Below, in pieces: positions 1 to 52,368 of a stretch of 52,368 bases of DNA. The stretch is from Chitinophagaceae bacterium. Lineage in GTDB: Bacteria; Bacteroidota; Bacteroidia; Chitinophagales; REEL01. Position 1 is the stretch's first letter; each line of letters begins with the position of its first letter. The stretch lies in NCBI GenBank assembly GCA_007695095.1, contig REEL01000141.1, positions 1 to 52,368 of the forward strand, written 5' to 3'. The notes beneath the pieces were generated by a model. The model worked only from the letters and a program-made list of their open reading frames with translations, was not told the DNA's origin and made no database searches. Made by a program: the position numbers and the translations under genes.

Positions 1-123
1 TGTCACAAAATTAAAACTTAAATCAGCATTCTTTAAAAAAAACGAATTTCTTTCACTTGCCAATGCCGGAAAAGCAGCTTGACCTGTTGCCTGAAAGTAC
101 AATTGATCTCCGTTCAGGAGAGC
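1..123 (-). pseudogene. C-terminal fragment of a serine hydrolase (beta-lactamase-type)
   Basis: Read on the reverse strand from 123 to the window edge, one frame stays open and gives a segment containing NGDQLYFQATGQ followed by FPALASERNSFFLK. This pattern (a substrate-side strand, then TGQ, then SExxxFFLK) resembles the small beta-sheet domain found at the C-terminus of Bacteroidota serine beta-lactamase-like hydrolases. It has no start here and is directly preceded, in another frame, by an unrelated flippase-like remnant, so it is a fragment. Whether more of it lies outside the window on the left cannot be seen. The family call rests on a short stretch and is moderate. Confidence 0.45.
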
Positions 124-316
124 TGACAATAAAAATCATCCCGACAAAAGCACTAAACAGCGTAAAAAGTCCAAACTCTGCCGTTGAATATAAACGAGTT
201 ATTACCGGATAAAAAATAACACCTATAAGCTGTGATACTGCTGAACCACCTGCAATTAATCCGGCACTTTTAGAAAAAGTACTGCTAAAAATTTTATTTA
301 AAATGCGATTTTGATA
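124..316 (-). pseudogene. N-terminal remnant of a polysaccharide flippase (Wzx-like)
   Basis: On the reverse strand an open frame starts just after a TGA at 319-317 and reads a basic amphipathic start, then SKSAGLIAGGSAVSQLIG, VIFYPVITRLYSTAEFGLF and a hydrophobic segment. The order of GGxxxxQ..G and the TRLYS..EFG.F motif is typical of the first two membrane helices of MATE-like O-antigen flippases of the oligosaccharide flippase superfamily. There is no ATG, GTG or TTG between the upstream stop and the homologous part. Around 115-125 the similarity ends and hydrolase-like sequence continues in another frame. The piece is therefore a non-functional remnant at a rearrangement junction. Confidence 0.5.
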
Positions 317-319
317 TCA

Positions 320-830
320 GTAACTAATTGGGCTTAATCGGAAATATTTGCAATATAAAATTTTGCTTCTTAAGCATTATCACTTTTAAACTACTTTTTG
401 TCACAATCTATAAAAAATTCAGGAATCAACATTCAAAAAAGAAATTGCTTGAGGGAATTTAATCATTTGGTTTAATAAAAAAAACCAGTTTATTGGAAGC
501 CGCTGTTATTTTACCGCACTTTTGGATTGGTAGTCAGGAAGTTTGCGAAGGCTTATATTTTAGATCATCACTTGCGGACACTAGCGACAGAAGTGAATTT
601 GCATGTTTCTTTATACCCTAAACAACAATAGCACTTTTTATATAACACTAAAGGTGTTGCACCAAAAGTGCTATTTTAAATTAAAAATAAGGTTTTGTTG
701 GAAAAATTTGGCTTGGTTTGATGAAATGGATATGAAGTTTTTAGTTACTTGGTGGGGGGGTTCTAAAAAAAGAGGGTGGCACATACCACAGACAAACACC
801 AGCTAAAAAGGAAAAAACCAACCCTAAAAT
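320..830. other. Gap without a recognisable gene
   Basis: No frame in this stretch has a convincing protein. A 67-codon open frame at 603-806 spans a nested hairpin and reads as low-complexity sequence, so I do not call it. The stretch holds the hairpin at 627-675, a run of seven G at 754-760 and AT-rich sequence. Together with the fragments on its left it looks like decayed intergenic DNA. Confidence 0.5.
627..675. repeat. Nested inverted repeat (hairpin)
   Basis: AATAGCACTTTT at 627-638 and AAAAGTGCTATT at 664-675 are perfect 12-base inverted repeats. Inside the loop AACAC (644-648) can pair with GTGTT (654-658), giving a second stem. No T-run follows on either strand, so it is not a classic terminator. 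It may be a remnant of a mobile-element end or a structured RNA; nothing in the neighbourhood decides between these. Confidence 0.55.
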
Positions 831-831
831 T

Positions 832-862
832 TTGAATAAAGTAAACTAATTAGTTAACTTTG
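832..862 (+). promoter_or_regulatory. Bacteroidota-type promoter of the HigBA-like pair
   Basis: TTG at 832-834 (inside TTTTG) and TAACTTTG at 855-862 are separated by exactly 20 bases, matching the -33 TTG and -7 TAnnTTTG elements of Bacteroidota sigma-ABfr promoters. The expected start of transcription, about 5-7 bases after the -7 element, falls on the GTG at 868. Confidence 0.65.
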
Positions 863-867
863 TTGTT

Positions 868-1214
868 GTGGTAAGAGAAATTATTTTTTTGGAGACAAGG
901 TAATTGACTTTTATAAAGCACAGGATTCTAAAATTCAAACCAAAATAGAGTATGTTTTAGATTTAGTGCGGTTTGAACGTCAAGTTCCGATTAAATTCTT
1001 TAAGAAATTAGAGAATACTGATGGGATTTATGAAGTACGAGTAATTACTTCAAAGAAAAGCATACGAATCCTCTGTTTCCGGGATGAAGGAACATTGGTG
1101 ATTTTGACAAATGCTTTTTTTAAAAAATCACAAAAAACTCCGAGAAATGAAATCAAACTTGCCGAAAAGTTAAAAGGTGAATATTTAAAACAGAAAAAAG
1201 GTGAAAAACATTAA
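868..1214 (+). pseudogene. HigB/RelE-type toxin (Gp49-like), probably frameshifted
   Basis: The main open frame (canonical start GTG 966) encodes the body of a phage-Gp49/HigB-family toxin: VPIKFFKKLE, DGIYEVRV, IRILCFRDEG, and KTPRNEIKLAEKLKGEY near the end. Such toxins are ribosome-dependent mRNA endonucleases in characterised cases. The family needs about 25-30 more N-terminal residues. These are present but split. From GTG 868 the reading is VVREIIFLETR and then TAA at 901. The next frame continues without a start as VIDFYKAQDSKIQTKIEYV into the main body. One missing base near 899-903 would join them. The gene therefore looks inactivated, or produces only a truncated protein from 966. 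The antitoxin gene overlaps its end by 14 bases. A sequencing error is the main alternative. Confidence 0.7.
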
Positions 1215-1491
1215 AACATTAAATCAACTTCTGGACGAGAAGTATGGGAAAAAAGGAAGTGCGAAGAGAGATCAGTATGATGCTGATTCTCTTGCTTTTC
1301 GTTTAGGTGTTATGCTAAAAGAGGCTCGTATTGAAGCGAACCTGACACAAGAAGAACTCGCCCAAAAAACCGGAACGAAAAAAAGTTATATCTCCAGAAT
1401 AGAGCGGGGATTAAGTGATATTCAAATTTCTACTTATCACAAACTTATCGAAATCGGTTTAGGAAAACATCTTAATATTTCAATTGGTTAA
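1201..1491 (+). CDS. HigA-like antitoxin, XRE-family helix-turn-helix
   Basis: This 96-residue protein has an XRE/Cro-type DNA-binding domain at about residues 33-85: LGVMLKEARIEANLTQEELA, then KTGTKKSYISRIERG, with the usual Q-E-L and S-Y-I-S-R-I recognition pattern. The N-terminal 30 residues are charged and probably contact the toxin. The start is GTG at 1201, overlapping the toxin gene by 14 bases, the toxin-first order usual for HigBA. In characterised systems the antitoxin both neutralises HigB and represses the shared promoter. Here the antitoxin is intact while the toxin appears broken. A weak hairpin follows the stop codon. Confidence 0.8.
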   Translation: MKNIKTLNQLLDEKYGKKGSAKRDQYDADSLAFRLGVMLKEARIEANLTQEELAQKTGTKKSYISRIERGLSDIQISTYHKLIEIGLGKHLNISIG

Positions 1492-1507
1492 AAGGCAAAA
1501 ACCTTTT
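1490..1507 (+). terminator. Weak hairpin after the antitoxin gene
   Basis: AAAAGG (1490-1495) and CCTTTT (1502-1507) form a 6-base stem with a 6-base loop immediately after the antitoxin stop. The T-run is only four bases long, so termination is uncertain. Confidence 0.35.
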
Positions 1508-1544
1508 ATCAACCCTTAACTGAAAAAAGCTTTAGAATAACTGT

Positions 1545-1552
1545 TATCTTTG
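1545..1552 (+). promoter_or_regulatory. -7 promoter element of the CvfB-like gene
   Basis: TATCTTTG matches TAnnTTTG and is followed by GCA, a common Bacteroidota context. It lies 18 bases before the ATG at 1571. No clear TTG is found 20 bases upstream. Confidence 0.5.
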
Positions 1553-1570
1553 CAGCATACAGTTTTTAAT

Positions 1571-2419
1571 ATGATATATATAGGGAAATACAATAAGCTA
1601 CAGGTTTTGAAAGATACTCCTCAAGGGAAATACTTAGGTGATGATGTTGGCAATGAAGTGCTTTTGCCGAATGTGTTTATACCGGAAGGATTGGAAACCG
1701 GCGATGAGATTGAGGTTTTTGTTTACAGAGACTCAGAAGAACGACCGGTAGCAACAACCGAAAAACCACTGGCAACCGTCGGTGAGTTTGCAACTTTAGA
1801 AATCGGTAGCGTGCTGGATATTGGCACCTTTTTTAATTGGGGCTTACCAAAACAACTTCTGGTCCCAAAGGCACTGCAACACAAACCCATAGTCGCTGAA
1901 GATAAATTTCATGTGGTGCATATTCTCATGGATGAGGTTACAGACAGAATTGTTGGCACTACAAAGATTTCCCGGTATTTGGATAACTCTAATATAGAAG
2001 ATCTTTCTGCCGGGGATGAAGTGGATTTAATCGCTTTTCATGAAACGAATCTGGGCATAAAAGTTATTATAAATCAAAAACACGAAGGCTTAATTTACCG
2101 GGATGAGATTTTTAAACCCATAAATTACGGCGATACTTTTAAAGGTTATATTAAAAAAATACGTGCTGAAAATAAAATAGACATCAGTCTTGAAAAATTC
2201 GGTTATCGTAAAGTTGATCCGGGCGCTGAAAAAATAATGGAGGTCTTAGAAACTTCTGACGGATTTTTGCCTTTGCACGATAAAAGCGATCCGGAATTGA
2301 TAAAAAAACATTTAGGCATGAGCAAAAAGGTGTTTAAAAAAGCCATTGGCGCAATGTATAAAAAACGACTGATTCGATTGGAAAAAGATGGGATTCACCT
2401 GAATAAATCCGGCAAATAA
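1571..2419 (+). CDS. CvfB/YitL-like S1-domain RNA-binding protein
   Basis: The 282-residue product begins with an S1-like strand (IGKYNKLQVLKDTPQGKYLG) followed by VLLPNVFIPEGLETGDEIEVFVY, a layout typical of the CvfB family: tandem S1 RNA-binding domains and a C-terminal winged helix. A second S1-like unit covers LEIGSVLDIGTFFNWGLPK (LLVP follows), and a third runs from about residue 150. The C-terminus (DGFLPLHDKSDPELIKKHLG, then MSKKVFKKAIGAMYKKRLI) is the winged helix. Family members bind RNA and affect virulence or gene expression in Firmicutes; the role in Bacteroidota is not established. I chose ATG 1571 rather than an in-frame TTG at 1550, because the TTG lies inside the -7 promoter element. 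Confidence 0.75.
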   Translation: MIYIGKYNKLQVLKDTPQGKYLGDDVGNEVLLPNVFIPEGLETGDEIEVFVYRDSEERPVATTEKPLATVGEFATLEIGSVLDIGTFFNWGLPKQLLVPKALQHKPIVAEDKFHVVHILMDEVTDRIVGTTKISRYLDNSNIEDLSAGDEVDLIAFHETNLGIKVIINQKHEGLIYRDEIFKPINYGDTFKGYIKKIRAENKIDISLEKFGYRKVDPGAEKIMEVLETSDGFLPLHDKSDPELIKKHLGMSKKVFKKAIGAMYKKRLIRLEKDGIHLNKSGK

Positions 2420-2472
2420 AAGCTGATATAACACATAAATTTTCGCACAGATTTTTTAATTAAAGTACGTAA

Positions 2473-3204
2473 GTGGAAAAGCAGAATCAGGATTCAATCA
2501 GTTTAAATAAATATATCAGCAGCACCGGAATATGCTCCAGAAGAGAGGCTGACCAAATGATAAAAGACGGCCACGTCAGCATTAACAGGGAAATAGCCAA
2601 AACCGGCAACCGGGTGTTTGAAGGCGATATCGTAAAAATTAAGGGTAAACTTTTAAAATCAAAACCCAAAGCCGTTTATATCGCCTATAACAAACCCGTC
2701 GGCATTGTGAGTACTACCGACTCAAAAGAACCTAAAAATATCATTAAGAGCATCAACTATCCGCAGAGGTTATTTCCTGTCGGCCGCCTGGACAAACAGT
2801 CACAGGGTCTTATTTTTTTAACTAATGACGGGGATATCGTAAATAAAATTCTGAGAGCCGGTAATAATCACGAAAAAGAGTATATCGTAAGTGTTCGCCA
2901 AAAAATAGACGATCAATTTATCAATAGAATGAGTAACGGAATTCCAATTTTAGGCACCGTTACCAAAAAATGTAAAGTCCAAAAAATCAACGATTTTACC
3001 TTTAAAATCATACTGGTACAAGGACTGAACAGACAAATCAGAAGAATGTGTGAGTACCTCGGCTATGATGTAACTAAACTCAAACGCATTCGAATTATGC
3101 ACATTACATTAGGGAATCTAAAGCCCGGAGAATGGAGAGCATTTACTCAAAAAGAAATCAATACCATCCAAAAACTGATTGCCGTTTCCTCTAAAACAGT
3201 TTAA
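2473..3204 (+). CDS. rluF: 23S rRNA pseudouridine synthase, RluF-like
   Basis: An N-terminal S4 RNA-binding domain (residues about 11-55: [20 protein letters not shown], then GHVSINRE) is followed by the RsuA/RluB/E/F catalytic domain. The catalytic aspartate sits in [18 protein letters not shown] (Asp107). [20 protein letters not shown] is the second conserved block. Enzymes of this subfamily isomerise uridine to pseudouridine in large-subunit rRNA; E. coli RluF acts at U2604 and tRNA-Tyr U35. The choice of RluF over RluB or RluE rests on overall pattern (243 residues, the RIRIMHI strand) and is less certain than the enzyme class. The start is GTG at 2473, 53 bases after the CvfB-like gene, possibly the same transcript. 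Confidence 0.8.
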
Positions 3205-3361
3205 ATCTAAAAAAAAGCAGATTCATTAAACAAATTATGATTTTTTATTAATTTAGTGTTTTAATAAGGTCGTATTTATATGATTTTAAATCAACTACAC
3301 TTTAATTTCTAATTTTTATAGAAAAAGATTGGAGCATTTCTATCACAATTAAAAAAACAAA

Positions 3362-3817
3362 ATGAAAATCTTTAAAAACCTTTTGGTAATTATTCTGATA
3401 ACTTTTACCATAACTTCCTGTAACAAAAACAGAGTGGAAGTCGGAGATGAACATTTAGGCGGTATTGTTATAGTCGTCGATGATAAAGGAAAAAATGGTG
3501 TAATAGCAGCTAAAAAAGACCAAATGGAACGCTCGGGAGTTGACGATTGGCGTAAAGCAAAAGACTTTTGTGCTGCTTATGATTTAGGTGGTCCCGGCTG
3601 GAGGTTACCAACTAAAGAGGAACTCATCATCATGAAAGATATGCGAAATATAATAGGTGGTTTTAAAAATGAGGTCTACTGGAGCGGCACTCTAAATGAA
3701 GACGGTACTAGAGCGTTTACACAAAATTTTAAACCGAATCAAGGTTTTTTCATCGTTTCTGACTGGAAAAATATTAATACTTGTTTTTACTGTGCAAGAG
3801 CGGTAAAAGACTTTTAA
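3362..3817 (+). CDS. DUF1566-type lipoprotein
   Basis: The protein has a lipoprotein signal (MKIFKNLLVIILITFTITSC) with the acylated cysteine at residue 20. The mature part carries the DUF1566/Lcl C-terminal signature: DDWRKAKDFCAAY, GGPGWRLPTKEEL (residues 77-88) and VYWSGT (residues 105-110), ending in CARAVKDF. This C-type-lectin-like fold occurs in many exported bacterial proteins. Its biochemical role is generally unknown. At 151 residues it holds a single such domain. It stands alone between rluF and convergent sbcC. Confidence 0.7.
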   Translation: MKIFKNLLVIILITFTITSCNKNRVEVGDEHLGGIVIVVDDKGKNGVIAAKKDQMERSGVDDWRKAKDFCAAYDLGGPGWRLPTKEELIIMKDMRNIIGGFKNEVYWSGTLNEDGTRAFTQNFKPNQGFFIVSDWKNINTCFYCARAVKDF

Positions 3818-3905
3818 TCTCATCTCTTTTTGAGATCCTTTAATACAGTGTATTGAATCTTAAATCGCTTTCTACTAAGCGGTAAATCTTTTACTGCACT
3901 TAATT

Positions 3906-6900
3906 TTATTCAATTTCAATTTCACTGTAACCGGCTCCCGTTTTTTTCATATTAATCCGGGTGGTGATTCTTTCTTTTAATTCATTTACGTGTGAAATAA
4001 TACCTATTGATTTGTTATTCTCATTCTGCATTTGCTCTAAAATACTGATAGCCTGATCCAAAGATTCCGGATCTAAGGAACCGAAACCCTCGTCAATAAA
4101 CAAAGAATCTATACGGACATTTTTTGCCGCCAAATCAGATAAACCAATAGCAAGTGCAAGACTGATTTTAAAAGTTTCACCACCGGAAAGCGTCGAGACA
4201 GATCGCCGGCTATTGCCCATATAGGTATCCATAACTTTTAGTACTGAAGACTCGTCCTGCTGCGGAACATCAAGTATATAACGGTCGGTAAATGCACTTA
4301 ATCGCTTATTACCAAATTGAATTAACTGCTTAAGTGTCAGATCCTGAACAAAATTAGAAAACTTCTTTCCCTCTGCATCTCCTATCAATTGGTTCATTTT
4401 TTTCCAAAGATCAAGGTCTGCCTGCAGCTTTTCCAATTTAGCCTTCTCTGTTGAAAACTTAGCTTTCTGATCTTCATTATTACGCAATTGGTTTTCAATA
4501 TTTCCTAATTTCTTGTTTTGTTCACTTTCTTCCGTTGTAAAAACATTTTTCTCTTCTTTCAATTTATTAATGTCGCCTATTAACTCTGTTTTTTTACGCA
4601 TTTCACCTATTTCTAACCTCAGTGATTCGATTATAGAATTCAGTTTTATGCTTTTATTTTTTAGTTCTTCTAATTCTCTTTCCAGATCATCAGCTTCTTT
4701 TGGCGACAACAACTTATTTTTTAACTCTTCAATGGAAAAAACTTCGTGCGCACTGAGTTCCTTAAGGAGTTTTTCTGAAGTCTCTGTTTTTTCTTTTTCT
4801 AACAACTCTTTTCTTTGTAAAACTTTTGCTAAACTAATTTTTAAGCTTTCTGCAGATGTTGTTTGACGATTAAAATTTTCAGTCAGCTTACTTACATCTT
4901 TATCAATATCATCTCCGGTATAAAGGGCATCTTTTTCAGTCTTAAATATTTCAAATTGCTCCTTCTCTTTTTGATATGCTAAAAATACTTTCTGTAGGTC
5001 TGCGAGTATATCTGCCGCAGGAAATGTTTTCTCCAAACGAGTTAAATCTTTTTTACGCAAATCAATCTCACTTATTTTCTTTTTTACTTCTTCTAAACTT
5101 ATGTTTTCAGGCCATTTTAATTCTTTAGCTTTCTGAATAATAGCATTTAATGTTTCTTTATTATTTTCTGTAACTGCTTTTATCTTTTCATTTCTTTCAT
5201 TTATAAATTTTTCAGCATTAGAGATATTAGTAGAGATTTTAATTTTAGTGTTATTCACTTCCTCTAATTTGCGTTTTTTTTGATTTAATTGCTCTTCCAA
5301 TAGAGAAATGTTTTGCTTCTTCAACTCTGTAGCGTAAGGATGTTCTGTAGAGCCACACAAAGGGCATGCCTCGCCTTCCTGTAATTCAGTCCGGTAATCT
5401 TCCAGACTTTTCGTTTTATGCAGCTCTGAAACTTGTTTTTCCAAATCCGGCAATTCTTTATTTAAAGTTTCAAACTCCACCTCTATTTTCTTCAAATCAG
5501 TTTCAAAGCTTGTGATTTCCTTTTTCCTGTCATTTATTTCATTATTATAATCGGCTATAAGATTACGCGTATTTTCATCCAATTGCTTTTTATCCTTCAG
5601 TGATTCTGCCTTGTCAATAGTTGATTGTATAACTAAACCTTCCTGCTTAACTACATCAAGTGAGTCAAATCCGGATTTAGCGATTTCACTAACAAAAGAT
5701 GCTTTTTTAAGCTCTATTTCTTTTAAAATAAAATCTGCTTTTTGATCATGGTCAATTTCAACATCAAAATTACGCAGATGCTTAATTTGGTTTTTAATTC
5801 CTTCAACATGCTGTCTGGCATTTCTATTATGCCCATTAGCTTTTTCTATAAGCACAGAGACTTTCTTTTTAAACTCTTGTAAATCCTCATTAAAAAGCTC
5901 TTTTTCTATCTCTTTCTTCAGTAATTTAGAAGCTGCGTTTAAAGTTTCCGTTAAATCCTTTTCTACCTTTTGAATATCAGCAGAAATTTCATTTTCATCT
6001 TTCAATGCTTGTTTTAATCCTAAGGTTTTGTTTTCCAACCGATCTAATTCAGATTGAAAATGCCTTAACTTTTTATGTGATTGAAGCCTTATTTTATCAT
6101 TTTTACGGCTATTTTTTTCAACTTCATGTTCAGACCATTCTTTATTTTTTGCAAGTAAATCTTGCTCTTTTTTCTCAAGACCCTCAGTATGGTTGATTTT
6201 TTCGGTTAAAGTTTGAATTTTCTTTTTGAGTATGGTTATTTGTTCATTGCTTTGTTTTTTTTCGATTTCTAAATTTTCAATGGTTTCCTCATCCAGAATT
6301 TCTATGCCTTCCATGCGTAAATGCTGATCTTTCACTTCGGTTTGGGCAGAGACAAATTTTCTATATGTCCTTCGGCCTATTTCTCTGTAAATTGAAGCTC
6401 CTGTAATTTCTTCCAGAAGCTTATTCCGCTCATCTTTTGCTGAGAGTAAAAGTTTTGAAAACTGACCTTGAGCTAAAATCATAGATTGAACAAATTGCTC
6501 ATAATTCAGTCCTATAATTTCTTCATTTTTTGTAACTACATCTCCTTTTTTATCTGCTATAATTACTTGGGTTTGTAAATCTGTCAGCTCTTGCTTTCTA
6601 TCACTTAAATTTTTGTTTCTGTTCTTTTTTATTGACCAGGACGAAAGGTATTTCTTTTCTTTTACTTCATATTCTACCTCTACATAACAATCATCCGTAT
6701 TTTTTGTCATTATAACTCCCGTCTCCTCTATGATTGTATTGGTTATGAGCTTGTCAATACGAGGAATCCGGTTATACAAGGCAAGAGTTATGACATCCAG
6801 AAGCGTTGATTTTCCCGAGCCGGTTGCGCCTGTAATTACAAATAAACCGGCTTCTGCCAATAACCCACCGGCAAAGTCAATTTCATGCTCTCCGCGTAAA

Positions 6901-6938
6901 GAATGTATATTTTTAAATCTTATTTTTAATATCTTCAC
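3906..6938 (-). CDS. sbcC: SbcC, ATPase subunit of the SbcCD nuclease
   Basis: This 1010-residue SMC-like ATPase has Walker A GATGSGKST at residues 37-45 and a Q-loop at VQSMILAQGQFSKLL. Two long coiled-coil arms flank a zinc hook with the motif CPLC at about residues 525-528. The ABC signature LSGGE lies at about 917 and Walker B LFIDEGFGSLD at about 946-956. With SbcD it forms the bacterial Mre11-Rad50 complex, which cuts hairpins and protein-blocked DNA ends, limits palindrome stability and acts in repair. The start ATG lies 51 bases after the sbcD stop, so the two form one operon. The length is normal for the family. Open frames on the opposite strand inside it are shadows. Confidence 0.95.
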   Translation of the reverse strand: MKILKIRFKNIHSLRGEHEIDFAGGLLAEAGLFVITGATGSGKSTLLDVITLALYNRIPRIDKLITNTIIEETGVIMTKNTDDCYVEVEYEVKEKKYLSSWSIKKNRNKNLSDRKQELTDLQTQVIIADKKGDVVTKNEEIIGLNYEQFVQSMILAQGQFSKLLLSAKDERNKLLEEITGASIYREIGRRTYRKFVSAQTEVKDQHLRMEGIEILDEETIENLEIEKKQSNEQITILKKKIQTLTEKINHTEGLEKKEQDLLAKNKEWSEHEVEKNSRKNDKIRLQSHKKLRHFQSELDRLENKTLGLKQALKDENEISADIQKVEKDLTETLNAASKLLKKEIEKELFNEDLQEFKKKVSVLIEKANGHNRNARQHVEGIKNQIKHLRNFDVEIDHDQKADFILKEIELKKASFVSEIAKSGFDSLDVVKQEGLVIQSTIDKAESLKDKKQLDENTRNLIADYNNEINDRKKEITSFETDLKKIEVEFETLNKELPDLEKQVSELHKTKSLEDYRTELQEGEACPLCGSTEHPYATELKKQNISLLEEQLNQKKRKLEEVNNTKIKISTNISNAEKFINERNEKIKAVTENNKETLNAIIQKAKELKWPENISLEEVKKKISEIDLRKKDLTRLEKTFPAADILADLQKVFLAYQKEKEQFEIFKTEKDALYTGDDIDKDVSKLTENFNRQTTSAESLKISLAKVLQRKELLEKEKTETSEKLLKELSAHEVFSIEELKNKLLSPKEADDLERELEELKNKSIKLNSIIESLRLEIGEMRKKTELIGDINKLKEEKNVFTTEESEQNKKLGNIENQLRNNEDQKAKFSTEKAKLEKLQADLDLWKKMNQLIGDAEGKKFSNFVQDLTLKQLIQFGNKRLSAFTDRYILDVPQQDESSVLKVMDTYMGNSRRSVSTLSGGETFKISLALAIGLSDLAAKNVRIDSLFIDEGFGSLDPESLDQAISILEQMQNENNKSIGIISHVNELKERITTRINMKKTGAGYSEIEIE

Positions 6939-6989
6939 AATCTGTTTTTTATTTAGCCCAAACGGTCTTGGCTTACAATTTTAATTTAC

Positions 6990-8192
6990 TTATTCTTTTT
7001 CATGAATTTCGGATAAAATCTCTCTGAAAGCATTTTTTAATTGCCCGACATCCGCTAAATCAGCTTCCTGCTCCAGTCTTTTTTCAAATAACTGCATAGG
7101 TTTGTAAGAAGAAATATCATCAGCCTCAGACAGCAAGCTTGATGTACCTTCAATTGCATTTTTAAAAACGAGCTTGAATTTTATTAACTGAAGGTTTACA
7201 TTTTCTTCGGATGTGATCATCTCTTCATATTCACTAATGATAGTACTACTTTCATTTTCTTCTGTCACAATTATCTCTGCCAAATCTGCTAAGGGCGTTT
7301 CAGAATTATAATCCTCAATTTTGCTTTTCACACTTTCTAAATCTCCCTTTATCAAAACTAAATTCCGAAATCGGGGCACTTCAAGTCTCGAAAAATCAAA
7401 CTTTTCCTTGTCGATATTAATTATGATTACTTCTTTTTTGTCTTCTTTTTCACTAAAACTTAAGGGAATCGGTGAGCCACAGTATCGAATATGCTCATGA
7501 CCGGCACTTTGGGGCTTGTGAATATGACCCAAAGCAATATAATTTGCTTTATTACCAAAAATACGAGACTCTATACCGGCCTGATTACCAATTTGGATTT
7601 CACGTTCGCTATCTGAAACCACGGCACCCTGAGCAAATAAATGAGCCATAATTATAAACGGAATGCCATCGTAATGCTGTGTGTAATATTGATTCACTTC
7701 TTCAAAATAAGTTTCCATTCCGGCGCGTAATTGTTCTATTTTATCCTCATAAGATTCGCCCGGAGCAGCTTTTCGGATATCTTTATCCCTCAAAAAAGGA
7801 ACCCCTGCCACAACTAGCTGCTCACCCCCTTTTTCAACTTTAATAAAAATATCTTTAATGTCTGAAGTAGCTCCTCCAATTACATGAATGTCCAAAGCAT
7901 CTAATATATCTTTGGGAGCATTTAAAACCAAAGGAGAATCATGATTTCCGCCCGTGATAATCACTTTACAACGGAGGTGCAGCATCTTTTTTAAAAACGT
8001 ATAATACTGCCTTAGCGCATGCTGTGAAGGATTTGCCTGATCAAACAAATCCCCGGACATAAGCAAAACATCAATCTTTTCTTTTTGAATCAACTCAGTC
8101 AGCCAGTCAAAAAATAGCTGAATATCTTCAGATAAATCAATTTTATGGAGTTGTTTGCCAATGTGCCAGTCAGAAGTATGTAGAATTTTCAT
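6990..8192 (-). CDS. sbcD: SbcD, nuclease subunit of SbcCD
   Basis: A calcineurin-like phosphoesterase of 400 residues with all metal-binding blocks: SDWHIGK at residues 7-13, GDLFD at 47-51, GNHDS at 82-86, a histidine block in IIMAHLFAQG and GHIHKP near residue 218. The C-terminal part is the SbcD capping and SbcC-interacting domain. It is the Mn-dependent endo/exonuclease of the SbcCD complex. It is the first gene of the operon, with sbcC following after about 50 bases. A TAAATTTG element ends only five bases before its ATG, suggesting a very short or absent 5' leader. Confidence 0.95.
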   Translation of the reverse strand: MKILHTSDWHIGKQLHKIDLSEDIQLFFDWLTELIQKEKIDVLLMSGDLFDQANPSQHALRQYYTFLKKMLHLRCKVIITGGNHDSPLVLNAPKDILDALDIHVIGGATSDIKDIFIKVEKGGEQLVVAGVPFLRDKDIRKAAPGESYEDKIEQLRAGMETYFEEVNQYYTQHYDGIPFIIMAHLFAQGAVVSDSEREIQIGNQAGIESRIFGNKANYIALGHIHKPQSAGHEHIRYCGSPIPLSFSEKEDKKEVIIINIDKEKFDFSRLEVPRFRNLVLIKGDLESVKSKIEDYNSETPLADLAEIIVTEENESSTIISEYEEMITSEENVNLQLIKFKLVFKNAIEGTSSLLSEADDISSYKPMQLFEKRLEQEADLADVGQLKNAFREILSEIHEKE

Positions 8193-8197
8193 ACCAC

Positions 8198-8205
8198 CAA
8201 ATTTA
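8198..8205 (-). promoter_or_regulatory. -7 promoter element directly before sbcD
   Basis: Read on the reverse strand, TAAATTTG (8205-8198) is followed by five bases and then the sbcD ATG. If used, transcription would begin at or next to the start codon. No clear TTG lies 20 bases upstream, so the support is partial. Confidence 0.45.
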
Positions 8206-8279
8206 AAACATCTAATTACGCATTTTTGCTTTCTGTAATTTTTTTTTAAAAAAATTGATGTTTTTAAATCTTTATTAGG

Positions 8280-9275
8280 CTAAAAAGCTGTTTGTAAAGG
8301 GGTCTGATCTAAATCAATAATATAAATACTTTTTCCGTGACCGACAGTCATAAATTTAGACTCATTCATAATGGCTATTGAATAAAGAGATAACTTTTCC
8401 GGTATTTGAAAACGTTCTGTCTCATTTGTTTTCCGGTTTATCATTATAACATCCCCACTTTGTGTGGTAGAAATGATTTTACCATTTATACTTTGCATTG
8501 TCCATAAACAGCCGGTTTCTTCAAACATTTCTGTATTCTGATTTATCCGTCCGGCAATTCCGTTCCTGTTATATCTGAAATTAGGTGCCCCGCCGTAAAT
8601 AAGGCCATCTATATCATTGACAACATAAATCAGGCCTCTAACTCTGTCCAGTCGATTCCACTCTTTAAAATCGGTGGTCTTCAATATATGTGAATTCACT
8701 CCATTAAATGTAGCTGCAATTAAACTGCCATCATCTTTTTGAAGTATAGACCATACAAAGTGACTTCTATTCTTCCACTTAACCTGAATGGACTCCAGAT
8801 TGGGATCAACTTTTGCAATAAAGCCTCTGGGTAGTCTTTTACGTCCTCTGGAAATACCGCTTGTGCCTCCGGAAACTAAAATGTCGCCGCTTTCCAGAAC
8901 AATCATATCATAAAAGCATTTATTACCGAACCCGGAAAAGGTCTTGCTGATAAATGAATTATCTCGTGTATCAATACGGTAAATGGCTCCCCGGTTGGTT
9001 GCCATGAATACATAGTCACCTGAATTGACCATTTTTAATATATTTAATCCCGAATTCGGAAAATCTATATTCTCATAATTCCCAAAGGTGTCTATTCGCT
9101 TTAAAATGCCATGCTTCCCCCCTGCCCAATATTCATTTTCATTCACTTTAATAACAGAATAAAAACTACTGTCGCAAGACTCGTCATACATCACAGCATC
9201 TATATTTTGACCATAAATGACAAAAGTATAACAAGTAAATAAAATTATGTACAGCTGTTTTCTCATCTTAATCAT
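8280..9275 (-). CDS. Exported beta-propeller-like protein of unknown function
   Basis: The protein starts with MIKMRKQLYIILFTCYTFVIYG followed by QNIDA, a signal peptide ending in the common Bacteroidota YGQ boundary; the second Met (residue 4) may be the true start. The remaining roughly 310 residues consist of repeated short beta motifs such as YWAGGKHGILKRI, VFMATNRGAIYRID, GDILVSGGTSG and KFMTVGHGKSIYIID. This suggests a beta-propeller of about six blades, in which each blade reports a value and a label. No catalytic signature and no T9SS sorting domain are visible. It is the downstream partner of the toroid-fold gene at 9294, 18 bases away, and the two are probably co-transcribed. I do not recognise a specific function. 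Confidence 0.6.
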   Translation of the reverse strand: MIKMRKQLYIILFTCYTFVIYGQNIDAVMYDESCDSSFYSVIKVNENEYWAGGKHGILKRIDTFGNYENIDFPNSGLNILKMVNSGDYVFMATNRGAIYRIDTRDNSFISKTFSGFGNKCFYDMIVLESGDILVSGGTSGISRGRKRLPRGFIAKVDPNLESIQVKWKNRSHFVWSILQKDDGSLIAATFNGVNSHILKTTDFKEWNRLDRVRGLIYVVNDIDGLIYGGAPNFRYNRNGIAGRINQNTEMFEETGCLWTMQSINGKIISTTQSGDVIMINRKTNETERFQIPEKLSLYSIAIMNESKFMTVGHGKSIYIIDLDQTPLQTAF

Positions 9276-9293
9276 CTAAATTGAATAGCTACT

Positions 9294-10838
9294 TCAATTT
9301 TTTTCTGATGTTTTTTCTGTTAAAAAATTATATTGTCCTTCCAGATAGGCACGATAGTTTGCCATTCCTTTTATTATTATAGCCGTTGTATAAGCGTCAG
9401 ATTTCCAAAATAAAAAGGTTCTGACAACAGTACCACCTGAAAAGAACACTCCCCCATCCCATGATATACCTGTTTCATTTTTTAATGAGTGAGCAAAGAT
9501 AAATTCTATTCCTTTTTCAATGGCATCTCTGCTATTATTTTTTTCATACTCACCTGCATTGATGAGCGCATTCACAGCATAGGCCGTGGATTGCAGCCTG
9601 TCCCGATTATTTATAACTCTTCTGGATGACCATCCGCCATCCTTTTCCTGATTTTCAACTATAAAATCTACTACTTTGCGAATTGTCTCCTCCGGTAATT
9701 GCACTCCCAATTGATATGCCTGAGTAAGTGAGTAAGGAAATTTATACCGATTTGGATAATAAAATCCGGCTCTGTCAAATCGTTCTTCATTAACTAATTT
9801 TACCAAATAATCGATAGAAGAGTTTGCCCCTTCAGCCATTTCTAATTCATCATATAAAGAAAGTGCGCTTAAAACATTTGCATTTACCACTCCGCAAAGG
9901 TCATTAGTGCCATAAGGCAAATAAGGCTCATAAGCATGCGGATAACAGATACTGAAAGGAAGATAAAAGGTTTTATTATGAAAAATAGTGCGAAAAATAC
10001 TCCATTTTCTAAAGGAATGTTCCTCTGTAAGCCAGGTTAAATATGCCCCCGTTTCATAATCGTTTCCATATAAAAAGTTATACCAATGCCTGTTGGTTCT
10101 GTTCATATCACGATATTCATCAAAAATTGGAGAAATCTCTAAATTTTCAGGATTAACGCCACTTAATTGCTCAACCGATTCTTCACCAAAAATCTTTTTG
10201 TGCAGCAAAATGGCTATATACCCCAAAGAAGTATCGTCAGCATCTTCTACTATATTAGCGGCATTATTGATGTACCGGGACTCAAGTGGAAAGTTAGTTG
10301 GTCTTCTGACCAAATTTTGACCATCTAGTTTATCACCTCTCTTTAGATCCCGGTTTGGAGGCAGCAGATTCCAAAAATTAAATTTATTTCCATTTCGGTA
10401 TCCTAATACCCGCTCAAAAGACGGTTTAAGCATTACCGGTATACTTTCATATTCCGGATAAAGAAGATAAATCTGAGCTAATGCATTATGAATAGAAGCA
10501 ACTGAAAAACAATTGGAGTCATCTACTTTTGATTGCTCCCCCAATAAGATAAAATTACTTTTCAGATACATAAAAGTTTGCCACTCTCCGCTATAAGAAT
10601 AACCTTCAATTGTTTCACTGCGTTGGGTATGCTGCAAATAATTAATCCCTCCTTCAATATGTGTAATTAATTCCTGATGCAAGTTTGAAATTTCTTTATG
10701 GTGGATAGCAGATACCTTTTGAGGTAATATAACTACACAAAAAATAAGCATTCCAAACGATAAACTTAGAGCCCTGAATGTTCTGTTTTCTAACATTTGA
10801 AAGTATAATACGAACATGTATATGCTTAGTTTCACCAT
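9294..10838 (-). CDS. Exported alpha/alpha-toroid protein with cyclase-like motifs
   Basis: An N-terminal hydrophobic stretch (FGMLIFCVVILPQKVSA, residues about 29-44 from the first Met) predicts export; the start could also be Met15. The rest is mostly helical. It contains DADDTSLGYIAILL (Asp199-Asp202), resembling the DxDD acid of class II terpene cyclases. NQEKDGGWSSR matches a QW motif (Q-x3-G-x-W), followed by LQSTAYAVNALINAG and later WKSDAYTTAIIIKGMA. These features match the alpha/alpha-toroid shared by squalene-hopene cyclases, prenyltransferases and alpha-2-macroglobulin-type domains. An exported location would be unusual for a terpene cyclase, so the fold call is firmer than any activity. 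It heads a two-gene unit with the propeller-like gene. Confidence 0.6.
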   Translation of the reverse strand: MVKLSIYMFVLYFQMLENRTFRALSLSFGMLIFCVVILPQKVSAIHHKEISNLHQELITHIEGGINYLQHTQRSETIEGYSYSGEWQTFMYLKSNFILLGEQSKVDDSNCFSVASIHNALAQIYLLYPEYESIPVMLKPSFERVLGYRNGNKFNFWNLLPPNRDLKRGDKLDGQNLVRRPTNFPLESRYINNAANIVEDADDTSLGYIAILLHKKIFGEESVEQLSGVNPENLEISPIFDEYRDMNRTNRHWYNFLYGNDYETGAYLTWLTEEHSFRKWSIFRTIFHNKTFYLPFSICYPHAYEPYLPYGTNDLCGVVNANVLSALSLYDELEMAEGANSSIDYLVKLVNEERFDRAGFYYPNRYKFPYSLTQAYQLGVQLPEETIRKVVDFIVENQEKDGGWSSRRVINNRDRLQSTAYAVNALINAGEYEKNNSRDAIEKGIEFIFAHSLKNETGISWDGGVFFSGGTVVRTFLFWKSDAYTTAIIIKGMANYRAYLEGQYNFLTEKTSEKN

Positions 10839-10871
10839 AAGTTGTTAATCCAACTTTTTTAAAATAATTTG

Positions 10872-10879
10872 CAAAGTTA
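10872..10879 (-). promoter_or_regulatory. -7 promoter element of the toroid/propeller pair
   Basis: On the reverse strand TAACTTTG (10879-10872), followed by CAAA, lies 33 bases before the ATG at 10838. A -33 TTG at the right distance is not evident. Confidence 0.5.
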
Positions 10880-11084
10880 ATAAAATGATATTTTAAAAAA
10901 AAAGCACATTTTTATAGCTCTGTGATGAATAAATTAGAAGCTCAAAAATATTATGATGAATATATGGTGTTTTTAAAAGTATTTGCACTTTTAAGTCAAA
11001 ATGAAAGCCAAACACAGTAGTTTTTTGTTAAGGTTTTGCTATTTTAGTGTTAATTCTTTTACCTTAAATAATTTTCCTTCTAAA

Positions 11085-12758
11085 ATGTTAAGTTTCAAAT
11101 CATTTCTACTTAGATGTACCCTATTACTTTTTTTGACAAATGTTTTTTTTATAAAAACTGTTTTTTCTCAACAAATCATAAACTTAGAACTTCTTAAATA
11201 CTATGACTATACTGAATTAAATGATTTGGCATCTTCTCTGGGATTACCCTCATCTATTGCCCCGGTAGAATATGAATTGGGATATTATAAATTGACATAT
11301 ACAACCACTGATCAGCATGGTCAACCAACATTTGCTACCGGAGGTTTAGTTATTCCTGCTAATGCAAGTTGTCCATTACCGATTGCCAGCTATCAACATG
11401 GTACAGAAAGTCGTAAAGCAAGTGTACCTTCAAATTTTTCTGATGAATATCAAATAGGTATCATTTACGGAATGGGCGGAATGGTCGTTGCCATGCCCGA
11501 TTATTTAGGAATGGGCGATTCTCCCGGACTGCACCCATACATGCATGCACATACACAAGCAACTGCAACTGCCGACATGTTGCTGGCTATGCAAGAGCTG
11601 GAAGATTCACTTTACACCTCCAATGAACAGTTGTTTTTATTTGGATATAGTCAGGGTGGGCATGCTACTATGGCAGCTCACAGATATATACAGGATGAAT
11701 TGCAAAGCACGTTGAATGTTACAGCCTCGGCTCCTATGTCCGGACCTTATGATGTCAGCGGCATTCAGGCAGATCTTATTGCAAGCGATGATCCGTACCC
11801 AACTCCCAGCTATCTACCTTATATTATTCTATCCTATCAGTCTGTTTATGGAAATCTCTATAATGATTTATCGGATATTTTCATTGCTCCTTATGACTCT
11901 ATGATTCCTATCTGGTTTGACGGAACTTACTCCACCGGTTATATTAATCAACAACTACCTTCTGTTCCAAAAGATATCATTAAGCCTTCTGTGATTGACG
12001 ATTATGAAACAGATTCGCTGAATCACCCGCTACGACTTGCATTAAAAGATAATGATGTAACAGACTGGGTACCTCAGTCACCTGTTCGTATGATTTACTG
12101 CGAAGCTGATGATCAGGTGAGTTACCTCAATGCAATTGTTGCTTTAGATAAGTTTACTGCCTTAGGTGCGACAGAAGTGGAGGCCGTTAGTGCCGGTGCC
12201 AGTTTTAATCATGGTCAATGTGTGCAAACTGCATTGATAAATGCAAAGCTATACTTTGATAATTATATTGAAAGAGAAAAGGCTCCTTTGATAGAATTTG
12301 ACATTGTTCAAAACCCGGATGGAAATCAAAATGGTATAGTAGAACTGATAACAAACAATGATGTGAACTTTACCGTTGAATGGAGTGATGGCAACCAATC
12401 TGCTTACCGCGATGACTTAGGTATCGGAAACTATGAAGTAAGCCTCTTTTTTGAAAATGGATGCATAGTAAATAAGACTTTAACATTGCCTTTTAGTTCA
12501 ACAGCTAATACCGCTAAAGTTAAAAATATTCGTATTTCACCCAATCCGGCTCAAAACTCTATATTCATAAATTCCGGAGAAGTCGGTTTTAATGTAGTTA
12601 CTATACATGATTTACAGGGCAAGATTGTGAAAAGAGAAACTTTTTCAAACACCAAAGATTTTCATGTCAATGTTTCCGATTTAACAAAGGGTTTATACCT
12701 GATACATTTACAAAATACCGAAAGCGTATACACTGAAAAGTTAATTATCATTGATTGA
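11085..12758 (+). CDS. Secreted alpha/beta-hydrolase (lipase-like) with T9SS sorting domain
   Basis: The start used here is ATG 11085 (MLSFKSFLLRCTLLLFLTNV), which places the signal peptide at the N-terminus; an in-frame ATG at 11001 would add 28 residues with no export logic. The mature protein contains YQHGT, MPDYLGMGDSPG and the nucleophile elbow GYSQGGH (Ser189 from this start). An acid in MIYCEADDQVSY and a histidine in SFNHGQC follow, together the catalytic triad of secretory lipase/esterase-like hydrolases (LIP family). The last 75 or so residues (NIRISPNPAQNSIFI, VTIHDLQGKIV, LTKGLYLIHLQN, TEKLIII) are a type A type IX secretion C-terminal sorting domain. The product should cross the outer membrane by T9SS and be released or anchored. 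The substrate is unknown. Confidence 0.85.
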   Translation: MLSFKSFLLRCTLLLFLTNVFFIKTVFSQQIINLELLKYYDYTELNDLASSLGLPSSIAPVEYELGYYKLTYTTTDQHGQPTFATGGLVIPANASCPLPIASYQHGTESRKASVPSNFSDEYQIGIIYGMGGMVVAMPDYLGMGDSPGLHPYMHAHTQATATADMLLAMQELEDSLYTSNEQLFLFGYSQGGHATMAAHRYIQDELQSTLNVTASAPMSGPYDVSGIQADLIASDDPYPTPSYLPYIILSYQSVYGNLYNDLSDIFIAPYDSMIPIWFDGTYSTGYINQQLPSVPKDIIKPSVIDDYETDSLNHPLRLALKDNDVTDWVPQSPVRMIYCEADDQVSYLNAIVALDKFTALGATEVEAVSAGASFNHGQCVQTALINAKLYFDNYIEREKAPLIEFDIVQNPDGNQNGIVELITNNDVNFTVEWSDGNQSAYRDDLGIGNYEVSLFFENGCIVNKTLTLPFSSTANTAKVKNIRISPNPAQNSIFINSGEVGFNVVTIHDLQGKIVKRETFSNTKDFHVNVSDLTKGLYLIHLQNTESVYTEKLIIID

Positions 12759-12782
12759 GCCGGGAAATATTCATTTCCTGTT

Positions 12783-12790
12783 TAACTTTG
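12783..12790 (+). promoter_or_regulatory. -7 promoter element of the GT4-GT2-ribBA-ribD run
   Basis: TAACTTTG followed by CTG lies 43 bases before the ATG at 12834. The candidate TTG elements upstream are 25 or more bases away, longer than the usual 20. Confidence 0.4.
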
Positions 12791-12833
12791 CTGTTTCTTG
12801 TATCAACTTAACATGTATAAATAAGGTTCTTTA

Positions 12834-14033
12834 ATGAAAGTATTGTTTGTCTGTAAAAAATCTCCATTTCCGGACCATGATGGGGAGTCTCTGGCTATTT
12901 CTCAATTAATAGAAAATTTCATCGCTGAGGGGCTTCAGGTTGATATACTTTTCATGAAAACGCCAAAGCATCCCATAGATAAAAAAGACTTTCCGGAGGA
13001 AATTCTAAATAACTGCCGGGTGGAAAGTGTGACAGTAGATACGAATTTAAAAATTCCCGATGCGGTCCTAAATCTGTTTTCAAACATTTCATACCATGTA
13101 GATCGTTTTCTATCTCCTGAATTTACCTCAAGGCTGTCTCAGATGCTAAATGAAACTAAATATGATATTATCCAGCTTGAAGGTTTATATATGTCCTTAT
13201 ATACTCCGGTAATTAAAAAAATACAAGCAGATGCCAAAATCGTACTCAGGGCTCATAATGTGGAGTTTGAGATTTGGGAAAGGCTTACAGAACAATTACC
13301 TTTTGGGCTTAAAAAAGCGTATTTAAACCTTCAGACCAAACGACTAAAAAGCTTTGAAATTAATCAGCTCAACACTATTGACGCTATAGTTCCGATTACG
13401 GAAAAAGATGCAGATACTTTTAAACAGCTGGGTTGCAAAATTCCGGTACATGTCAGTCCTGCCGGATTTAAACTCAAAAAATGGGACAATATTCAAAATG
13501 CAAACATCATAAATAAAAGCATTTACCATCTCGGTGCATTAGACTGGTTACCGAATCTGGAAGGTATTGAGTGGTTTTTAGAAAAGGTCTGGCCGGAAAT
13601 AGTTTCTGAAGAGCCCGAAGCGAATTTTTACATAGCCGGAAGAAACTTTCCAAAAAAGGTAAAATTTTCGTCCCAAAAGGGAGTCCATCTTATTGGAGAA
13701 GTTAAAGATGCAAAAGAATTCTGTATAGATAAACAACTCATGATAACCCCGCTTTTTTCGGGTAGCGGAATGCGATTAAAAGTGGTTGAAGGAATGGCCG
13801 CCGGAAAAACAATAGTCTCTACCAAAATAGGCGCAGAAGGAATTAATTACACCTCCGGGGAAAATATTTTAATAGCAAATACGGCTGAAGAATTTACATC
13901 TGCTTTGCTGGAATGTTTTAAAAATGAAGCTTTAACAGAAAAAATTGGAAAAAACGCACGGGATTTTGCATTTAAACACTACGATAGTCATAAATTTGCG
14001 CAAGATTTAATCGCTTTTTACAGCCGCATATAA
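12834..14033 (+). CDS. Glycosyltransferase, GT4-like (GT-B fold)
   Basis: A 399-residue two-domain glycosyltransferase. The N-terminal domain starts with VLFVCKKSPFPDHDGESLAI, the acceptor-side Rossmann fold, and includes LRAHNVEFEIWERL. The C-terminal nucleotide-sugar domain has IYHLGALDWLPNLEGIEWFL, FYIAGRNFPKK and the donor-site stretch LFSGSGMRLKVVEGMAAGK (residues about 305-323). TKIGAEGINY completes it. The pattern RLKVVEGMAAGKTIVSTKIG is characteristic of GT4-type enzymes. It is likely cytosolic or membrane-associated and builds a surface glycan. The stop is directly followed by a GT2 gene (one-base gap), so the two act together. Confidence 0.8.
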   Translation: MKVLFVCKKSPFPDHDGESLAISQLIENFIAEGLQVDILFMKTPKHPIDKKDFPEEILNNCRVESVTVDTNLKIPDAVLNLFSNISYHVDRFLSPEFTSRLSQMLNETKYDIIQLEGLYMSLYTPVIKKIQADAKIVLRAHNVEFEIWERLTEQLPFGLKKAYLNLQTKRLKSFEINQLNTIDAIVPITEKDADTFKQLGCKIPVHVSPAGFKLKKWDNIQNANIINKSIYHLGALDWLPNLEGIEWFLEKVWPEIVSEEPEANFYIAGRNFPKKVKFSSQKGVHLIGEVKDAKEFCIDKQLMITPLFSGSGMRLKVVEGMAAGKTIVSTKIGAEGINYTSGENILIANTAEEFTSALLECFKNEALTEKIGKNARDFAFKHYDSHKFAQDLIAFYSRI

Positions 14034-14034
14034 T

Positions 14035-15231
14035 ATGGCTTTACTTTTTGAAATATTTTTTTGGCTGTCCGTCTTTGGAATCGCCTTCAGTTATCTGATT
14101 TATCCTGTTATTTTAGATTTCAAAAGCCGTAGAAAACTGCCGGAATGGATAACCTTTGCCGGAGAAAAGAAATGGCCGGATGTATATATATTGATGGCTG
14201 TCTACAATGAAGAAAAGGTAATACAAAAAAAGCTGGAAAGTATTATTTCTGCGCATTATCCCTACGGGAATATTCATCTTTATATTGGTTCTGATTGCTC
14301 TACGGACAAAACAAATAAAATCGTTGAATCTTATCAAGTCTCTAATCCGAACCTGCACTTCTTTGTAATGGATCAGCGTTCCGGAAAATCGGGTATTCTA
14401 AACTTTTTGCACGAAACAATTAACAAAAATAAGGCTGTCAGCAAGAATGATGTTTACATATTAACCGACGCCAATGTAATTTTTGACAAGTATACCGTTT
14501 ATGAATTAGCTAAGCATTTCAAGGACGAAAAGATGGGTGTAGTAAATGCTAATATATTGAATATCACACCAAATAGCAGAGGCATTGCACAGGAAGAAAA
14601 AACCTATATTCAGCGTGAAAATCGAATAAAATATATGGAAGGCATTAATTGGAATGCCACCATAGGGGCCTTTGGAGCCTGTTATGCTCTAAGAGCAGTA
14701 ATCTTTGAAAAAATCCCTGTTAATTTTTTAATGGAAGACTTTTATCTGAGCATGAAAGCCTTGGAAAAAGGATACAAGTCTATAACAGACCTAAATGCAC
14801 AAGTCACGGAAGATGTATCTGAAGATGTAAAACAAGAATTTAAACGAAAAATAAGAATATCTGCCGGAAACTATCAAAATCTGAATAGATTCAGGCACTT
14901 ATTACATCCTAATAAAAAAGGAATTGCTTTTGCTTTCTTTTCTCATAAGGTTTTACGCTGGTTAACGCCTTTTTTGATTATATTTTCACTCATTTTCAGT
15001 GGTATTCTCGGAACTGTTTCCGATTTTTACAGTTATATATTTTGGATACAGTCAGCATTAATAGTTTTAAGTTTAATTGATTACTTTTTACAACTGCTTC
15101 GGATTAAAATACCCGGGATACGATTGATTAGTTATTTTTATATGATGAACCTGGCTCTCTTAATAGGATTTTTTAAATATTTAAAAGGAATAAAAACAAA
15201 TGTCTGGCAACCTACAACAAGAACAAATTAA
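14035..15231 (+). CDS. Membrane glycosyltransferase family 2
   Basis: A 398-residue GT-A enzyme with an N-terminal membrane helix (residues about 5-28) and three or four helices after residue 300. The catalytic core has [31 protein letters not shown] (donor aspartates), [11 protein letters not shown] (DxD-like), a FGACYALR acceptor block, LMEDFYLSM and the VTEDVSED / [15 protein letters not shown] motifs. This is the architecture of processive or single-transfer polysaccharide synthases such as those for poly-GlcNAc-like glycans. The sugar is not predictable from the motifs. The 3' end overlaps the ribBA start by about 30 bases, an odd coupling of envelope and vitamin genes. Confidence 0.8.
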
Positions 15232-16438
15232 ATTAGACAAAGTAGAAGATGCTATTGAAGATATACGAAATGGTAAGCTTGTAATAGTCGTCGACGATGA
15301 AGACCGTGAAAACGAAGGAGATTTTATAACTGCCGCTAAGGTAGTAACTCCTGAAATCATTAATTTCATGGCAACCTATGGAAGGGGGCTGATTTGTGCA
15401 CCTTTAGTGGAAGACCGTTGTGATGAATTAAATTTGGAACTAATGGTCGGCAGAAACACTTCACTGCACGAAACCCCTTTTACAGTTTCTGTAGATTTGA
15501 TTGGTTACGGCTGCACAACCGGAATTTCAGCAACTGACAGAGCTAAAACCGTACAAGCTTTGATAGACCCTAATATCAAACCGGAAGAATTGGGGAAACC
15601 CGGTCATATTTTTCCGCTAAAAGCAAAAAGAGGCGGCGTTTTAAGAAGAGCAGGACATACGGAAGCAGCTATTGACCTCGCTCGTTTAGCCGGGTTTGAG
15701 CCGGCTGCGGTTTTGGTGGAAATCATGAACGAAGATGGCAGCATGGCAAGAATACCGGAACTACAGGTAATTGCTCAAAAACATAATCTCAAGCTAATTT
15801 CCATAAAGGATCTAATTACTTACAGACTTGAAAATGAAACTCTCATAAAAAGAGAAGTAAGTGTAAAAATGCCTACCAAATACGGAATTTTCGATTTAGT
15901 TGCCTACTCACAGCTGACGACCGGCGAGAATCACCTGGCCTTAGTAAAAGGCAGCTGGGAAGAAGATGAAGCTGTAATGGTCAGAGTTCACTCTTCCTGC
16001 ATGACAGGCGATATTTTGGGTTCTCTCAGATGTGACTGCGGAGATCAGCTTCAGGCTGCTATGAAAAAAGTGGAAGAAGAAGGAAAAGGTGTTGTTTTAT
16101 ATATGAATCAGGAAGGTCGCGGGATTGGCCTGCTCAATAAATTAAAAGCTTATAAACTCCAGGAAGAAGGGAAAGATACAGTAGAAGCAAACCTTATGCT
16201 TGGCTTTAAAATGGATCAAAGAGACTATGGAATTGGGGCTCAGATTCTAAGAGACTTAAGTATCTCTAAGATTAAATTACTTTCCAATAATCCCAAAAAG
16301 AGAGCAGGACTCATTGGTTACGGACTCGAAATTGTCGAAAATATAAATATGGAAGTTGAACCCAACTGCCACAATGAGTTTTATCTGAAAACGAAAAGGG
16401 ATAAAATGCAGCACGATATTTTAAAAGGCCATAAATAA
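15200..16438 (+). CDS. ribBA: Bifunctional RibBA (DHBP synthase / GTP cyclohydrolase II)
   Basis: The protein fuses two riboflavin enzymes. Residues about 10-205 are 3,4-dihydroxy-2-butanone-4-phosphate synthase, with the acidic loop [21 protein letters not shown] and [16 protein letters not shown]. Residues about 210-400 are GTP cyclohydrolase II, with the zinc ligands in [18 protein letters not shown], the catalytic [11 protein letters not shown] and LLSNNPKKR. Together they supply both precursors of riboflavin. ATG 15200 overlaps the GT2 gene by about 30 bases, and ribD follows five bases downstream, so translation is probably coupled. No FMN riboswitch is possible in front of it because it starts inside the upstream gene. 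Confidence 0.95.
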
Positions 16439-16443
16439 TTCTA

Positions 16444-17499
16444 ATGGATACTGTGCATAAAAAATATATGCAAAGGTGTATCCAGTTGGCTGAAAATGCA
16501 GCCGGACAAACCTACCCAAATCCATTGGTTGGTTCTGTAATAGTTCATGATGACAAAATTATCGGAGAAGGATTTCATAAAAAAGCAGGCCTTCCTCACG
16601 CTGAGGTTGAAGCCTATAATTCTGTGCCCGAAGACAAAAGAAAACTCATACCCGAGTCTACCATTTATGTGAATTTAGAACCTTGCAGTCACTATGGAAA
16701 AACTCCGCCATGCAGTGACTTGATTATTGAAAAAAAGTTCAGGCGGGTAGTTGCAGGTGGACTGGATCCAAATCCAATAGTGAGTGGGAAAGGCCTTAAA
16801 AAAATAGAAAATGCCGGCATAGAAACCATCTATGGCATTTTAGAAAATGAATGTCGCTTTCTAAACAGAAGATTTTATACTTTTTTTGAAAAGAAAAGAC
16901 CATTTATCATTTTAAAATGGGCCCAAACTCAAAATGCTTACTTCTGCCCTATCGGCTCTGAAAAAAAATGGATAACCAATAAATTTGCAGATATCCAAAC
17001 CCACCTGTGGAGAAGCCGGGAAAATGCAATTTTAGTTGGTTCAAATACGGTTTTGATTGATAATCCCGGATTAAATGTCAGACATGTGGAAGGGAAAGAC
17101 CCTATCCGAATAATTTTTGATCCGGAAAATAGCATTCCCAATAGTCATCCTATCTTAAACCATAATAGCAAACTCATCATTTTTAATCATCTCAAAAATA
17201 ATACACAGGATAATATAACTTATTTCAAAATTGATTCTAAAGAAAACTTTATAGATAAAGCACTCGAACATTTGTATTCAGAAGGCATACAATCCATTCT
17301 GGTTGAAGGCGGCAAGTTTACTTTGGATAAGTTTATTGACAACAATTTGTGGGATGAAGCGAGAATTTGGATTGGTGACAGCAATTGGGATGATGGAATC
17401 CCGGCACCATCCTTAAATCAGAAAACTAAATATTCAACTGACATAAAAGGAAATACATTACAGTATTTTTTCAATACTCTAAATGATAATAATTTTTAA
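16444..17499 (+). CDS. ribD: RibD, riboflavin deaminase/reductase
   Basis: The N-terminal deaminase domain has the zinc and proton-shuttle motif HAEVEA and the PCSHYGKTPPC zinc cysteines. The C-terminal reductase domain has WITNKFADIQTHLWRSREN, ILVGSNTVLIDNPGLNVR and LVEGGKFTLDKFID. RibD deaminates and then reduces the pyrimidine intermediate made from the RibA product. At 351 residues it has both domains at normal size. It lies five bases after ribBA and completes the early riboflavin steps. ribE and ribH are not in this window. Confidence 0.95.
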   Translation: MDTVHKKYMQRCIQLAENAAGQTYPNPLVGSVIVHDDKIIGEGFHKKAGLPHAEVEAYNSVPEDKRKLIPESTIYVNLEPCSHYGKTPPCSDLIIEKKFRRVVAGGLDPNPIVSGKGLKKIENAGIETIYGILENECRFLNRRFYTFFEKKRPFIILKWAQTQNAYFCPIGSEKKWITNKFADIQTHLWRSRENAILVGSNTVLIDNPGLNVRHVEGKDPIRIIFDPENSIPNSHPILNHNSKLIIFNHLKNNTQDNITYFKIDSKENFIDKALEHLYSEGIQSILVEGGKFTLDKFIDNNLWDEARIWIGDSNWDDGIPAPSLNQKTKYSTDIKGNTLQYFFNTLNDNNF

Positions 17500-17538
17500 A
17501 CACAATTTGATGTTTTATCATTAAATCTGTTATAATAA

Positions 17539-17569
17539 TTGAAATAAGTAAATTATACATTTATATTTG
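17539..17569 (+). promoter_or_regulatory. Full promoter of the WYL regulator gene
   Basis: TTG at 17539-17541 and TATATTTG at 17562-17569 are separated by exactly 20 bases, the consensus layout. The ATG follows 23 bases after the -7 element. Confidence 0.7.
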
Positions 17570-17592
17570 TTTTATTCTAAAAATAAAACAAG

Positions 17593-18486
17593 ATGTCTGC
17601 CCACCAAAAAATATACAGAATTTTCAATGTTATTAGTCGTTTGCGTTCCCCAATTGGTTGTTCAAAGGAAAGAATGGCTGCCGATTTTGATGTTAATGTA
17701 CGAACTATTGAAAGATATTTTGAATTGCTGAGAGATATCGGATTTAATATCGAAAAAAAAGGTCCCCGGTTTTTCATCAACAAATTGGCTAATGAAAACC
17801 TAAAATATGAGAACTTTATCATTTTTAGTCTGGAAGAAGCCTCTTTAGTTAAAGAATGTTTGCTGAATCACTCAGGGCAATCCGTTTTTAAAAACAGCTT
17901 ACTGCAAAAACTCTATGCTCTAACTGAAATAGATGAAATAACAGATGAATTTTATCTTTTAAACATTAGTAAAAACATCAGTGAGATTCGAAACGCTATT
18001 AAAGAGAAAAAGCAAATTATACTTAAAAACTACACTTCAGTAAATAGTGAATCAGAAAAAGATCGCTGTGTTGAGCCTATACGGTTGATTCAATATTGCA
18101 GATATTTATTGGCTTTTGAACCGGAAAGCAATAGTGTGAAACAGTTTAAAATCGAACGCATTCAAAGAGTTGAAAATACCGGTAAAAATTGGACTAATGA
18201 AAAAAATCATCAAACTCTGGAAACTGACATTTTTGGGATGAACGGAGAAAAGAGTTATCAAATTCAATTGAAACTTAGTTTACGTGCTTACAGTCTCTTA
18301 ACCGAAGAATTTCCGGGCTCTGAAAGGTATATAAAAAGATCTAAAAAAAATATTTACTTTACTCCTACCGTAAACTCTTTTAAAGGCATTGGCAGATTTA
18401 CATTAGGCCTGATCGATGAGATTGAAGTAATAGAATCCGATGAATTTAAAAATTACCTTTCAGAAAAATTAAAAAAAGTTTTATAA
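17593..18486 (+). CDS. HTH/WYL-domain transcriptional regulator
   Basis: The first 60 residues form a winged helix: YRIFNVISRLRSPIGCSKERM, ADFDVNVRTIERYFELLRDIG. A WYL ligand-binding region follows from about residue 135, with CRYLLAFEPESNSVKQFKIERIQ, and a WCX-like C-terminal part (SYQIQLKLSLRAYSLLTEEF). WYL regulators sense nucleic acid or nucleotide-type ligands in characterised cases and often control defence or DNA repair genes. It has its own promoter, and the nearest downstream forward gene is the ferredoxin 1.4 kb away, so its targets are not indicated by context. A CGACA/TGTCG palindrome directly abuts its stop codon. Confidence 0.8.
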   Translation: MSAHQKIYRIFNVISRLRSPIGCSKERMAADFDVNVRTIERYFELLRDIGFNIEKKGPRFFINKLANENLKYENFIIFSLEEASLVKECLLNHSGQSVFKNSLLQKLYALTEIDEITDEFYLLNISKNISEIRNAIKEKKQIILKNYTSVNSESEKDRCVEPIRLIQYCRYLLAFEPESNSVKQFKIERIQRVENTGKNWTNEKNHQTLETDIFGMNGEKSYQIQLKLSLRAYSLLTEEFPGSERYIKRSKKNIYFTPTVNSFKGIGRFTLGLIDEIEVIESDEFKNYLSEKLKKVL

Positions 18487-18501
18487 CGACACTAGTTGTC
18501 G
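18487..18501. promoter_or_regulatory. Palindrome CGACA-CTAGT-TGTCG after the regulator gene
   Basis: CGACA (18487-18491) and TGTCG (18497-18501) are a perfect inverted repeat starting at the base after the stop codon. It has no T-run and is too short for a good terminator. It could be an operator bound by the adjacent WYL regulator or a target of another dimeric factor. This is an inference from position only. Confidence 0.35.
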
Positions 18502-18696
18502 CAGGCATAGTTGAACTTTGTATTTATAAGTAAACAAAGCACTTAAGAATATAAATTTCAAGCATGTATTTTTTTTAAACACAACTGAAAACCAAGATTG
18601 TTTTGTTTGTTAAACCTGTTAGCTTGTCTGTGTCATTCTACCCTTATCCGGTTCCTTTTTGGCGCAGGCAACTAACAGGCTATTTTATCAGAAAAA

Positions 18697-19728
18697 CTAA
18701 TGATTCTTAATCAGAAATTCCAAAGTATTTTGACCATCAGCATAATCATCCAGCTCAGGAAATTGGGTTTTCCCAAATGAAATTGCAAGTTTTTTTTCAC
18801 GTAAAATCTCATTTTCACCGGCTATACATTGTATTCCATCTTTAAAATTATTCAGCATTTCTATTCCGTGCTCTATATTCTTATACTTTTGATAATGTAA
18901 GCAAGAAACAGGTGATGAAAGAGAAGCATCTTCATAAAGAATTAAAAAATCAGATACCAAATGCTCCCGTTTACTCAATAACAGTAAAGAGCGGTGATAA
19001 TCAAAATTATTAAGATATCCTGTATGTTGTGAAAGCTTATATTTATCCTCCCAAATATCCAGCAACTTAGTTACATCATAGTCTTCCGGAATTAAGACAT
19101 TTGTGATATTCCGGCAACCCAGACCAAAATACGTAAATACATCATCCGACAGTAATTTCAGCTGCTCATCGCTTTCAGTTCCATCTAAAAAAGCTACAGA
19201 ATTTCTGTTTTTGCGCAAAATGTGAGGGTACTTGGAAAAATAATATTCAAAATACCTGTGTGTATTGTCATCACCCGTAGCTATAATAGCATCAGGGGAA
19301 CTAATCCTTTCTGAGAAATGAATATAATCTGCAATCTCACTATTTTGAGATTTTAGAAAATCATTAATAATCGGCCATAAAAACTTATCCTTTGAGGACA
19401 TTTTAATTACTGAAGTATAATTAGCGATAAAACCGGCTAAAAAATCATGAAAACCGACCAAAGGAATATTCCCTGCCATTATCAGGGCTAACTTTTTAGA
19501 CGGCTTTTCATTTGGTATTTTATCCTTAAAACTATCAGTCCATTTCAGTAATGCATCCTCATTCAGGAATTTTTGGGCTATATGCCCCAGAGAACGGTTT
19601 ACATTATCTTCAGTGAACCATTTATTATGCTCACCGGCTAAACGAATCCCTTCTTTTAAGACAGCAGGTTTTTCTTCTAAAAAAGCTCTCAGATTACCGA
19701 GCAATTCAATTTTTTCTTTCAAATCCAT
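18697..19728 (-). CDS. Acyl-CoA reductase, LuxC-like
   Basis: This 343-residue protein has features of the LuxC/acyl-CoA reductase branch of the aldehyde dehydrogenase superfamily. These are ALIMAGNIPLVGFHDFLAGF, SSKDKFLWPI, an NAD-site-like AIIATGDDNTHRYF, RKNRNSVAFLDG, and the catalytic cysteine in DVFTYFGLGCRNITNVL. Such enzymes reduce fatty acyl-CoA to aldehydes. The divergent gene encodes a ferredoxin, an arrangement I recall as common in Bacteroidota. The ATG at 19728 is preferred; the frame also runs to a TTG at 19743, but that would place the start inside the -7 promoter element. Confidence 0.75.
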   Translation of the reverse strand: MDLKEKIELLGNLRAFLEEKPAVLKEGIRLAGEHNKWFTEDNVNRSLGHIAQKFLNEDALLKWTDSFKDKIPNEKPSKKLALIMAGNIPLVGFHDFLAGFIANYTSVIKMSSKDKFLWPIINDFLKSQNSEIADYIHFSERISSPDAIIATGDDNTHRYFEYYFSKYPHILRKNRNSVAFLDGTESDEQLKLLSDDVFTYFGLGCRNITNVLIPEDYDVTKLLDIWEDKYKLSQHTGYLNNFDYHRSLLLLSKREHLVSDFLILYEDASLSSPVSCLHYQKYKNIEHGIEMLNNFKDGIQCIAGENEILREKKLAISFGKTQFPELDDYADGQNTLEFLIKNH

Positions 19729-19732
19729 TTTG

Positions 19733-19740
19733 CAAAAATA
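19733..19740 (-). promoter_or_regulatory. -7 promoter element directly before the acyl-CoA reductase gene
   Basis: On the reverse strand TATTTTTG (19740-19733) is followed by four bases and the ATG at 19728. This implies a leaderless or nearly leaderless transcript if used. Confidence 0.4.
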
Positions 19741-19820
19741 CAAAAAAGTGCCTGCAAAAATTCAGAAAATTAAACTCAAACATAAAAAGCGTTGTTACGT
19801 ATTTAATGATTGCATTTTAT

Positions 19821-19828
19821 TAATTTTG
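19821..19828 (+). promoter_or_regulatory. -7 promoter element of the ferredoxin gene
   Basis: TAATTTTG followed by CAAC matches TAnnTTTG and lies 31 bases before the ATG at 19860. Confidence 0.45.
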
Positions 19829-19859
19829 CAACATGTTTTTTTAACTAAAATCTATTTGT

Positions 19860-20207
19860 ATGGCTATAATGATAACTGATGAATGTATAAATTGCGGAGC
19901 ATGCGAACCGGAATGTCCGAATAATGCAATTTACGAAGGCGGAGTTGAGTGGGCAATGTCTGACGGAACGACAGTAAGTGGAACCGTTAAATTAAAAGAC
20001 GGCTCTGAAGTAGATGTGAATGAACGATTTGACCCGATAGCGGAAGACTATTACTTTATTGTGCCGGATAAGTGTACAGAATGCGTAGGTTTTCACGAAG
20101 AACCTCAATGTGCCGCTGTATGTCCTGTTGATTGTTGCGTTCCTGATCCGGATAATGTGGATAGTGAAGAAGAGCTACTTGCTCGCAAAGAAAAAATGCA
20201 TTTATAA
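19860..20207 (+). CDS. 2x[4Fe-4S] ferredoxin (YfhL-like)
   Basis: The protein has 115 residues. The first cluster motif is CINCGACEPECP near the N-terminus. The second set is CTECVGFHEEPQCAAVCP, with an eight-residue spacer between the second and third cysteines, as in the YfhL/Alvin-type ferredoxins with a loop insertion. A 40-residue insert separates the two halves. It carries two [4Fe-4S] clusters and serves as a low-potential electron carrier. The divergently transcribed acyl-CoA reductase may be linked by shared regulation but need not be its partner. A strong terminator follows. Confidence 0.85.
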   Translation: MAIMITDECINCGACEPECPNNAIYEGGVEWAMSDGTTVSGTVKLKDGSEVDVNERFDPIAEDYYFIVPDKCTECVGFHEEPQCAAVCPVDCCVPDPDNVDSEEELLARKEKMHL

Positions 20208-20225
20208 TCCATTTCAACTTTTTCT

Positions 20226-20271
20226 AATAGCGGATACTTTTGGTAATTCTTTAGTGTCCGCTATTTTTTTT
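20226..20271 (+). terminator. Intrinsic terminator after the ferredoxin gene
   Basis: AATAGCGGA (20226-20234) pairs with TCCGCTATT (20257-20265) and is followed by six further T. The 3' arm overlaps the stop codon of the convergent NUDIX gene, so the two convergent transcripts share this structure. Confidence 0.8.
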
Positions 20272-20821
20272 GCCTTAAATGATGCAATTTCAGTATTGCT
20301 GCCACACTTATAGCATCTGTAATTTCTCCCTTCATTACCATTTCAAAAGCTTTAGAAAAATGCACTTTTTTAAGTTGCAATTCCTCCGTTTCCTCTTGTT
20401 CAATCTCCCCTACTTTTTGAAAATCTTCAGCTATAAAAACAATTGCTTTTTCATCGGTTATGCAATTAGAAGTATGCAAATCCATTAATTGAGTATATTT
20501 AGCCGCAATAATTCCGGTTTCTTCTCTAAGCTCACGCTTTGCTGCATCCAGCACATCTTCCCCTATCGGGCAACCTCCTTCAGGAATTTCCCATGAATAT
20601 TGATTCAGGGGATAGCGATATTGACCGACCAAATAAATATTATCATCACTATCCAGAGGTACTACGCCTACAGCAACACTTTTTACCATTACAACACCAT
20701 AAATGCCGGGCTTCCCTGCCGGGTTTAGTACCTTATCTTCACGCAAACGAATCCAGTTATTGTCATAATGCACCGAACTGTCTAATAGTGTCCACGGATT
20801 TTTTACCTTACTTTCCTTCAT
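20261..20821 (-). CDS. NUDIX hydrolase, ADP-ribose pyrophosphatase type
   Basis: The Nudix box is complete: G-x5-E-x7-REL-x-EE-x-G-I, written as GGCPIGEDVLDAAKRELREE and TGI. The N-terminal part (VHYDNNWIRLREDKVLNPAG) and the VAVGVVPLDSDDNIYLVGQY strand match the ADP-ribose pyrophosphatase group. These split ADP-ribose into AMP and ribose-5-phosphate. The start overlaps the sirtuin stop by 14 bases. The pairing makes sense because sirtuins release O-acyl-ADP-ribose, which such NUDIX enzymes can hydrolyse; this functional link is an inference. The stop codon is TAG. Confidence 0.85.
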   Translation of the reverse strand: MKESKVKNPWTLLDSSVHYDNNWIRLREDKVLNPAGKPGIYGVVMVKSVAVGVVPLDSDDNIYLVGQYRYPLNQYSWEIPEGGCPIGEDVLDAAKRELREETGIIAAKYTQLMDLHTSNCITDEKAIVFIAEDFQKVGEIEQEETEELQLKKVHFSKAFEMVMKGEITDAISVAAILKLHHLRQKK

Positions 20822-21500
20822 TTAAAATTTTTTTGATTTGCTCTACCCCTTCCGTAGCTGATTTTTTAATAAAATGAATATTATCAAGACCATGTACAGG
20901 AGGCGATGTGGGGTCAACAATATACACAGGCACGCCCGGCCTGGCATAATTCACAAGGCCGGCTGCAGGATATACCTGCAAAGAGGTTCCTATTACTATC
21001 ACTATATCAGCTGAAGGCATCAAATCCATGGCTTTATATATCATAGGGACTGCCTCTCCAAACCAAACGATATGCGGACGTAACTGACTGCCTTCCGGAC
21101 ATAGATTACCGGTTACCAAGTCTTTTTCCCAATCATAAATTAAATTCTCATTGCCGGTGCTTCTTACTTTGAGCAATTCACCATGCAAATGAATAATATT
21201 CGTTGAACCGGCTCTTTCATGTAAATCATCAACATTTTGTGTAATTACCGTGACATCATAATTTTTTTCCAGATCGGCAATGAATGTGTGCGCTTTGTTG
21301 GGCTTAACTTCTTTAAGTTGTTTTCTACGCATATTATAAAAATCAAGCACCAAATCCTGATTCATTTGCCAGGCTTCAGGGGTTGCTACATCCTCTATTC
21401 TATAATTTTCCCATAAACCTCCGCTGTCTCTGAATGTAGACAAACCGCTTTCTGCACTAATACCGGCACCACTTAAAACAATTATTCTTTTTTTGGTCAT
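20808..21500 (-). CDS. cobB: Sir2-family NAD-dependent protein deacylase (CobB type)
   Basis: NAD-binding motifs are GAGISAESGLSTFRDSGGLW at residues 11-30, TQNVDDLHERAG with HLHGE (catalytic His), RPHIVWFGE and VIGTSLQVYPAAGL. The YNMRRKQ stretch has the Tyr-x-x-Arg pair that marks class III sirtuins, which prefer succinyl or malonyl lysine. The usual four zinc cysteines are missing between HLHGE and RPHIVWF (only one Cys, in NLCPEG), so the small domain is probably zinc-free. At 230 residues it is a normal bacterial length. It is the middle gene of a lipoprotein-sirtuin-NUDIX operon. Confidence 0.88.
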   Translation of the reverse strand: MTKKRIIVLSGAGISAESGLSTFRDSGGLWENYRIEDVATPEAWQMNQDLVLDFYNMRRKQLKEVKPNKAHTFIADLEKNYDVTVITQNVDDLHERAGSTNIIHLHGELLKVRSTGNENLIYDWEKDLVTGNLCPEGSQLRPHIVWFGEAVPMIYKAMDLMPSADIVIVIGTSLQVYPAAGLVNYARPGVPVYIVDPTSPPVHGLDNIHFIKKSATEGVEQIKKILNEGK

Positions 21501-21509
21501 AGATTTTTG

Positions 21510-22037
21510 CTATTGAAGTTTGATATATTTTACGGCTTCTAATTCTATGCCTCTAAAACCGTCTTCCACATTTACTTTCATGCTTAACTCAACTACTCCC
21601 GCTTGTCCTCTTCTTGTATTATATTCCCAAACATGCCAACCTATTTCGTCAGACTGACTTCTGCCGTATTTACGTGTGAAATATTCATAGACATCCTTTT
21701 CAATTGTCTGTATCATTTCGAGGTTATTCAAAGAATAGAAAGCCGTTATCATATCCAATTCACCGGCACCGTTAAAAAAATACTGTATATCCAAAAAATC
21801 ATTTGTAGATGCTCCTTCCGGCCTGTCAATATAATGTAAAAAATCATTGTCCTCATCCAATAGCTCACCATATTCTGCCTCTTTAACTTCTTCTATAGAT
21901 ACATCAAACTCAATACCTCTGAACACTCCGGATCTGTCACCTATAAATGCTTGAGAAACCGGATCCATTCGCTCAAAATAATTGCATGATACGAAAAAGA
22001 TAAGTGACAATAGAAATACATATTTTACATTATTCAT
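21510..22037 (-). CDS. Lipoprotein of unknown function
   Basis: The N-terminus is a lipoprotein signal with the lipobox FVSC; the acylated Cys is at residue 18. The mature part has about 155 residues with alternating beta and amphipathic segments (GIEFDVSIEEVKEAEYGELL, LDIQYFFNGAGELDMITAFY, KDVYEYFTRKYG). This suggests a small alpha/beta domain comparing a predicted and an observed value, but I recognise no family. It lies nine bases before the sirtuin start in the same operon. No function is assigned. Confidence 0.6.
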   Translation of the reverse strand: MNNVKYVFLLSLIFFVSCNYFERMDPVSQAFIGDRSGVFRGIEFDVSIEEVKEAEYGELLDEDNDFLHYIDRPEGASTNDFLDIQYFFNGAGELDMITAFYSLNNLEMIQTIEKDVYEYFTRKYGRSQSDEIGWHVWEYNTRRGQAGVVELSMKVNVEDGFRGIELEAVKYIKLQ

Positions 22038-22228
22038 GATGCATTTTTTAATAAAATTAGTTACTAATTTACAGATTGAAAGTCATTTTTTGAAAACTAA
22101 CACTAACTAACTGACAATTCAAACGTGAAAGTACTATAGTTAGATTTATTTTCAACAGGCTTTTTTCTAAAAATATCAAAAAAAATAGACAAAAAACATG
22201 CTAAAAGTAGAATTATAAAGCGTTTATT

Positions 22229-22262
22229 AAAAAAAAAGCCTGAAAGAAATCTTTCAGGCTTT
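22229..22262 (-). terminator. Intrinsic terminator of pnp
   Basis: On the reverse strand AAAGCCTGAAAG (22262-22251) pairs perfectly with CTTTCAGGCTTT (22246-22235) around a four-base loop and is followed by a nine-base T-run. It is a strong rho-independent terminator for the rpsO-pnp transcript. Confidence 0.9.
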
Positions 22263-22283
22263 AATTGTGCTTAGTTTAAAAAC

Positions 22284-24398
22284 TTAGTTTTTATTTAAAA
22301 GAACTTTTCTAGAAAGTTTATATTTTCCTGTTTTTTCGTCAATATCAAGCAATTTTACATTCACCTGATCTCCGATATTTAAGACTTCTTCAACTTTCTC
22401 TAAGCGTTTCCACTCTATCTCAGAAATGTGAAGTAATCCTTCTTTACCGGGTAAAAATTCAACAAAAGCTCCGTAAGGCATAATCGTTTTTACCGTTGCT
22501 TCATAGACTTCTCCAATTTCCGGCATAGTTGTAATACCTTTAATCATACTCATTGCCTTATCAATCGCTGCTTTATCTGAAGAAACTATTTCAATAATAC
22601 CCACATCACCTTTTTCTTCGATAGTAATTATTGCTTTAGACTGCTTTTGAATTTCCTGTATAACCTTACCGCCCGGTCCTATTACCGCTCCAATAAACTC
22701 TTTAGGAATACTGGTTTTGACAATTCTCGGTGCATGAGGTTTGTAATCTTCACGCGGCTCATGAATTAATGTGTTCATTTCGTTAAGAATATGAAGTCTG
22801 CCTTCTCTTGCCTGATGTAAAGCTTCTTTTAATACATTAAAATCAAGGCTTTTCAATTTAATATCCATCTGACATGCAGTAATTCCCTGCTCTGTACCGG
22901 TAACTTTAAAATCCATATCTCCAAGATGATCCTCATCTCCTAAAATATCGGATAAAACCATATATCGGTTGCCATCAGAAATTAATCCCATAGCTATACC
23001 TGAAACAGGAGCTTTTACTTTCACACCGGCATCCATTAAGGCAAGTGAACCGGCACATACTGTAGCCATAGATGATGAACCGTTAGATTCAAGGATATCA
23101 GAAACGATACGAACAGTATAAGGATTCGTTTCGCTATCGGGTAATACTTTTTTCAATGCTCTTAAAGCAAGATTTCCGTGTCCTACTTCTCTTCTTCCGA
23201 CACCTCTGTAAGGTCTTGCATCACCGGTACTGTATGGAGGGAAATTATAGTGAAGCATAAAGTCGAGTGTACCACTGGTAGTAGCTCCATCAACCATTTG
23301 CTCATCCATTTTTGTTCCTAATGTTACGGTTGTAAGTGATTGCGTTTCTCCTCTTGTGAAAATACTTGAACCATGCGCTGACGGCAAATAATCTATTTCA
23401 CACCAGATTGGGCGAATTTCATTATTCTTACGACCATCTAAACGAATTTTATCACTTAATGCAACTTCTCTGATTGCTTTTTTTGATATTGAACCAAAAT
23501 ATTGATTTATCATAAAAGCCTTTTCCTCTTTTTCTTCCTCTGATAAGGTTTCCAAAAGGGCTTCTTTCACTGCTTTAAAATCGTCAGCACGCTGAAGCTT
23601 ATCGGCATTTTGCTTTCTGGCGACTTCCTGAATTTTATCAAAACAAAAATCTTCTATTCGCTGCTTTAATTCTTCATCATGATTTTCATGAGAATATTCT
23701 CTTTTTTGAACATTTAGCATAGCTACCAACTCATTTTGCTTGGTACACTGTAGTTTAATAGCCTCATGCCCTACCTCTATGGCCTTAATCATTTCTTCTT
23801 CAGAACATTCATTCATCTCACCTTCTACCATGATTATACTCTCTAATGTTCCTGCCATAAGCATATCAATATCAGCTCTTTCTAAATCCGTTTTTCCGGG
23901 ATTCACAACATATTCACCATCAATTCTGGCTACTCTTGCTTCTGAAATTGGACCGTTAAAAGGGATATCAGAAACTGAAATAGCTGCACTAGCAGCCAAA
24001 CCGGCCAAAGCATCCGGCATATCATCATTTCCTAAAGAAATAAGATTAATATTCAAAAAAGTATCTGCATGATAATCATCAGGCAACATTGGTCGAATAG
24101 CTCTGTCTACTAAACGGCTGATTAAAATCTCATGCTCGGAAGGTCTTGCTTCTCTCTTAAAAAAACCACCGGGAAACTTTCCTGCTGATGCGTATTTCTC
24201 CTGATAATCTACTGTTAATGGAAGAAAATCTACATCTTCCTTAGCTTCTTTAGCGCTGACTACAGTTGCCAGTAACATAGTGTTACCCATTCTAACTACA
24301 ACGGAACCATCAGCCTGCTTAGCTAACTTTCCCGTTTCAATTGTAATTTCCTTGCCATCCGGCATTTGGAAACTTATACTTGTTCCTAATTTATTCAT
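22284..24398 (-). CDS. pnp: Polynucleotide phosphorylase
   Basis: The 704-residue protein has two RNase PH-like domains, a linking helical domain, then KH ([19 protein letters not shown], residues about 562-580) and S1 ([20 protein letters not shown], then [11 protein letters not shown]) domains. The catalytic phosphate and metal region includes [18 protein letters not shown] and [20 protein letters not shown]. It degrades RNA 3' to 5' by phosphorolysis and helps form the degradosome-like machinery. It follows rpsO on the reverse strand with a hairpin between the two genes, the conserved bacterial order. Confidence 0.97.
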
Positions 24399-24418
24399 TT
24401 ATGATTATTTTGTAACTT

Positions 24419-24454
24419 AAAAAGCCCCCTAAGGCTTTTAATTTTTGGGGGCTT
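24419..24454 (-). terminator. Hairpin between rpsO and pnp (terminator or processing site)
   Basis: On the reverse strand AAGCCCCC (24454-24447) pairs with GGGGGCTT (24429-24422) around a 17-base AT-rich loop, and a short T-run follows. It starts at the rpsO stop codon. In E. coli the rpsO-pnp spacer contains a terminator and an RNase III site used for pnp autoregulation; the equivalent use here is an inference. Confidence 0.7.
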
Positions 24455-24725
24455 ATCTTCTTAATTTTAAATCTTCGATTAACTTTCTGTAACCTTCCAG
24501 ATTTCTTCTCTGAAGGTACTTTAGCAACCTTTTTCTCTTTCCAACCATCCGGTTCAGGGCTTGTGTGGTTGAAAAATCTTTACGATGTTTCTTCAAATGG
24601 TCTGTTAAGCTCGATATACGAAACGTTAATAAGGCAACCTGGCCTTCTACAGATCCTGTGTTCATTTCTGAACCACCGAAATCTTTAAAGATTTCTTGTT
24701 TTTTTTCTTTTGTTAAATATGACAT
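24453..24725 (-). CDS. rpsO: 30S ribosomal protein S15
   Basis: From ATG 24725 the product has the standard start MSYLTKEKKQEIFKDFGG and the family pattern NTGSVEGQVALLTFRISSLT, HLKKHRKDFST and KRKRLLKYLQRRNLEGYR. It is 90 residues, the usual length. An in-frame ATG 12 codons upstream would add an atypical basic leader and is not chosen. S15 binds the 16S rRNA three-way junction and helps bridge the subunits. It is transcribed before pnp. Confidence 0.97.
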   Translation of the reverse strand: MSYLTKEKKQEIFKDFGGSEMNTGSVEGQVALLTFRISSLTDHLKKHRKDFSTTQALNRMVGKRKRLLKYLQRRNLEGYRKLIEDLKLRR

Positions 24726-24760
24726 TGTCTTTACTAATTTTCCTTTTTGTAAATCAGCCA

Positions 24761-24768
24761 CAAAGTTA
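24761..24768 (-). promoter_or_regulatory. -7 promoter element of rpsO
   Basis: On the reverse strand TAACTTTG (24768-24761) followed by TGG matches the consensus and sits 35 bases before the rpsO ATG. Confidence 0.5.
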
Positions 24769-24944
24769 GCATTTTATCTTTTAATTTTATCATTTCTCTG
24801 CAAAAAATTATCTGCTGTTTCTGATTTTAACGGTAAAAAAGGCAAATTTAATTTGAATAAAGTGCACTTCGGAGATCAATTACCAAAATTCAATGCCCTT
24901 TTTTCAAACTATTTAGCAATCAAGATGTTTATATAAATAAAAAT

Positions 24945-25124
24945 ATGTTTGGATTATTTAAGAAAGACCCCCTAAAGAAATTAGAAAAAGATTATCTTGA
25001 GCTAATGGAAAAAGGCAGAGATGCTCAAAGAAATGGTGACCTCCATGCCTACGGAGATTATGTAGGAAAAGCTGAAGAAATAATGAAAAAAATTGAAGAG
25101 CTAAAGAAAAAAGGCGAGTCTTAG
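24945..25124 (+). CDS. Small DUF6435/Lacal_2735-like protein
   Basis: A 59-residue frame starts MFGLFKKDPLKKLEKDYLEL and continues as a charged helical hairpin, with EKGRDAQRNGDLHAYGDYVG in the middle and AEEIMKKIEELKKK at the end. The MFGLFKK-x-K-LEK start, length and two-helix layout fit a small family common in Bacteroidota and marine bacteria (Lacal_2735/DUF6435), whose function is unknown. The frame ends with TAG. Its size is below common open-reading-frame cutoffs. It precedes the release-factor-like gene by 69 bases. Confidence 0.65.
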   Translation: MFGLFKKDPLKKLEKDYLELMEKGRDAQRNGDLHAYGDYVGKAEEIMKKIEELKKKGES

Positions 25125-25156
25125 CCTTACATTCTTTTATTTTATGTTATTTCTTC

Positions 25157-25164
25157 TATTTTTG
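25157..25164 (+). promoter_or_regulatory. -7 promoter element of the baeRF-like gene
   Basis: TATTTTTG followed by TAAA matches TAnnTTTG and lies 29 bases before the ATG at 25194. No TTG is seen at the expected upstream distance. Confidence 0.4.
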
Positions 25165-25193
25165 TAAAAAAATTAAATAAACAAAGTTAAACT

Positions 25194-26279
25194 ATGATTC
25201 ACGAACAACTATTAAAGTTAAAAAGCTATAAATCTTATCCGTGCGTTTCAATTCTATTACCGACCAGCCGGACTTTTCCCGATTTCAAAAAAGATGAAAT
25301 TGTTATTAAAAACCTTTTGAAAGATGCCGAAAGCAGACTTTTAGATAAGTTTCACAAAAGAGAAATTCAAAGCATTTTGGATAAAATGGAAAACTTCCAG
25401 AAAGAAATAGATTATAAACACCTACTCGACGGAATGGGTATTTTTATATCTAATGAAACGCTGGAAATTGTTTATATGCCTTTCCGGGTTGAAAAAAATG
25501 TAGTTATAGATGAATCTTTTCAGGTGAGGGATATCGTTCATACTTTAAACAGAATGTATCATTATGCGGCTGTGGTTATAAGTGATAAAAAGACTAAGGT
25601 TTATGAAGGCTATAACAGTAGTCTTTCTGAGATGGAATTGGAAGACTTTCCGGTAGGAATAGATGATTTGGCAAACCACGATTCAAGCTTTGGAGACCCC
25701 AGAGCCAGAGATAAAAGTTCATTTGATGAAAAAAACAGACTTAAATTAGTTACTTTCATTGATGATGCTCTGACAAAACACGTTAGTCAGGATTTACCTT
25801 TAGTAATTATAGGTGTTGATAAACAAGTAGGTTTTTTCAAGAAAATTACTAAAAATGAAAGCCATATTTTATTTTATATCACAGGAAGTTATGATTACGC
25901 TACTCCTCACGAATTAAATAAAGTGATTTACCCTCATTTAGAAGAACATATCAAAAAAGAAAAGGAAAGCTTACTTGGTTTACTTTCAGAAGCGGTTAGC
26001 AGAGGTACATATACTTCCGGCATCAGTCAGGTTTGGAGAAAAGCGCATGAAGGCAGAATTCGCACCCTGATTGTTGAAGATAACTTTTCTGTTGGTGCGG
26101 ACCTGGAAGAAGGCGGTTTGAGTATAAGCCTGAATTCAAACAAAGACAGAAAGTCCCATATAGAAGATGCTGTGGATGATGTAGCAGAAATGGTCATCTT
26201 AAAAGGCGGTAATGTCCGTTTTGTAAAAGAAGGCTCATTAGAAAAGCATGATCGTATTGCTTCTATTAACAGATATTAA
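25194..26279 (+). CDS. Release-factor-like protein, candidate baeRF family 3 (Balon-related)
   Basis: This 361-residue protein has three apparent domains. Residues 1-130 include VSILLPTSRTFPDFKKDEIV and GMGIFISNETLEIVYMPFRV. Residues 130-260 include YAAVVISDKKTKVYEG (an eRF1-type strand-loop) and PLVIIGVDKQVGFF. Residues 265-361 include ESLLGLLSEAVSRGTYTSGI, HEGRIRTLIVEDNF and AEMVILKGGNVRFV, an L7Ae/eRF1 domain-3-like end. This order resembles the bacterial archaeo-eukaryotic release factor homologues (baeRF). The described hibernation factor Balon belongs to a group related to eRF1/Pelota. No GGQ motif is present, so peptide release is unlikely and ribosome hibernation or rescue is more plausible. 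The family call is by pattern only. Confidence 0.55.
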   Translation: MIHEQLLKLKSYKSYPCVSILLPTSRTFPDFKKDEIVIKNLLKDAESRLLDKFHKREIQSILDKMENFQKEIDYKHLLDGMGIFISNETLEIVYMPFRVEKNVVIDESFQVRDIVHTLNRMYHYAAVVISDKKTKVYEGYNSSLSEMELEDFPVGIDDLANHDSSFGDPRARDKSSFDEKNRLKLVTFIDDALTKHVSQDLPLVIIGVDKQVGFFKKITKNESHILFYITGSYDYATPHELNKVIYPHLEEHIKKEKESLLGLLSEAVSRGTYTSGISQVWRKAHEGRIRTLIVEDNFSVGADLEEGGLSISLNSNKDRKSHIEDAVDDVAEMVILKGGNVRFVKEGSLEKHDRIASINRY

Positions 26280-26296
26280 TATTTAGCCTGACAGGC

Positions 26297-26956
26297 ATGT
26301 CGCAAAACTTTATTACGATAGAAATTGCCGGGCAACAGCTAAACTTGTTGCCCGAAAAGGCAATTTTTCGTCCGTCAGATAAATCACTTATACTTTCAGA
26401 TGTGCATTTGGGGAAATCTGCTCATTTTAGAAAAGCAGGCGTACCTTTACCGCAACAAGCTGATTATGAAAATTTAAATCGTTTAGAAACGCTAATTGAC
26501 AAATTTGAAGTGAAAAAAGTAATCGTTAACGGAGACTTATTTCATTCTTTTTACAATAGCTTTGCCTCTTTCTTTCTGGAATGGAGAATCAAAATTCCGA
26601 TACCCATGTTACTTATCACCGGCAATCACGACTTAATGCCGGATAGTTTTTACAAAGATGCAAATATAGAATTAAGCAAAAATCCTTTTGTTGATGAGCC
26701 TTTTATTTTTTCTCATGAACCGGATTCCATAGAAGATCAATTGGATTATTATGCCTTTTACGGACATATACATCCCGGCATAAGGCTTCATGGTCCGGGC
26801 AGACAAAGTCTGAAACTCCCTGTATTTTATTTTACAGAAAAATATGCTCTTTTACCGGCATTTGGTTCCTTCACAGGACTGGCTTTTATAAAACCGGTTA
26901 AAAACTCCAGAGTATTTGTATGCCTTAAAAATGAAGTTTCGGAAGTGAAAAGTTAA
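26297..26956 (+). CDS. pdeM: PdeM-like metallophosphoesterase
   Basis: A 219-residue calcineurin-like enzyme with SDVHLGKSAHFRKAG (metal Asp and His), VNGDLFHS, TGNHD, FSHEP and YGHIHPG blocks. The combination LxDVHLGKxxxFR and GHIHPG is characteristic of the ligase-associated DNA repair endonuclease PdeM, which in other bacteria sits with an Lhr-type helicase and a DNA ligase. Neither partner gene is present in this window. It lies 17 bases after the baeRF-like gene and could be co-transcribed. It is convergent with the polysaccharide operon, ten bases away. Confidence 0.75.
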   Translation: MSQNFITIEIAGQQLNLLPEKAIFRPSDKSLILSDVHLGKSAHFRKAGVPLPQQADYENLNRLETLIDKFEVKKVIVNGDLFHSFYNSFASFFLEWRIKIPIPMLLITGNHDLMPDSFYKDANIELSKNPFVDEPFIFSHEPDSIEDQLDYYAFYGHIHPGIRLHGPGRQSLKLPVFYFTEKYALLPAFGSFTGLAFIKPVKNSRVFVCLKNEVSEVKS

Positions 26957-26965
26957 TAAGAAAAA

Positions 26966-27994
26966 TTACCTGCTGAGTTCAGAGGCTTTTGAGACCGGTT
27001 TTTTATTTAAAAGATAAAAATGAAGAATACCTTTCAAATATCCGCTTCCGTAAGAAAAATGCAAAATGAAAAAAGCAGCCATTATACCAATCATATCTTT
27101 AATTACAGTAGATTTCCTATAAGCTGAGTAAAAAGAACCCATGAGATACAAAAGCATAAAACCAATGTAAATAAAAATAAATTTAACATTCAGCAAAGCC
27201 GGCAACCAGGCGGTAAACAAAAATAAAACAAAGGCGGCCGGCACTAATTGTCTGAGAGTAGTAATTGTCTTATGTTTTTTATTTACAAACACTTTCCAGT
27301 AGCCATATTGAAAATATTGTTTATAAAGCTTACTGAATGATGCTCTTACATAATATTTTGATTGTATTTGTGCCGAAAGGTAAATCTTGAATCCGGAATT
27401 TATCAACCTGAAATTGAATTCATCATCCTGATTTCGAACCAGCGATTCATCAAATAAGCCTATTTTTTCAAAAACCACCCTTTTATACATGCCGAAAGCC
27501 ACCGTGTCAACATAACCTTCTTTTGTACCGGTTCTGAAATAAGCGGTGCCTACTCCAAAAGGCGATGACATAGCCGCAGCAATTATAGCTGTTTTAGCAT
27601 CTTCATTTACATTTTCTATTATTCCACCGGCACAGCCTATTTTATCGTCCAATTCAAAAACTTCTACAGATTTTTTAATAAAATTTTTATCTACTGCTGC
27701 ATGGGCTCCCAAAATCACGACAAAATCTGTTTCAGACATTGTAATTCCTGCATTCAAAGCATGGGGAGTCGTTAAGTGAGGATTGTCTATCAATTGTATA
27801 AATGGATATTTCTCTTCATACTGAGCAACAATTTTTCGGGTATCATCATCACTTCTGCCATCACATACGTAAATCTCCAATTGACTCAAATCAAAGTCAC
27901 TTTGAATTAATGAATCCAAACATTTTCCAATATACTTTTCTTCGTTTCTGCAGGGTATAACAACTGCAACGCTTTTTTGCGAAAAAGGCTCCAT
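26966..27994 (-). CDS. Glycosyltransferase family 2 with C-terminal membrane helices
   Basis: The 342-residue protein has the GT-A core VAVVIPCRNEEKYIGKCLDS, VCDGRSDDDTRKIV (donor aspartates), FVVILGAHAAVDKNF (DxD replaced by GAHA) and RNQDDEFNFRLINSG. Two or three hydrophobic helices follow after residue 230. The pattern is that of ExoA-type succinoglycan/exopolysaccharide glycosyltransferases, which add glucose or glucuronic acid to lipid-linked chains. It is the last gene of a four-gene reverse operon and starts two bases after the GT4 gene stop. Confidence 0.8.
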   Translation of the reverse strand: MEPFSQKSVAVVIPCRNEEKYIGKCLDSLIQSDFDLSQLEIYVCDGRSDDDTRKIVAQYEEKYPFIQLIDNPHLTTPHALNAGITMSETDFVVILGAHAAVDKNFIKKSVEVFELDDKIGCAGGIIENVNEDAKTAIIAAAMSSPFGVGTAYFRTGTKEGYVDTVAFGMYKRVVFEKIGLFDESLVRNQDDEFNFRLINSGFKIYLSAQIQSKYYVRASFSKLYKQYFQYGYWKVFVNKKHKTITTLRQLVPAAFVLFLFTAWLPALLNVKFIFIYIGFMLLYLMGSFYSAYRKSTVIKDMIGIMAAFFILHFSYGSGYLKGILHFYLLNKKPVSKASELSR

Positions 27995-27996
27995 AG

Positions 27997-29118
27997 TTAA
28001 TCTTTTAATCCCGCATATAAATGCCTTAATTTTTCAGCTTGTGTAGACCAGTTCAGTTCAGTTTCTATAGCTTTTATCCCGTTTAAAGCCATTTCCCGGC
28101 AAAGCTGAGGATTTTCCAGTAAATATTTAATTTTTTCGCGAATATCTTCCGGTTTAAGGGGGTCTGCTGTCAATCCACACTCGTATTTTTTCAGAATTTC
28201 TTTCCACATTGGAAAATCTGATGCTAAAACAACTAAACCGGCTGACATATATTCAAACATTTTTACCGGTAAGGCTTCCTTATATTTTTCTGTGGGATGT
28301 AACATCACCAAACCTATACTGCTTTTACTGTAAATTTTTTGAACTTCTTCAGGTCCTACAAAGCCATATTCTGCAACCTTTTTCCAGCCCGATAAATTAA
28401 CTAACTCATCCCGGAATGAAAGCGGCGAATAGGCTCCGGCTAAATGAAATTCTACTTCCATTGAACCCACAGCTTCCACCATTTCCCTAATTCCCCGAAT
28501 TTTGGTTAATCCACCTACATAACATAGCGAATTTTGATTTTTTTCTGCAAAGTCTGTGTTTTTAAACATTCCTTTTATTGGATAATTATAGGTCAAAATC
28601 GTTTTTTCCTTTTGATATTTTTGAAATCTCAGATAAGGAGCTTCATCTGCTGTCACAATTCCACTAAACTTTTGAGCAGCATGTTTTTCAATTTTTGTAA
28701 CTAAGCCTGAAACGGTTTTCCTTAAAAATGAGGGGATCCAATGTTTACTTAAAACTTGTTTTGGCAAATCTTCATGAACATCATAAATTACTTTTTTACC
28801 TTTTTTTTGCAATTTTAAAGCATATGGAAGTAATTCCGGGTCATGAAAATGATAGATATCTGCATTTACCTTTTTTGCTTTTTTATAAACCTCATAGGTG
28901 CTAAACAACATTCTGCTGAATCGACCGGCCCTCTTTTTGCCTGCATCTATTATTTGAATGCCTTTGTCAAATTCATCTCCCAGACCATCAGCTACAATTA
29001 AATAAACCTCATACCACTGAGAAAGACTTACACAGTTTTTATAAAAAATCCTGTTGTCTTTTCTGGGATGAGCTGATGTAAGGTGACATACTTTCACACT
29101 ATAATTTTTACTATCCAA
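27997..29118 (-). CDS. Glycosyltransferase, GT4-like
   Basis: A 373-residue GT-B protein. N-terminal features include VCHLTSAHPRKDNRIFYKNC, ADIYHFHDPELLPYAL and VIYDVHEDLPKQVLSK. The C-terminal donor domain has LCYVGGLTKIRGIREMVEAV, FHLAGAYSP, IGLVMLHPTEKYKEALPVKM and FEYMSAGLVVLASDFPMWKE. The DVHED and HDPEL pair is typical of glycosyltransferases in surface polysaccharide clusters. The sugar cannot be predicted. It lies between the ligase-like gene (21-base gap) and the GT2 gene. Confidence 0.8.
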   Translation of the reverse strand: MDSKNYSVKVCHLTSAHPRKDNRIFYKNCVSLSQWYEVYLIVADGLGDEFDKGIQIIDAGKKRAGRFSRMLFSTYEVYKKAKKVNADIYHFHDPELLPYALKLQKKGKKVIYDVHEDLPKQVLSKHWIPSFLRKTVSGLVTKIEKHAAQKFSGIVTADEAPYLRFQKYQKEKTILTYNYPIKGMFKNTDFAEKNQNSLCYVGGLTKIRGIREMVEAVGSMEVEFHLAGAYSPLSFRDELVNLSGWKKVAEYGFVGPEEVQKIYSKSSIGLVMLHPTEKYKEALPVKMFEYMSAGLVVLASDFPMWKEILKKYECGLTADPLKPEDIREKIKYLLENPQLCREMALNGIKAIETELNWSTQAEKLRHLYAGLKD

Positions 29119-29139
29119 AATCCTTAATCAATCTATCCC

Positions 29140-30477
29140 CTATTTAACTTTTTCCTTGAATCTGCTTAAAAAGTTATTTGAGGAGCTTTTGCTACCTTCC
29201 ATAAAAGCTATGATTGCAGCAAAGGTAAAAAAATCACGTATCTCAACAATTGATGAGGATTTCATAGCATTTAGAAATAAAAATAATGCACATAAAATAA
29301 AAAGCATCAATACAAACTTATTTTGCTTTACTTTTATAAATATAAGAGCTATAAAAGCTAAAAAAATTATCAACCCAATTATCCCCAACTCATATAATAT
29401 TTCCAACAAAATATTATGAGGATAATCCAACAAATCTTCACCACAACAATAATACGCATAGGTTCCAAATCCTTTGCCAATCATGAAATTGCTAAAACTT
29501 TCAGTACTTACTTCAATTACATGCTGAATATGCCATACCCGTGAAAAAACAGACCGATTCATTGAACTTGATATAAGCTTTTCCCCTGTCTCCACTGCAG
29601 CTTCTTCATCTCTTTTTTCCTGTAGATAACTGGCTATACTTTCAGGATTATCTTTTGTTCCAACAGCATCCAGGAGTAACAATGTTCTGTAATTTGCCCG
29701 GTCAAAAGTCCATTTTTTGTTTTCATCTATTTGAATAAAAATCAATAAGACTATCTGCAAAACAATGAGTGCCCCTACTTTTTTAGCAAGTAACGTAGTA
29801 TTTAAGTAAGAAAATATTCTTTTTCGCTCTGCTATAATTAATATCAAAAAGACCGGCAGCAAAATAAAAACAGTTCCCCGGGCTGCCATATAGTAAATGA
29901 TAAAAAAGAAATAGTACGAAACACAGACTGCCAGAATTTTATTTTTAAAATAATAAAGGCTTATCAAAGCTGCCACGCCCATTTTGAAAGACAATGCCAA
30001 TCCAAAACCGACTAAGACAATATAGTTTAGATGAAATTGATCTTGCGGTAAATAATATTTTGCATTGGGAGACAACCAAAAATATACCTGTGAAAAAAGA
30101 AAAGAAAAAAGGATAAAAAGCTTTATAAATAGCTTAGCATTAAATTTCGTTCGAAAAAAAAGCAAACTTACCGGCAACATTATGGTAAGAAAGTAAAATG
30201 CTTTAACAAATGGGTAATTAATATCCGGTATATTGAGCAATGAAAATAATGCCCATAAATAAAATAAGACTAAAAGGCTGAAAATACTTAGTTTTAGCTT
30301 GTCTTTAAAAAAGTCAGTTAAATGATTTTTCTCAAAAATAAAATCTTTAGCGGCAGCTGCAAACATTAAAACTCCGGACAATAAAGTCAAGTCTATCGGT
30401 AACTGCAAACCTGCTGAAAGGAGCAGACTTTTTGCCAAACCGGAAAACAAATAAATTATAAGCAGAATTTCAAACAT
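29140..30477 (-). CDS. O-antigen ligase/polymerase-like membrane protein
   Basis: This 445-residue protein has about ten to twelve hydrophobic segments. It also has a large soluble loop (residues about 250-325, with YRTLLLLDAVGTKDNPESIA) and the Wzy/WaaL-type motif DYPHNILLEILYELGIIGLI near residue 355. The loop His and the H-N-x-x-L-E pattern are those seen in O-antigen ligases and polymerases. It would join or polymerise undecaprenyl-linked glycans in the periplasm. It sits between the deacetylase-like gene and two glycosyltransferases in one operon; no flippase is encoded in the intact part of the window. Confidence 0.75.
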   Translation of the reverse strand: MFEILLIIYLFSGLAKSLLLSAGLQLPIDLTLLSGVLMFAAAAKDFIFEKNHLTDFFKDKLKLSIFSLLVLFYLWALFSLLNIPDINYPFVKAFYFLTIMLPVSLLFFRTKFNAKLFIKLFILFSFLFSQVYFWLSPNAKYYLPQDQFHLNYIVLVGFGLALSFKMGVAALISLYYFKNKILAVCVSYYFFFIIYYMAARGTVFILLPVFLILIIAERKRIFSYLNTTLLAKKVGALIVLQIVLLIFIQIDENKKWTFDRANYRTLLLLDAVGTKDNPESIASYLQEKRDEEAAVETGEKLISSSMNRSVFSRVWHIQHVIEVSTESFSNFMIGKGFGTYAYYCCGEDLLDYPHNILLEILYELGIIGLIIFLAFIALIFIKVKQNKFVLMLFILCALFLFLNAMKSSSIVEIRDFFTFAAIIAFMEGSKSSSNNFLSRFKEKVK

Positions 30478-30480
30478 TAT

Positions 30481-31848
30481 CTATGAGCCCGAAGATGCCT
30501 TTATGATTTTTTTATAAATATCTTTCCTTTTCCTCCATCTAAAATCATTCAAATTGCTATTATGCCAAAGGAGTACAAAGTTACCATTATACTTTTTAAT
30601 CCGCTTAATGATATCCATAATATTTCTTAAAAACATATCGTTCTTTTTTGCATGCTTATCTACTGCTACTTCCATAACATGAAGGCTGTATTCCTCTATA
30701 TTTAATGTACGCCTTTCTAAAACATCAAATGGTTTATAGGGATAGCAAACGCCTGTTCTGAAACCCGGGAGAGATGAAAATCCTACTCCCATATGCTTTT
30801 TCAGTCCTGCTTCCTCCCAAATTCTCCAGGTATATGGAATGGAAAACCGCAAAAAATGTTGTCTCCCACTATCAATTTTACTTTCAGCGGGCTTTGCTTT
30901 ACTTAATCTCTCTAACTCCTCCCTAAATTGCAGACGATTATTAAAAGCATCATAAGAAGGGTGAAATCCGATTTTGTGATTTCTATTATGAATTTTTTGG
31001 AGTAGCTCTTCAACTTCCGGGCTTCTGATATCAAACCAGACATCTTTCTCCCCTTTAAATCCGGGTAGAATATTAAATGTGGACACTAAATTATTCTGTT
31101 CTGAAATATCCATCAAAAAATCAAAAGTGTCATAAGGGTCTTTTCCGCTAAAAAGCTTTTCGAGATATAAAAAGACATCCTGAAAAAATAAATAGGGTGA
31201 CTTTCTGGACAAGAGATTGCCGGCACTAATGCGAAGGAACCTGTTAAAATCATCAAATTTTTGAAAAAAATCTACATCATGGGTAATATGTGATTCAAAG
31301 GTTCTGGCTTTCCTTTCTCCGTTATAACCTGCTTCCAGCAACAGATCCCATAAAAACTCAACATAAGTATTAACTATTGGTGTTTTATAAATATCGTTTT
31401 TAACCACAAACGACAACTTATCCGGAAAGCGACCATGTTCATCTTTTTCAGTAATCACGTTTTCTTCCCATCGGCTCAGCATAAAAAAAGCAGATGCAAA
31501 AATATCATATCCGCAATCTATATCTGCTTCTGTTGATTCCGGAGATTTATCAAAAAAATCTGCTCCAAAAACCAGGTTTAGCTGCTCGTTTGTTCTAAAT
31601 GGATTATCAACTACTATAACCTTATCAGGGATTGCCGATTTATCCAGATAATCAGTATCATTCCAGAAGCCGGAGAAGAACTGCTCTCTTATACGAATTT
31701 TCTTTTTGTTTGGTAATTCTATGGTATAAAAAAAACGCTCCGGGTCGGTAACTGTCTTAATTTCAATACCTAAAAAATCCACAAGCATAGTGCGGATTAT
31801 ATATTCCTTTTCAGGCAAATTTCCCTCAGGTATTGTGATTTTAAGCAT
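30481..31848 (-). CDS. Polysaccharide deacetylase-like protein (DUF7033 plus deacetylase fold)
   Basis: The N-terminal 150 residues form a family-specific domain (DFLGIEIKTVTDPERFFYTI, YDIFASAFFMLSRWEE). The rest resembles a divergent carbohydrate esterase 4/polysaccharide deacetylase barrel: ESHITHDVDFF (metal Asp and His at about residues 190-198), NNLVSTFNILPGFKG, NHKIGFHPSYDAFNN (metal His) and NFVLLWHNSNLNDF. Members of this group occur in Bacteroidota capsule and exopolysaccharide clusters. It is the first gene of a reverse four-gene operon (gaps of 3, 21 and 2 bases) and probably modifies the glycan built by the downstream enzymes. Confidence 0.75.
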   Translation of the reverse strand: MLKITIPEGNLPEKEYIIRTMLVDFLGIEIKTVTDPERFFYTIELPNKKKIRIREQFFSGFWNDTDYLDKSAIPDKVIVVDNPFRTNEQLNLVFGADFFDKSPESTEADIDCGYDIFASAFFMLSRWEENVITEKDEHGRFPDKLSFVVKNDIYKTPIVNTYVEFLWDLLLEAGYNGERKARTFESHITHDVDFFQKFDDFNRFLRISAGNLLSRKSPYLFFQDVFLYLEKLFSGKDPYDTFDFLMDISEQNNLVSTFNILPGFKGEKDVWFDIRSPEVEELLQKIHNRNHKIGFHPSYDAFNNRLQFREELERLSKAKPAESKIDSGRQHFLRFSIPYTWRIWEEAGLKKHMGVGFSSLPGFRTGVCYPYKPFDVLERRTLNIEEYSLHVMEVAVDKHAKKNDMFLRNIMDIIKRIKKYNGNFVLLWHNSNLNDFRWRKRKDIYKKIIKASSGS

Positions 31849-31852
31849 TTCG

Positions 31853-31860
31853 CAAAGTTA
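31853..31860 (-). promoter_or_regulatory. -7 promoter element directly before the polysaccharide operon
   Basis: On the reverse strand TAACTTTG (31860-31853) is followed by four bases and then the ATG at 31848. A used promoter here would give a leaderless transcript for the first gene. Confidence 0.45.
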
Positions 31861-31981
31861 ATCGTAAATTAAAAACTGTCATATTTATATGCAAATATTA
31901 AGGGGGAAAGCTTCGCAAAGTCCCAAGAGACCGAGAACCAAAGGGAAAGTAGGCAGTAGCAGTAGGCACTATGCAGTCAAT

Positions 31982-32010
31982 GGAAAAATTATGATGGCAA
32001 ATGGCAAATG
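31982..32010 (+). repeat. Short repeat E, copy 1
   Basis: GGAAAAATTATGATGGCAAA plus TGGCAAATG recurs almost exactly at 32508-32537. Shorter variants of its AAAAATTATG core occur near 33796 and 34193. Confidence 0.65.
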
Positions 32011-32256
32011 TGGTGGAGCTTCCTCCTGTTGGCATCGCCGCTGCCTGAGCGGCCTGTACAGAGCGGAGTCGTAGTAAGTCGAAGGCAGTACTTAGTAATA
32101 AGAATATCGCATTCGCGTCTCGCGAGCGTAAGTGTTGAGTAGCCTCCGACTGGCATTCAATGTTCTAAGGCTATTTCTTAAGTTAGATTTTTCATAATTT
32201 CAAGTCCGCTGACTTCGACACGCTCAGCCACCTATCTACCTTTCAATAAACTGTTT

Positions 32257-32522
32257 AAACCTGCCCCCAATCAGGAGATTGTCACACTTCAAGCATGCCC
32301 GCAAGGCTCCCCTTTTGAAGCTCACAATGACGGTGGGGAGTCAGGCTGTTCTCTGTCCATTTTCTGACATAAACAGTCATTCCCATTCAGAGATAAACCA
32401 CTAATCCCTCTCTAGCAATAGAGAGGGTTCAGGGTGAGTAATATACAGAGCATAATGAGATTGCTACTCTTTGAATATCCCGGAACAAAGACTCAAAAGA
32501 GGAAAATGGAAAAAATTATGAT
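32257..32522 (+). repeat. Long direct repeat A, copy 1
   Basis: About 266 bases that recur at 33941-34205 in the same orientation with roughly nine in ten bases identical by eye. Inside are the inverted repeats CTTCAA/TTGAAG, CTCCCC/GGGGAG and the perfect hairpin CCCTCTCT-AGCAAT-AGAGAGGG (32406-32427). It has no coding frame. The conserved hairpins suggest a structured mobile or RNA-level element. Confidence 0.85.
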
Positions 32523-32537
32523 GGCAAATGGCAAATG
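32508..32537 (+). repeat. Short repeat E, copy 2
   Basis: Near-identical to 31982-32010 with one extra A. It overlaps the right end of repeat A copy 1. Confidence 0.6.
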
Positions 32538-32670
32538 GATCTAAACTCTAATTGAAAGACCATAAAGCAGCCGTTTCGCAGAAGGCATGCGGCCTTTATT
32601 CCGGACTTGGGGTACCCGCTGCTTGAATCTTGCGTGAAAAATTTTACTGTTCGACGCAAGGAGTTTAAAA

Positions 32671-32706
32671 TTTTTAGCAAGTGAAAGCTTAGCGGGTCAA
32701 GGAGGA
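32671..32706 (+). repeat. Direct repeat C, copy 1
   Basis: The 36 bases from TTTTTAGCAAGTGAAAGC to GGTCAAGGAGGA match 33709-33744 with one difference (T to A at 32689). Confidence 0.8.
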
Positions 32707-32800
32707 ATTCAGCCGCGATTTTTTTGTTGACCCTTTATTTCTAAAAAAAGGTTTAGGAAAGTATTTTTTAATGTAAAAACCCTCTCTGGTTTAAGCATCT

Positions 32801-32853
32801 TTATGACCATCATTTATCCGAGCGTCTCGCTGATTTTTTATCAAATATTCCAT
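32801..32853 (+). repeat. Direct repeat D, copy 1
   Basis: About 52 bases beginning GACCATCATTTATCC and ending CAAATATTCCATTTA, with a diverged copy at 33573-33626. It lies 40 bases before the DUF2442 stop codon. Confidence 0.6.
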
Positions 32854-32891
32854 TTAATACTTGTGTGCCATATGCGACAGGGTGGCAAATG

Positions 32892-33245
32892 TCAAGCGAA
32901 TAAAATCTCGTCATCACCATTACTCTTCAGACTTCTAAGAGCTTGATTCAATGCAAACTTTTTAATAAATCCTTTAATGGACAAATCTTCATCTAAACTT
33001 TCCCATCTAATTCCTATACCATCCTTGATTAAACGCCAATCTTCCAATTCAGCATTAGAAGCTGTTTTAAGTTTCGGATAATCTGAAAGGCGACCTTTCA
33101 ATACATTTCCTGTATTAAACAGAATCAATAAAACATCTAATTCTTTATCGATTATTAATGTCTTAGCTCTTAATTTTTTCTCAAATATTAAACGGTCAAA
33201 TGAATCATTTGAATGTTTATTTCTAATATTATTTGAAGTACTCAT
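32892..33245 (-). CDS. DUF2442 protein (partner of DUF4160)
   Basis: The 117-residue product has the DUF2442 core: AKTLIIDKELDVLLILFNTG, GRLSDYPKLKTASNAELEDW, and GIGIRWESLDEDLSIKGFI near the end. The domain is small and is usually found next to DUF4160. Such pairs have been proposed as toxin-antitoxin-like modules; no biochemical activity is established to my knowledge. Its start overlaps the DUF4160 stop by 17 bases, so the two are translationally coupled. The gene sits inside a symmetric nest of direct repeats, which suggests the pair moved or was maintained as a cassette. Confidence 0.8.
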   Translation of the reverse strand: MSTSNNIRNKHSNDSFDRLIFEKKLRAKTLIIDKELDVLLILFNTGNVLKGRLSDYPKLKTASNAELEDWRLIKDGIGIRWESLDEDLSIKGFIKKFALNQALRSLKSNGDDEILFA

Positions 33246-33462
33246 ACCATGCTTCTTTTAATGTTTCCTGAAATTCTTCTACCAATTTAGCAATTTCTCT
33301 TCGTTGACGTATTGTAAAACCATAACTATAAACCTCTTCAATCGGTTCTAACCAATATTTAGCATTTCCTTCTGCCTTTTCTACGTGAATATGAACAGGT
33401 TCGTCATTCTCATTACTGTAAAAATAAAAACGGTATCCTTTTACTGTAATTACTGTAGGCAT
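33229..33462 (-). CDS. DUF4160 protein (first gene of a DUF4160/DUF2442 pair)
   Basis: From ATG 33462 the 77-residue product reads MPTVITVKGYRFYFYSNE, then EPVHIHVEKAEGNAKYWLEP and QRREIAKLVEEFQETLKEAW. This is the standard DUF4160 layout, with the conserved Y-R-F-x-F-Y-S-N-E and HIHV motifs. An upstream in-frame ATG at 33507 would add 15 cysteine-containing residues that are not typical, so the internal start is preferred. It precedes and overlaps the DUF2442 gene. Confidence 0.82.
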   Translation of the reverse strand: MPTVITVKGYRFYFYSNENDEPVHIHVEKAEGNAKYWLEPIEEVYSYGFTIRQRREIAKLVEEFQETLKEAWYEYFK

Positions 33463-33572
33463 AACGATTATAAAACTACAACATTTTTCTTGTTTTCTTG
33501 ATTCCACAAAAGTGATATTTTATTATGGAAATAAATTATACGCAACACCCTCTGTTCATAATCTCTCTCTAA

Positions 33573-33626
33573 GACCATTATTTATACTAGCGTCGCGCTC
33601 ATTTTTTACCAAATATTCTTTTTACT
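33573..33626 (+). repeat. Direct repeat D, copy 2
   Basis: About 53 bases from GACCATTATTTATACTAGCG to CAAATATTCTTTTTA, a diverged copy of 32801-32853 in the same orientation. Confidence 0.6.
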
Positions 33627-33708
33627 GCTAATTTAAACTGATAAAATCATTTCAAACAGTCCTCATCGCTGTTTGGGATTTGTAATCAGTCACTGTTTGA
33701 GTTTTATT

Positions 33709-33744
33709 TTTTTAGCAAGTGAAAGCATAGCGGGTCAAGGAGGA
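33709..33744 (+). repeat. Direct repeat C, copy 2
   Basis: Matches 32671-32706 at all but one of 36 positions, same orientation. Confidence 0.8.
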
Positions 33745-33856
33745 TAGCAAGACACAAGAGACCAAATTCCAAGAAGACTAAGATCCAAGTGAAAAGAAAT
33801 GTAAAAATTATACCTGGAAATGGAAAATGTTGTGAGAAATCTCCCTATCAATACGG

Positions 33857-33890
33857 AGATGCTTCCTGACGTCAGCATGACAGAAAAGAG
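33857..33890 (+). repeat. Direct repeat F, copy 1
   Basis: AGATGCTTCCTGAC, two or three variable bases, then CAGCATGACAGAAAAGA recur at 34280-34312. The two F copies flank repeat A copy 2. Confidence 0.7.
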
Positions 33891-33940
33891 GAGGGTTTTA
33901 CTATTTAAAAAAGGGTTAGAAGTGCTTGATAAAACTTTTG

Positions 33941-34205
33941 AAACCCCCTGCCCCAATCAGGAATTGTCACACTTCAAGCAAGCCCGCAAGGCTCCCCTTT
34001 TGAAGCTACCAATGACGGTGGGGAGTGAGGCTGTTCTTTGTCTATTTTCTGACATAAACAGTCATTCCCATTCAAAGATAAACCACTAATCCCTCTCTAG
34101 CAATAGAGAGGGTGCAGGGTGAGTCATATATAGAGCATAATGAGATTGCTACTCATTGAATATCCCGGAACAAAGACTCAAAAGAGGAAAATGTAAAAAT
34201 TATGA
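33941..34205 (+). repeat. Long direct repeat A, copy 2
   Basis: About 265 bases matching 32257-32522. The hairpin CCCTCTCT-AGCAAT-AGAGAGGG is perfectly conserved at 34091-34112. Differences are mostly single substitutions plus a few one- to three-base indels at the left end. Confidence 0.85.
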
Positions 34206-34279
34206 TTAAAAATGTGAAGGAGCTCTCACTTATAAACATCGCTGTTGCATATAAATAAACTGTTTCAATATTAATACTG

Positions 34280-34312
34280 AGATGCTTCCTGACAACAGCA
34301 TGACAGAAAAGA
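34280..34312 (+). repeat. Direct repeat F, copy 2
   Basis: Second copy of the motif at 33857-33890, same orientation. Confidence 0.7.
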
Positions 34313-34455
34313 AGGAAGGGGTTGCCTATTTTAGCGAGGGCAATACGGACAATAAAAGAAACAAAATTCCTTAAAATTGAGCTTTCTTTATTTCGAACCG
34401 ATAAATCAATTTTGAAATTGTATTTTAGCAACGCCAAAAACCATATACATTAACC

Positions 34456-36621
34456 ATGAATATTAATAAGAGCTTCTTCATTTTTTTTATACTCTTTCTC
34501 TCCTTTCACAAATTATATCCTAATCAATACAGCATTTCAATAAATCTTCCGCAACAATTGCTGGAAGAAAATATTAGTAAACATGCAATTTTTGATGTAA
34601 AAGAATTGCTTTTTGAAGCCTGTAACTGCGATATAAATTTTAACAATGAAACAGCCGACATAATCATAGAATTACCACATATTGACCTCAGCCTTATGGC
34701 TGAACCTAATCGTTTTTCTAAAAAAGCTGATTTCCCGTTTTATCACTTACCGGAACATGATTACAAATGGACATTACATCAAAATGAAAACCGGATATAC
34801 CTTCAATTAGAAACTATTTCCTTTTCAGGTATCAGTAACGGACTTTACGGTCTTTTACAAGAAAAGCTGGGTTTTGCATTTATTCATGCCCGGCAAACTA
34901 TAATTCCGGATCTCTCAAAATGGCCCTTAAAAACGGCTTTCACCTGGGAAGCTAAAGCCAGATTTGATAAAAGAGGTTTCCATTTACACACTATGCACCC
35001 GATTGAACTGGCAGAACCTCTTTTAGACCATACGTTTCCCGGTGGATTGGAAATGATAAAAGAATATCTGGAGTGGCTTGTGCGGAATAATCAGAATTAT
35101 TTTGATTTTAACTTGCTCGAAAGCATTGATTTAGACTACTGGCCTCAATATGCCAAAGAGTTTGTCATTTATGGTCAGGAAAGAGGAATTATAATGGGGC
35201 TGGATGTTTCCCTACATATGATTCAACAAAAAGCATTTAAGCTATATAAAAACCCTCCCTCTTCCTTTAGAAGCCGCAGAAACCAAATCAGAAGAAATCT
35301 TGATAAATTATTTACGGCTCCGTGGGATTATATAAACATGGAGTTTTCAACTACAGAGTTTTCTACCGGAAATCAATATAGAAAAGAACAACTCAGGCTT
35401 TATATAATCGATTTACTGGAAGAAGAATATGATGCAATACTAACCGGTCGCGAGCATGTTGTTAAAAAAGATGAACTCATTTCAACGGGAAGCACATATA
35501 CCCTGACTGATGAAGAGAAAGTAACAGATGCCAAGAGGCAAACCCTGGTTCACACCGTGATGTTCTATGCGCTTGAAGATGAAAGTGCACCTGTATATGA
35601 AAATGAAAATTTATCTCATATGCTGGACTTAATGAAAAAGGAAATGCAAGTGAGGGAAACCTGGTTTTATCCGGAATCTGCTTATTGGATAACTTTTGAT
35701 AACTCTGTTCCAATGCTTCTGTTACCGTATCTTTCCGGTAGATTAAGAGACATTTTGCTTTGTCATAAACTTGGAGTGCCGGGTCATATAACTTTCTCAT
35801 CCGGCTGGGAATGGGGTTATTGGTGGATTGACTGGAGTATTGCCCGCTGGAGCTGGGAACACACTTTTGATGAAAAAATTCAAGATACACATGCCTTACA
35901 GTATATAAATGATGTTTTTCAAAACGACAGTATTTTTACATTTTTCAATAAACAATTGGATTTACATGAATCTTATTTACTGGAAGATGAACTAATGCGC
36001 TACATGGCTGCTCAAACTGTCACTGATGAAATTCCACCTCCATTTAATAAAGAATTTCACCCCCGTCCAAGATGGCGATATAAAGATTTGTATAGAAAAT
36101 CAGACAGTTTAACCTTAGATTCCTTAAAAACAGAAGGAATTATACCGCTACATGAATTTGGAGATGCCTCTTTAATCATTTCTGCTCAATATGAAAAGTA
36201 CTTTGCCGATGATTCTATTCCTTTAATCCGGGATTTAAAAAAAGAACTTTATAATGCAATGGTAATAACTGCCTTGCGTGCTAAACACCGGGCAGCTACC
36301 TTGGAATACCTATCAGCAAAAAGACGCTCTAATATAGACAGAGACCGTGATTTTGATGAAAATAAATACCTGGAGGTTGCCGGGGAAATCAGAAGTTCCG
36401 CCCAGCATATAGTTGATGAAACGGAGTTGCTCTATCGCTATCCGGTTGAGCTTATTGCCAGACCTTATAAAGGACACACCGCTTACCCTTACGGATACCT
36501 TTACATACCATCAAAACTGCATTTTTGGGAAAGAGAAGAAGAACAGATAAGAAGAAACCGCTGGGGCCCTTTATTTATGAACATCTGGGACATATTGATG
36601 ATAGGTGGCTTGAAAAATTGA
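34456..36621 (+). CDS. Large exported protein, possibly glycoside-hydrolase-like
   Basis: A signal peptide (MNINKSFFIFFILFLSFHK and following residues) precedes about 700 residues. The N-terminal 150 residues contain FSGISNGLYGLLQEKLGFAF and ADIIIELPHIDL. These resemble the small alpha/beta domain that precedes the barrel in GH67/GH20-type glycosidases (typically ...GxxYGxxxxLE.LG...). The following segment (FDKRGFHLHTMHPIELAEPL, EYLEWLVRNNQNYFDFNL, GIIMGLDVSLHM, HITFSSGWEWGYWWIDWS) is aromatic-rich, as in a TIM barrel. I recognise no exact family and no catalytic pair is certain. A terminator follows. It stands alone to the right of the repeat nest. Confidence 0.55.
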   Translation: MNINKSFFIFFILFLSFHKLYPNQYSISINLPQQLLEENISKHAIFDVKELLFEACNCDINFNNETADIIIELPHIDLSLMAEPNRFSKKADFPFYHLPEHDYKWTLHQNENRIYLQLETISFSGISNGLYGLLQEKLGFAFIHARQTIIPDLSKWPLKTAFTWEAKARFDKRGFHLHTMHPIELAEPLLDHTFPGGLEMIKEYLEWLVRNNQNYFDFNLLESIDLDYWPQYAKEFVIYGQERGIIMGLDVSLHMIQQKAFKLYKNPPSSFRSRRNQIRRNLDKLFTAPWDYINMEFSTTEFSTGNQYRKEQLRLYIIDLLEEEYDAILTGREHVVKKDELISTGSTYTLTDEEKVTDAKRQTLVHTVMFYALEDESAPVYENENLSHMLDLMKKEMQVRETWFYPESAYWITFDNSVPMLLLPYLSGRLRDILLCHKLGVPGHITFSSGWEWGYWWIDWSIARWSWEHTFDEKIQDTHALQYINDVFQNDSIFTFFNKQLDLHESYLLEDELMRYMAAQTVTDEIPPPFNKEFHPRPRWRYKDLYRKSDSLTLDSLKTEGIIPLHEFGDASLIISAQYEKYFADDSIPLIRDLKKELYNAMVITALRAKHRAATLEYLSAKRRSNIDRDRDFDENKYLEVAGEIRSSAQHIVDETELLYRYPVELIARPYKGHTAYPYGYLYIPSKLHFWEREEEQIRRNRWGPLFMNIWDILMIGGLKN

Positions 36622-36644
36622 AACTTTTCGATTAACTTTAGTAT

Positions 36645-36674
36645 TAGCTGATAAATACAGCTATTTTATTTTTT
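36645..36674 (+). terminator. Intrinsic terminator after the exported protein gene
   Basis: TAGCTG (36645-36650) pairs with CAGCTA (36658-36663), followed by TTTTATTTTTT. The stem is short but the T-rich tail is good. Confidence 0.55.
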
Positions 36675-36711
36675 GGCACTCAATTTGTCATTGAATACAT
36701 AAATCTGACTT

Positions 36712-37341
36712 ATGCTACGATTAATAATACTATATGCCGTCATCCTATCAGCAATCACAGCTAAAGGAGAAGACAAACCAACTGAAGTTAAAAATTTTGA
36801 TCCGTCAAAATCTTACGAAATAGTTGAAACGGATACATTCAATGGAGAACAAATGCCAACTGTAAACTTAAATGAGGTACAGGTTGCGACTCTCCGCCAT
36901 GGTGATGCGATGGCAACTCATCATTATAATCGTCTGCGAAGAAATCTGATGATAGTTTATCCCTATGCTAAATTAGCTGCCCAACTTTTAGATGAAATTG
37001 ATAATGAAGTTGAACAGTTCACCCGTCGCAGGCATCAACGCAGATACATGCGTGAAAAACAACAGGAACTAAGAGATTCTTTTGAAGCTGAATTAAAAGA
37101 ACTTACTGTTACTCAGGGGAAATTATTGGTAAAATTAATCAACCGGGAAACGGGAGATGATTGCTACCGACTGATACGTGAGTTGAGAAACCCTATACAG
37201 GCTGTTTTTTGGCAGAGTTTTGCAAGGTTTCATGGCTATGATTTAAAAGAGCCTTACATTGCAGAAGAAAATCAGGATATAGAAAGAATTCTAAAGCAAC
37301 TGGAAGAAAGTAATTTCCCTACAGAAATCAGCAAACGTTAA
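36712..37341 (+). CDS. DUF4294 exported protein
   Basis: The 209-residue protein has a short signal peptide (MLRLIILYAVILSAITAKG) and the DUF4294 core: LRRNLMIVYPYAKLAAQLLD, RRRHQRRYMREKQQELRDSF, LTVTQGKLLVKLINRETGDD and NPIQAVFWQSFARFHGYDLK. The family is Bacteroidota-specific and has no known function. The basic, helical middle may bind nucleic acid or a charged surface, but this is a guess. It lies 64 bases before the FKBP lipoprotein gene. Confidence 0.8.
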   Translation: MLRLIILYAVILSAITAKGEDKPTEVKNFDPSKSYEIVETDTFNGEQMPTVNLNEVQVATLRHGDAMATHHYNRLRRNLMIVYPYAKLAAQLLDEIDNEVEQFTRRRHQRRYMREKQQELRDSFEAELKELTVTQGKLLVKLINRETGDDCYRLIRELRNPIQAVFWQSFARFHGYDLKEPYIAEENQDIERILKQLEESNFPTEISKR

Positions 37342-37383
37342 AATATTTTCTGTTGAATTTCTGAGCTAGCTGAATAAGATTCT

Positions 37384-37391
37384 TATATTTG
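37384..37391 (+). promoter_or_regulatory. -7 promoter element of the FKBP gene
   Basis: TATATTTG followed by CACC lies 14 bases before the ATG at 37406. A TTG at 37353-37355 is 28 bases upstream, longer than ideal. Confidence 0.45.
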
Positions 37392-37405
37392 CACCAAAAA
37401 AAGTA

Positions 37406-38098
37406 ATGTATTATACTAAAATAACTATCGTATTATTTGTTTCTGCCTTTCTCTTTGCTTGTTCTGGTTCTAAAGAAGTCGTTCAGGAAAGAACTTATGA
37501 TATGGAGGATGAGAACCAAAAATTAGCCTATAGCATCGGCGTAAACATAGCAGAGAACTTAAGACTTCAGGGTGTTAACAATCTTGATATAGAAGCCTTT
37601 ACAAAAGCTTTGGAAGATGTTTATCAAAATGACTCGCTATTGGTAACTGAAGAAGAAGCAAATGCTTTCATACAAGATTATTTTCAAAATTTAGCGCAAA
37701 GACAAGCAATTTCAAATTTACAAGAAGGACAAGCTTTTCTTGATTCGGTAGCAGCGGTAGAAGGTATAGTAAAGTTACAAAGTGGTTTACTTTATGAAGT
37801 CATAGAAATGGGTGACGGACCAAAACCCGGAATAAACGATCAGGTTAAAACACATTACCACGGTACATTAATAAACGGTGATGTTTTTGACAGTTCTGTA
37901 GAAAGAGGAGAGCCTGTTACATTTCCTTTAAACGGTGTTATTGCCGGTTGGACTGAAGCTCTACAATTAATGCCTGTTGGCTCAAAATGGAGATTATTCA
38001 TACCTCCAACATTAGGATACGGAGAAAGAGGAACGGGTGGCGCAATCGGGCCAAACGAAACATTAGTTTTCGAAGTAGAACTGATTGAAATTAAATAA
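37406..38098 (+). CDS. FKBP-type peptidyl-prolyl isomerase lipoprotein (FkpA/Mip-like)
   Basis: A lipobox FLFACS puts the acylated Cys at residue 19. Residues about 35-110 match the FkpA/Mip N-terminal dimerisation helices (KLAYSIGVNIAENLRLQGVN, FTKALEDVYQND). Residues about 120-230 are the FKBP domain: VKTHYHGTLINGDVFDSSVE, PLNGVIAGWTEALQLMPVGS, RLFIPPTLGYGERG and ETLVFEVELIEIK. It acts as a proline isomerase/chaperone at the cell envelope, anchored by its lipid. It is the last forward gene before the convergent broken pirin gene, 21 bases away. Confidence 0.9.
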   Translation: MYYTKITIVLFVSAFLFACSGSKEVVQERTYDMEDENQKLAYSIGVNIAENLRLQGVNNLDIEAFTKALEDVYQNDSLLVTEEEANAFIQDYFQNLAQRQAISNLQEGQAFLDSVAAVEGIVKLQSGLLYEVIEMGDGPKPGINDQVKTHYHGTLINGDVFDSSVERGEPVTFPLNGVIAGWTEALQLMPVGSKWRLFIPPTLGYGERGTGGAIGPNETLVFEVELIEIK

Positions 38099-38119
38099 TT
38101 TCCCGGTAAAACCTGAAAA

Positions 38120-39001
38120 TCACTCAGGCAAAGAGCCAAATTTTCCAGCCTGAAAATCTTGATAAGCCTCTAGAATTTCACTTTTATTGTTCATGACGAA
38201 AGGCCCGCTTGCAAAAATGGACTCTTTCAATGGTTCACCGCTAATTACCAGAACTAAAGCTGCTGAATTTGCTTTTATCTTAACTTCTGTACCTTCATTT
38301 CGAAATAAGCAAAGATTATCTGTATCAACCTCAGTATCATTTTGCAAAAGGATGCTACCTTCAATGACCAATAAAGCTGAGTTAAAGCTTTCCGGGAGTG
38401 AAAAGTCTATTTCCTCTCCCCCGCTTATATGTAAATTATAGAGATTAACTGCTGAAAAAGTTTTTGCCGCTCCTTTTAAATTAAAAAATTCTCCGGAAAT
38501 AACTTCGGCATGAGATTTTTTTCCTTCATAGAAATAAACAGGTATATCGCTTTTTCGAAAACCCTAATAAGATGGGCTTTCTGATTTGTATTTAGCCGGT
38601 AAATTTACCCAAAGTTGAACCATTTGAAAAGGCCCTCCTTTTTTAGAAAAGTTCTCTTCATGATATTCCTTATGTAAAATCCCTTTTGCCGCAGTCATCC
38701 ACTGCACTCCACCTTCTTCTATTACTCCAGAATTACCGGTACTGTCATGATGGGCAATTTTTCCCTTATAAGCGATAATGACCGTTTCAAACCCTTTGTG
38801 AGGATGCACTCCGACTCCCCTTTGCTTTTTAGATGGAGGAAAATTATATAGTGAATTATAATCAAAAACGATGAAAGGATCCATGCGTTGCATTGGAATT
38901 GCACCGCCTCCGGGTATAAAATTATGTACCCTAAATCCGTCTCCTACAAAATGTGGTTTCGGCGGTTGAAATATCTTTTCAATTTTTTTTAATATCTTCA
39001 T
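38120..39001 (-). pseudogene. Pirin-family cupin, interrupted by an in-frame TAG
   Basis: The first half (38564-39001) is a pirin N-terminal cupin: MDPFIVFDYNSLYNFPPS, VGVHPHKGFETVIIAYKGKI, HHDSTGNSG, GGVQWMTAAKGILHKEYHEE and MVQLWVNLP, with the metal histidines and glutamate. A TAG at 38566-38564 stops it at residue 146. The same frame then continues as the pirin C-terminal cupin (IPVYFYEGKKSHAEVISGEF, then ALLVIEGSILLQNDTEVD and IFASGPFVMNNKSEILEAY) to 38120. The conserved alignment around the stop (PAKYKSESPSY, stop, GF) suggests CAG mutated to TAG. The full product would be 293 residues. TAG is used as a normal stop by at least three other genes here, so recoding is unlikely. A truncated N-terminal cupin could still be made. 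Confidence 0.85.
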
Positions 39002-39254
39002 ATTTTAAATCAACTTTTTTGGAAACAAAAAAATTAAATGCTAGTAAAGTAATTATCCTTATTAAATGCTTGCAAGACTGAACTATTTAAAGTTGGCATA
39101 GTTTTCGTTTATAGTTCATAACAGAGGAATGTTATTTTTTTATTCTTTTATAAATACTAATTAAAATTAGATAAAAAATAAAGAAATGCTTAAAATTGAA
39201 AATAACTATTCCCATTTTTATCAGCTTCTTTCAAGTAAAATTAAATAAATAAAC

Positions 39255-39650
39255 ATGAAGCCACTTTTATTAACTTTTTTTCTTTTTACATCCATTTTAT
39301 TTTTAGATATAAAAATATTACCGGCTCAGTCATTAGAGAATATCTCATTAGCTATAGAAACAGCCAATGCCAGAGAGCTGTCCAGATACTTTGATAATAA
39401 CGTAGAAGTTACTATTGTAAATAATGAAGGCATGTACAGCAAGGCACAAGCTGAATTGATTGTAAAGGATTTTTTCAGTAAAAATCCACCGAGTTCTTTC
39501 AGGATTATTCATCAGGGTTCTTCTGACAGAGGATCTATGTATGGAATAGGTACGCTGATCACCCCTCAAAAATCGTTTAGAACCTATCTTTATGTGAAAG
39601 AAAACAACGGCGGTTTTCTAATACAACAAATCCGATTCGAGGAAGATTAA
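39255..39650 (+). CDS. DUF4783 exported protein
   Basis: A signal peptide (residues 1-24, ending LPAQ) precedes a roughly 107-residue NTF2-like domain: SLAIETANARELSRYFDNNV, EVTIVNNEG, AQAELIVKDFFSKNPPSSFR, and a hydrophobic C-terminal strand. This matches DUF4783, a family found mostly in Bacteroidota, of unknown function. The fold suggests a small ligand-binding or scaffold role. It is 56 bases upstream of the DoxX-family gene. Confidence 0.8.
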   Translation: MKPLLLTFFLFTSILFLDIKILPAQSLENISLAIETANARELSRYFDNNVEVTIVNNEGMYSKAQAELIVKDFFSKNPPSSFRIIHQGSSDRGSMYGIGTLITPQKSFRTYLYVKENNGGFLIQQIRFEED

Positions 39651-39706
39651 CAGAAGTTGTACAGTTTTTTAGTCAGACTTGTATTAAACAGCTACAAAAC
39701 ATCACC

Positions 39707-40126
39707 ATGAGCTTATTCAATAAAATTTTATTTTCTGCCGGTGCCAAAAATTATTCTTTTGGATTATTAATTTTAAGAGTAGCTTTTGGCTTGGGTATGG
39801 CATGGCACGGACTGGGTAAATTAGACCGTATAGAAGGTTTCACTGAAGGTGTCGCCGCTATGGGTTTTCCCATGCCGGAGTTTTTTGCTTTAGCAGCTAT
39901 CTTTTCTGAGTTAATCGGCGGGTTATTTTTAGCTTTGGGTTTTCTTTCCAGACCTTCAGCATTATTTATAGCTTTCACCATGTTTATAGCTGCTTTTATC
40001 AGACATGCTGATGATCCGTTTTCAGGTAAAGAAAAAGCATTGGCTTATTTAGTTGTAATGATTGTCTTATTCATTACCGGACCCGGAAAATATTCTGTAG
40101 ATTATAAAATTTCCAACAGAAAATAA
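39707..40126 (+). CDS. DoxX-family membrane protein
   Basis: The 139-residue product has four hydrophobic helices and the DoxX pattern LLILRVAFGLGMAWHGLGKL, GFPMPEFFALAAIFSELIGG and LAYLVVMIVLFITGPGKYSV. DoxX proteins are small inner-membrane proteins, some linked to thiosulfate:quinone oxidation and oxidative stress. Its specific role here is unknown. It is convergent with the M20 amidohydrolase gene, six bases away. Confidence 0.82.
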   Translation: MSLFNKILFSAGAKNYSFGLLILRVAFGLGMAWHGLGKLDRIEGFTEGVAAMGFPMPEFFALAAIFSELIGGLFLALGFLSRPSALFIAFTMFIAAFIRHADDPFSGKEKALAYLVVMIVLFITGPGKYSVDYKISNRK

Positions 40127-40132
40127 TTTTTG

Positions 40133-41272
40133 TTACTTTTCATAGAGCTCAAAGGCTTTAGCCAATTCTATATATAACATAATAACTTCTTCCATAATTT
40201 CATCCGGAAAGTCATAATCGCTTTGGTGTAAAGGCGGTTGAGATTTCCCGGCACCCACTCCAAGTAATAAAATTTTATGCTTTTTTGCAAAAAAACCAAA
40301 GTCTTCAGACCAGCGAAAAGGACTTTGCGCTTCCTGAAAATCTTTATTTAGTTCTTCGCATGCAGCTTTAAGCTTTTCAAAAGCTTTATTGTCATTAGTT
40401 ACGGCAGGAAACCATTCAGACCATTTAGTTTTTACCTTTAATTTATATTTTGAAGCTTCACTTTTAACCTTCTTTAAAGCAGCTTCTTTTAATTTATCGA
40501 GTCCTTTATCATCTGAGCTTCTGATTGTAAATGCCAGAGTAGCATCAGCCGGTATAGTGCCAAAGGATATATTCCCCATTTTTAAATGAATAAGTGTGTT
40601 TATATGAAAAGTACCTTTTTCTGCATCTATATCGTATTGCGGGAGCTTTTTGCTCAACCTCAATAAAGCTCTTAAAGGTGATTTTGACTCTCCCGGATGA
40701 CCGGCATGCCCACTTTCTCCCTTAAGTGTAATCTTTAAACCTATAGAAGCCGCAGCAATTTCACCTTGTTTACAAACAACTTTTCCTTTTTTAACTCCCG
40801 GAAGATTATGTATCGCAAAAATAAAATCCGGAGCAAAATCTTTCAATTTATCATCTTCCATCATAGCTTCTGCTCCCTGTCCGTTCTCCTCTGCCGGTTG
40901 AAAAATAACGCTTAGCTTCCCTTTTTTAAGAGGATTCTCTCCTATGTGCTTGACCAGTCCCAGAACGATAGCCATATGTCCGTCGTGACCACATGAATGA
41001 GCAACACCTTCGTTTTTAGATTTATACTCAACTTTAGTGGTTTCTGTAATCGGCAACGCATCGAGCTCGGCTCTAAAAGCAATATGATTACCTTCCTTGC
41101 CGGTATCATATTCAGCCAATATCCCATTCCCACCGATTTTATCTGTTATTTTCCATTTTTTTCCACCAAGCTTATGAATTTGCTTTTTAATATACTTTGC
41201 CGTTTCAAATTCCTTATCTGATAATTCAGGGTTTTGGTGTAAATAATGCCTTATTTCAATAATTTCTTCCAT
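40133..41272 (-). CDS. M20-family amidohydrolase (N-acyl amino acid hydrolase type)
   Basis: The 379-residue enzyme has the M20D metal ligands: FRAELDALPI (first Asp region), HSCGHDGHMA (His and Asp), FQPAEENGQGA (catalytic Glu) and a C-terminal His in LHQSDYDFPD. A dimerisation domain spans about residues 175-290. Such enzymes remove acyl groups from N-acyl amino acids or related amides. It is the last gene of a five-gene reverse operon with a symporter, GNAT, racemase and M23 peptidase. It lacks a signal peptide. A second M20 paralogue lies at 50674. Confidence 0.85.
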   Translation of the reverse strand: MEEIIEIRHYLHQNPELSDKEFETAKYIKKQIHKLGGKKWKITDKIGGNGILAEYDTGKEGNHIAFRAELDALPITETTKVEYKSKNEGVAHSCGHDGHMAIVLGLVKHIGENPLKKGKLSVIFQPAEENGQGAEAMMEDDKLKDFAPDFIFAIHNLPGVKKGKVVCKQGEIAAASIGLKITLKGESGHAGHPGESKSPLRALLRLSKKLPQYDIDAEKGTFHINTLIHLKMGNISFGTIPADATLAFTIRSSDDKGLDKLKEAALKKVKSEASKYKLKVKTKWSEWFPAVTNDNKAFEKLKAACEELNKDFQEAQSPFRWSEDFGFFAKKHKILLLGVGAGKSQPPLHQSDYDFPDEIMEEVIMLYIELAKAFELYEK

Positions 41273-41305
41273 TTTCTCTTTTTACTGACTGTTTTATTCT
41301 TCAAT

Positions 41306-41989
41306 TTATTTAGGGAATATAAACAAATCATAGGGTGATGGACATATTTTTTTAAAAAAATCTACATCATTTTCAGAAATCACCCCCGGGAAGTCACCTT
41401 CATACGCTTGCAGGTCGGTTATTAGCTGAAAATGTAAATGAGGCGGCCACTCTCCATTTTCTGATTTATTACCAATATGAGCAAAAACCTCACCTTTTTT
41501 AAGCGATTGATTAACTTTTAACTTCTTCAGGCTTTCTTTACTTAAATGTCCGTATAAAGTATAAAAAGCTCTCTGACCTTCTGTCTGATGCTTCAAAATT
41601 ATAGTTGGTCCGTAATTTCCTTTCCCTTTGTTATTTTTAAAACTATGTACAACGGCATCTAATGGAACGAAAACTTCAGTACCTTCATCTACCCAAACAT
41701 CAATACCTATATGAATATTTCTAAAACTGTCCTTTTTACTTCCGAACAAATCACTTCTTTGATACCAGCTTCTTTTTTCAAAATACCCTCCAAATGCTAT
41801 TTCAGCATCATTTAGTAATTTTTGATTCTTAATAAACGCAACGGCTTTATTTACTTTTTGATCTTCAGGTATTTCTGGATTTTGACTTAAAAAAGATTCT
41901 AAATCGATTTGTATTGACTTTTTTGAATCAAACAGGCCGGCGATAGGAGGAACAGCAATCCCTTTCAAATTTGTGAAATCCATTTTCAA
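41306..41989 (-). CDS. M23-family metallopeptidase without signal peptide
   Basis: The core contains the LytM/M23 zinc motifs: H-x3-D in RNIHIGIDVWVDEG and HxH in WPPHLHFQL, plus FYTLYGHLSKESL. M23 enzymes cut peptide bridges, usually in peptidoglycan. The first 25 residues (MKMDFTNLKGIAVPPIAGLF) show no signal peptide, unlike most secreted M23 enzymes. A cytosolic role on muropeptides or peptides, or an unusual export route, must be considered. It sits 16 bases after the racemase gene and 33 before the amidohydrolase gene in the operon. Confidence 0.8.
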   Translation of the reverse strand: MKMDFTNLKGIAVPPIAGLFDSKKSIQIDLESFLSQNPEIPEDQKVNKAVAFIKNQKLLNDAEIAFGGYFEKRSWYQRSDLFGSKKDSFRNIHIGIDVWVDEGTEVFVPLDAVVHSFKNNKGKGNYGPTIILKHQTEGQRAFYTLYGHLSKESLKKLKVNQSLKKGEVFAHIGNKSENGEWPPHLHFQLITDLQAYEGDFPGVISENDVDFFKKICPSPYDLFIFPK

Positions 41990-42005
41990 AATTTAGGAAA
42001 GTAAA

Positions 42006-43076
42006 TCACTCTACAACCTTTTCTATATAATAAGAATTCAATATTGCTAATGCGCCCATATACTTAAGTTCAAAAGCTATCAAATCACCCACTTTATAAT
42101 TTTTAGGGTTTTTACCTAACTCTATAACTATCATATCAGAGCTGGCTCCACTAATTGAAATATTCTTATCCTTTGGTATTAAAAATTTGGGGTCTATATC
42201 TAACAGTCCAATATCAATTATAGCCCTATAGGAAGTTTTTCCATAAAGTTCAGGATTAATCTCCGCTTTATCTCCACTTGGATTTGTTCCCAATTCTCCG
42301 GATGGAAGTACCGGTTTTTCTGTCAATTCGATTATTTCAGTATATAATTGAAAAACGCCACCTTTCATTCCTTTAATAAGCTTATCTGTAAAAAGATTGA
42401 TTCCAAAAAATAAGGTTTCCCCAACTCTAAAATGGTTAACCGCTTTGGGAAGCTGCTTTCTATATAAAAGAGGAATCATTACAGAAGTACCACCACTTAC
42501 CCAGGGTATCTTAATATTGAATTTTGCTTCAATTATTTGTTTATATAACCCAAGCTGTATAAGCTTATCCTGTGAGGGCATTATCCCATGTAAACAGTTC
42601 AAATTCGTACCCAATCCAACAACTTCAATATTGGGGAGTTTAAAAATTTGCCCGTAAAAATCAACTAAATCATCCCCCATAACACCTTCTCTCAAGTCAC
42701 CCATTTCAATCATAATGATGATTTTATGCTTTTTCTTTTGCTTTACTGCCTCTTTAGACAATAACTCTATGGTGTCAGACTCAGTGTTGAAACTCACATC
42801 CGCATACCGGATAATACTAGGTATACTTCTTTTGGGAGGTGGCTTTATATATACAGTCTGTACGTTTGGGTTCAGCTCTTTAACTTTTTTTAAATTACTG
42901 ATTCTAGAATCATGAATCTCATTAATATTAAGGTTCATCAATTCCTTAATAAACAATTCATTTCCACAAAGTAATTTACTGACTACTCCCCAATCTATAT
43001 TATATTCCTTGAATAAGTCATTCAAAAATAAATAATTATGACGAAGCCTGTCTTTGTATAATTTAACAAATGCCAT
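42006..43076 (-). CDS. Alanine/ornithine-racemase-like PLP enzyme
   Basis: The 356-residue protein matches the fold III PLP barrel of the alanine racemase N-terminal family, in the Orr/YhfX branch. Features are LRHNYLFLNDLFKEYNI, the PLP lysine candidate in WGVVSKLLCGN (about residue 34), KHKIIIMIEMGDLREGVMGD, VVGLGTNLNCLHGIMPS, WVSGGTSVMIPLL and FRVGETLFFG. Characterised members racemise ornithine or other amino acids; the substrate here is not determined. The adjacent GNAT, symporter and amidohydrolase point to amino acid or N-acyl amino acid metabolism. It starts eight bases after the GNAT stop. Confidence 0.75.
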   Translation of the reverse strand: MAFVKLYKDRLRHNYLFLNDLFKEYNIDWGVVSKLLCGNELFIKELMNLNINEIHDSRISNLKKVKELNPNVQTVYIKPPPKRSIPSIIRYADVSFNTESDTIELLSKEAVKQKKKHKIIIMIEMGDLREGVMGDDLVDFYGQIFKLPNIEVVGLGTNLNCLHGIMPSQDKLIQLGLYKQIIEAKFNIKIPWVSGGTSVMIPLLYRKQLPKAVNHFRVGETLFFGINLFTDKLIKGMKGGVFQLYTEIIELTEKPVLPSGELGTNPSGDKAEINPELYGKTSYRAIIDIGLLDIDPKFLIPKDKNISISGASSDMIVIELGKNPKNYKVGDLIAFELKYMGALAILNSYYIEKVVE

Positions 43077-43084
43077 TGAATACC

Positions 43085-43546
43085 TTATTTCGACTTTTCT
43101 TTAACTAAACGCATTTCCTGATACTTGGTAGTAAAGCCCATTTTTTCATATAAAAACCTGGCCGGGTTATCAGGCTCCACGTGAAGAGCAATGTTCCCCT
43201 GAGAGAATTTAATCGCCTTTTCCATTAATTGCTTACCTACTCCTCTACCCCGCATATCTCCATGTACTGAAATATAAACTAACAAATTTTCAGGAACATA
43301 TCCCTCCATTCCTGTTTGCAGCATAACCACACAACCAACTATTTTATCATTTTCGCTGGCAACAACTACAAAACCGCCCTGATGGTGAAAATCACTCAAA
43401 GCATAATCAAGTGCTTTTCCAATATCTTCCTTGGTATCACCATACTCGTCTAAATGGTTATACAAAAAATCAACGATTTTCAGTCTCTCAAGAGTGGTAA
43501 CTGTATCAATTGAACATAAAAGGTTATAATGTATTTCTGTTTCCAT
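43085..43546 (-). CDS. GNAT-family N-acetyltransferase
   Basis: The 153-residue protein has the GNAT core: GGFVVVASENDKIVGCVVML, the acetyl-CoA loop MRGRGVGKQLMEKAI (Q/R-x-x-G-x-G/A) and NIALHVEPDNPARFLYEKMG. Members transfer acetyl groups to small amines or protein ends. In this operon a small-molecule substrate such as an amino acid is likely, because the neighbours are a racemase and an amidohydrolase. It lies 13 bases after the symporter gene. Confidence 0.8.
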   Translation of the reverse strand: METEIHYNLLCSIDTVTTLERLKIVDFLYNHLDEYGDTKEDIGKALDYALSDFHHQGGFVVVASENDKIVGCVVMLQTGMEGYVPENLLVYISVHGDMRGRGVGKQLMEKAIKFSQGNIALHVEPDNPARFLYEKMGFTTKYQEMRLVKEKSK

Positions 43547-43559
43547 AATTTATATATTT

Positions 43560-45005
43560 TTATCTGTTTTTGTTTGGGAAAGTTAATGAAAAAATTACAA
43601 AAATTAATAAAGCAGCTGAAATTCCAAATATATTTGCGTCTAAACCAAAGGGTAAGTCCAGCTTAGAAAAAGACAAAATCAAGGTTGTAGCACCTCCACT
43701 AAGCATCGCTAAAAATGCACCTACAGCACTGCTTTTTTTCCAATACATAGCACCCACAACAGGCACTAATAAACCGGAAACCATAAATGCATAAGATAAA
43801 AGCATTAATTCCAGTACATTTGGAATGACACTTGCAATCAACAAAGCAATGACACCCAATACCAAAGTAGCAACCTGTGAAAGCTGATAAAACTCCGGAG
43901 AGTTTTCTTTTATATTGATAAACTTCTTTAGGATATCCGAAACGGTATTCCCGGATGAAGCAACCAAACAACTATCCGCCGTTGACATAATTGCCGAAAA
44001 ATATGCCGCCAACATTAAACCCATCAAGCCGACAGGCAATACAGCCCTAAGCAGTAGAGGTAATCCCATTTCCACATCCATGCCCTCAACACCCAAAGCA
44101 CTTTCAAATCCAAAAGGTGCAAACATATTTTGCTCAAACGCAACTCTGGCTAATAAACCTAGCGTTACACCCATAAATGCCATTATGGGCCATTCAAAAA
44201 GTCCGGCTATATACCATGCCTGCTTCGCCTCTTTTTCACTTCTGGATGCATAAATTCTCTGGTAAAGAGTCATGCCTACAAACCATATTGGTATAATTGT
44301 AACAGCCCAGTTCAAAAGTTGTTGCCAACTTATATTAGTTAAAGTAAAAAACTCAGGTGCAAGTACATTTTGAATACTTTCCCAGCCTCCTACTGCATAA
44401 TAAGAAACCGGTATTCCAATAAAAATCAAACCTGATAATAAAAGTATCCACTGAGCAGTATCTGTATAAATAACGGCTTTTATACCACCCATAGCTGTAT
44501 AAACTATAACAATAAATCCCATTATGTAAAGAGCAACATTTAAATCTAAACCTACAAAGCTGGCAGATGCTAATTTAGCACCGGCAAGCACCTGAGAGCT
44601 TGTAAAGCCTAAATAACCAACCGCAGAAATAATACCGGCTAATAAAGCTACCCGCGGACCATAGTAATGTCCAAAAACTTCGGGCAGGGTGAAAAGTTTC
44701 TTAATTTGTTCAATCTTTTTGACCTTAGGAATGAGAAAAACAGCACTAAGCCAGGCACCAACTAAGCCGGTAAATAACATCCAGGAACCACTTAAACCCA
44801 TTACAAAACCTAAACCTCCCAATCCAATTGAGAATCCCCCGCCAACATCTGTAGCCACTACAGATAAACCAATATGCCACTTGCCTATGTTTCTGCCTCC
44901 AACATAATAATCTTCCTCGCTGGTGTTCTTACGCATAAAGTAATACCCTACGCCTAAAACAATTATCATATAAATAATAAAAATCGATAAATCAATGATG
45001 TGCAT
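43560..45005 (-). CDS. Sodium:solute symporter (SSS family)
   Basis: This 481-residue protein has about 13 hydrophobic segments. It starts with a periplasmic-side helix, then YYVGGRNIGKWHIGLSVVAT with DVGGGFSIGLGGLGF, the conserved unwound first helix of the SSS family. GGIKAVIYTDTAQWILLLSG and SAIMSTADSCLVASSGNTVS are further SSS signatures. It couples sodium entry to uptake of an organic solute. As the first gene of the five-gene operon, it probably imports the amino acid derivative handled by the downstream enzymes. The promoter element lies 25 bases upstream. Confidence 0.9.
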   Translation of the reverse strand: MHIIDLSIFIIYMIIVLGVGYYFMRKNTSEEDYYVGGRNIGKWHIGLSVVATDVGGGFSIGLGGLGFVMGLSGSWMLFTGLVGAWLSAVFLIPKVKKIEQIKKLFTLPEVFGHYYGPRVALLAGIISAVGYLGFTSSQVLAGAKLASASFVGLDLNVALYIMGFIVIVYTAMGGIKAVIYTDTAQWILLLSGLIFIGIPVSYYAVGGWESIQNVLAPEFFTLTNISWQQLLNWAVTIIPIWFVGMTLYQRIYASRSEKEAKQAWYIAGLFEWPIMAFMGVTLGLLARVAFEQNMFAPFGFESALGVEGMDVEMGLPLLLRAVLPVGLMGLMLAAYFSAIMSTADSCLVASSGNTVSDILKKFINIKENSPEFYQLSQVATLVLGVIALLIASVIPNVLELMLLSYAFMVSGLLVPVVGAMYWKKSSAVGAFLAMLSGGATTLILSFSKLDLPFGLDANIFGISAALLIFVIFSLTFPNKNR

Positions 45006-45030
45006 CTGAAGAATTAAAATTAGATTTTCA

Positions 45031-45038
45031 CAAAACTA
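45031..45038 (-). promoter_or_regulatory. -7 promoter element of the symporter operon
   Basis: On the reverse strand TAGTTTTG (45038-45031) followed by TGA lies 25 bases before the ATG at 45005. Confidence 0.45.
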
Positions 45039-45250
45039 ATTTTTTTTTGGCTTTTGAAAAGAATTTAATAAATTGTTTATCAATATTTTATAGTAAATCA
45101 AAAATTAATCTTTTGAAAATTACATAAACTGTAAATACATAGTTTTGCTATAACTATTTAACTTACAATAAAATACTCATAAGCTTTTGGAAGCATTGTT
45201 ATATGAAATTTTCATTCTGAGAAAACTTAAAACAATTATTAAATCTATTA

Positions 45251-45802
45251 TTATTTTTTATCCTCTTCCGATTTTTTGTTGATATCGGTATCTTCTTCAG
45301 AATCCGTTTCTGCCCCCTCCGGATCTGCAACCGGTTTTTCAATTATTTCGGTTTTGACTTTTTTAACTTTCTCCGGTCTTTTTTCACCTTTCCGACTTTT
45401 TTCCTCTACTACTTCACTCTTAACTTCTTTTTTCTCTTTCGGCCAAAAACTGGTACTGCCTGTTTTTTTAATCAAATAATAACCCGCTGAAATAGCAATA
45501 ATCACAGATGAAATACCCAGAATTTCAAAGCCGGAATATTCTTCAAAATCAAGAACAATTACTTTTCTTGCAATGGCTATCAAAGCGACAAGCATTACTA
45601 CTTCTACGTGAATTACATTTTCTTTAAAATACACTTTTATGGTATCCAGCAACTCAATTCCTATCAAAACCAATAAAAAGACACCAAAAATATTGAGCAT
45701 ATTATCTAAATCCAATATAATCGTGTCTTTCTCAGTATCCACCAAAGCTAAATAAACGGTATAAGCCAACTCTATAGTCGCTATTATCAGTAATAATGAC
45801 AT
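45251..45802 (-). CDS. PsiE-like membrane protein with long charged tail; start unclear
   Basis: From ATG 45802 there are three or four helices (IIATIELAYTVYLALVD, NIFGVFLLVLIGIELLDTIK, VEVVMLVALIAIARKVIVLD, ISSVIIAISAGYYLI) matching the PsiE/phosphate-starvation family. A roughly 60-residue Lys/Glu-rich tail follows. The frame is open a further 96 bases upstream and encodes a basic amphipathic helix plus the first half of helix 1 (KLKKFVRFVERGIIITLIGI) before a TAA at 45901-45899. That stretch has no ATG, GTG or TTG, so the true start is either ATG 45802, inside helix 1, or a non-canonical codon upstream, or the 5' end is damaged. Function of the family is not established. Confidence 0.6.
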   Translation of the reverse strand: MSLLLIIATIELAYTVYLALVDTEKDTIILDLDNMLNIFGVFLLVLIGIELLDTIKVYFKENVIHVEVVMLVALIAIARKVIVLDFEEYSGFEILGISSVIIAISAGYYLIKKTGSTSFWPKEKKEVKSEVVEEKSRKGEKRPEKVKKVKTEIIEKPVADPEGAETDSEEDTDINKKSEEDKK

Positions 45803-46090
45803 GATACCGATTAGGGTAATAATAATGCCTCTTTCTACAAATCTGACAAACTTTTTCAGCTTTTCCGGTGTACTTCCTTTACCTTCCGTATTACTATATT
45901 AATGCTTAAGATTAAGAAACTATTCTCTAAAAAATAAATCTTTTACCGAATATTTATACTTAAAAACAGATAAAAGCCCTTACATCACAAGTAGAAAAAA
46001 GTCTTTTAAGGTTATTGGAGGAATCGGGATGAAAGATAAAATGTGAAAACATAAATGAATAGCAAGATAGTGAATGAACAGATTAATTAT
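45803..46090. other. Gap between the PsiE-like gene and the secA promoter
   Basis: 45803-45898 is an upstream open extension of the PsiE-like frame on the reverse strand. 45902-46090 is AT-rich and shows no coding frame, RNA gene or repeat that I recognise. Confidence 0.5.
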
Positions 46091-46098
46091 TAAATTTG
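46091..46098 (+). promoter_or_regulatory. -7 promoter element of secA
   Basis: TAAATTTG followed by CGC matches TAnnTTTG. It gives a leader of roughly 85 bases before the ATG at 46192. The -33 element is not obvious. Confidence 0.5.
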
Positions 46099-46118
46099 CG
46101 CATCAGATAAAATAAAAT

Positions 46119-46158
46119 ATCGCTAAACCACTTATCTTATTTAGGTAGTTTTAGCGAT
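46119..46158 (+). promoter_or_regulatory. Leader hairpin upstream of secA
   Basis: ATCGCTAAA (46119-46127) pairs perfectly with TTTAGCGAT (46150-46158) around a 22-base loop, inside the predicted secA leader and 33 bases before the start codon. It has no T-run, so a regulatory role on translation or stability is more likely than termination. Function is inferred from position only. Confidence 0.45.
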
Positions 46159-46191
46159 TATTGAATGTTAAAGTAAAAACACACAAAATAT

Positions 46192-49100
46192 ATGCTTGAT
46201 TTTTTTGTAAAAGGTTTATCAAAATTATTTGGAAATAAATCAGAGAAAGATGTTAAGAAGATGCTTCCTATTGTTGAGAAAATCAATGAGGAATATAAAG
46301 CTTTAGAAAATATCAGTCATGATGAGTTAAGGAATAAAACTGTTGAATTCAGAAAGCGAATTGCAGACCACCTTCAAAATATTGATGATGAGATAAACAG
46401 ATTAAAATCTGAGGCTGAAGATTCAGAAATTGACGAACTTGACAAAGAAGATATTTATAAAGAATTAGATAAACTCTATAAAGACAAAGACAAAGAACTG
46501 GAAGTAGTTTTAAAAGAGATTCTTCCGGAGGCTTTTGCAGTTGTGAAAGAAACAGCCAGCAGATTTTTAAAAAATCCCGAAATTGAATCTTCTGCCACAG
46601 ACCTAGACCGTGAGCTTGCCGTAGATAAAGAGCACATTACAATAAAAGGTGATAAATCGATTTTTAGTAATCGGTGGAAAGCAGCAGGAAACGAATTGGA
46701 ATGGAACATGCTCCACTATGACGTGCAGTTAATTGGTGGTATCGTCTTACACGAAGGAACTATAGCCGAGATGGCTACCGGTGAGGGTAAAACATTAGTT
46801 GCAACTCTGCCTGCCTATTTAAACGGACTATCCGGATTGGGAGTACATATAATCACAGTAAACGACTACCTGGCTAAAAGAGATTCTGAATGGATGGCTC
46901 CAATTTTTGAGTTTTTGGGACTAAGGGTAGATTGTATAGATAAATATCAGCCTCACTCTCCGGAAAGGCAAAAAGCCTATGCTGCCGATATTACTTATGG
47001 TACAAATAATGAATTCGGCTTCGATTATCTGAGAGATAATATGTCAAAAAATCCGGATGATTTGGTTCAAAAGAAACTGCACTTTGCCATGGTTGATGAG
47101 GTCGATTCGGTATTAATCGATGATGCCCGTACCCCTTTAATTATTTCAGGCCCGATTGAAAAAAGTGATGAGAAATTATTCTATGAATTGAAACCGAGAA
47201 TAGAAAAACTGGTTGAAGCTCAAAAGAAAATTATACACGGTTTTATGCTGGAAGCAAAACGCCATATAGCTGAAAATAAAACTACCGAAAAAGACGGCGG
47301 ACTTGCTCTCTTAAGATGCGCAAGAGGTTTGCCTAAATACAAACCCCTTATCAAATATTTAAGTGAACCGGGCAAAAGAAGTATACTTTTAAAAACAGAG
47401 AATTACTTCATGCAGGAACAGTCTAAAAATATGCCGCTTGTAGATGAGGAACTCTATTTTGTAATCGAAGAAAAAAACAATACAGTTGAATTAACTGAAA
47501 AAGGGATTGAACTGATTACCGGCGGTGGTGAAGATCCCGACTTTTTTATCATGCCGGATGTAGGTGGTGAAATTGCAGAACTTGAAAAATCCTCACTTTC
47601 AGCGGAAGAAAAACTTAAGAAAAAAGACAAACTGCTTCAGGATTTTGGTATAAAATCAGAACGCATTCACGCTGTTCAGCAATTGTTAAAGGCATATACT
47701 TTATTTGAGAAAGACGTTGAATATCTGGTATCAGACGGAAAAGTTAAAATCGTTGATGAGAACACCGGAAGGGTAATGGAAGGCAGAAGGTATTCCGACG
47801 GATTGCATCAGGCAATAGAATCAAAAGAAAGTGTTAAAGTTGAAGCCGCTTCTCAAACTTTTGCGACCGTTACTTTGCAAAACTTTTTCAGAATGTACCA
47901 TAAACTATCCGGTATGACCGGTACCGCTGAAACTGAAGCGGGTGAGTTTTGGGAAATTTACAAACTGGATGTAGTTGTTATCCCGACAAACAAACCGATT
48001 CAAAGGGATGATATGCCGGATAAAATATATAAAACCACTAAAGAAAAGTTTAATGCCTTAATCGATGAAGCAAAGGAACTTCAGGAAATTGGAAGACCGG
48101 TACTTATAGGTACCACCTCAGTAGAGGTTTCTGAAGTATTAAGCCGAATGTTAAAATTGAGAGGTGTTAAACATAATGTTTTAAATGCAAAACAGCATGG
48201 TCGCGAAGCTGAAGTAGTTCAGGAAGCAGGCCTTCCGGGAGCTGTAACTATCGCCACCAACATGGCCGGTAGAGGTACCGACATTAAACTCGGGAAAGGA
48301 GTGAAAGAATCAGGTGGTTTAGCAATTCTTGGCTCAGAACGACATGAGTCCAGAAGAATTGACAGACAGTTGAGAGGTCGTGCAGGTAGACAGGGTGACC
48401 CCGGATCTTCAATCTTTTACGTCTCTTTAGAGGATAATCTGATGCGATTGTTTGGTTCTGACAGAATCTCCAAATTTATGGACACTTTTGGCTATAAAGA
48501 TGGTGAAGTTTTGCAGCACCCAACTATTACCAAATCCATTGAAAGAGCTCAGAGAAAAGTAGAAGAAAATAACTTCGGCAGAAGAAAAAAGCTTTTGGAA
48601 TATGATGATGTAATGAACTCACAGAGAGATGTGATTTATTCTAAAAGGAAAAATGCTTTATTTGGCGACAGACTTTCCATGGATATCAGTCACACCTTTT
48701 TTGATGTATTATTGCAACTGATAAACAGAGCAAAGGAAGATCGGGATTTAGATACTTTCAGCCTGGATTTGATACGCTACTTCTCTATTAGTCCTGATAT
48801 TGAAGAAAATCAATTCCTTAATACCCCGGCCGAACAGTTAGCCGAAGACTTTTATAAATTGGCCGATGAAGCATATAAGAGAAAGCATAAGCAAATTGTA
48901 GAAACAGCCATGCCTGTTCTTAAACGTGTTTATGAGCAAAGAGGAGAAAGTGTTCGCTTCATAGGTGTACCTTTCAGTGACGGGCGTAAAACACTGCAAA
49001 TAGTAGTAGAATTAAAGCCTTGTATTGAGACGGATGGAAAAGATTTGATTAAAACTTTTGAAAAGTCAATCTCCCTTGCATTAATAGATGAAAACTGGAA

Positions 49101-49512
49101 AGAGCATTTGCGACAAATGGATGAACTTAAAAATTCAGTCCAGATGGCCGTTTATGAGCAAAAAGATCCGCTCCTAATCTATAAGCATGAAGCCTTCAAT
49201 CTATTTCAAACCATGCTTTTGGAATTGAACTATGAAATGTGTTCTTTCTTATGCAAAGCTAACATCCCGGTTCAACAACCCGAACAAGTTCGAGAAGCTC
49301 AGGTAAAAAGGTCAGATTCAAGCCACCTGAAAGCAGGGAGAGATGACATAGCAGGTATTACTACTCCGGGACAACAGGCGCCGCCACAGGGCTCAGCCGG
49401 TGGTAGTCCGCAAAGCAAACCGGATCCGATTAAAGTTGGTCCTAAAGTTGGAAGAAATGAACCGTGTCCTTGTGGAAGCGGGAAAAAATACAAACACTGT
49501 CACGGTAAGTAA
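46192..49512 (+). CDS. secA: Preprotein translocase ATPase SecA
   Basis: The 1106-residue protein has Walker A MATGEGKT at residues 194-201, [13 protein letters not shown], the DEAD-type [20 protein letters not shown], the preprotein crosslinking domain, [32 protein letters not shown] with helicase motif VI ([15 protein letters not shown]), and helical scaffold and wing domains. The C-terminus ends in a zinc-binding SEC-C motif, [17 protein letters not shown]. An acidic insertion at about residues 70-105 lengthens it relative to E. coli, as in other Bacteroidota. It drives protein export through SecYEG. deoC follows 20 bases later. Confidence 0.97.
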
Positions 49513-49532
49513 ATAATTTACAAATTAACACA

Positions 49533-50186
49533 ATGAAAAAAATCAATGAACGAATCGAGCATACGCTTCTAAAACCCAATTCATCCATTAAAGAAATTAA
49601 GTCTTTGTGTGAAGAAGCTGTAAAGCATAACTTTGCCGGTGTATGCGTAATCCCATTTCATGTTAAAACCGCAAGAGAAAAGTTAGGGGAAAACAGTAAG
49701 GTAAAGTTAGTAACCGTGGTGGGATTCCCTTTTGGTTACAATTGCACCTCTTCAAAAGTTGAAGAATGTAAAAGAGCCATAAATGATGGAGTTGATGAAA
49801 TTGATATGGTCATCAATCTGGCTGCTTTAAATGAAAAGAACTACAATTTTGTTTTAAATGACATTCAAAGTGTGGCAACTTATATTCATTTGCAAAATAA
49901 AATTGTGAAAGTTATCATCGAAAGTGGAACATTAGACGAGAGTCAAATTAAAAAAGCATGTGAAATTTGTGAAAAAGCAGAAGTCAACTATGTTAAAACC
50001 TCTACCGGATTTAATGGTGACGGAGCTTCAGTAGATGCCGTTAAATTAATGAGAGAAGTGCTGCCTAAAAGCATAAAAATAAAAGCTTCCGGTGGAATAA
50101 AAGACAAAAAGTTTGCAGAGGAGCTAATCTCAGCCGGAGCAGATCGATTAGGAACCTCTTCCGGAATAAACTTGATTAGCGGATAG
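49533..50186 (+). CDS. deoC: Deoxyribose-phosphate aldolase
   Basis: The 217-residue TIM-barrel enzyme has IEHTLLKPNSS at the start, VKLVTVVGFPFGYNCTSSKV, GVDEIDMVINLAAL and the Schiff-base lysine in VNYVKTSTGFNGDGA, then IKIKASGGIKDKKFAEELIS. It cleaves deoxyribose-5-phosphate to glyceraldehyde-3-phosphate and acetaldehyde in deoxynucleoside breakdown. It lies 20 bases after secA; the two are probably co-transcribed without an obvious functional link. It ends with TAG. Confidence 0.93.
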   Translation: MKKINERIEHTLLKPNSSIKEIKSLCEEAVKHNFAGVCVIPFHVKTAREKLGENSKVKLVTVVGFPFGYNCTSSKVEECKRAINDGVDEIDMVINLAALNEKNYNFVLNDIQSVATYIHLQNKIVKVIIESGTLDESQIKKACEICEKAEVNYVKTSTGFNGDGASVDAVKLMREVLPKSIKIKASGGIKDKKFAEELISAGADRLGTSSGINLISG

Positions 50187-50231
50187 TAGAATTTTAATAA
50201 ATTATTACTATCTTAAACTAATTTTTATTTA

Positions 50232-50681
50232 ATGATGAACTACACTGCTATCCGATTTATTCAAATAATTATCCTTGGAGCAATTCTTTGTTTTAATACG
50301 GAAGTCTTTGCCCAAAAAGATACTGCAAAAGTACATGGAGTAATTCTGGTGGAAGCAGACCCTTTAATCATGCAACTGCTGAATGCTGAAGTAGAGTATA
50401 TGAAAGAGAATCCGGTTATGTCCGGTTTTCGAATACAAATTATAGAAGCCCCAAGAAGAGCAGAAGTTTTTAAAAAACAAGGTGAAGTACTTAGGGTTTT
50501 TCCGGATGTAAAAAGTTATGTCGTTTATCAGCAACCATCTTTTAAACTGAGAGTCGGAGACTACTATAATCGCTTAGAGGCTTTGAAAATGCTGAATGAA
50601 ATTCAAAAACACTTCCCTGCAGCATTTGTAATCCGGGATAACGTCCAAATACATGAACCAACAAACCCTTTCGATGATTGA
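50232..50681 (+). CDS. Exported SPOR-like domain protein
   Basis: A signal peptide (residues about 1-28, ending FAQ) precedes one SPOR-like repeat: GFRIQIIEAPRRAEVFKKQG, VLRVFPDVKSYVVYQQPSFK and LRVGDYYNRLEALKMLNEIQ, then FPAAFVIRDNV. SPOR domains bind denuded peptidoglycan glycan strands at division sites. At 149 residues it is a single-domain periplasmic protein. Its 3' end overlaps the start of the next gene (ATGATTGA), indicating translational coupling to an M20 amidohydrolase. Met2 is an equally possible start. Confidence 0.75.
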   Translation: MMNYTAIRFIQIIILGAILCFNTEVFAQKDTAKVHGVILVEADPLIMQLLNAEVEYMKENPVMSGFRIQIIEAPRRAEVFKKQGEVLRVFPDVKSYVVYQQPSFKLRVGDYYNRLEALKMLNEIQKHFPAAFVIRDNVQIHEPTNPFDD

Positions 50682-51843
50682 CCCCAAGATAATTCAACAG
50701 GATGCCGAAGAGTCATTAGATTATTTAATAAATATCCGTCGGCAAATCCATCAATTTCCTGAGTTGGCTTTTGAAGAGTTTAAAACTTCAGCACTGGTAA
50801 TAGAGGAACTTAAAAAGCTAAAGCATATAAAAGTTAAAACTGTTGCTAAAACAGGTGTTTTAGGCATACTTGAAGTTAATCCTGATTTTCCATACATAGG
50901 ACTTCGAGCTGATATGGATGCCTTACCAATAAAAGAATTGAATAAAGTCAGTTATGTATCGCAAAATGAAGGTAAAATGCATGCCTGTGGTCATGATGCT
51001 CACACTTCTGCCCTATTAGGTGCGGCAAAAATAATCTGTAAACACAAAGACAAACTTCACCATAATATCTTATTTATTTTTCAACCCTCTGAAGAAAAAT
51101 TACCCGGTGGAGCAAAAGTTATACTGGAAGAAGGTGCGCTAAAAGCCTTTAATATAAAAACAATTTTCGGACAGCATGTCTATCCGGAACTTCCTCCGGG
51201 GAAAATCGGCGTTAAAGCAGAAAAATATATGGCCTCTGCAGACGAAATCTATATAGATATAATTGGCAAAGGCGGGCACGCAGCTCTTCCCCATTATTTA
51301 TGCGACCCGATTCCTATTGCGGCTGAAGTTATTCTCTCTTTACAACAAGTAATTAGTCGCAGTTCTGACCCGGTCATTCCTTCTGTTTTGTCTTTTGGTA
51401 GGATTATAGCTGAAGGTGAGACAAATATTATTCCTGAAAAAGTGCGTATTGAAGGTACATTCAGAACATTTGATGAAGTATGGCGTAAAAAAGCACATCA
51501 AATCATACACGATAAAATACACTATATCTGTAAAGCAAATGGAGCAACAGCAGACATAGATATACAGGTTGGTTATCCATTTGTATATAATAATCCGGAC
51601 ATCACCGCTAAATTTAATGATTTTGCTAAAAAGTATTTAGGTGATTCAAATGTCGAAAAGTTAGAACTCAGAATGACGGCAGAAGATTTTGCTTTTTATG
51701 CACAGGAATACCCTTCTTGTTTTTACCGTTTTGGAACCGGACATCCGGGAGCTAAATTACACCGGCCGGATTTTGATATAGAAGAAAACTCTCTTTCTAC
51801 GGCTGCCGGACTGATGGCATGGATAGCTATGCAAAAATATTAA
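50674..51843 (+). CDS. M20-family amidohydrolase (second copy)
   Basis: An M20D enzyme of 389 residues with GLRADMDALPI, MHACGHDAHTSALLGAA, FQPSEEKLPGGAK (catalytic Glu), a dimerisation domain (about residues 180-300), IPEKVRIEGTFRTFDEVWR and MTAEDFAFYAQEYPSCFYRF. It is a paralogue of the gene at 40133 but clearly different in sequence. I use ATG 50674, which overlaps the SPOR-protein stop; an in-frame ATG at 50653 would add seven residues. The likely role is removal of an acyl or acetyl group from an amino acid derivative. No terminator was recognised downstream. Confidence 0.85.
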   Translation: MIDPKIIQQDAEESLDYLINIRRQIHQFPELAFEEFKTSALVIEELKKLKHIKVKTVAKTGVLGILEVNPDFPYIGLRADMDALPIKELNKVSYVSQNEGKMHACGHDAHTSALLGAAKIICKHKDKLHHNILFIFQPSEEKLPGGAKVILEEGALKAFNIKTIFGQHVYPELPPGKIGVKAEKYMASADEIYIDIIGKGGHAALPHYLCDPIPIAAEVILSLQQVISRSSDPVIPSVLSFGRIIAEGETNIIPEKVRIEGTFRTFDEVWRKKAHQIIHDKIHYICKANGATADIDIQVGYPFVYNNPDITAKFNDFAKKYLGDSNVEKLELRMTAEDFAFYAQEYPSCFYRFGTGHPGAKLHRPDFDIEENSLSTAAGLMAWIAMQKY

Positions 51844-51890
51844 TGGAATAGGTGAGAAAACGAATATAAATCGGGTGCAATAATTTTTTT

Positions 51891-51971
51891 AACAAAATCC
51901 TAAAAAGGGTAATATTAAACTTAAGTTATGGCTGGTACATTCACACAAATTTAGGCCCAATGCATATTTGC
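51891..51971 (+). repeat. Structured repeat G, copy 1
   Basis: The segment AACAAAATCCTAAAAAGGGT, then CTGGTACATTCACACAAA and CCAATGCATATTTGC recurs at 52302-52368 in the same orientation, with a 10-base or so insertion here. No coding frame is associated. Confidence 0.75.
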
Positions 51972-52301
51972 CGTTAAAGGCAGAAATAATCTTCTGCATA
52001 AAAACTTTCAAAGAAGAATATATGGAGTTTTTGGATAAATTTTTGGTACCATACGAAGATAGATTTCTTTTTGATTGGTTAAAGTGAATCATGTCACTCC
52101 TTCGGAGTTGTCTTACTATCATTGTATGTTCTATAATCCTAACACCCCTTCGGGGTTAGAGTTTTATTATCCAAAACTAGGAAACCGTCGGTACTTAAAT
52201 ATCAAATTATGCTTCGGGCTACCCCTATACTGTGCCACGACCGTTAGCTTTCGGAACAAGCCCGAAGGCCTTTTGTTATTATAGCAATAAATCTAATCTT
52301 T
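51972..52301. other. Interior of the repeat element, with small hairpins
   Basis: No real gene is called. A 21-codon open frame starts at ATG 52022 (MEFLDKFLVPYEDRFLFDWL, then K) but has no recognisable family. Three hairpins are visible: ACTCC-TTC-GGAGT (52096-52108), ACCCC-TTC-GGGGT (52144-52156) and CTTCGGGCT (52212-52220) with AGCCCGAAG (52259-52267). The CTTCGG loops recur in all three, a mark of interspersed intergenic repeats in Bacteroidota genomes. Confidence 0.5.
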
Positions 52302-52368
52302 AACAAAACCCTGAAAGGGTGAAATGTGTCTGGTACTTTACACAAATGTACGTCCAATGCATATTTGC
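52302..52368 (+). repeat. Structured repeat G, copy 2 (cut by the window end)
   Basis: Matches 51891-51971, with a perfect ACCCT-GAA-AGGGT hairpin at its left side. Copy spacing is 411 bases, and the repeat may continue as an array beyond the window. Confidence 0.7.

Follow-up and report, generated by a model that had tools for sequence, protein, structure and literature searches.

Background

The closest described relatives of the operon considered here are the DhiT/DhiA pair of Dickeya dadantii, in which overexpression of DhiT inhibits growth, co-expression of DhiA relieves the inhibition and the operon is autoregulated (PMC8198452), and a plasmid-borne pair from Thermus, the 'persistence enhancing module', which stabilises plasmids and could not be introduced in a version without the second gene (PMC12724237). 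The DNA around the operon has its own parallels among intergenic repeats. CGTC-tagged REPs are multi-copy, intergenic elements that have been described from several phyla, Bacteroidetes included, and have no known dedicated transposase (BMC Genomics 2013, 14:522, PMC3733652); they mostly form head-to-head dimers, and grouped elements are rare (PMC3733652). In Neisseria, the NIMEs (dRS3 plus RS units) combine short palindromes and longer repeats into intergenic arrays of several hundred base pairs that are linked to variable gene content (PMC3898611). There are nearly 700 dRS3 copies, and the arrays are associated with surface-protein genes (PMC3898611). Neisseria also contains minimal mobile elements, gene cassettes at a fixed intergenic site that are exchanged by homologous recombination alone (PMC3898611).

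In the open-access literature that we searched, we found no account of toxin-antitoxin operons nested in arrays of this kind. The locus described below bears on the means by which small toxin-antitoxin operons that lack mobility genes of their own pass from chromosome to chromosome.

A DUF4160/DUF2442 operon between direct repeats

The window, that is, the whole stretch of DNA analysed, comprises 52,368 nucleotides from a Chitinophagaceae bacterium (assembly GCA_007695095.1, contig REEL01000141.1). It encodes on the minus strand a DUF4160 protein followed by a DUF2442 protein, and the two genes overlap by 17 nt (DUF4160 stop at 33229, DUF2442 start at 33245). Both domains score above their Pfam cut-offs (66.7 bits against 23 for DUF4160, and 46 bits against 23.9 for DUF2442), and the DUF4160 gene is the only copy in the genome. 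The pair is like DhiT/DhiA of Dickeya and the Thermus module in having the same two Pfam domains with the toxin gene first (PMC8198452, PMC12724237), and like the Dickeya operon in the overlap of its genes. It is unlike these relatives in being distant in sequence and in lying inside a chromosomal repeat array. Since the DUF4160 protein reaches only 23.1 bits against the NCBIfam DhiT equivalog (NF048015), far below the cut-off of 100, it is a distant relative and we infer its function. By likeness to the published relatives, the pair is probably a DhiT/DhiA-like toxin-antitoxin system, in which the DUF4160 protein would act as a growth-inhibiting toxin and the DUF2442 protein would neutralise it. 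Similar pairs are found on plasmids, where 38 records contain a DUF4160 match.

Comparison of the window with itself confirms the arrangement that had been proposed for this locus, A-C-D-genes-D-C-A with every copy in direct orientation (Table 1), and each of the three similarities is beyond chance. Repeat A, originally put at about 265 bases and roughly 90% identity, turns out to be slightly longer and more alike, with 92% identity over 283 nt (E ~1e-112) and an ungapped core of 237 nt that is 95% identical. The 36-nt repeat C, matched at 35 positions, is the core of a longer repeat of 46 nt, of which 42 positions (91%) are identical. Repeat D is, as had been noted, more diverged than A and C: the two copies are 74% identical without gaps over 86 nt, and 83% identical over the best 59-nt core (32798-32856 versus 33566-33624). 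Further repeat modules flank the bracket on both sides (31916-32259, 33747-33921 and 34269-34331), and the neighbouring genes are a DUF7033 gene (30481-31848) on the left and a gene for a 721-aa protein (34456-36621) on the right. The only genes between the A copies are the toxin-antitoxin genes, and no transposase or integrase is found there.

Table 1. Genes and repeat modules of the DUF4160/DUF2442 locus, in window coordinates
Feature	Position	Strand	Evidence or remark
Modules M1 (AAGTCCCAAGAGACC...) and M2 (AATGGAAAAATTATGATGGCAAATGG), left cluster	31916..32010	+	Window repeats; M2 genome matches
Module M3	32107..32259	+	Matches L069, L071, L075, L082, L100 and L108 at 76-92%
Repeat A, left copy	32248..32530	+	Minus strand: CGTC-tagged palindrome CGTCATTGTGAGCTTCAA...TTGAAGTGTGACAATCTCC
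Module M7, large imperfect hairpin enclosing C (32661-32706)	32555..32779	+	Fold z -2.1
Repeat C, left copy	32661..32706	+	Further copies on many contigs
Repeat D, left copy, downstream of operon	32776..32861	+	Small AGCG-TCT-CGCT hairpin
DUF2442 protein, putative DhiA-like antitoxin, 117 aa	32892..33245	-	PF10387 E 6e-12
DUF4160 protein, putative DhiT-like toxin, 77 aa from ATG	33229..33462	-	PF13711 E 2e-18
Repeat D, right copy, upstream of operon	33544..33629	+	Window and genome repeat search
Repeat C, right copy, fragment of module M7	33699..33744	+	Repeat alignment
Modules M1 and M2, right cluster	33747..33830	+	Repeat alignment
Module M4 with palindrome TGTCATGCTGACGTCAGGAAGCATCTCC on minus strand	33840..33921	+	Alignment, palindrome search
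Repeat A, right copy	33932..34214	+	Repeat alignment
Module M4, second copy	34269..34331	+	Repeat alignment

Repeat D is rare in the genome and largely pair-specific. A pattern search that allows up to three mismatches finds exactly three copies in the genome, two of them around the operon and the third on another contig (C39:6030-6060), where it adjoins array modules. No exact match to the D pattern occurs in a collection of 84,980 species, and the other toxin-antitoxin operons of the genome are without D. D is either a rare extra module of the array or a boundary that the operon brought with it. We also considered D as part of an integron cassette; this reading was ruled out by the absence of attC boxes (RYYYAAC/GTTRRRY) in or around either D copy.

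Mosaic repeat arrays across the genome

The search of the genome (3.49 Mb in 186 contigs) that the original prediction had called for places copies of A and C at dozens of intergenic sites. Counting the query each time, A matches 28 places, the left C/D segment 33 and the right C/D segment 54. All-versus-all alignment, carried out on targeted stretches, resolves about 62 intergenic clusters that are built from the modules M1, M2, M3, M4, A and M7, with C contained in M7. Of the 50 clusters that contain at least two modules, 48 keep all of them in one relative orientation, and the order of modules tends to cycle as M1-M2-M3/M4-A-M7-M2. The repeats A and C are, therefore, modules of arrays with a fixed orientation and a recurring order. 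A pattern for M2 matches 56 genomic sites, as against one for the reversed pattern, and adds few clusters. The genes beside the clusters are mostly ordinary (ribosomal protein S6, for instance) and lie in all orientations, and the clusters show no clear bias in orientation relative to their neighbours.

The arrays are similar to NIMEs in that short palindromes alternate with longer repeat units between genes, and, as in the Neisseria arrays, genes for secreted or surface proteins are found between clusters. They differ from NIMEs in sequence, in number (about 60 arrays) and in phylum, and exchange of their contents is hypothetical. The dRS3 motif ATTCCC(N8)GGGAAT is absent from the sampled DNA; the arrays are thus NIME-like in layout, and not members of that family. 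An Rfam search returned nothing above chance.

Across 198 other genomes of the order, A gives only a single marginal match of 36 nt, and comparison of the region with plasmids and phages gives no match. The 60 nearest genomes that were searched belong to the same order and, without exception, to different families. In six other genomes of the order that have DUF4160 pairs, these are not enclosed by a comparable long repeat bracket; at one locus (L147), a 47-nt direct repeat surrounds the toxin gene and looks like coding sequence. The 721-aa gene that flanks the operon has no confirmed relative among the genome contigs searched.

Contig ends lie within 350 bp of 37 of the 62 clusters, so that array lengths and the toxin-antitoxin contents of the arrays are underestimated and some local misjoins may be present. 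The assembly evidently breaks at arrays, and array-borne genes are probably missing or confined to tiny contigs.

Toxin-antitoxin genes near the arrays

The original prediction had asked whether the same repeats flank other accessory gene pairs, and several such pairs do exist: VapBC-type operons with PIN genes beside arrays on two contigs (C15 and C136; the PIN proteins are 42% identical to each other), a DUF433/DUF5615 pair between array clusters on C113, and a ParE-type pair on C148. A search for genes of the DUF4160, PIN and ParE families, which were identified independently of the repeats, yields seven toxin genes. Four of the seven lie within 1 kb of a cluster, a distance that takes in 3.9% of the genome, the share expected (P ~7e-5); when the window is left out, the count is three of six (P ~1e-3). 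At a distance of 200 bp the count falls to two of seven (P 0.005, or 0.095 without the window), and the P values, which vary with the distance chosen, are uncorrected for any overall tendency of small accessory genes to lie in intergenic sites. The other three are remote from all arrays. Near the arrays, toxin genes outside the DUF4160 family are thus more frequent than expected, which offers a modest hint that the arrays favour toxin-antitoxin cargo. The original prediction had set such a preference against independent scatter in unrelated combinations, and the genome displays some of each: the repeats are scattered, mostly beside ordinary genes, and the proximity of four of seven toxin genes hints at a preference.

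Other genes between clusters encode large proteins, of which two carry a Por_Secre_tail domain (T9SS-type) and one is Fib_succ_major-like; hence, the arrays are not specific for toxin-antitoxin genes. The GC content is 25-32% in the toxin operons, 36% in the sampled DNA and 39-43% in the clusters of the window.

Several of these loci have features of their own. The ParE-type toxin gene on C148 (L074, 7362-7789) contains an internal stop codon, and the 57-aa putative antitoxin gene beside it looks intact. On C136, a 109-nt direct repeat of 98% identity (L093, 5129-5237 and 6961-7067) encloses an array cluster, a small membrane-like ORF and the VapBC-type operon; this is the youngest-looking bracket around a toxin-antitoxin pair in the genome. 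On C113, the DUF433/DUF5615 pair and a convergent 80-aa ORF lie between two clusters (L108, 5655-6530). By eye, this ORF resembles a lone antitoxin; it has no confident match in Pfam. The locus has the look of two modules stacked in a single array.

Origin of the mirrored order

The mirrored bracket arises incidentally where a toxin-antitoxin operon interrupts a mosaic array of a kind spread through the genome. Because the modules are colinear and roughly cyclic, a break in an array can have A-C before it and C-A after it, all in the same orientation, and any operon that comes to lie in such an array will have the same modules at its two sides in what looks like mirrored order. Nested insertions are therefore unneeded, and the repeated insertion that had been suggested for this locus gives way to the colinear, roughly periodic arrays, which yield the mirrored order by themselves. 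More generally, any colinear mosaic array, once interrupted, will show mirrored direct repeats of this kind, which makes such a bracket tempting to misread.

The colinearity is also seen when the flanks of the operon are joined (end of M7 to M2): the joined sequence matches another array (L089 on C176) continuously over 349 nt at 87% identity. In a control, 76 of 250 random cluster pairs match over at least 120 nt on both sides. Since all arrays are colinear and such control matches are frequent, the joined-flank match supports colinearity and not insertion, and the reading of L089 as a paralogous empty site was dropped in view of this control. The control applies equally to the joined-flank test of the C15 operon, for which 12 breakpoint pairs were tried.

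The sequences of the two A copies are not those expected of the ends of one mover. Over the 105-nt head, which most copies share, the left A has 93% identity to copies at two other loci (L072 and L074) and 90% to the right A, and in a tree of the 105-nt heads, which is poorly resolved, the left and right copies are not paired. They are, at the same time, the only pair in the sampled genome stretches that aligns over all 283 nt. A composite transposon or A-bounded mover was considered and rejected, as no mobility gene lies inside and A occurs at many sites.

Competing explanations

The explanation that we favour is that toxin-antitoxin modules have inserted into repeat arrays that tolerate them. 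The locus is probably a DhiTA-type operon inside a CGTC-palindrome array whose repeats are able to serve host recombination, a judgment that covers both the anatomy and the recombination role of the repeats. The operon may have been acquired horizontally and have established itself at a site where it does no damage, and the flanking repeats would offer host recombination the homology by which the operon could be gained, lost or exchanged. Of the original suggestions, that the pair was inserted into pre-existing repeats is most likely correct; that of a cassette-like mover is mostly unsupported.

A serious possibility, if a somewhat doubtful one, is an explanation that shares this anatomy and denies only the recombination role: long intergenic regions may gather repeats and toxin-antitoxin genes independently, the repeats moving nothing. 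The position of arrays between ordinary genes in all orientations, the non-toxin-antitoxin genes between clusters, the three toxin genes remote from arrays and the non-discriminating joined-flank test are all consistent with such a coincidence. Against it, toxin genes occur within 1 kb of clusters at about fifteen times the expected rate, a figure uncorrected for the general intergenic preference. It is unlikely that the operon instead moved together with its D ends as a unit of about 830 nt (D-genes-D'), for example as a circle that recombined at a D in the chromosome, before coming to rest in a standard array. In favour of this, the two D copies lie directly beside the operon, and the only other copy in the genome is next to array modules; the D cores, however, are 83% alike, which would make the event old, no transposase, integrase or attC box accompanies the D copies, and other toxin-antitoxin operons in this genome do without D.

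Two further explanations appear very improbable. That the A copies are the ends of a single mobile element carrying C, D and the operon, as the original prediction allowed, draws on their unique alignment over all 283 nt in the sampled DNA. A, however, belongs to the array modules and has about 26 further copies, full or partial, that are unlinked to cargo, A and C recur at dozens of sites of which nearly all are between ordinary genes, the head of the left A is closer to other loci than to the right A, and the scarcity of A in the order, the absence of the region from plasmids and phages and the absence of a mobility gene inside all argue against a mover. An equally remote prospect is that two unrelated contig ends were joined through their repeats during assembly. 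The clustering of contig ends at arrays indicates that the assembler does break at repeats, but the A copies differ at 8% of positions, the junctions cross unique operon DNA, and toxin-antitoxin operons lie beside arrays on four other contigs (C15, C136, C148 and C113).

One may speculate, with considerable doubt, that in this bacterial lineage toxin-antitoxin operons are captured and exchanged at the CGTC-palindrome arrays, which would serve as docking sites through recombination between their repeats. Such arrays would be a counterpart, dispersed and free of integrase, of the toxin-antitoxin cassettes in chromosomal integrons. The minimal mobile elements of Neisseria are alike in placing a gene cassette in an intergenic site; exchange, which is described there, may occur here as well. 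With several unrelated toxin-antitoxin operons in or beside the same arrays, this genome is well suited to testing repeat-mediated capture by strain comparison.

Palindromes and REP-associated transposases

Palindromes of the form (C/T)GTCAT...ATCTCC occur 41 times, compared with twice in shuffled sequence, and are carried by three module types. They start with CGTC in two of the three types and with TGTC in the third. The stem of A folds, with a z-score of only about -1. These palindromes resemble CGTC-tagged REPs in being CGTC-tagged at one end, intergenic and multi-copy; unlike the elements described in PMC3733652, they are embedded in longer colinear mosaics.

A gene for a RAYT, a REP-associated tyrosine transposase (NF047646, 100 bits), is present on C101 (L095, 3104-3691), 2.8 kb from an array cluster. 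This small contig carries both the RAYT and array modules, together with an adjoining palindrome, TCCGTAGCG-AGG-GCGCTACGGA, and another of similar form lies where C39 ends, next to the third D copy. Finally, a degenerate ORF on C154 (L087, 4374-4646), which falls below Pfam detection and lies about 700 nt from an array cluster, retains the VVMPNHFHA motif that is typical of REP-associated transposases.
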